Below, piece by piece: positions 1 through 23,000 of a stretch of 23,000 bases of DNA. The notes beneath the pieces are model-generated. The model was not told the DNA's origin, ran no database searches, and saw nothing but the letters and a program-made list of their open reading frames with translations. The stretch's first letter is position 1; the number at the start of each line of letters is the position of its first letter. A program made the translations under genes and the position numbers. Origin of the DNA: a virus; IMG/VR virus record IMGVR_UViG_3300025280_000184, positions 1 through 23,000 of that record; one strand, written 5' to 3'.

Positions 1-512
1 AAGTCAGTTCCGGTGCCTCGTTCAGTCTCGATGGTAAATACGTCGGCGGTGTTTTTCCAACCCAACGAAGCAAATTCGCTGTCTGTTGTCGTATTGTAAA
101 TGCGATACTCTTGAATATCTGTTCCAGACTTCTGGGCGAGGATGGCGTCGGCGTCCCTTTTTAAGGTTATGTCAGTCCCGCCCGTGCTGCTCCCAAAACT
201 TACTTTCTGTGTTCCGAAGTAGATGCCGTCTCGTCGAAAGAATAATTTACTTCCTCCCGCATGGACTAGATGGAAACCATTACTGTCAAAAGCAATGCCA
301 ATCGTTGTCGCTCCGCTTGCAGAGATAAGGGCCGGCGCACCAACATCATAGACAGGAAGTTTAAGCTGGTTGTTCGCAAAGGTCAGGTTTGTTTCTGCGT
401 CTAACTCTGTAGTTGTATCCCCAATCGTCACAAGTTCGTTTGCGGTTGCGCTATTAAGTGCGGTGATTACACCGCCACCGCCGGCCGAGGTTGTCGTTGA
501 AATTGTTGACAT
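1..512 (-). CDS. Tail fibre/tail spike-like protein, partial
   Basis: I translated this frame by hand: an ATG at 512 opens a frame that stays open for 170 codons to the window edge, so the C-terminus is missing. A good ribosome binding site (GTAGGAGCG) lies about 8 bases upstream and overlaps the stop of the preceding gene. The N-terminus is rich in Ser, Thr and Gly. Residues about 50-105 look like beta-rich fibre sequence, and residues 136-170 (YRIYNT...W.NTADVFTIETERGTG) resemble a repeat common in phage tail fibres, usually written as FxIYNTYTDxxNYER...W..N.F.IGTE. As the last visible gene of the leftward late operon it probably encodes a host-recognition or tail-surface protein. Which part of the tail it belongs to cannot be told from the N-terminal part alone. 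Confidence 0.75.
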   Translation of the reverse strand, partial: MSTISTTTSAGGGGVITALNSATANELVTIGDTTTELDAETNLTFANNQLKLPVYDVGAPALISASGATTIGIAFDSNGFHLVHAGGSKLFFRRDGIYFGTQKVSFGSSTGGTDITLKRDADAILAQKSGTDIQEYRIYNTTTDSEFASLGWKNTADVFTIETERGTGTD

Positions 513-524
513 GTTTTCACGCTC

Positions 525-911
525 CTACGCAAGTTGAGTAACGCGCACTTCCTGGTTGCCCGTATTGGACAGGCCATAAAACTTCAGGCCAGTACCACAG
601 TTAATGGATTTATCCGTTCCATTCCGCAACACCATGACATCAAGGGCAGTTCCCTCACCGGATCCAAAATCCCCCGAAGCGGGGGCAGCATCCCCCGACT
701 TCTGAACGATGATTTTCACATCCTCGCTTCCAAGGTTCTGAAACTCAATAACCTTGCGGTTATCGAGCTGGGTTCCATCAAGGCTGGATACCCCGGAACC
801 AACGGTGAAACCATCGTGGCGGGCATCTGAGCGGGCAATGCTATTATCGGGTGGCGCCCCTACAAAACCACCATCTGTTGCTCCATTATCGTCTTCTACA
901 AAACGTAACAT
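525..911 (-). CDS. Small putative virion protein of unknown function
   Basis: 128 residues, starting at an ATG with GAGAGGG upstream. It sits between the adaptor and tail-fibre genes and ends inside the ribosome binding site of the fibre gene, so translation of the two is probably coupled. The sequence has low Cys content (one residue), no membrane segment, and a C-terminal half that looks beta-stranded (KVIEFQNLG, VKIIVQKSG, ALDVMVLRNG, EVRVTQLA). This fits a small head-surface or tail-attached structural protein. I do not recognise a family, so the virion role is inferred from position only. Confidence 0.7.
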   Translation of the reverse strand: MLRFVEDDNGATDGGFVGAPPDNSIARSDARHDGFTVGSGVSSLDGTQLDNRKVIEFQNLGSEDVKIIVQKSGDAAPASGDFGSGEGTALDVMVLRNGTDKSINCGTGLKFYGLSNTGNQEVRVTQLA

Positions 912-940
912 CGCGCATCCCTCTCACTGCCCCCCGAGAT

Positions 941-1645
941 TTATACTTCCCAGGGAAACATGGCCCGGCCAATGATCGGCTGCCTTGTTCCCGATCCCAG
1001 CTTGAGGGGCGACTCGCTGAGACTCCTGACGTGTTGCTTAAGGCGTCCTACTTCCCTTTCGTAGCGAGCGAACCAGCGCTGCGAACGAGCTGCTGCCGCC
1101 TGGTTGTTTAAGTCTAATCCTCCGATTTCTGCAATAGCATAATAAGCTGGCAAAATATGAAAATCCTCCGGCAGGTTAGGGATGTTATCATCCACGGTGC
1201 CACCGGTCTTACTTAATAAGTCTTCGGCATTACTAACAGCACTTGGCACGACTGCGATATAGCAATCAATGTTTTTATCGGCAGCAGTTGGCTTCGGATA
1301 TACAATGAGTGTATTCATGCCTCGCGTGGCAAATATTTGAGGTGTTGAGCCTTCACGCTGGTAAAACTTGGCATCATGAGCCTGGAGCCGTGTCCTGGTA
1401 GAATCCGTCAATGCGTTACCATCAAATAATACTGCTTTTACTGTTACTACATCATTGTCCAGTGTATACTCGAGTTGGTTGGCAACGCTCGTGATCGTCT
1501 GTTTGCGTTCAAAGCAGTGCGTTCGACGCGCCAGGTCACGATAACCATTGTCCAGCTCCGCGTTAATATCTTCATTGCGGAAGGCTGTTTCAGACGGCTC
1601 TTTGAGTTTTAGTCGAACGTAGGCCCGGAGTTCCCCGCGATTCAT
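941..1645 (-). CDS. Head-to-tail adaptor-like protein
   Basis: 234 residues. The N-terminus (MNRGELRAYVRLKLKEP, then DINAELDNGYRDLARRTHCFERKQTI) is typical of phage adaptor proteins of the kind described for podovirus SU10: a short helical start followed by a 'W/F.D..I...N.A...' helix and a beta region that begins where unknown proteins read '.y.LP.D...V..V'. The middle has VKAVLFDG and the C-terminal half two helices (residues about 165-210) with many Arg. Adaptors dock under the portal ring and connect it to the tail nozzle. The gene follows the capsid module, as expected for this role. Its start overlaps the stop of the previous gene by four bases (ATGA). The family call is from pattern memory, not a search. 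Confidence 0.7.
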   Translation of the reverse strand: MNRGELRAYVRLKLKEPSETAFRNEDINAELDNGYRDLARRTHCFERKQTITSVANQLEYTLDNDVVTVKAVLFDGNALTDSTRTRLQAHDAKFYQREGSTPQIFATRGMNTLIVYPKPTAADKNIDCYIAVVPSAVSNAEDLLSKTGGTVDDNIPNLPEDFHILPAYYAIAEIGGLDLNNQAAAARSQRWFARYEREVGRLKQHVRSLSESPLKLGSGTRQPIIGRAMFPWEV

Positions 1646-2193
1646 TCGGCCTGCTCCTGTTCGGATCGGCGACTACGCGCCGTGGATTTCTTTGTCTTGG
1701 TCTTTTTCTTTGCAGCCTTTTTCTTTCTCTTAGGTGCAACAGCTTCCGCTATCGGTTCCTCAACAGCTGGTTCTTCTCGTTCAAACTGGTCGCCAATAGA
1801 CAGGTTAGCCATGATCTCATCTTTGCCAGGCACAAGGAACTTCTCGCCATCCTCCCCTAGCATTTCAATAGGAGCATGAAGTTCATTGGGATCCCCCGGC
1901 AATGCCGTGTGCATCTCTTCGGCTTCCGGGGCGGGCGGAACAGGCACGCGCATTACGTTCTTCGTGTTATCTCCTGTTACTACGTCTGCATAAGGCGTTT
2001 GCGTGAATTCCGAGGGGGACTCGGGAGAACTTTCCGTGCCCACAGCCTGGGCGGCTGACGGCGCACCCAATATTTCTGTTACGTCCGTGAATGGTGTTCC
2101 CTGGTAATGCGGGGTTTTCTCGGGTGGTGTTGCGTCAAGTCGCCGAGTTACCGCTAGCTGCAATAGTCGCTGCTTATCTACGTGATTGAGCAT
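1642..2193 (-). CDS. Hypothetical late protein with Lys-rich C-terminal tail
   Basis: 183 residues, with a strong ribosome binding site (AAGGAGGGG) 4-5 bases before the ATG at 2193. The first 100 residues are Pro/Thr/Ser-rich and probably disordered. The middle is acidic, and residues about 150-175 form a very basic stretch dominated by Lys (KRKKK..KKKTKTKK) like a nucleic-acid binding tail. It lies between a small capsid-module gene and the adaptor, so a structural or DNA-associated head role is possible. I recognise no family. The basic tail could also be an assembly or solubility feature. Confidence 0.7.
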   Translation of the reverse strand: MLNHVDKQRLLQLAVTRRLDATPPEKTPHYQGTPFTDVTEILGAPSAAQAVGTESSPESPSEFTQTPYADVVTGDNTKNVMRVPVPPAPEAEEMHTALPGDPNELHAPIEMLGEDGEKFLVPGKDEIMANLSIGDQFEREEPAVEEPIAEAVAPKRKKKAAKKKTKTKKSTARSRRSEQEQAE

Positions 2194-2220
2194 TTCCCCT
2201 CCTTCAGCATACTGATGCTG

Positions 2221-2247
2221 CCCGCCGGCTTTTTACAGACCGGCGGG
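2221..2247 (-). other. Intergenic hairpin, perfect 8-bp GC-rich stem
   Basis: CCCGCCGG and CCGGCGGG pair perfectly around an 11-base loop, in the gap between two late genes. No T-run follows on the minus strand, so it is not a standard intrinsic terminator. A second small stem (AGCAT/ATGCT, 2206-2219) follows immediately and abuts the ribosome binding site of the gene starting at 2193. It may be a processing or mRNA-stability element. Confidence 0.55.
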
Positions 2248-2265
2248 CGTTCAGATCGCGCTCGC

Positions 2266-2529
2266 TTATCCGTAATATATGTCAACGACGCCAGACGCCT
2301 TGCTGGCTTTCCACAAGATATTCGTGCCGTCAGTGGAAACGAGACTCGTAGTATTTATCGCGCTGTCTCCAGTAGCATTGTTGCCAATCAGGATAACCCA
2401 ACGGGGCGCCATTCCAGCGCCGTCATGCCCCTTGAGCCCGTGCACCAAGGTGTTGGTGGCGAAAGCTGTGCCACTCGCAGTCACTTGCTTGTATTCGCTA
2501 AGAATAATTGGTAATGGACCGATAGCCAT
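2266..2529 (-). CDS. Small putative capsid-module protein
   Basis: 87 residues, with a near-perfect ribosome binding site (GAAGGAGGT) upstream of the ATG at 2529. It directly follows the major capsid gene. The sequence (WVILIGNNATGDSAIN, ILWKASKASGVVDIYY) looks like a compact beta protein without Cys or membrane segments. The position after the capsid gene is where many phages carry a decoration, cement or head-completion protein. That role is an inference from position, and no family was recognised. Confidence 0.7.
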   Translation of the reverse strand: MAIGPLPIILSEYKQVTASGTAFATNTLVHGLKGHDGAGMAPRWVILIGNNATGDSAINTTSLVSTDGTNILWKASKASGVVDIYYG

Positions 2530-2585
2530 TTACCATACCTCCTTCAATGTGAATTTCTCGAAATAGGAACCGACTATTACTGCTT

Positions 2586-2603
2586 ACTGAGACGATCCTC
2601 AGT
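2586..2603 (-). other. Small hairpin just after the major capsid gene
   Basis: ACTGAG and CTCAGT form a perfect 6-bp stem with a 6-base loop directly after the capsid stop codon. No T-run follows, so termination is unlikely. Such a stem could stabilise the 3' end of the abundant capsid message. Confidence 0.4.
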
Positions 2604-2605
2604 CA

Positions 2606-3571
2606 TTACGGCGTAACGCCGGTTTGCCGTGCGAAGCTCTTGCGGCGATTGACGGTTATGTTCCCCATGAAGGAAACGAGAGCCGCCTGGTACTTGGCGT
2701 TAGGTGGCCGCTGCATTTCGGTGGTCTTGAAGTCCCAATCCGGGTGATACCGAAGTGCCATGTTCTTTGTGGTCAGGAAGTCGATGGTCTGGGCGGCCTG
2801 GAGCTCGTCCCATACAACGGGGATGCCGCGTATGGTGAAGTTCTCGAATCCGGCGTCGGCCAGTTTTGCGTCTTTGTCCACATAGCGCTGTTGGCCTTGA
2901 AGGGTGTTTGCCAGCGAGTCCCATATAAGTCCCGTCGTAACGATAAGGTCGGGGCGATTGGGAGCTTTCGTGGCGTTCGTGATCGAATTGCCGATGACTT
3001 TAAGGGTTACAGCACCAACGCTGCCTGTCAGAGAGCCTGGCTTCCACCATGTATAGGTGCCAGGTGCGATACCGCCCAGGGTAATGGTGTTGGAGTTGAT
3101 TGCAGCAAGACCAATCAAGTCCTTGCCGGAGTTCCCCGTGCCGTCTGCAAACAGCTGGGTTGCAATCTCTTCTTGCAATGAACCCTCGGCTTGGGTGATT
3201 TTCGACTGCATGAGGTTGATGACCGCTTGTTCCCCTTTGTTCTCGGCAAGTTCACGGTCACTGATAACGACAGACCCGGAAACCTCTTTCCAGAGATAGC
3301 CGGCAGCGCCGATCCCCTCTTGTGGGGTAACGCTTATGGTTTCATACGGGTCATGAGACTTGACAGTGGCGTTCTTTCCGAACAGGAGCGGTTCCAAAAT
3401 GAACACGCCGCCTGGTGCGGGAAGATAACGCCCGCTTTCTTTGATCTTTGTCAGAATAACGCTGGACGCGAATATGTTGTCCGTAAGTGTCTTTTCGGCA
3501 TATCGAGCCAGCGTAGTTGTGAATAGGGCCGTATAATCGCTAAAGCCCAACGTAGCTGGTGTAGTAGGCAT
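2606..3571 (-). CDS. Major capsid protein (HK97-fold type)
   Basis: 321 residues. It lies directly after the scaffold gene, the normal order for phage heads. The N-terminus (LFTTTLARYAEKTLTDNIFASSVILTKIKESG) and the C-terminal stretch (IRGIPVVWDELQ... then TTKNMALRYHPDWDFKTTEMQRPPNAKYQAALVSFMGNITVNRRKSFARQTG, with internal gaps here) follow the pattern of HK97-fold major capsid proteins: a beta-rich P-domain, a conserved 'G.PVV.D' turn and a final strand with 'L.....L....R...'. It forms the icosahedral shell. The ATG at 3571 is preceded by AAAGGTGAAATAG, an extended Shine-Dalgarno sequence like those of the early genes. No protease gene is seen beside it, consistent with the separate scaffold protein. 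Confidence 0.85.
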   Translation of the reverse strand: MPTTPATLGFSDYTALFTTTLARYAEKTLTDNIFASSVILTKIKESGRYLPAPGGVFILEPLLFGKNATVKSHDPYETISVTPQEGIGAAGYLWKEVSGSVVISDRELAENKGEQAVINLMQSKITQAEGSLQEEIATQLFADGTGNSGKDLIGLAAINSNTITLGGIAPGTYTWWKPGSLTGSVGAVTLKVIGNSITNATKAPNRPDLIVTTGLIWDSLANTLQGQQRYVDKDAKLADAGFENFTIRGIPVVWDELQAAQTIDFLTTKNMALRYHPDWDFKTTEMQRPPNAKYQAALVSFMGNITVNRRKSFARQTGVTP

Positions 3572-3624
3572 CTATTTCACCTTTTACTCCCTATTGGATT
3601 TCGTGTCTTTCGACTGGTCCGCGT

Positions 3625-4398
3625 TCAAACTGGTAAGCTAATTCCTAATTCCCGTTTTGCGGCTGCAAAAGCGTCCTCTACAGAATTGATGGCAGGCTCA
3701 TGTCGAACATTGTGTGCGGCCTGAGAGGCCGGACTTGTAGCACGACGTTTTCCCCGCAAGTTGGCCTGAGCCATATCGACGCCACGGGCCTCCGCGTTCT
3801 CGAAGTTCACAATGCGGAAGGCTTTCTCGGGATCGGTGATACCGGAAACTTCCATTTCCTTCAATACGGAAGCCTCATTGAAGTTCCCATATTTCTTGCG
3901 CACATCTCCCAGGGCATCTTCAAGGACTTGATCTGCCTGGTTATCCCGCAGGGACGAGATTTCATTCAAGGTTGTCGATAACTGGCGTTGTGTTGCTTGC
4001 TGTTGATCCCAAAGCATCCGCTCGGTATCAGTCGCAAACTCCATTTCAGGCGGGAGCGCTGCCGCAACAGGCTCTTCCCCTTCCCCCAGCTGATTGGCGA
4101 TGAACTCCAAGACTTCTTTGGCCTGAGCCGGATTAGTCTTGGAAAGCTCATTGATGTTATCCGCCCACGACAGCCGTGCTTTTTCCTCGGCAAGCTCGCG
4201 TCGAGTGTCGGCAATCTCCTGGGACTTTTGAGTATAATCCCGGTAAAGTGCCTGGCCCTGGTCGCCTAATGCTGCCGGATCGACCTGGCTTAGATCGAAC
4301 GCCGCCTCTTCGGGCGTTTGCTCGCCTGCGGCATCATACTCGAACGGTGCATCAGTGGCACCCATGGGTGTCTGTCCGCCGAGAATGTCTTCTGACAT
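3625..4398 (-). CDS. Scaffolding protein
   Basis: 257 residues: acidic N-terminus, long predicted helices (about 50-110 and 125-185, rich in Gln/Glu/Lys/Arg with RRELAEEKARL), and a short basic C-terminal third (LRGKRRATSP) before a final helix. This composition and the position immediately before the major capsid gene are typical of phage internal scaffolds, which bind the capsid shell through a basic C-terminal helix and leave the head before packaging. The start has a strong site (TAAGGAGGCG). No catalytic Ser or His motif of a fused prohead protease was seen. Confidence 0.8.
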   Translation of the reverse strand: MSEDILGGQTPMGATDAPFEYDAAGEQTPEEAAFDLSQVDPAALGDQGQALYRDYTQKSQEIADTRRELAEEKARLSWADNINELSKTNPAQAKEVLEFIANQLGEGEEPVAAALPPEMEFATDTERMLWDQQQATQRQLSTTLNEISSLRDNQADQVLEDALGDVRKKYGNFNEASVLKEMEVSGITDPEKAFRIVNFENAEARGVDMAQANLRGKRRATSPASQAAHNVRHEPAINSVEDAFAAAKRELGISLPV

Positions 4399-4473
4399 GT
4401 GTAACGCCTCCTTACATTTGATTGCTTCGCAACGCGCACTGAGCCCCTGGAGGCTGCACGCATCGTTTATTTA

Positions 4474-5025
4474 TTATTGTGTTCGGCGTTGGACAACGGA
4501 TGGCTGGGTTTCCCCCTGACCAACCGCTATCTGCCTGTCTTTATAAAGTTTGTAAACCATGGCTGGGTCACCCGGGTACGCATCCAGAAGATCACTCAAG
4601 TACTGGATGTCATCCACTCGGCCTACCCTATTCACCCGTTCCTGCATTTGAGATGCTTCTATCTGTTTTCTATAGTCTGCGGCTGATTGAGCTGGCTGGC
4701 TTTTTTTCTGCCCGCCAAATAATTTATTAACCAGCTCATACGCTCCCAGGAGGCCACCTATCCCCATGGTTCCACCACGGGACTGTTGTTGCTGAGGCAT
4801 CCCTCGAAAATCCTTCCACCGTTGCCTTTGCTGGTTCAATTTTTTTTGGCCCAAAGGCGTATTGAAGCCAGGCGGCAGGCTTGGGTGCATGGAACGGGAC
4901 TCTATCTCAAGGATCCTATTTTGCAGATGCCACCGGTTAGGGTCAGTCGGTGGCATATTCCTCAGCCTGGTTTGCATGTCGAATAACTGGTTGCCCTCTG
5001 CAAAACCGCGATCATCATTTGGCAT
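4474..5025 (-). CDS. Hypothetical late protein, Gln/Arg-rich
   Basis: 183 residues, with ATAGGAG about 7 bases before the ATG. The first 90 residues are rich in Gln, Arg, Pro and Asn (KKLNQQRQRWKDFRG, QQQQS). Residues about 86-106 include GGTMGIGGLLGAYELVNKLFGG, a short Gly-rich, mildly hydrophobic stretch. The C-terminal third looks helical (VDDIQYLSDLLDAYPG). This kind of protein, placed between portal and scaffold, may be an internal virion or ejection-associated component, but that is only a guess from position and composition. Confidence 0.65.
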   Translation of the reverse strand: MPNDDRGFAEGNQLFDMQTRLRNMPPTDPNRWHLQNRILEIESRSMHPSLPPGFNTPLGQKKLNQQRQRWKDFRGMPQQQQSRGGTMGIGGLLGAYELVNKLFGGQKKSQPAQSAADYRKQIEASQMQERVNRVGRVDDIQYLSDLLDAYPGDPAMVYKLYKDRQIAVGQGETQPSVVQRRTQ

Positions 5026-5034
5026 GAAAATCTC

Positions 5035-5481
5035 CTATTTATTGTTTTTCGTGCGCCGACGTTTTACTGCCCCGACAACCTTAGAATCCTTTTTGAGTTT
5101 GGGCTTGGATGGCGTTACCGTCTTTCTTGTTTCTATCGTCATACCGGGCTTCCATGTGTCGGCTGACTGCTCTTTTCCCCACTCCTCCAGGTCCTGACGA
5201 TATGATTTTCTGCCTTTCTGCGTATCCGGGTAATGATCGGGGTCGGGTTTCTTCCCCTCGACACGCGCATCAATCCTTTTCATGTCCTGCGTGGCATCAC
5301 GATGCTTCACTTGAGCAGGGTAAAGCCTGGACATAGGTTCTTCTGTCGTAATTTTCCCCATAATACGACCAGTAGGGACTCTTCCGAGCCGTCGCAACAC
5401 ACTCCTGTCTACGGTGGGTTGGCCACCGCCAGAAAAACGCCTTGGTTCTTCGATGGGTCCTTTATACTTTCCCTTTGCCAT
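5035..5481 (-). CDS. Hypothetical basic late protein
   Basis: 148 residues, strongly basic at both ends (C-terminus KRRRTKNNK), with no Cys and no membrane segment. Its ATG overlaps the TAA of the previous gene (TAATG), and the ribosome binding site GGGGGGAGGCGAG is inside the end of that gene. It sits in the portal-scaffold interval with other small charged proteins. Its basicity suggests nucleic-acid contact, perhaps as a packaged protein. No family was recognised. Confidence 0.65.
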   Translation of the reverse strand: MAKGKYKGPIEEPRRFSGGGQPTVDRSVLRRLGRVPTGRIMGKITTEEPMSRLYPAQVKHRDATQDMKRIDARVEGKKPDPDHYPDTQKGRKSYRQDLEEWGKEQSADTWKPGMTIETRKTVTPSKPKLKKDSKVVGAVKRRRTKNNK

Positions 5482-5747
5482 TACTCGCCTCCCCCCATCC
5501 GCCTGCGGACCGCGTCAATCATGAGAGGCGCAGCAGCCTGGGCGGCTGCATAATTATCGGCAACTGGTTCTCGCCCTGCTCCGGGTTCAGCCATCGGTTC
5601 AACTGGCATATCCCCTTCCATGGCTTCCGGCTCATACATCTGAATGACATTCATAATCTCGGCTTCGTATTGGCGGCCCTCGGGGCTTTCAGGCTCCCAT
5701 CGTTCCACAATACCAATCAAATCACTTAAAACGTCTGCGATAGGCAT
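5481..5747 (-). CDS. Hypothetical small acidic late protein
   Basis: 88 residues, acidic (many Glu, Met and Pro). Its start codon overlaps the stop of the preceding basic gene and its own C-terminus (MGGGE) is encoded by the next gene's ribosome binding site. It alternates with two very basic neighbours, so a charge-paired complex with one of them is conceivable. No family was recognised. Confidence 0.65.
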   Translation of the reverse strand: MPIADVLSDLIGIVERWEPESPEGRQYEAEIMNVIQMYEPEAMEGDMPVEPMAEPGAGREPVADNYAAAQAAAPLMIDAVRRRMGGGE

Positions 5748-5941
5748 TATCTCTCCACCCTCAATTTTCGGCGACGAATCGCCTTCATTATGTTCCGTTT
5801 TGGAACCTTGATTGCCTTCTTTCTTGTTTTCGCGTTTTTAGGTTTACGCCCCGAAGGGTCCCGCGACGGGCGCTCCTGGGGCTGCGCCCCCTTGAGGAAG
5901 AGGTCCAACTGGCCCGCCAGGCCCGCCTCCAGATTCTCCAT
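5747..5941 (-). CDS. Small very basic protein overlapping the end of the portal gene
   Basis: The frame opens with GTG at 5950, but I prefer the ATG at 5941, which has AGGTGAGGGGA directly upstream (64 residues). The first ~98 bases overlap the portal gene in the +1 frame, and the rest covers the otherwise empty stretch before the next gene. The protein is extremely rich in Lys and Arg (KPKNAKTRKKAIKVPKRN, IRRRKLRVER). The overlap plus start/stop coupling to the next gene supports it as real. It may bind DNA or RNA; no family was recognised. Confidence 0.55.
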   Translation of the reverse strand: MENLEAGLAGQLDLFLKGAQPQERPSRDPSGRKPKNAKTRKKAIKVPKRNIMKAIRRRKLRVER

Positions 5942-7634
5942 TCCCCTCACCTTGTCCCATTCCAGCTAGAAGTTCTTCTATCCCACCGGCGCCACCCGGC
6001 GGCTGTGCCATGGCGTCCATAATTTCATCAACTTCGTTTGGCCGCAAGTCAAATGTTCTGAGGGCACGGCGAACGATTGGGTCCAGGTGCGGCGGTATCG
6101 GCACAGGGATCTGAGCGAGATAGCCAGTAAGCGTAAGCATATCGGCCCGCTCCTGAGCGCGATCCTGAAACGCAGTCGAACCCGTTACAATATCTATTTC
6201 CGAGTTTTCCGGGAGTTCAGACGGTTTAATGGCCACCATGGACTGCCCGTTCGGCAGTACGATTTCCAATACCAGGGGTTGATCCTGAAACCTGCGGAGC
6301 ACATGATATAATTTCTCCGCGTTACGCTTCAGGAACCTCTCGTATACCTGCTGATCATCTTCGGCCCGCACCCCGCCCTGCATGGCAATCTGCTGAACTT
6401 CGGTTGCCGTGCGTTTTGTTCCCAGGGGCGTGCCGCGCTTAAAGTCATTGACTCCTATAATTTCATCAAAGTCAATGCGGCTCTGGAATTCTATGTGACG
6501 ATGTTCCGTGTTCATATTGGGCATGTGGAGCGGACGTGCGGCATCTTCCATCGGGCCCTGGTATTCACCGTCCACTTCTACGGCTACATCTGTTGAGCCG
6601 GCTTCGAGCGCTTTCTCCCCCCTGGGGGACAGCGCACCCTGCTTGGTAAGCAAGCGGGGTAAAGCGCGGCCAGCATGAGTAACAGAAAGACTGCGTAGCT
6701 TATTGATCTCGAGCTGCTGGTTTTCCACGCTTTCCGGGTCACTAATACCATAAAACATGTCGGGCACAATGATATTGGGCAGGATCTCGAACGGGAAGAA
6801 GTCGTCAAATCCAAACGGATCTTCCTCAATCATCAGCACCAGGTCATTCGGTGCTTCCGGCACAATCATGTGAACGCCAGTCTGACGGTCCCAATAGTCA
6901 TAAATAACTGCATAGCCAGGTCTGGTGGAGCTTTTCCGGGCTACTGACTGCTTTGGATCAGCCAGGTTCGCAGGGCTTAACAACCGGGGCATTTCCGTGG
7001 CAGTTGGAACAACCTTGTCAACATGCTCCCACTCCGTATTCTGCTGCAACTCTTCTATGGGAATATAAAGAACTTCGGCGCACCAGCGGGCATGTTTCAG
7101 GTTGGGGCGCGTAAGATCCAGGTCAGTCAGAAAGCGACCAGGACTCACACGGGAAAGACGGGGCTCGTCAACCCGGATCATCCCATCCTGTTCTTCCAGC
7201 CACCAGCCGATGCGGGAAATACCATAACCGAAAAGGCGTCGGTCAAGGTCCAACAGGCGTATTTCGTCCTGCGCCTGAATCCTGCGCCAGGTGGACTTCA
7301 TCAGTTCGCGGACCTTGAGCTCTTCTTCCTCCCGGCTATCGTCGTCACAACCAGGACAACGCACATAGAACTCGGGATCCTGGAAGCCAAGGGTTGCCAC
7401 CTTAATGTGGATGGATGGCATGATGCGGTTGACGACAACGAGATCAACGTCGGGAAGGTCGCCCTTTGCAGAAGCGCCTGGAGGAGTGCCCCAATGATTA
7501 CCGGTGTAATATTGGAGCATCCGGCGGTAAATACCCTTTAGCGTGGTATTGTAATACCGCAGGGCGCCGTCAATGCGGCCTCGCACTCTATGAATGTAGT
7601 CTTGTCGCGTTCTAAGTTTCTCTGTGTCAGCCAC
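5844..7634 (-). CDS. Portal protein
   Basis: 596 residues, the usual size for a portal. Family features seen: an N-terminal helical region with 'YYTGNHW' and 'VNRIMPSIHIKVATL' (portal proteins often read '.N....i...v..l'), an acidic stem segment, 'PDMFYGISDPESVENQQLEINKLRS' (typical '.yG.G....l...Q..iN.l.s' motif; listed here with its core at about residues 295-320), and a Gly/Pro-rich C-terminal tail (about residues 550-596). Twelve copies form the ring through which DNA enters and leaves the head. It follows a set of small genes after terL rather than terL itself. The start is a GTG with only a weak ribosome binding site and a 12-bp palindrome just upstream. Confidence 0.88.
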   Translation of the reverse strand: MADTEKLRTRQDYIHRVRGRIDGALRYYNTTLKGIYRRMLQYYTGNHWGTPPGASAKGDLPDVDLVVVNRIMPSIHIKVATLGFQDPEFYVRCPGCDDDSREEEELKVRELMKSTWRRIQAQDEIRLLDLDRRLFGYGISRIGWWLEEQDGMIRVDEPRLSRVSPGRFLTDLDLTRPNLKHARWCAEVLYIPIEELQQNTEWEHVDKVVPTATEMPRLLSPANLADPKQSVARKSSTRPGYAVIYDYWDRQTGVHMIVPEAPNDLVLMIEEDPFGFDDFFPFEILPNIIVPDMFYGISDPESVENQQLEINKLRSLSVTHAGRALPRLLTKQGALSPRGEKALEAGSTDVAVEVDGEYQGPMEDAARPLHMPNMNTEHRHIEFQSRIDFDEIIGVNDFKRGTPLGTKRTATEVQQIAMQGGVRAEDDQQVYERFLKRNAEKLYHVLRRFQDQPLVLEIVLPNGQSMVAIKPSELPENSEIDIVTGSTAFQDRAQERADMLTLTGYLAQIPVPIPPHLDPIVRRALRTFDLRPNEVDEIMDAMAQPPGGAGGIEELLAGMGQGEGNGESGGGPGGPVGPLPQGGAAPGAPVAGPFGA

Positions 7635-7646
7635 CGTGAATTCACG
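7635..7646. other. 12-bp palindrome abutting the portal start codon
   Basis: CGTGAATTCACG is a perfect palindrome ending one base before the portal GTG codon. It could be a protein-binding site or a small RNA stem affecting portal translation. It could also be chance. Confidence 0.3.
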
Positions 7647-7693
7647 TGCTTCCTGCCCCCAGCATCTGCTCGTCCTGCCCCAATTACGCTATC

Positions 7694-7813
7694 TTATTGT
7701 CCAATAAAACGCCCCATCGTAAATCCTAAGAGCCAAATTCCTACTGCCCCCAAAATCGACCAGAAAAAATGAATGGCACAACGGCTATGTTCTTGATTGC
7801 AGCACTTCTTCAT
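7694..7813 (-). CDS. 39-residue single-pass membrane peptide with N-terminal Cys motif
   Basis: I found this small frame by hand. Its ATG at 7813 overlaps the TGA at 7812-7810 of the upstream frame (ATGA), the usual sign of coupled translation. The N-terminus is MKKCCNQEHSRCA, with three Cys and a His. It is followed by one hydrophobic stretch (about residues 14-37, IHFFWSILGAVGIWLLGFTMG) that should span a membrane. The gene ends before the portal gene. A Cys-rich head with a single membrane anchor may bind metal or be acylated. No family is known to me, and the role is unknown. Confidence 0.55.
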   Translation of the reverse strand: MKKCCNQEHSRCAIHFFWSILGAVGIWLLGFTMGRFIGQ

Positions 7814-7867
7814 CCACACACACTCCCCAAAATGGCCTGGGCAACTCCCAGGTTATCAGCATGAGCT

Positions 7868-8065
7868 TCAATTAGGGGGGAACGCATCCTCTTCCCTGGG
7901 GGGAACACCTGGGGCCAGTTGAGAATCATTCTCAACTGGAGATTCCAGGGGCCGCACCCATCTTTCTTGTTTCGCGTCCCACTTGCGCTCGTAATATTTC
8001 CTGCCGTCTTTTGATTGTTCGTCCACACCATACCAAAACTGAAAATAACCTTGTTTCAAGTCCAC
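7868..8065 (-). CDS. Small hypothetical protein, possibly frameshifted at a C6 run
   Basis: 65 residues from a GTG at 8065 that overlaps the end of the FmdB-like gene. The residues FWYGVDEQSKDGRKYYERKWDAK read like a real charged, aromatic protein. The frame ends with PPN at 7868, just after the run CCCCCC. In the +1 frame, translation can continue for about 25 codons (LIEAHADNLGVAQAILGSVCG) to a TGA at 7810 that is perfectly coupled to the next small gene. The joined product would be about 88 residues. Either programmed slippage, a sequencing indel at the homopolymer, or a separate 25-residue gene starting at 7887 would explain this. Confidence 0.5.
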   Translation of the reverse strand: MDLKQGYFQFWYGVDEQSKDGRKYYERKWDAKQERWVRPLESPVENDSQLAPGVPPREEDAFPPN

Positions 8066-8319
8066 CGTCCACCTTTCCAGGGCGTAAACTCCCCTGACTT
8101 GCGTTTTGCGGCAATTAACTCTTCGTCCTCGGGTTGAACAAGGTCAGATCGCTCTACCCGGAACGAACGCGGAACCTGGATTGTCATGCTCCTGTAGTTC
8201 TGGACTCTCTCCAGCGCTCCACCGCAATTGCAAGTCTGGACGGTGTTACGGTCACGACACTGCAACAACCTTTCGTCATTTGCCTGACATTGACGGCATA
8301 CGAATTCGTAATTTGGCAC
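8056..8319 (-). CDS. FmdB-like zinc-ribbon protein
   Basis: 87 residues. The start MPNYEFVCRQC followed by C21 and CNCGGALERV (C30, C32) matches the FmdB / CxxC_CxxC regulatory-type zinc ribbon, whose usual pattern is MPxYEYxCxxCG...C..CGG. C8, C11, C30 and C32 are the likely zinc ligands, though the second pair is CxC instead of the more common CxxC. The C-terminal half is charged and unrelated to the family. Zinc ribbons of this kind are common in phage late regions, where their role is mostly unknown. Its start overlaps the stop of the gene before it. Confidence 0.7.
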   Translation of the reverse strand: MPNYEFVCRQCQANDERLLQCRDRNTVQTCNCGGALERVQNYRSMTIQVPRSFRVERSDLVQPEDEELIAAKRKSGEFTPWKGGRWT

Positions 8320-8636
8320 TAAGCTGAATCTCCATTGTTTTTATTCCAATTTTTATTCCATATGTCCGAAACCTTTTCATAATCTTTCCGTTCCAGTTGG
8401 GGCTGATATGCCGTTGGATTTAAACGCCCCATACATTTCGGACACCTGGGAAGGGCATACCATGTTTCAGTGGAAAAACTATAAATTTGCATCGTTTTCA
8501 GGCAGGTTTCGCACCATGTTTCAATAAGGGGTCGTGCTACCACCTTATTGTTAAAGTTTTCCACCTCGGCTTCTGCGAAAATTTCAACAAGTGGACGACC
8601 TGGTTGCCGGTCCGTATCACTTTTTGGCTTCCACAT
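8319..8636 (-). CDS. Zinc-ribbon protein
   Basis: I chose the ATG at 8636 (105 residues), because GGGAGGCGG lies about 10 bases upstream. A longer frame begins at a TTG at 8669 but lacks such a site. Two Cys pairs, CETC (42/45) and CPKC (65/68), are spaced like a treble-clef or rubredoxin-like zinc knuckle. A run of Asn/Lys/Trp closes the protein. It could bind nucleic acid or a protein partner. It forms a tight pair with the FmdB-like gene. Confidence 0.65.
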   Translation of the reverse strand: MWKPKSDTDRQPGRPLVEIFAEAEVENFNNKVVARPLIETWCETCLKTMQIYSFSTETWYALPRCPKCMGRLNPTAYQPQLERKDYEKVSDIWNKNWNKNNGDSA

Positions 8637-8687
8637 GTGCTTTCCGCCTCCCTGTCTGGATGCCCGCAATATTGTCGCTTAATTGGC

Positions 8688-9263
8688 TCAATCTGGTTTC
8701 CCATGCAGGTGTATTACCTTTATGACCTTTTTATCAATGCGGAACGCTGAAACTGCACCTATCTTGCGCGAATCATAAGATTCGAGCCAGTTGTCGCCAA
8801 ATAACAGAACCTCATTATTGTAGTGATTGAATACCGCAATACGCTTAACCCAATACTCTTCCTGCCCATCAGTGTCCTTTACGTGAACAGACACAATGTC
8901 GCCGGTCTGAAGTTCATCTACTTCCTGGACCCACCGATAAATAATAAGGTCATACCGGTCATGGAGTGTGGGCTCCATCGAACGCCCGTTCCCCATTGTG
9001 TAAGTAATGTGAAACTGCTGGCTATAAGCCCAGATAGCGATGAAAACCGTGACCAGGAACAAGCCTCTCCAAACATTTATCGCTGGCCACCGGTATTGCC
9101 GAAATAATCTACACCACCTGATCTCCGTTACAAGCAGAGTGAAAATTATAGCAAAAACAGTCAGGACAAGCAATACACCCATGACTGATGATGCCGAATC
9201 CGCAATAATACCCTCGACAAGTTTTGCGATAAGTCTTGCAATGTATGGCCCCGTAACATCCAT
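8688..9263 (-). CDS. Signal peptidase I-like membrane protease (family S26)
   Basis: 191 residues. Two hydrophobic segments (about 26-46 and 66-82) come first, then the four S26 boxes in order: GRSMEPTL with the nucleophile Ser95; DLIIY...LQTGDIVSVHV (105-127); the general-base Lys140 in YWVKRIAV; and LFGDNWLESYDSRKIGAV (154-171), the diagnostic GDN...S.DSR..G box. This is the full Ser/Lys dyad protease that removes signal peptides on the outer face of the cytoplasmic membrane. Its normal substrate is exported preproteins. In this late phage operon it may mature a phage membrane or secreted protein, or act on host secretion. The start has only a weak ribosome binding site and the gene follows a small membrane protein gene. 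Confidence 0.88.
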   Translation of the reverse strand: MDVTGPYIARLIAKLVEGIIADSASSVMGVLLVLTVFAIIFTLLVTEIRWCRLFRQYRWPAINVWRGLFLVTVFIAIWAYSQQFHITYTMGNGRSMEPTLHDRYDLIIYRWVQEVDELQTGDIVSVHVKDTDGQEEYWVKRIAVFNHYNNEVLLFGDNWLESYDSRKIGAVSAFRIDKKVIKVIHLHGKPD

Positions 9264-9272
9264 AAGGACTGC

Positions 9273-9518
9273 CTATGAAAAGTAAGATCCGAAGGGCCAC
9301 CAGGAGTCGCCCGTTAGCCACCGGGCGAAAACAACAACGACCCAACACATGCCCGTTAGTGTGCCCATGATGAGAAGCATCATAACAAGCGATACGAATA
9401 CCATTAAAGCGCGTTCGAGTCCTGTCACTTTTGGTGGCTCCATCAGGAAAATACGCTTTCCTTTCATGAAAGGGCGTCTTGCACCTAATCGGCGGCGTCT
9501 GTTAGGCCCAACCAGCAT
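9273..9518 (-). CDS. Small membrane protein
   Basis: 81 residues, with AGGGGAGAG 5 bases before the ATG. The N-terminus is basic (RRRRLGARRPFMKGKR). It is followed by one long or two short hydrophobic segments (about 36-68, ALMVFVSLVMMLLIMGTL then CWVVVVFARWL) and a short polar tail. The basic head would stay in the cytoplasm. It might be a holin-like protein or a partner of the signal peptidase encoded immediately downstream. Neither can be shown from sequence; no catalytic or family motif was seen. Confidence 0.65.
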   Translation of the reverse strand: MLVGPNRRRRLGARRPFMKGKRIFLMEPPKVTGLERALMVFVSLVMMLLIMGTLTGMCWVVVVFARWLTGDSWWPFGSYFS

Positions 9519-9540
9519 ATCCGCTCTCCCCTGTAATTAT

Positions 9541-9574
9541 GTGTGGAGGGCTGCGCGAGGCAACCGCTCCACAC
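9541..9574 (-). other. Intergenic hairpin, 8-bp stem
   Basis: GTGTGGAG and CTCCACAC pair perfectly across an 18-base loop, between the sigma-like gene and the small membrane protein gene. No T-run follows. It lies about 23 bases before the start codon, so it may affect message processing or access of ribosomes to the downstream gene. Confidence 0.5.
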
Positions 9575-9599
9575 TGACGCACCGGGGCAGGCAAGCGTC

Positions 9600-9974
9600 C
9601 TAAATCAATCGGTGAATACGTGATTGCACCATGTCAAGTGCCGCCTTCAGGCAACGGTGTGCTTTGGATTTTGAGATGCCCAGACCGGCATAACCAGTTT
9701 CTATCAACCCATCAGCCATCTCCCTGACCGTGTAACCCAACATGTGTGCATCGAATACTTTTCTTTCCAGGTTGGACATTTTACCCCGTGCCTGGTCAAT
9801 CGCCACCCGGTATAACGCCTCGGACTCCACATCGAGCGTCTCCGTATCGGGCTTTAAGTCCAAATCCGCAGGTGCTACCGGCTCTTCCACCAGGACGAGC
9901 GCGGGGCGCAGGGCGTCCGAGTCATGAAATCCTGCCGTAATTGAAGGCTTTGCGTCCTTTTCTGACTCCCGCAT
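9600..9974 (-). CDS. Sigma-70 region 4-like helix-turn-helix protein
   Basis: 124 residues. The C-terminal half (MSNLERKVFDAHMLGYTVREMADGL then ISKSKAHRCLKAALDMV, residues 66-117) follows the sigma region 4 pattern: 'L....R.V..L...G.T..EIA..L..S...V...L..A...L'. It is a helix-turn-helix that in sigma factors binds the -35 element. There is no region 2, and the first 60 residues are acidic and probably disordered. It may therefore be a transcription regulator of late genes that binds core RNA polymerase or DNA, not a full sigma factor. It lies just after terL and a zinc ribbon gene. AAGGA precedes its ATG. Confidence 0.65.
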   Translation of the reverse strand: MRESEKDAKPSITAGFHDSDALRPALVLVEEPVAPADLDLKPDTETLDVESEALYRVAIDQARGKMSNLERKVFDAHMLGYTVREMADGLIETGYAGLGISKSKAHRCLKAALDMVQSRIHRLI

Positions 9975-9977
9975 TGG

Positions 9978-10163
9978 TTAATCCTTGTGCGGCGATGGTT
10001 TCCCTAACAGCCCAGGGAAACCATCCCGCATGCGGACATAACTTACTCCCCAACATTGCCAGCACTTGAGCTCCACCCACCCCTGATAGCGCTCTGATAT
10101 GTCCGAATGATAACGCGCTTTCTTGCGACACCAGCAACAGATCATAATGGGGCTAGTGGCCAT
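9978..10163 (-). CDS. Small zinc-ribbon protein
   Basis: 61 residues. Its start overlaps the last codons of terL by about 11 bases. Two Cys groups, CCWC (9-12) and CWQC (34-37), 22 residues apart, suggest one zinc ribbon; Trp and aromatic residues fill the space between. It is the first of three zinc-ribbon genes in the late operon. The exact function is unknown. Confidence 0.65.
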   Translation of the reverse strand: MATSPIMICCWCRKKARYHSDISERYQGWVELKCWQCWGVSYVRMRDGFPGLLGKPSPHKD

Positions 10164-11718
10164 GCCCTATCAGGAACCGCCGTTTGGTTTTCGTTGCTGA
10201 CATTTTCTTGAAATGAGCTGTTGTCATGAATTCGGGTTCCTGAACCTGTTTATCCTTTTGACGGGTGTGTTTACGCATCTGCCATGCAATAGCCAGGGCG
10301 ATCACCCGGTCATCCGTCATGCCCTGTGGTGCTCCTGTGCTCCCATTTGGATAATGCTGGTAAGATAAGGCTTCATGTTGCAAAATATCGCTATGTATTG
10401 TCAAAAAAGAGCGTCTTATTGCCTCTTCCAACTCATCAATCATTATGGGTTTGCTTGCAGAACTTGTCAACCAACCGACCAGCCCCGCCCGCATGCGTTT
10501 TTTCTGCGTTTCCCTGGGAATTTCATAATACAAACCCTTGGTGCCCAGCTGGCGTAGGCGTAGTAGGACGGCATGTCCGTGATTCTGCCGTTCCACCCCC
10601 AATTTCCCCTGGTAACACTTCGTTACAGCATGAATTCGCTCTGCAAACTGGTCAGGTTCCCAGTGTCCCGCCATTTCCAGGACTTGCTCCCCCGACTGGC
10701 TGTCAATTACTTCTAAAGCGCTGTAATCGCCGTGCGCCAGGCCCTCCGCAGGGTCGGCACCTAATAAATAATATCGTTCGGAACGGTGACGGCGGGGTGC
10801 CTGCCAGATACGCAGGCCATCCATCCCCCGTAAGGCTTTTGGCCAGTGTATCGGATCCAATTCCGGGCGTTCTGTGGGTAACAGGTAGTCGGAACTGAAT
10901 ACGGGGCGGCCACTCTGTACAAAGGCTTCCACATCGTCACGGGGATAATTCTGATGTAGCTGGTGGGTGGAGTATTCACGTGTCATACTCCCATACCAGT
11001 CATCATCCCGGTCCGGGCGTTGCCACCATGGGAAAAATATCGGACTGAATCCGTTTTTTCCGGTTTTGGCGTCCAGGTAGGTGGTGTGGTAGAAATTACC
11101 CATACCGTTGGCAGTGCTTACGCTTACTAACTGCCCCCCTGCGTCTATAGTAGGCTTTACAGCGGCGAAATTAGCCTCTGCATAGGGGTGAAAAGCGTGC
11201 TCGTCACATACTACCACCGTGGCGGTATACCCAATACCTGCATCTTCTGTGCTCGGTAAAGCTATAATGCGAGAATTGTTAGGGAATAGCAACTGGGTCT
11301 GACTGCTGGCAAGGGGGGGGAGGGTGTGCGCCTCATCCATCCGCATGGCCTCCTTCACCTTCCGCAGGAACTCTACCGCCTCTCTCTCCCCTTTGCTCAT
11401 CAATAACACTAGGCTACTGGGCTGGAACCTCGCCACCCACAACGCATAAGCCGCCAGCGCCGTACTCACTCCAAGCTGCCTAGCTTTCAAAATACTTATC
11501 AACCGCTCGCCTTGCAGGGCAGTTGCTAGCGTCTGCTGACAGGGCCACGGCTTGAACTCAGCATGTTTCACCAAGTAGGTGCTGAACTCGCGCCTACAGG
11601 CATCCTCGCACTGCGGAGCGTCCGTGTGTGCTGTCGCTCGGAGTCTGTACGCACTCGCCCACAACTGTCTCGGCAGTGTCTCCGAAGTATGCGACACAAA
11701 GCGGCTGGCCGGATTCAT
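10153..11718 (-). CDS. terL: Terminase large subunit
   Basis: 521 residues. The ATPase domain has a classic terminase Walker A (KARQLGVST, residues 78-86), Walker B VVVCDEHAF (168-176, D172-E173) and coupling motif SVSTANG (199-205). The nuclease domain has D322 (LLGADPAEG), E376 (LGVERQNHG) and D469/D470 (MTDDRVIALA), the acidic metal-binding triad of the RNase H-like headful nuclease. It pumps DNA into the prohead through the portal and cuts it. The start ATG has GGGAG 8 bases upstream. Two terminator-like hairpins and a short tandem repeat lie between terS and this gene, so its level may be set separately from terS. Confidence 0.93.
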   Translation of the reverse strand: MNPASRFVSHTSETLPRQLWASAYRLRATAHTDAPQCEDACRREFSTYLVKHAEFKPWPCQQTLATALQGERLISILKARQLGVSTALAAYALWVARFQPSSLVLLMSKGEREAVEFLRKVKEAMRMDEAHTLPPLASSQTQLLFPNNSRIIALPSTEDAGIGYTATVVVCDEHAFHPYAEANFAAVKPTIDAGGQLVSVSTANGMGNFYHTTYLDAKTGKNGFSPIFFPWWQRPDRDDDWYGSMTREYSTHQLHQNYPRDDVEAFVQSGRPVFSSDYLLPTERPELDPIHWPKALRGMDGLRIWQAPRRHRSERYYLLGADPAEGLAHGDYSALEVIDSQSGEQVLEMAGHWEPDQFAERIHAVTKCYQGKLGVERQNHGHAVLLRLRQLGTKGLYYEIPRETQKKRMRAGLVGWLTSSASKPIMIDELEEAIRRSFLTIHSDILQHEALSYQHYPNGSTGAPQGMTDDRVIALAIAWQMRKHTRQKDKQVQEPEFMTTAHFKKMSATKTKRRFLIGHGH

Positions 11719-11730
11719 TCTGTGGCTCCC

Positions 11731-11758
11731 AAAACGTGCTTGAAAACGTGCTTGAAAA
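11731..11758. repeat. 12-bp tandem repeat in the terL leader
   Basis: AAAACGTGCTTG is present twice in tandem (11731-11742 and 11743-11754), followed by a partial third copy, just upstream of the terL start. On the transcribed strand the unit is CAAGCACGTTTT. It may be a protein-binding site or simple slippage. Confidence 0.6.
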
Positions 11759-11790
11759 CTTCGCTTTTTTGATCTCTCCTGGCGTATTCT

Positions 11791-11810
11791 AAAAGCCTTG
11801 ATTTACAAGG
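11791..11810 (-). terminator. Weak second terminator-like hairpin before terL
   Basis: On the minus strand CCTTG-TAAAT-CAAGG forms a 5-bp stem, followed by CTTTTAG. The stem is short, so termination would be weak. It follows the stronger hairpin at 11826-11857. Confidence 0.35.
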
Positions 11811-11825
11811 GTTTCAGACGATTTT

Positions 11826-11857
11826 TTAAAAAAGCCGGTACCTGTTAAAATCGGCTT
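11826..11857 (-). terminator. Putative intrinsic terminator between terS and terL
   Basis: On the minus strand AAGCCG and CGGCTT pair around a 14-base loop and the transcript then runs into TTTTTT. That is the layout of a Rho-independent terminator. Because the whole downstream late operon lies beyond it, it must be partial, antiterminated, or bypassed by a promoter I could not identify with confidence. Confidence 0.5.
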
Positions 11858-11909
11858 GAAATTCTGTCTGTTTAGGGTGCAATCGCCCAGGAATGGGGGG
11901 ACCAAAATT

Positions 11910-12398
11910 TTATTCGTTATGCTGCTCTTTTGTGAGCTCCAGTGCTGGCAGCGCTCCAACCACGTCGATAATCGACGCGGGGCCGATTTCGTCGCCAGAA
12001 TCAGGCGGAAGCTGTTCAAGGCTTAGGGAAATCTGTGACTTGTCTGCGTAGACGTCTTTCCTCCTGCCTTTCAGAAAAAATGTGACCGCCCAGTGTTTAC
12101 CTTTCAGCGCTTCCCGCAACAGAACATTTTCAACATCGTCAATTATCTCATCATCTGCTAGCGCAAACTCATCGCGGAATTGAGAATCGTTGAGCCATGT
12201 ATAGTAGGTCTGCCTGCTGACTCCGGCAACCTTGCAGGCATATTTGATGACGCCACAGGTTTTGTACGACGCGATAAAATCGTTTTGGGCTCGCCTGCGT
12301 GCGTCGAGGGATAGCCTGATGCTCGAACGCCTCTTGTGCTTGACGTGTACTTGAGTGACAAGGAACGGAGACAGGGAACGGAGAAAGGACGGGAGCAA
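11910..12398 (-). CDS. terS: Terminase small subunit (start uncertain)
   Basis: The frame is open from an ATG at 12533, but that codon lies upstream of the -10 box of the leftward promoter. The coordinates given use the only in-frame TTG after the promoter (12398); it lacks a ribosome binding site. The recognisable domain begins near SLDARRRAQNDFIASYK and continues with a helix-turn-helix (CGVIKYACKVAGVSRQTYYTWLND), then 'RDEFALADDEIIDDVENVLLREALKG', as in small terminases of the homeodomain-like phBC6A51 type. TerS binds the packaging site and recruits TerL. The 5' part overlaps a 13-bp tandem repeat and reads like non-coding leader, so the true protein may begin close to residue 60 of the long frame at a non-standard codon. 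Confidence 0.72.
   Translation of the reverse strand: MLPSFLRSLSPFLVTQVHVKHKRRSSIRLSLDARRRAQNDFIASYKTCGVIKYACKVAGVSRQTYYTWLNDSQFRDEFALADDEIIDDVENVLLREALKGKHWAVTFFLKGRRKDVYADKSQISLSLEQLPPDSGDEIGPASIIDVVGALPALELTKEQHNE
12335..12354. repeat. Direct repeat copy 1 (TGTGCTTGACGTGTA)
   Basis: TGTGCTTGACGTGTA-C-TTGA matches copy 2 at 12643-12662 in 19 of 20 positions. It lies at the 5' end of the terS coding domain, on the late side of the control region. Confidence 0.65.
12362..12387. repeat. 13-bp tandem repeat
   Basis: GGAACGGAGACAG is followed at once by GGAACGGAGAAAG (one mismatch), with a more decayed third unit after it. The unit length is not a multiple of three, so it does not look like a coding repeat. 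This supports a leader, not a protein N-terminus, at this place in the terS message. Confidence 0.6.
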
Positions 12399-12479
12399 AC
12401 GGAGCGCAACACAGTGAACTTGTTTTGCGGTTCGCGTGTGTAAACATAGTTCAAGTTTGTGTCCGTCAACTATTAATAT

Positions 12480-12508
12480 ATTATAGCGAAAGCGGGGCGA
12501 GCTGTCCC
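12480..12508 (-). promoter_or_regulatory. Leftward (late) promoter
   Basis: On the minus strand GGGACA (12508-12503), a 17-base spacer and a perfect TATAAT (12485-12480). The -35 box is a weak match to TTGACA, so an activator may be needed. It would drive terS and the late operon. Confidence 0.65.
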
Positions 12509-12514
12509 AGACCC

Positions 12515-12540
12515 TGACAGAATGGACCGTCATTCTGTCA
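12515..12540. promoter_or_regulatory. Operator-like perfect inverted repeat
   Basis: TGACAGAATG, six bases, then CATTCTGTCA: both 10-base arms match perfectly. It begins seven bases upstream of the leftward -35 box, the right size and place for a dimeric regulator binding site. Confidence 0.65.
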
Positions 12541-12567
12541 ATAGCAGGAACTGGGAAACTGTGCTAT
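12541..12567. promoter_or_regulatory. Second inverted repeat between the promoters
   Basis: ATAGCA and TGCTAT flank a 15-base interval that contains CTGGGA, a piece also found in both -35 regions. It lies nearly at the centre of symmetry between the two promoters. Confidence 0.4.
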
Positions 12568-12586
12568 CAGAAAACAGTCACAGTCT

Positions 12587-12615
12587 GGGACAGGATCAGC
12601 AGTTAGCACTATAAT
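12587..12615 (+). promoter_or_regulatory. Rightward (early) promoter
   Basis: GGGACA (12587-12592), a 17-base spacer and a perfect TATAAT (12610-12615), the same architecture as the leftward promoter. The -10 overlaps a 12-bp palindrome, ATAATTAATTAT (12611-12622). It would drive the metallophosphoesterase and following early genes. Confidence 0.65.
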
Positions 12616-12642
12616 TAATTATAGTTGTCATCGTAGTTGGCC

Positions 12643-12662
12643 TGTGCTTGACGTGTAGTTGA
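12643..12662. repeat. Direct repeat copy 2 (TGTGCTTGACGTGTA)
   Basis: Second copy of the 20-base element also found at 12335-12354. It includes TTGACG and is followed by TTGACTTGTACTTT, so it may carry an additional promoter element or a regulator site. Confidence 0.6.
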
Positions 12663-12722
12663 CTTGTACTTTGCTCGCGCTCACTCAGTTAGTAACTTTA
12701 GTAACTAGGGGAGTAATAATAA

Positions 12723-13568
12723 ATGCGACGGCAGAAAAAGCCAACGGCGTCAATTATCCTCCTTGCGTCTGACTTGCACATAGGCGAGCGCACTTGTGTG
12801 CCCGGACTCCACGACTATAATTCCTTCGTCGCATCTCATCGCCTCGACCAGCTCCCCGCGAAGCTCGATGAGTTCAAGCGCGATCTGTCGGGGCTCGATG
12901 TTGACGAGCTGCTCATAGCGTTTCTCGGCGATGTTGTGGACGGCGTACAGATTTACCCAACACAATCGCACGAGCAGGAAATAACAGATGCGTCAGCACA
13001 GGCCGAACGGTTCGCAGAAATTACAGCGCCTTTCATTGAGTCAGCGGCTAGAATTTTTAAGAGCGTTCGCGTGGTTGGAATAGTTGGCAACCACGGACGC
13101 AAAGGCAGGTTTAGGGCAGAGACTGACAGCGACGACAGACAGGCATACTCATGTTTAAAAAACGAACTAACCCACAAGCGAATAACGTTCGCGTTGGGCG
13201 GAGATCTATTGCACAGGATCGAGCGCGTCAAGGGAAAAAAAATATTATTTCATCACGGTCACGACATTAAGGGCAGCGGATCATGGCAGTCAATAGAAAA
13301 GAAAGTGAGCGCGTGGCATGATCAAAGAATTTTCGGGCCAAAGCTCGGAGCGTTTGACATCTGCTGTATTGGTCATTTCCACCGACTCGGACACATTGAA
13401 ATTCTGTCGGGCTCCGCCGCAATTTTTTTGAATGGCACGCTTGTAACTGGCGACATGTTCGCGCCGCGCGTGATGGGGCAGGGCTCCACGTGCGCTTGGT
13501 GGGCCATCGCCGTCAGTGACGCTAAACAAAACGCAATCACCTCGCGCCGCATCGCACTACTAGACTAA
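12723..13568 (+). CDS. Calcineurin-like metallophosphoesterase
   Basis: 281 residues; AGGGGAG lies 9 bases before the ATG. All metal-binding motifs of the superfamily are present in order: SDLHIG (D17, H19), LGDVVDG (D70), VGNHGRKG (N123, H124), HHGHD (H178, H180) and GHFHRLG (H218, H220). The two-metal centre hydrolyses phosphoesters. Relatives act on nucleic acids (Mre11/SbcD, phage phosphatases) or small nucleotides. As the first early gene it may be a DNA end-processing nuclease, an RNA 2',3'-phosphatase or a host-takeover enzyme. No second domain is present to choose among these. Confidence 0.85.
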   Translation: MRRQKKPTASIILLASDLHIGERTCVPGLHDYNSFVASHRLDQLPAKLDEFKRDLSGLDVDELLIAFLGDVVDGVQIYPTQSHEQEITDASAQAERFAEITAPFIESAARIFKSVRVVGIVGNHGRKGRFRAETDSDDRQAYSCLKNELTHKRITFALGGDLLHRIERVKGKKILFHHGHDIKGSGSWQSIEKKVSAWHDQRIFGPKLGAFDICCIGHFHRLGHIEILSGSAAIFLNGTLVTGDMFAPRVMGQGSTCAWWAIAVSDAKQNAITSRRIALLD

Positions 13569-13601
13569 ACCCCACGTAAACCCCCACGCAAACCCCGACG
13601 T
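13567..13601. repeat. Three 11-12 bp tandem units AAACCCC(C)(A/G)CG(T/C)
   Basis: AAACCCCACGT, AAACCCCCACGC and AAACCCCGACGT follow one another, overlapping the stop codon of the phosphoesterase gene and lying about 20-50 bases upstream of a promoter-like sequence. They may be binding sites for an early regulator. Confidence 0.55.
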
Positions 13602-13622
13602 ATCTCTATTTGTATGTGTCTA

Positions 13623-13651
13623 TTGACATAATGTATATGGCGCGCAACAAT
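13623..13651 (+). promoter_or_regulatory. Putative early promoter
   Basis: A perfect -35 box TTGACA (13623-13628), a 17-base spacer and AACAAT (4/6 match to TATAAT), about 30 bases before the start of the next gene. Confidence 0.45.
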
Positions 13652-13680
13652 CTAAGCATCACTATAAAGGAGGTGCTCAG

Positions 13681-13872
13681 ATGACACGGAAACACTATGA
13701 GATAATCGCAGAGACGATACGCCGTTCCGTAGATGTCCCCGATCAACCCCACGCCGCGAAAACACTTGACGCAACCTTCTTCGTTGAACAATTGAGCTCA
13801 GAGCTGAAACGCGAAAACGCGCGTTTTAACTCTGAACGTTTTCGCGATGCGTGCGGCCTCGATCCCAAATAA
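13681..13872 (+). CDS. Small early phage protein, unknown function
   Basis: 63 residues, with a perfect AAAGGAGGTG site. The pattern MTRKHYEIIAETIRRS ... LSSELKRENARFNSERFRDACGL is familiar from many small phage and prophage proteins ('...L...NPRFDR.RFL.ACG'), whose function is not known. Probably helical; no Cys pairs needed for metal binding. Confidence 0.75.
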   Translation: MTRKHYEIIAETIRRSVDVPDQPHAAKTLDATFFVEQLSSELKRENARFNSERFRDACGLDPK

Positions 13873-13885
13873 ACCAAAACGTTGT

Positions 13886-13907
13886 GGGGAGCTCCGCAGA
13901 GCTCCCC
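13886..13907 (+). other. Strong 9-bp hairpin with CGCA loop before a ribosome binding site
   Basis: GGGGAGCTC and GAGCTCCCC pair perfectly around CGCA. Two bases after the stem comes AAGGAGG of the next gene. No T-run, so it is not a terminator. It could act as a processing site, an RNA-stabilising cap or a translational control element. Confidence 0.6.
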
Positions 13908-13925
13908 AAAGGAGGCGGTTGCAGC

Positions 13926-14288
13926 ATGGGCAGGATTAGACAGATCGGACGACTGGATTCGCGGATGATGTATCGATTTGATGTGTGCGACGACGGGCCA
14001 CGAGGACGTGGCGGGTGGAATTACGTTTTAACATTCTGTTGCAGCGAAGATAGCTCGGCATCGCCTGGCTCAGATTTCTGGACGACGGACGTGGTATTCT
14101 CTAATCAGGACTTCGCGCCGCTCAACAACCGCGAGGATTACGAATGTCTCTGGGAGACGGGTGACGAGCCACTCGGCGAAGAGGGGCCGGGGGAACTAGA
14201 GGATTATGGCATTTGGTTGCGGCACTCGCTCGACGCAGAACGCGCGTCTCTAGTGCCAGACCTCGTAGACGCATTTTACCGCCACTAA
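13926..14288 (+). CDS. Hypothetical early protein, acidic
   Basis: I chose the ATG at 13926 (120 residues), because AAAGGAGG lies upstream; the longer frame from 13851 overlaps the previous gene and a hairpin. The protein is acidic and aromatic (DFWTTDVVFSNQDFAPLNN, EDYECLWETGDEPL). No membrane segment, no known family. It could be a small inhibitor of a host protein, as is common for early phage proteins, but nothing in the sequence shows this. Confidence 0.65.
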   Translation: MGRIRQIGRLDSRMMYRFDVCDDGPRGRGGWNYVLTFCCSEDSSASPGSDFWTTDVVFSNQDFAPLNNREDYECLWETGDEPLGEEGPGELEDYGIWLRHSLDAERASLVPDLVDAFYRH

Positions 14289-14297
14289 ATCCAAGTT

Positions 14298-14317
14298 GGG
14301 GCGGCTTCGGTCGCCCC
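14298..14317 (+). other. Hairpin with UUCG tetraloop
   Basis: GGGGCGGC-TTCG-GTCGCCCC: an 8-bp stem (one G-U pair) closed by the very stable C(UUCG)G loop. AGTTTGCTT follows, so weak termination is possible. Confidence 0.6.
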
Positions 14318-14327
14318 AGTTTGCTTA

Positions 14328-14349
14328 ACCTCTGCCACTGGGCAGAGGT
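14328..14349 (+). other. Second strong hairpin, 9-bp stem
   Basis: ACCTCTGCC-ACTG-GGCAGAGGT is perfect, with a four-base loop, ten bases after the UUCG hairpin. No T-run follows. Together the two stems take up most of the gap after the acidic gene. Confidence 0.6.
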
Positions 14350-14412
14350 CAGGCAAGCCGAAAGAAGAGGGGGTGAAACCGAGACAAGTCAAACAACAAA
14401 CAGGGGGAGAAG

Positions 14413-14463
14413 ATGAAGGAACAGATGTCAATTGAGGAAATAGCACGGCCCCCAAGCACTTAA
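14413..14463 (+). CDS. Possible 16-residue mini-gene
   Basis: ATG with CAGGGGGAGAAG directly upstream, encoding MKEQMSIEEIARPPST. A second overlapping mini-frame (GTG at 14373 to TGA at 14435, 20 residues) also has an AAGAAGAGGGG site. Both are too short to judge by composition. They could be leader peptides of the next gene or noise. Confidence 0.25.
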   Translation: MKEQMSIEEIARPPST

Positions 14464-14478
14464 GGAGCGTGAATAGGG

Positions 14479-14802
14479 ATGGCACATAAGCGGAACTGGA
14501 ATTGGAAGCGAATAGAGGCTGGCGAGTATGTTTCGGGCAATGGCAAGTTCACGATTGTGTCGTATCGCAGCAGCGTGACGTGTCACTATGCGTCGAACGG
14601 GCGCCGCTACGTGGGGCAACACAGACCGCGCGGCCCCGTTTGGTGGTTGTGGGGGCACATTCCTTCGATGAAGTCTCATGGATTTGAGTGCGGCGACCCG
14701 CATAGAACACGACGCGCGGCAATCGCGGAACTTGAGTCGGAAATCGCCTCACGCCCAGAGTGGTTTCCAAGCGAGGACATCCCCCAATTTTGCGGCGAGT
14801 AG
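14479..14802 (+). CDS. Hypothetical early protein
   Basis: 107 residues, with TTAAGGAGCGTGAATAGGG before the ATG. Basic and Trp-rich N-terminus (HKRNWNWKRIEAGEYVSGNGKFTIVSYRSSV), which looks like a small beta-sheet fold, then WWLWGHIP and a helical C-terminus. Strands and charge pattern suggest a small soluble protein. No family was recognised. Confidence 0.65.
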   Translation: MAHKRNWNWKRIEAGEYVSGNGKFTIVSYRSSVTCHYASNGRRYVGQHRPRGPVWWLWGHIPSMKSHGFECGDPHRTRRAAIAELESEIASRPEWFPSEDIPQFCGE

Positions 14803-14814
14803 AAATAAACGAGG

Positions 14815-14843
14815 TGGGCGTTGGCTGTGAGGGTCAACGCCCA
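14815..14843 (+). other. Hairpin, 9-bp stem upstream of an early gene
   Basis: TGGGCGTTG and CAACGCCCA pair perfectly around an 11-base loop, about 20 bases before the ATG at 14863. It is another member of the set of early hairpins that precede ribosome binding sites without T-runs. Confidence 0.55.
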
Positions 14844-14862
14844 TCCAGGGAGAGTGAACAGA

Positions 14863-15219
14863 ATGGCATTGAAAAATTGGACGGAGCGAGAACGGCAGTA
14901 CGAATCGGATATCACAGAGCGATTGTCGAGATTGTCGCGAAAACTATACGGACTGGGGGTCGGCACAAAACAGGCAGCGGTCATCCTGGCTCGCGACGAG
15001 TGGGACGACCACTGGCCCACCGCTGCGCCGAGTCGCGGCGCGCGTTACGGCTACGTCTACGATGGTGGCGTGGTGGAAAGCGGCGACCCACAACTGGCAG
15101 CAAATGGCTACTACAATATCGACGACGAGGCGATGGTGTTGGTCTGCGACGTGTCGAGAAACCACTATGATAAGTTTCCGCCATGCTGTCAGGCATTCGG
15201 CGGCGGGGAGAGTGAATAG
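14863..15219 (+). CDS. Hypothetical early protein
   Basis: 118 residues from the ATG at 14863, which has AGGGAGAGTG upstream; a TTG at 14821 would start inside the hairpin and is unlikely. The first half is helical and charged (WTERERQYESDITERLSRLSRKLYGLG), the second half has YGYVYDGG and ends CCQAFGGGESE. The last residues (GESE) come from the ribosome binding site of the next gene. Function unknown. Confidence 0.65.
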   Translation: MALKNWTERERQYESDITERLSRLSRKLYGLGVGTKQAAVILARDEWDDHWPTAAPSRGARYGYVYDGGVVESGDPQLAANGYYNIDDEAMVLVCDVSRNHYDKFPPCCQAFGGGESE

Positions 15220-15220
15220 A

Positions 15221-15331
15221 ATGAATTTGGCATACTTTCGTGAAATCGGCACAGTGTGGATTCTTTCGCTGGTGGTCGGGTTCGGTCTCGGCTATCTCTA
15301 CCGCTACTGCACAGCACGGGAGGTGAATTAG
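15221..15331 (+). CDS. 36-residue single-pass membrane peptide
   Basis: ATG at 15221, one base after the TAG of the previous gene, with GGGGAGAGTGAATAG as its ribosome binding site. The sequence is mostly one membrane span (about residues 11-27, VWILSLVVGFGLGYLY), with a short charged N-terminus and REVN at the end, encoded by the next gene's ribosome binding site. Early phage membrane peptides can alter host membrane proteins; here the role is unknown. Confidence 0.6.
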   Translation: MNLAYFREIGTVWILSLVVGFGLGYLYRYCTAREVN

Positions 15332-15333
15332 TT

Positions 15334-15525
15334 GTGTCGCGCACAAACGCCTGGGCGATCATCGCCACGGGCCTTGTGCGACAGGGGGTTCAAAATCTAA
15401 AGCAGAAAAACGGGGTGAACATGGGCTTGGCAGGATGGCATGATTTAGCTATTTTCGGTGCGATCTTTTGCGGTTCAGTGCTGTTTGCTGGTGCGCTGTT
15501 ATCGATACTTAAAGGGGGCAAATAA
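15334..15525 (+). CDS. Small membrane protein
   Basis: 63 residues from a GTG at 15334, with GGGAGGTG 8 bases upstream. An internal ATG at 15421 also has a good site (CGGGGTGAAC) and would give 34 residues with just the membrane part. The C-terminal segment (LAIFGAIFCGSVLFAGALLSIL, about residues 38-59) spans a membrane once. The stop TAA overlaps the next ATG (TAATG). It forms a pair with the preceding membrane peptide. Confidence 0.55.
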   Translation: MSRTNAWAIIATGLVRQGVQNLKQKNGVNMGLAGWHDLAIFGAIFCGSVLFAGALLSILKGGK

Positions 15526-15842
15526 TGATCGACTCAAACACACGTGGACACAAATTGCTGACAAGAGAAATAGAGAAAACGTTGCCCGGGCTCGGCGCGA
15601 CAGACGGCGGCGGCTTTGACACAATTGCTCGCGTTAAATTTTTCACGCCGGACGGCGCGTGGACGTGGCTGGCAACAGAGTATGACCCGAAGGAACAGCT
15701 ATTTTTTGGCTATGTGCTCGGACTGGAAAGCGAATGGGGGTATTTTCAACTCGATGAGCTCGATGCGGTCCGGGGCCAGCTCGGGCTACCAGTCGAGCGC
15801 GATTGTCATTTCATCCCAAGTCCCGTGGGGGAATTGATTTAG
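15525..15842 (+). CDS. DUF2958 family protein
   Basis: 105 residues. It matches the DUF2958 pattern well: LPGLGATDGGG, then ARVKFFTPDGAWTWLATEYDP, LFFGYVLGLESEWGYFQLDEL and LPVERDCHFIPSP near the end. This family is frequent on plasmids, integrative elements and phages. Its biochemical role is unknown. It is a soluble alpha/beta protein of standard length with no sign of truncation. It is read directly after a small membrane protein and before a zinc-ribbon gene. Confidence 0.82.
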   Translation: MIDSNTRGHKLLTREIEKTLPGLGATDGGGFDTIARVKFFTPDGAWTWLATEYDPKEQLFFGYVLGLESEWGYFQLDELDAVRGQLGLPVERDCHFIPSPVGELI

Positions 15843-16064
15843 ATGACACGCGAATATTACGATGACAATTATGGCGTCTGGACGGATATGGAGGATGAGG
15901 AAACCCGGGAATTTTACAGGGATGTGCAAAAGCGTTCTGTCACGAAAAAATGCGACGGATGTAACCGGACGGTCAAAATTTTGCCCGATTACGCATATTG
16001 CAACAACTGTGCAGAGATGGTCGAGCACGGTCTAGATCCGAGCGAATACTCGTCGGGAGGCTAA
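15843..16064 (+). CDS. Small zinc-ribbon protein
   Basis: 73 residues, starting directly after the DUF2958 stop codon (TAGATG). An acidic N-terminus is followed by a zinc ribbon: CDGC (37/40) and CNNC (53/56) within 'KKCDGCNRTVKILPDYAYCNNCAE', here named by its core. Small phage proteins with this module are common; they may bind nucleic acid or RNA polymerase. Function unproven. Confidence 0.75.
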   Translation: MTREYYDDNYGVWTDMEDEETREFYRDVQKRSVTKKCDGCNRTVKILPDYAYCNNCAEMVEHGLDPSEYSSGG

Positions 16065-16065
16065 C

Positions 16066-16554
16066 ATGATGAAACCCCAAGGGCGGCGAGGAACAACAGC
16101 AGCCCTTGGGGGGCTGAAACGGGGGGGCCAAAATTTAGAAAGGAGGACGAACATGCAGGAATTATGGGTCATTGAGCATCGCGTTGGCGAGAGGTTCGAG
16201 GTAATAGAGAGTATCGGAACAGCTGACGAGACATTTCTAGCTGTCTACCGCAACGAGGATGAGGCACGCAGTCACATAGATTTGCACATCGAGGATTCGT
16301 GCGAGGCGCTCAAGTCGGGAGACATAGACGAGTCCTATGACGCAGACGATTTTCGCCCAGCACTGCTCGCAGATTGCACGCTGTCGTCTGACCTCGCCGA
16401 GCGCCTCGACGGGACGGATGCGCTCAGCGTTCCACATGTATTTGTCGCGAAAGAGGCGCAGACATACATGGCGGTCGAGTTTAAAAGCACAACGTATCGT
16501 GAATACCGAGTGACAGATGGTGACGGTAATTTTACTCAGGGGGGAGTGAAATAA
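16066..16554 (+). CDS. Hypothetical early protein with two possible starts
   Basis: The full frame has 162 residues and starts at ATG 16066, which has CGGGAGG upstream. A second ATG at 16153 has an even better site (GAAAGGAGGACG) and gives 133 residues. The first 29 codons contain a perfect 10-bp hairpin and a G-rich run, and read like leader, so I think MQELWVI (16153) is the main start. The core protein is acidic, with no Cys pairs. Residues SVPHVFVAKEAQTYMAVEF look like a beta hairpin. No family was recognised. Confidence 0.65.
   Translation: MMKPQGRRGTTAALGGLKRGGQNLERRTNMQELWVIEHRVGERFEVIESIGTADETFLAVYRNEDEARSHIDLHIEDSCEALKSGDIDESYDADDFRPALLADCTLSSDLAERLDGTDALSVPHVFVAKEAQTYMAVEFKSTTYREYRVTDGDGNFTQGGVK
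16075..16111 (+). other. Perfect 10-bp hairpin between two alternative starts
   Basis: CCCCAAGGGC and GCCCTTGGGG pair around a 17-base loop, after the ATG at 16066 and before the ATG at 16153. It may tune the use of the second start. Confidence 0.55.
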
Positions 16555-16826
16555 TGGCACACGAAAACTCTTATCTGGAGCAACTGGTCGCTGACAAAAC
16601 GACACTCGTTAGGGATATTTCAGTGTTGCTGGAAGCCGTCGCACTGCTCCGGGAAGCGGTCTGGGAAGCCGAGAGCGATGATGGGCTCCAGCTCTGGTTA
16701 GCCAATGAGGACGAGCAGTACGATGACACCACAGTCCTGGGACGCGCTCGGGAATTCGTTGGCAACACGGACAAATACAATGCCATCTTCATCCTTCAAA
16801 AAGCGATTGATAGGGAGGTGAAATAG
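16554..16826 (+). CDS. Hypothetical early protein, helical
   Basis: 90 residues. ATG overlaps the previous TAA (TAATG), with GGGGGGAGTGAAA as the site. Residues 5-50 form a likely long helix (SYLEQLVADKTTLVRDISVLLEAVALL); the rest is acidic and ends REVK, encoded by the next ribosome binding site. No known family. Confidence 0.65.
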   Translation: MAHENSYLEQLVADKTTLVRDISVLLEAVALLREAVWEAESDDGLQLWLANEDEQYDDTTVLGRAREFVGNTDKYNAIFILQKAIDREVK

Positions 16827-16827
16827 G

Positions 16828-16902
16828 ATGGTTGACGGCTTGGATCGCACTAAGACGATCAAGGACGGCCACCTGCCTATTGAGAAACGGAGGGAGGAGT
16901 GA
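16828..16902 (+). CDS. 24-residue mini-gene
   Basis: ATG one base after the previous TAG, with the extended site AGGGAGGTGAAATAG. It encodes MVDGLDRTKTIKDGHLPIEKRREE, and its last four residues are encoded by the next gene's GGAGGGAGGAGTGA. It fits the pattern of the neighbouring genes exactly and fills the gap between them, which supports translation. Function unknown. Confidence 0.45.
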   Translation: MVDGLDRTKTIKDGHLPIEKRREE

Positions 16903-16905
16903 ATA

Positions 16906-17244
16906 ATGCCTAAGTATTCAGTATTGATACACGTGAAGTCAGAGGTGGAATATCTAGTCTACGCTGACGACGAGGACTCGGCGGAGACAACAGCTGAGAA
17001 TGAGTTCGCTAGCGACTGCTTGGCCTCGGGGACAGAGCAATGGCGGGCAGGTAAGCAACACGCTCTGCTTCAAGACGGCGACAGGTATCTAGGCACACGG
17101 CTGGTGGACACCGAGGTTGCCAGTGTCGAGCTAGAAGGCGTCGGGCATTTTGGCCTCGACGAACGTGGCGGGCATCTACCCAATGACATGAAAGAGAGGG
17201 AAGCGCTGATAGGACATTTTCCACAGTACCCGGAGGTGAAATAG
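16906..17244 (+). CDS. Hypothetical early protein
   Basis: 112 residues. N-terminus MPKYSVLIHVKSEVEYLVYADDEDSAETTAENEF resembles a small beta-alpha fold seen in many unassigned phage proteins ('.Y.V.I.......V.A.s.e.A...A'). It ends PEVK from the next ribosome binding site. Not assigned to a family. Confidence 0.65.
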   Translation: MPKYSVLIHVKSEVEYLVYADDEDSAETTAENEFASDCLASGTEQWRAGKQHALLQDGDRYLGTRLVDTEVASVELEGVGHFGLDERGGHLPNDMKEREALIGHFPQYPEVK

Positions 17245-17430
17245 ATGGCATACAAACTGGTTGACCTTGAAGATCAGAATCGTGAGGCTATTCCACTCAC
17301 TCATGAAACGATTGAGGGAGCTACCGACGAGGCACTACAAATACTAGGGTGGGGAATCTTCAATGACAAGGATGAGGATGAGGTGTTCGACAAGGCTCTT
17401 GACGTTGCCGGAAAAGGGGGGAGTGAATGA
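17245..17430 (+). CDS. Hypothetical small acidic early protein
   Basis: 61 residues, ATG immediately after TAG, with CGGAGGTGAAA as its site. Acidic throughout (NDKDEDEVFDKALDV), no Cys, no membrane segment. Ends GKGGSE, encoded by the GGGGGGAGTGA of the next gene. Confidence 0.6.
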   Translation: MAYKLVDLEDQNREAIPLTHETIEGATDEALQILGWGIFNDKDEDEVFDKALDVAGKGGSE

Positions 17431-17900
17431 TGACAACGAAGCGCAAGCAAGTGCTTGAAAACGCGATCAGCCAACTGCGTGCAGTGCGCCGACTGGTCGA
17501 GCACGGATGGACGCAACATGAGTATGCGAGAGACACCGATGGCAAGGGTTTATTCTGGTTGCCGCAGTGCGGAAAGTTCCACTCGGTTCTGGCAGGGCCA
17601 AGCACGATTGACGGCGAGCGATTCGTTTCTCCGGTCGAATTCTGCGCCGTGGGAGCGTTCCTGCAAGTGTGCCGGGGGAGCGGGAAGGAGGACGACGATG
17701 AAGAGTCAGGGAGCTACCACAAACCCAATTCGCCGGCGTTCACGTTGTTCCGCAAACAGCTCTGCATCGACGACAATCACCTGCGCTGGGTTGGTGATGT
17801 GGTGAGTTGGAACGACAATAAGTCGCGATGCAAAGCTGACGTTCTAAACGCGATTGACGACGCAATCTTGAGCGCAGAGGAGGAGACAGATGCTAATTGA
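17427..17900 (+). CDS. DUF6197-like protein
   Basis: 157 residues. The features fit this family in order: an N-terminal helix (VLENAISQLRAVRRLVEHGW), a Cys-containing 'FCAVGAFLQVC' where the family has C..GAL, and the closing 'VVSWNDNKSRCKADVLNAIDDAI', close to the family's 'v..wND...Rt..dVl..ld.Ai'. The family is common in actinobacterial and other phages and has no known function. The start has two adjacent ATGs; the first overlaps the previous stop. Confidence 0.68.
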   Translation: MMTTKRKQVLENAISQLRAVRRLVEHGWTQHEYARDTDGKGLFWLPQCGKFHSVLAGPSTIDGERFVSPVEFCAVGAFLQVCRGSGKEDDDEESGSYHKPNSPAFTLFRKQLCIDDNHLRWVGDVVSWNDNKSRCKADVLNAIDDAILSAEEETDAN

Positions 17901-18237
17901 AAAGGACGTGATCTCAATACACTGTAGCGAGTTCGGAACGTATCATCCAGACCCCAATGCGGAAATTGCCTGGACGATTAACGATGTGCGTGGCTTTCTG
18001 GACGTTGGCCCGCAGTGCGATAAGTGCGGAGCGTGTGAGTGCGAGAGCGATGCGCCAATGACGGGTAAGCCCTGCGAACAGGGGGGACCGGATGTGGAGT
18101 GCGTCGGGCTGTCATTTGCTTACGTGTGTCTCGACGGAGGCGAGGCTCTGTGCGAGGATTGTGCGAGCGAAGAGGATCTAAGAGTCACGGCATGTTCGTG
18201 TGGGCAGGACAACAAGGAGAAAGATAATAATGAGTGA
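17890..18237 (+). CDS. Cysteine-rich early protein
   Basis: 115 residues with 12 Cys, most in pairs: CDKCGACEC (43-51), CEDC (88-91) and CSC (102-104). This would bind at least two zinc ions. It overlaps the previous gene by 11 bases and starts after GAGGAGGAGACAG. A C2C2-type zinc protein that binds nucleic acid or a protein partner is plausible; no named family was recognised. Confidence 0.65.
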   Translation: MLIEKDVISIHCSEFGTYHPDPNAEIAWTINDVRGFLDVGPQCDKCGACECESDAPMTGKPCEQGGPDVECVGLSFAYVCLDGGEALCEDCASEEDLRVTACSCGQDNKEKDNNE

Positions 18238-18508
18238 TGATATATATGGTGGATATTTTCGTGAATACCAGCGTCAGTGGGAATCAGATTTGCCGTCGGG
18301 CGAGGAATTGAAAGACTCAATTATAGACGCAGAGAAAATAGTCGGCGGGCAAAAGGCGTGGCTCCTCTGGTGCGAAGATCACGGATTTAACGCAGACGTT
18401 GACAGCCAACAGTCATACGATCAGTTGTTAGAGTATGTCGGTGACAGTGAAGAGGCGTCACGTGGGCATCATGACGATTCCCGAAGCGACGAGCTCCGAG
18501 GCACATGA
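18230..18508 (+). CDS. Hypothetical early protein, acidic
   Basis: 92 residues. The ATG at 18230 has AAGGAG 9 bases upstream and overlaps the stop of the Cys-rich gene, so I prefer it over a start at 18200. Tyr/Trp-rich first half (YGGYFREYQRQWESDL), then a helical, acidic part. Followed by a promoter for the XRE gene. Function unknown. Confidence 0.62.
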   Translation: MSDDIYGGYFREYQRQWESDLPSGEELKDSIIDAEKIVGGQKAWLLWCEDHGFNADVDSQQSYDQLLEYVGDSEEASRGHHDDSRSDELRGT

Positions 18509-18513
18509 TGGTA

Positions 18514-18541
18514 TTGACGGGCAGTCATGCGTGATTATAAT
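18514..18541 (+). promoter_or_regulatory. Promoter of the XRE regulator
   Basis: TTGACG (18514-18519), a 16-base spacer and a perfect TATAAT (18536-18541), 24 bases before the regulator's start codon. It is among the best sigma-70-type promoters in the window and suggests the regulator is separately controlled within the early operon. Confidence 0.62.
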
Positions 18542-18565
18542 TTATGCAGGCAAGGAGGTGGAAGA

Positions 18566-18787
18566 ATGAAAATTAACAGTGAGATAAAGCGGGCCAGACG
18601 GAGCATGGGGCTGTCGCAAGGTGCGCTCGCCCGGCGGCTCGGGGTACATACGTCATTAATCTCACACTGGGAGCTGGAACGACGCACACCTAGGCGATCA
18701 AACGTGCAGAAGCTCGCATTGGAGTTCCCTCCGCTCTCGGTCTTTCTGACCATGAGCGAGGCGCAGGCATTGCTGGAGAAACGATGA
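18566..18787 (+). CDS. XRE-family helix-turn-helix regulator
   Basis: 73 residues from the ATG at 18566, which has a near-perfect AAGGAGGTGG site; the longer frame from 18527 runs through the promoter. The Cro/C1-type motif is clear: 'RARRSMGLSQGALARRLGVHTSLISHWELERRTPRRSN', with helix 2 SQGALARRLG and recognition helix HTSLISHWE. No extra domain follows. It probably binds operators as a dimer, either its own promoter or the divergent control region at 12.5 kb. Its stop overlaps the next start. Confidence 0.85.
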   Translation: MKINSEIKRARRSMGLSQGALARRLGVHTSLISHWELERRTPRRSNVQKLALEFPPLSVFLTMSEAQALLEKR

Positions 18788-19080
18788 AACGCAAAGTGAA
18801 CCGTGGGCCAACCAGATATGTGACGCACGATGTTGATATAGCATCCGTGCTCTCAGCTCTTGGACAAGAGCTGATCGAGGTTAGTTGCACCAAGAAAAAA
18901 GGCCCACGGGCAATATTCGCAAACAAGAGCACGTGCGACAAGCTCGTATTGCAGTATCGTGCCAGCGAGGGAAGAGAGCCGAAAGGGGCGAAGGACGGAG
19001 GGATTGAACTGGCATACGACAAATACGTTCAGCACCTAAATGCCATGACGCGACGATTCAAAGAGGAGGCGAGTAAATGA
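18784..19080 (+). CDS. DUF5659-like protein
   Basis: 98 residues. The pattern YVTHDVDIASVLSALGQELIEVSCTKKKGPRAIFANKSTCDKLVLQY (core quoted in part: DIASVLSALG, RAIFAN, CDKLVLQY) resembles DUF5659, a small phage and host protein domain that reads 'Y.T.dl..Aa.L...G..l.......g.r..F.f....'. Function unknown. Starts by ATGA overlap with the XRE gene, so the two are translationally coupled, and it may share the regulator's promoter. Confidence 0.55.
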   Translation: MKRKVNRGPTRYVTHDVDIASVLSALGQELIEVSCTKKKGPRAIFANKSTCDKLVLQYRASEGREPKGAKDGGIELAYDKYVQHLNAMTRRFKEEASK

Positions 19081-19682
19081 GCGAGCAACCTTCCTTTACC
19101 ACGCCGTGCGGAGCAACAATTGAGGCATCGCCTCAAATGATAGAATACGTTTCCGCGATGGTTGAGTTCGTGGATAATGTTGACAAAATCCCGAGCAAGG
19201 AACTCCAAAAACACATGTGCATCGAGTGGTATGCCCAGGCGGAGCACCAGCTCGATTGTGAAAAATGCCAGCAGCTGATAAAGGAGCATGAGGCACAGGG
19301 AGAGGAGAAGGAGAATGATGCAAAACGAGGCGGAAGGAGACTTGAAGCACTGTTGCAAACAGCGGAAATTGACAAATTGGAAAAGATGTCCAACCGCATT
19401 GCAGATCTAGCAAAGGAATGTGAGTTTTACTTCATGCGCTTTCGAGAGCAGCAGGAGAAAACGAATGTGCGTATAGCTGAGCTAACAAATAGAATAGACG
19501 ACTTGGCACTCCGCGATCTGGAGAAGTCCAAATCGTCCAGATTTAGACTTGGAATTGTAAGTAAACGCGATCAAGCAGCCACCCTACCTTTAGTTGCTGC
19601 GGGCGAGGGGGATGAAGAGTGCAATAGCTGGGTACGAGTTCAGAAAGACAAGAAGGAAAAACAAGAACAAGGGCAATCATGA
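19077..19682 (+). CDS. Hypothetical coiled-coil protein
   Basis: 201 residues, ATGA overlap with the preceding gene and GAGGAGG upstream. Residues about 59-64 (LDCEKCQQL) hold a CxxC; residues 78-150 are a likely coiled coil (LEALLQTAEIDKLEKMSNRIADLAKE and RIAELTNRIDDLAL). The C-terminus is very charged (VRVQKDKKEKQEQGQS). Could be a scaffold or DNA-associated protein; not recognised. Confidence 0.62.
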   Translation: MSEQPSFTTPCGATIEASPQMIEYVSAMVEFVDNVDKIPSKELQKHMCIEWYAQAEHQLDCEKCQQLIKEHEAQGEEKENDAKRGGRRLEALLQTAEIDKLEKMSNRIADLAKECEFYFMRFREQQEKTNVRIAELTNRIDDLALRDLEKSKSSRFRLGIVSKRDQAATLPLVAAGEGDEECNSWVRVQKDKKEKQEQGQS

Positions 19683-19707
19683 CAAGACGTATAGTCTGTT
19701 TTATAAT
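19679..19707 (+). promoter_or_regulatory. Promoter upstream of the replication block
   Basis: ATGACA (5/6 match to TTGACA), a 17-base spacer and a perfect TATAAT, 23 bases before the next start codon. It would serve the 'PGPW' gene and the recombination and replication genes behind it. Confidence 0.58.
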
Positions 19708-19730
19708 GAAAGTGAGAAGGAGGTGAAGAG

Positions 19731-20096
19731 TTGAGAGAGCACACGCCGGGGCCATGGAAAGTCAAGGAGCGGGATGGACGCTTTGCCATCGTGGACGCAA
19801 GCGGATACGGTCTGGCACAGGTCGCGGAGCCAAGCGAAACCATATACCCGTTCAAGGTCGGCACACGAACGGAGGAAGGGAACGCACACATGATGTCTGC
19901 ATCGTGCGAACTGTTTGATGCCCTGATAGCGTTTGTGAACGCCGGGGACGACATGGGCGAAAAGAAACTTGCAATGTCGAAGGCAATAAGCGCAGTAGCC
20001 AAGGCACAGGGCAACGATGTGTGCCAGGAGTGCGGCGAACGTCGTGATGAACGCACGCAAAACCACATGAAGTGCCAGTATTGCAGTTATGCTTGA
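19731..20096 (+). CDS. 'PGPW' phage protein with C-terminal zinc ribbon
   Basis: 121 residues from a TTG with the site GAAGGAGGTG. N-terminus REHTPGPWKV is the hallmark of a very common but uncharacterised phage protein ('..TPGPW.v......'), which continues with a small beta-sheet and 'A..SA..EL..AL.af' (here NAHMMSASCELFDALIAF). The C-terminus has CQEC (98/101) and CQYC (115/118), a zinc ribbon not always present in the family. Function unknown; the family often lies near replication genes, as here. Confidence 0.7.
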   Translation: MREHTPGPWKVKERDGRFAIVDASGYGLAQVAEPSETIYPFKVGTRTEEGNAHMMSASCELFDALIAFVNAGDDMGEKKLAMSKAISAVAKAQGNDVCQECGERRDERTQNHMKCQYCSYA

Positions 20097-20098
20097 AA

Positions 20099-20146
20099 AG
20101 CCTAGATTTTGAAGTGGGTCGATGGCGTTGGGTTTCTTTCTAGGCT
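20099..20146 (+). other. Long-loop inverted repeat between genes
   Basis: AGCCTAGA and TCTAGGCT pair perfectly with a 32-base interval, between the 'PGPW' gene and the recombination gene. It may be an operator pair or a loose hairpin. Confidence 0.4.
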
Positions 20147-20185
20147 CCCGGCAATCATACATCGGCCCTCTTGAGGAGGAGCGAG

Positions 20186-21037
20186 ATGGCGGCAACAGAG
20201 ATAGTGAAAGTTGAAGGGATTCCAAGGGAAGAGGAAACGGAACTAACGATAGTGCCCATCGACGTTGAGCAAGCTGATAAGCGAGCCGTTGCGGAGCTTG
20301 AGTTGGCTACGAGAATGAGCAAACGCATTATTGACGTTGTGAAGCGAGCAGACTTGGCGGTCCAAATTCGTGGGTCGCAACAATCGCATCTGAAGGTGGA
20401 GGCATGGGTGACGCTTGCGAGAATGATGGGGCTCACGCCGGACATACAGGAGTGTCGCTACGAGGAAAGGACGACAGAATCCGGCGATAGGATTTACGGC
20501 TATATTAGCATAGCGCGTTTACTTGACCAGAATTCGCGTGCTCTCAGCCATTCTCAAGCCGAATGTTGGTCGGACGAAAGGAATTGGGCAAGGCGTGATC
20601 GTTTTCAGCTGGCGAGCATGAGTCAGACCAGAGCAATTTCTAAAAGCTGTCGCAATTCCTTGGCCCACATCGTTGTTTTCGCCGGATTTTCCGGGACTCC
20701 GGCAGATGAAATGACTGACGATACCATCCGTGGACGCCTGGGAGAACCGGAACCGGCATGGGAGACTCCTGCTCCTACTCCCCAAGCCCCTGCCCCCGGC
20801 CTAAATGGCAGGGGAAGCAAGTTTGCTCAGATCATGTCGCTCTGCGAGGATATTGGATTGACGGAACAGAAACTCATCAAGGACATTGCAAAGAAAAGCG
20901 GCAACGGCGCCAAGATCAATGACATGGACGAAGGACAGCTGAAAACCCTCATTGGCGCCCTCAAGAGCCATGCAGAGGCAGGTAACGAGCAAGACAACGA
21001 TGTATTCGAGGGAACAGAGGCGGAAGGGTCGAAATGA
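20186..21037 (+). CDS. Single-strand-annealing-like recombination protein
   Basis: 283 residues from the ATG at 20186, which has TTGAGGAGG upstream. The core follows a pattern common in phage and plasmid annealing-like proteins: 'QSHLKVEAWVTLARMMGLTPDI' (here residues 66-87), then RIYGYISIARLLDQ, then 'SMSQTRAISKSCRNSLAHIVVFAGFSGTPADEM' (about residues 144-176), similar in layout to RecT/Rad52-type 'MA.TRA..RALR..l..i..f.G...tP.EE'. A Pro-rich linker leads to a C-terminal helical domain (about 208-268, SLCEDIGLTEQKLIKDIAKKSG) like that at the end of other phage annealing proteins. It probably anneals single strands during replication and recombination. RecT-like versus a related family of unknown role cannot be settled by eye. 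Confidence 0.6.
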   Translation: MAATEIVKVEGIPREEETELTIVPIDVEQADKRAVAELELATRMSKRIIDVVKRADLAVQIRGSQQSHLKVEAWVTLARMMGLTPDIQECRYEERTTESGDRIYGYISIARLLDQNSRALSHSQAECWSDERNWARRDRFQLASMSQTRAISKSCRNSLAHIVVFAGFSGTPADEMTDDTIRGRLGEPEPAWETPAPTPQAPAPGLNGRGSKFAQIMSLCEDIGLTEQKLIKDIAKKSGNGAKINDMDEGQLKTLIGALKSHAEAGNEQDNDVFEGTEAEGSK

Positions 21038-21130
21038 CGCAAGTAGCCACCTGCAAGCCAAGGGGCGATGCGAATGGAACCATGAATGTTTAACCGCCTG
21101 TATGCTTGGGCCGTGTCAAAGGAAACCATG

Positions 21131-22129
21131 AATCAAGGACCTATCAAAAACCAAGACGAACCGAAACAGGACATTCATCGTGGAACGACACGGCCCTCGC
21201 TCGATCCGGGCCAGGCTTTACGTCTCCTCGTAGGATTATGTTATCAGGCCGAAATGCGCTTACTCCGTGACAAGTCGCGAATTCTGTTCGTTGCGATAAC
21301 CGTGCAGCGGTTGTGCGGTAATGAGGTTCCTGCGGATGGGGCCTCCCTGCAAGCCCTTTGCGTTGCAGACAGAAATTGGACTACGGAACAGGTGCGGAAC
21401 CTGTTAGACGAAATCGTCAGCGCGGGGTTGGCGCGTACATACACTCGGGCGGACCGGGAGTATGTGGAGCTGTCAGAGCGGATCTGGCAGAGGGGTCAGG
21501 AGCTGAACAGTTCTGATCTTCCTAGTAGTAGTAAGTTAGTAAGTAACTTACTTACTAACAGAGACGTAAACGACGTAAAAGAAACAACGACAAAGGAAGG
21601 CCCAGGTATCCATACGGACTATTACGAAGACTTTCTGATACCCAGGGATTCTGTTTTGAGACGCTTGCCGATTGGAGCGTTCGAGAAAGAAATCGCCCAA
21701 TGTTCCGAAGCGGGTGAGGACTACGTTCCCATCATGCTTCAAGCGGTAACAGCCTTTTATGCCGTTGAAATATCCGGCAAGAGGATTGATCGCCCAGGGT
21801 CTTACCTGGGTGGGATCGTCAGGAAAATGCTTAAAGAGAAAGCAAGCGAACAGGCTGATGCAGAGGAAGGCAAAGTCCCTGAACGGAAGGATGGACTTTG
21901 TTCGCATTGCAAGGAGCGAGCCGTAGTGCCCAACCTCGAAGGCGTGTGCAGTGAGTGTTGGAAAGAATTGCACGCTACGGTTTCGGATGCAACCAGGGCG
22001 CAGATGGACAAGTTGCGTGAGCGGCTGACTATGGATAACACCCGGGGAACTGCGCCTGAACATGATGATACTTCCGCGAAAAAAGCTGATGCAATGGCCA
22101 AACTGGACGACCTTGCAAAGCGAGGCTGA
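21131..22129 (+). CDS. Replication initiator/organiser-like protein
   Basis: I prefer the ATG at 21131 (332 residues; AAAGGA 4 bases upstream) over 21086 (347). Residues about 29-115 look like a winged helix of phage replication proteins (LRLLVGLCYQAEM... LCVADRNWTTEQVRNLLDEIVSAGLARTY in part). A low-complexity Ser/Asn/Thr linker (about 125-160) carries an origin-like DNA repeat. Residues 164-236 resemble the C-terminal part of helicase-loading phage proteins, ending 'ISGKRIDRPGSYLGGIVRKM'. A zinc knuckle, CSHC (257/260) and CSEC (273/276), is added near the end. It likely binds the phage origin and recruits helicase. Identity as an O-like or DnaD-like protein is not decided. Confidence 0.6.
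   Translation, partial: NQGPIKNQDEPKQDIHRGTTRPSLDPGQALRLLVGLCYQAEMRLLRDKSRILFVAITVQRLCGNEVPADGASLQALCVADRNWTTEQVRNLLDEIVSAGLARTYTRADREYVELSERIWQRGQELNSSDLPSSSKLVSNLLTNRDVNDVKETTTKEGPGIHTDYYEDFLIPRDSVLRRLPIGAFEKEIAQCSEAGEDYVPIMLQAVTAFYAVEISGKRIDRPGSYLGGIVRKMLKEKASEQADAEEGKVPERKDGLCSHCKERAVVPNLEGVCSECWKELHATVSDATRAQMDKLRERLTMDNTRGTAPEHDDTSAKKADAMAKLDDLAKRG
21535..21579. other. Candidate replication origin repeats inside the replication gene
   Basis: GTTAGTAAGTAA, one base, then TTACTTACTAAC: a perfect 12-bp inverted repeat (21535-21559), next to two GACGTAAA direct repeats (21563-21570 and 21572-21579). The DNA is AT-rich and encodes the low-complexity linker. In lambda and its relatives the origin lies in just such a linker inside the initiator gene. 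Confidence 0.5.
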
Positions 22130-22134
22130 GTAAC

Positions 22135-22479
22135 ATGCCAAGCAGCTATCACAGACGCAAGCTGGAATACAAATGCCGGGATTACCTGAAGCAACTCGGA
22201 TACGTGGTGGTGAAATCAGGCAGATCTATTTGTCCTGACATAGTGGCCCTGCCCCTGGAGTGTCCTTCACGGGACGGGATGAACCGCTCTCGAAAGGTTC
22301 TGGTCATCGAGGTGTGTGCCAGGAATGGTCGGGCAAGCCACATACGCAAGTTGAGGGAGAGAAGGATAACAACGGAGGATTCCCGTGGCGCGTATCGCGT
22401 CGAGTTGTGGAAGTATGAAGCAATCAAGGCGAAATCGGGGAAAGTTCTTCGGTTTGCATTAGAACGAGAAATTGTGTGA
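22135..22479 (+). CDS. PD-(D/E)XK-like nuclease with altered active site
   Basis: 114 residues. The fold pattern is that of small VRR-NUC or Holliday-junction-resolvase-like nucleases: a first helix with a Glu (E11), 'YLKQLGYVVVKSGRSICPDIVALP' (D35 as first catalytic Asp, quoted by core), and 'KVLVIEVCARNGRAS' (E59) where the family has E-x-K. Here the lysine position is C61. A compact beta-alpha C-terminus follows. It probably cuts branched DNA or assists replication next to the initiator. The missing Lys suggests either an inactive or a modified enzyme. Confidence 0.6.
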   Translation: MPSSYHRRKLEYKCRDYLKQLGYVVVKSGRSICPDIVALPLECPSRDGMNRSRKVLVIEVCARNGRASHIRKLRERRITTEDSRGAYRVELWKYEAIKAKSGKVLRFALEREIV

Positions 22480-22491
22480 AGGAGGCCGGAA

Positions 22492-22761
22492 GTGAAAGAA
22501 GTCAAGATCTTCTGCACCGAGTGTGAAAAGGAAATGCCGATGTCGGAACTTGGGCCCTTAACAATGCTCCTTTCGGGGAACCCACAAGTATTCAAGGCCA
22601 CCGTTGAGCGCAAGCCAGGGAAAGATGCTAATGAGCGTCCCGAGGAGATCGAAATTAGCGCTACCGGAAGGCCATTGCGAGGACACGATTTTCCAAAGTT
22701 CTGGCCATGCGCGGATTGCTTTAATGGACTTATCCTGAAAGCGAAATTTGATATTGAATGA
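22492..22761 (+). CDS. Small zinc-binding protein
   Basis: 89 residues from a GTG with a strong GAAGGAGG site. An N-terminal CTEC (8/11) and a C-terminal CADC (73/76) are far apart, but may join as one zinc site. The middle is basic and probably disordered. It lies within the replication block. No named family. Confidence 0.65.
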   Translation: MKEVKIFCTECEKEMPMSELGPLTMLLSGNPQVFKATVERKPGKDANERPEEIEISATGRPLRGHDFPKFWPCADCFNGLILKAKFDIE

Positions 22762-23000
22762 GCTACAGAGTGATCGCCTGGAGAGGGATGAAATTTGCTT
22801 TGGCAGAGCATCAGGATACTAAGCCGCACAAGGAGCTGCCAACGCTGTGGCCACTGGAACTCCAGGACTTCAAGGACATGACTGCCGATGAAAAAGAATT
22901 CCTGTTGCGTCAATTACTGGAAGTCAAAGCTGTATTCCCTGCGGCACAGGTTGACGGGAGCGTGCCTGGGAAGGGAACCGAGCCTCAACAAGCCCTGGCG
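22758..23000 (+). CDS. Partial protein, cut by the window edge
   Basis: I translated this by hand: the ATG at 22758 overlaps the previous stop (ATGA), and 81 codons stay open to the edge. The N-terminus is MSYRVIAWRGMKFALAEHQ; the visible part is mildly acidic, with ELQDFKDMTADEKEFLLRQLL as a likely helix. No family can be given from the fragment. Confidence 0.6.
   Translation, partial: MSYRVIAWRGMKFALAEHQDTKPHKELPTLWPLELQDFKDMTADEKEFLLRQLLEVKAVFPAAQVDGSVPGKGTEPQQALA

What the first reader, a model, noticed from the sequence alone, without database searches (positions are those of the whole stretch)
8688..9263. A complete type I signal peptidase inside a phage head operon
All four S26 boxes are visible, with Ser95 and Lys140 as the catalytic dyad and the diagnostic GDN...DSR box, after two membrane spans. 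Signal peptidases are host housekeeping enzymes and are not expected between terminase and portal. Next to it are a small basic membrane protein (9273-9518) and, further on, a 39-residue Cys-rich membrane peptide (7694-7813). Together these could form a late membrane-processing unit: maturing a phage-encoded lysis or envelope protein, or changing host secretion at the end of infection. The function is an inference; the enzyme identity is seen directly.
Basis: partly seen in the sequence, partly recalled or inferred. Interest (0 to 1): 0.68.

Follow-up and report, generated by a model that had tools for sequence, protein, structure and literature searches.

The report
Compact signal peptidase in phage operon
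A bacterial virus carries, inside its block of head genes, its own small membrane-anchored version of the enzyme that cells use to trim exported proteins; the enzyme identity is solid, a few other viruses have one too, and what it trims is still unknown.

Summary
Confirmed: 8688-9263 (minus) encodes a 191-aa family S26 peptidase between the terminase and portal genes of a tailed phage. Pfam Peptidase_S26 scores 48 bits. It keeps 14 of 15 columns near-invariant in 26 other S26 proteins, including Ser95 and Lys140, at 17% identity elsewhere. An AlphaFold model (pLDDT 82) superposes on SipA, LepB and SpsB. Two spans and a positive loop predict an extracytoplasmic catalytic domain, as in LepB.
Corrections: (1) it is not a copy of a housekeeping LepB but a compact S26 (Lys-to-GDN spacing 16, against 50-77 in LepB-type proteins, no G-x-P-G-D). 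(2) The small membrane genes are not its fixed partners: 39 of 81 related TerL-portal slots hold a Zn-ribbon plus a one-span protein, and none holds an S26. (3) It is not unprecedented: BFVD lists a 'putative signal peptidase I' in Bacillus phage BCD7, and I found three related phages sharing a compact S26 at one syntenic place, followed by membrane or exported proteins.
Best reading: a late, membrane-anchored peptidase that trims phage-exported proteins. The substrate is not identified; no cleavable signal peptide was found in the available sequence. A role in head maturation is unlikely.

The parts
8688..9263 (-). Compact S26 (type I signal peptidase-like) peptidase, 191 aa; Ser95/Lys140 dyad; spans 27-45 and 61-79; catalytic domain about 84-191
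9273..9518 (-). 81-aa basic one-span membrane protein directly upstream; its stop is 9 nt before the S26 start; predicted N-in/C-out; possible but weak cleavage site VFA|RW after residue 65
   Evidence: no family match
8319..8669 (-). 116-aa protein with CxxC pairs, downstream of the S26 gene
8056..8319 (-). 87-aa FmdB-type zinc ribbon; a Zn-ribbon gene is usual in this slot in related phages
7868..8065 (-). 65-aa ORF, no family match
7694..7819 (-). 39-41-aa one-span Cys-containing peptide just before the portal gene
9600..9974 (-). 124-aa HTH-like protein (weak match only)
9978..10163 (-). 61-aa ORF; a 36-bp segment at about 9993-10028 is absent from the two sister contigs
10153..11718 (-). 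Terminase large subunit: start of the slot
5844..7634 (-). Portal protein: end of the slot

Best explanation
The gene encodes an active, membrane-anchored compact S26 peptidase. It is presumably made late with the head genes and inserts in the host inner membrane with its Ser-Lys catalytic domain on the outer face. There it would cut at the outer edge of a membrane segment, trimming one or more exported or membrane proteins that the phage makes (envelope, lysis-control or exclusion proteins) and so not relying on host LepB. Shown: sequence family, retained catalytic residues, predicted fold, operon position. Inferred from the positive-inside rule: topology. Inferred only: activity, late expression and substrate.
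For: S26 profile match; 14 of 15 near-invariant columns kept at 17% identity elsewhere, so active-site residues appear selected; AlphaFold pLDDT 82 with matches to SpsB, SipA and LepB, VIA Z 11.2 and 10.8 over 94-99 residues; five Arg between the two spans puts the catalytic domain outside, as in LepB; same strand as terminase and portal, 9 nt from an upstream membrane gene. Elsewhere, compact phage S26 genes are kept at one syntenic position in three diverged related phages (MCP 48-54%, S26 29-46% identical) and are followed by a signal-peptide protein (SFSLA|TSG), by one- and two-span proteins, or by a protein with an N-terminal hydrophobic stretch below my span threshold. Precedent that phages use SPase I on lysis proteins: the T4 antiholin RI has a cleavable signal peptide (PMC8385771).
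Against: No cleavable signal peptide was found by a crude scan in the available part of this phage, so no substrate is in hand. Host LepB should already do such trimming. The S26 gene is absent from all 81 other TerL-portal slots examined and from 50 related records by the Pfam model, so it is not needed by the phage group. Activity is untested.
Confidence: 0.45

Rival explanations
1. General takeover of host secretion: the phage enzyme supplements or replaces host LepB late in infection, keeping export and envelope functions going, without a dedicated phage substrate.
For: Enzyme type and predicted topology fit; no phage substrate seen in the available sequence.
Against: The compact domain is far from housekeeping LepB; no reason known why LepB would be limiting; the S26 gene is absent from the related phages examined.
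Confidence: 0.2
2. Dedicated peptidase for its own neighbour: it cleaves the 81-aa membrane protein (for example after V-F-A65) or the 41-aa peptide, in the manner of TraF with TrbC, possibly releasing a short peptide.
For: Gene adjacency with a 9-nt gap; the neighbour is one-span with a strongly basic N-terminus, so N-in/C-out, with an acceptable V-x-A at the outer edge of the span.
Against: Hydrophobic stretch of about 29 residues after a 36-residue basic region is unlike a signal peptide, and the scan does not call one; no conservation evidence is possible from three near-identical genomes.
Confidence: 0.13
3. Cargo gene (moron) acquired by this lineage, serving host or superinfection-exclusion functions, with no role in virion production.
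For: Variable slot (243 to 3603 bp among relatives), S26 only in this lineage; other phage S26s lie on the opposite strand to the structural genes, moron-like.
Against: Here it is on the same strand as, and embedded in, the head operon; no own promoter or terminator is evident beyond weak consensus matches.
Confidence: 0.17
4. Prohead (capsid maturation) protease, as its place in the head operon might suggest.
For: Position between terminase and portal only.
Against: Two membrane spans with the catalytic domain predicted outside the cytoplasm; S26 family, not a known prohead protease family (families from general knowledge); relatives with the same head genes lack it.
Confidence: 0.03
5. Non-enzymatic remnant of a captured gene.
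For: Absent from relatives; one conserved Gly (column 178) replaced by Lys.
Against: All catalytic residues and structural motifs intact at 17% background identity; intact in all three contigs.
Confidence: 0.02

Closest known systems
Type I signal peptidase LepB/SpsB (family S26A)
   Same: Ser-Lys dyad, boxes B, C and E, fold (LepB Z 10.8, SpsB Z 10.4), two-span LepB-like predicted topology
   Different: Lys-to-GDN spacing 16 instead of 50-77, no G-x-P-G-D, no domain II; 17% identity outside conserved columns
Bacillus phage BCD7 putative signal peptidase I (BFVD J9PV64, 138 aa; probably locus L165, a record of the same 93,839 bp length)
   Same: Phage-encoded compact S26, structural match E 1.5e-5, Lys-to-GDN spacing 18
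   Different: One span, Bacillus phage, lies among non-structural genes, about 25% identity
Compact phage S26 in IMG/VR contigs L133/L162, L139, L234 and L125
   Same: Same compact layout, near or inside structural (L125: tail/lysis) gene blocks, next to membrane or exported proteins in three of them
   Different: One span, mostly on the opposite strand to the structural genes, different phage groups
Nickel-SOD maturation protease (TIGR02754)
   Same: Compact S26, hit at 32.6 bits
   Different: Below the curated cut-off of 63.25 and lower than the signal peptidase I model; that it acts on nickel SOD is general knowledge, and no such gene was noticed here
TraF conjugative signal peptidase (S26C)
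   Same: Example of an S26 enzyme dedicated to one partner substrate (general knowledge)
   Different: An NCBIfam TraF model scores only about 12 bits

Membership tests
Peptidase family S26 (PF10502) | Profile match above the curated cut-off | tested here: met
   48.3 bits against 22.9, E 1.5e-12
Peptidase family S26 (PF10502) | Ser-Lys dyad in SMxPT and KR boxes plus GDN...DSR box | tested here: met
   S95, K140, GDN156-158, DSR164-166, in columns near-invariant in 26 others
Peptidase family S26 (PF10502) | S26 fold | tested here: met
   AlphaFold pLDDT 82; SipA Z 11.2, LepB Z 10.8. S24 folds (lambda CI, LexA) also score 8-10, so fold alone does not separate the two
Bacterial signal peptidase I, equivalog TIGR02227 | Above the curated cut-off of 47 bits | tested here: not met
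   44.5 bits, just short
Bacterial signal peptidase I, equivalog TIGR02227 | Long region with G-x-P-G-D between boxes D and E | tested here: not met
   Spacing 16, no G-x-P-G-D
Bacterial signal peptidase I, equivalog TIGR02227 | Membrane anchor with extracytoplasmic catalytic domain | tested here: inconclusive
   Predicted from span positions and Arg-rich loop; no experiment
Bacterial signal peptidase I, equivalog TIGR02227 | Cleaves signal peptides | not testable with these tools
   Needs a biochemical assay
S24 (LexA/CI) self-cleaving repressor | S24 profile match above cut-off and DNA-binding domain | tested here: not met
   PF00717 20.3 bits, cut-off 23.3; membrane spans instead of a DNA-binding domain; box E GDN...DSR present
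Nickel-SOD maturation protease TIGR02754 | Above the curated cut-off of 63.25 bits | tested here: not met
   32.6 bits
Phage prohead protease | Match to a known prohead protease family | tested here: not met
   No such Pfam, PHROG or NCBIfam match up to E 1

The most novel reading that the evidence does not exclude
The S26 enzyme and the one-span 81-aa protein form a phage export-processing pair: the enzyme cuts its neighbour at the outer membrane edge (for example V-F-A65|R66) and frees a short Trp-rich peptide or switches a lysis or exclusion protein. Compact phage S26 genes would then be a recurring, unrecognised class of phage-encoded maturation enzymes, each with its own exported partner.
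Probability: 0.1. Interest if true: 0.8.

Novelty: new variant of a known kind. Interest (0 to 1): 0.5.

Why it matters
Phages are generally taken to borrow the host signal peptidase for their exported proteins. A phage-encoded S26 inside a head operon, and a second phage group in which a compact S26 is kept at one syntenic place over large divergence, suggest that some phages carry their own enzyme for this step. Finding its substrate would show which exported phage proteins need private processing, and could reveal a new control point for lysis, exclusion or the envelope. The searches also show a methodological point: in the phages collection a LepB query returned only records that look like host contamination, while short compact S26s are missed by such queries.

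Tried and rejected
P0001 by tblastn: no match in 50,697 phage records; at most about 33% identity over parts in plasmids, E 0.08 or worse; no relative confirmed in a genome scan with single-protein patterns, which sees only close relatives. Related-phage survey: 0 of 50 records with PF10502. A LepB query in phages gave 27 records that look like host-contaminated assemblies (unannotated multi-contig records, 174-kb 'Acinetobacter phage' contigs); judged from the listing, not examined one by one. S26 tree: P0001 sits on a very long branch with unresolved placement, not used as evidence of origin. First AlphaFold run without an alignment was poor, pLDDT 49, and discarded. The many ~370-aa LepB proteins in 15-30 kb IMG/VR contigs look Bacteroidetes-like and were taken as host flanks without checking. 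L168 and L169 look like bacterial chromosome, not phage. S26 absence in L006/MW202803 confirmed by Pfam. Attempts to sample Pseudomonadota genomes failed for lack of a genome centre. Papers: terms for phage-, virus- or viral-encoded signal peptidase gave nothing, and other searches listed no experimental study of one; the library is open-access only.

Full report
Observation. The ORF at 8688-9263 on the minus strand is real: 191 codons from ATG, 9 nt after the stop of the 81-aa gene 9273-9518, in the same orientation as the terminase (10153-11718) and portal (5844-7634) genes. Pfam gives Peptidase_S26 at 48.3 bits and NCBIfam signal peptidase I at 44.5 bits, just under its cut-off of 47. In an alignment with 26 other S26 proteins, 15 columns have one residue in at least 90% of those 26; the window protein keeps 14 of them, including Ser95, Lys140, GDN and DSR, while being 17% identical elsewhere. 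That is not chance, and it argues that the active site is under selection.

Structure and topology. An AlphaFold run with the alignment of 27 S26 proteins gave mean pLDDT 81.9. Foldseek ranks S. aureus SpsB and S. pyogenes SipA first, and VIA-align gives SipA Z 11.2 over 94 residues, E. coli LepB 10.8 and SpsB 10.4, with S24 repressors (lambda CI, LexA) at 8-10. S24 and S26 share the fold, so the assignment to S26 rests on the sequence: the S24 profile is below cut-off, box E is present and the N-terminus is membrane. The two spans (27-45, 61-79) flank a loop with five Arg, which by the positive-inside rule puts the catalytic domain outside, as in LepB.

What kind of S26. Housekeeping LepB-type proteins in the set mostly have 50-77 residues between the catalytic Lys and GDN and a G-x-P-G-D motif. 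The window protein has 16 and no such motif. It belongs with compact S26 proteins found in some actinobacterial, archaeal and patescibacterial genomes and in a few phages. No close cellular relative was found; the scans used see only close or moderately close relatives, so this is a limited negative. Codon use lies within the phage's own range. A recent capture of a host lepB is therefore not supported.

Distribution. Only two other contigs carry this lineage, both about 99.9% identical over the shared DNA. The best annotated kin is Podoviridae ct52p938 (MW202803: TerL 36%, MCP 27%), which has no S26. TerL and MCP scans brought about 106 related loci. A Pfam search of 50 of their records found no S26, and an S26 profile run over all of them found it only in this lineage. 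In 81 other TerL-portal slots, 243 to 3603 bp long, the usual content (39 of 81) is a zinc ribbon of about 75 aa and a one-span protein of 60-74 aa. So small membrane genes in this slot do not depend on the S26, and the S26 is an addition of this lineage. The 81 loci include near-duplicates.

Other phage S26 genes. Pattern scans of IMG/VR for the GDN...DSR box plus an alignment scan found compact S26s in phage contigs: L133/L162, L139 and L234 form one phage group (MCP 48-54% identical) in which a diverged S26 (29-46%) sits at the same place, next to the same structural gene and on the opposite strand. The genes following it are a 235-aa protein with a clear signal peptide SFSLA|TSG (L162), two-span and one-span proteins (L139), and a 119-aa protein with an N-terminal hydrophobic stretch below my span threshold (L234). 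L125 is a phage contig with endolysin and holin. L165 is 93,839 bp, the length of Bacillus phage BCD7 (PMC4197329), and BFVD holds a 138-aa BCD7 'putative signal peptidase I' that is among the best structural matches. Longer S26s lie in contigs L126 (378 kb) and L150 (151 kb). Phage-encoded S26 is therefore rare but not new; I found no experimental study of one in the open-access library.

Function. Shown: S26 sequence, retained active site, fold prediction, operon position. Inferred: late expression, extracytoplasmic catalytic domain, proteolytic activity. The most likely role is trimming phage-encoded exported or membrane proteins (0.45). A scan of this phage's proteins, covering the window plus about 5.6 kb more from the sister contig, found no cleavable signal peptide; the scan is crude and the remaining genome, including lysis genes, is missing. 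T4 antiholin RI shows that a phage lysis regulator can depend on SPase I (PMC8385771). Rivals are general takeover of secretion, a dedicated pair with the 81-aa neighbour, and a moron; prohead protease and dead remnant are unlikely.

Verdict. It is a new variant of a known kind, of moderate interest because it is testable and because the compact class seems to recur in phages.

Noticed in passing
L162:4766-5899, L139:7762-9253, L234:6720-7488: Three related phages carry a compact S26 at one syntenic position on the strand opposite to their structural genes, followed by different membrane or exported proteins; one follower has a clear cleavable signal peptide.
   Followed up: partly
window:5844-11718 and related loci: The TerL-portal slot is a variable cargo site in this phage group; the usual content is a ~75-aa zinc ribbon plus a conserved 60-74-aa one-span protein with a coiled-coil-like tail (PHROG 32850 matches the L012 copy).
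   Followed up: partly
window:9993-10028: A 36-bp segment inside the 61-aa ORF 9978-10163 is absent from the two sister contigs, one of which reads a 47-aa version.
   Followed up: no
window:1-466: The window departs from the sister contig 3300025267_000173 in the first 466 bases, where that contig has a 380-aa, probably tail-fibre gene; otherwise the two are 99.9% identical.
   Followed up: no
L232:3675-5471: A 599-aa five-span protein with an S26 domain lies near what look like head genes in a 59-kb viral contig (S26 by Pfam; the head assignment is a guess).
   Followed up: no
L126, L150: Long-form S26 genes inside 378-kb and 151-kb IMG/VR contigs.
   Followed up: no
phages collection records OR846588, OR844991, CAKLQF020000007 and others: LepB-like hits in the annotated phage collection occur mostly in unannotated multi-contig or large records that look like host-contaminated assemblies.
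   Followed up: no
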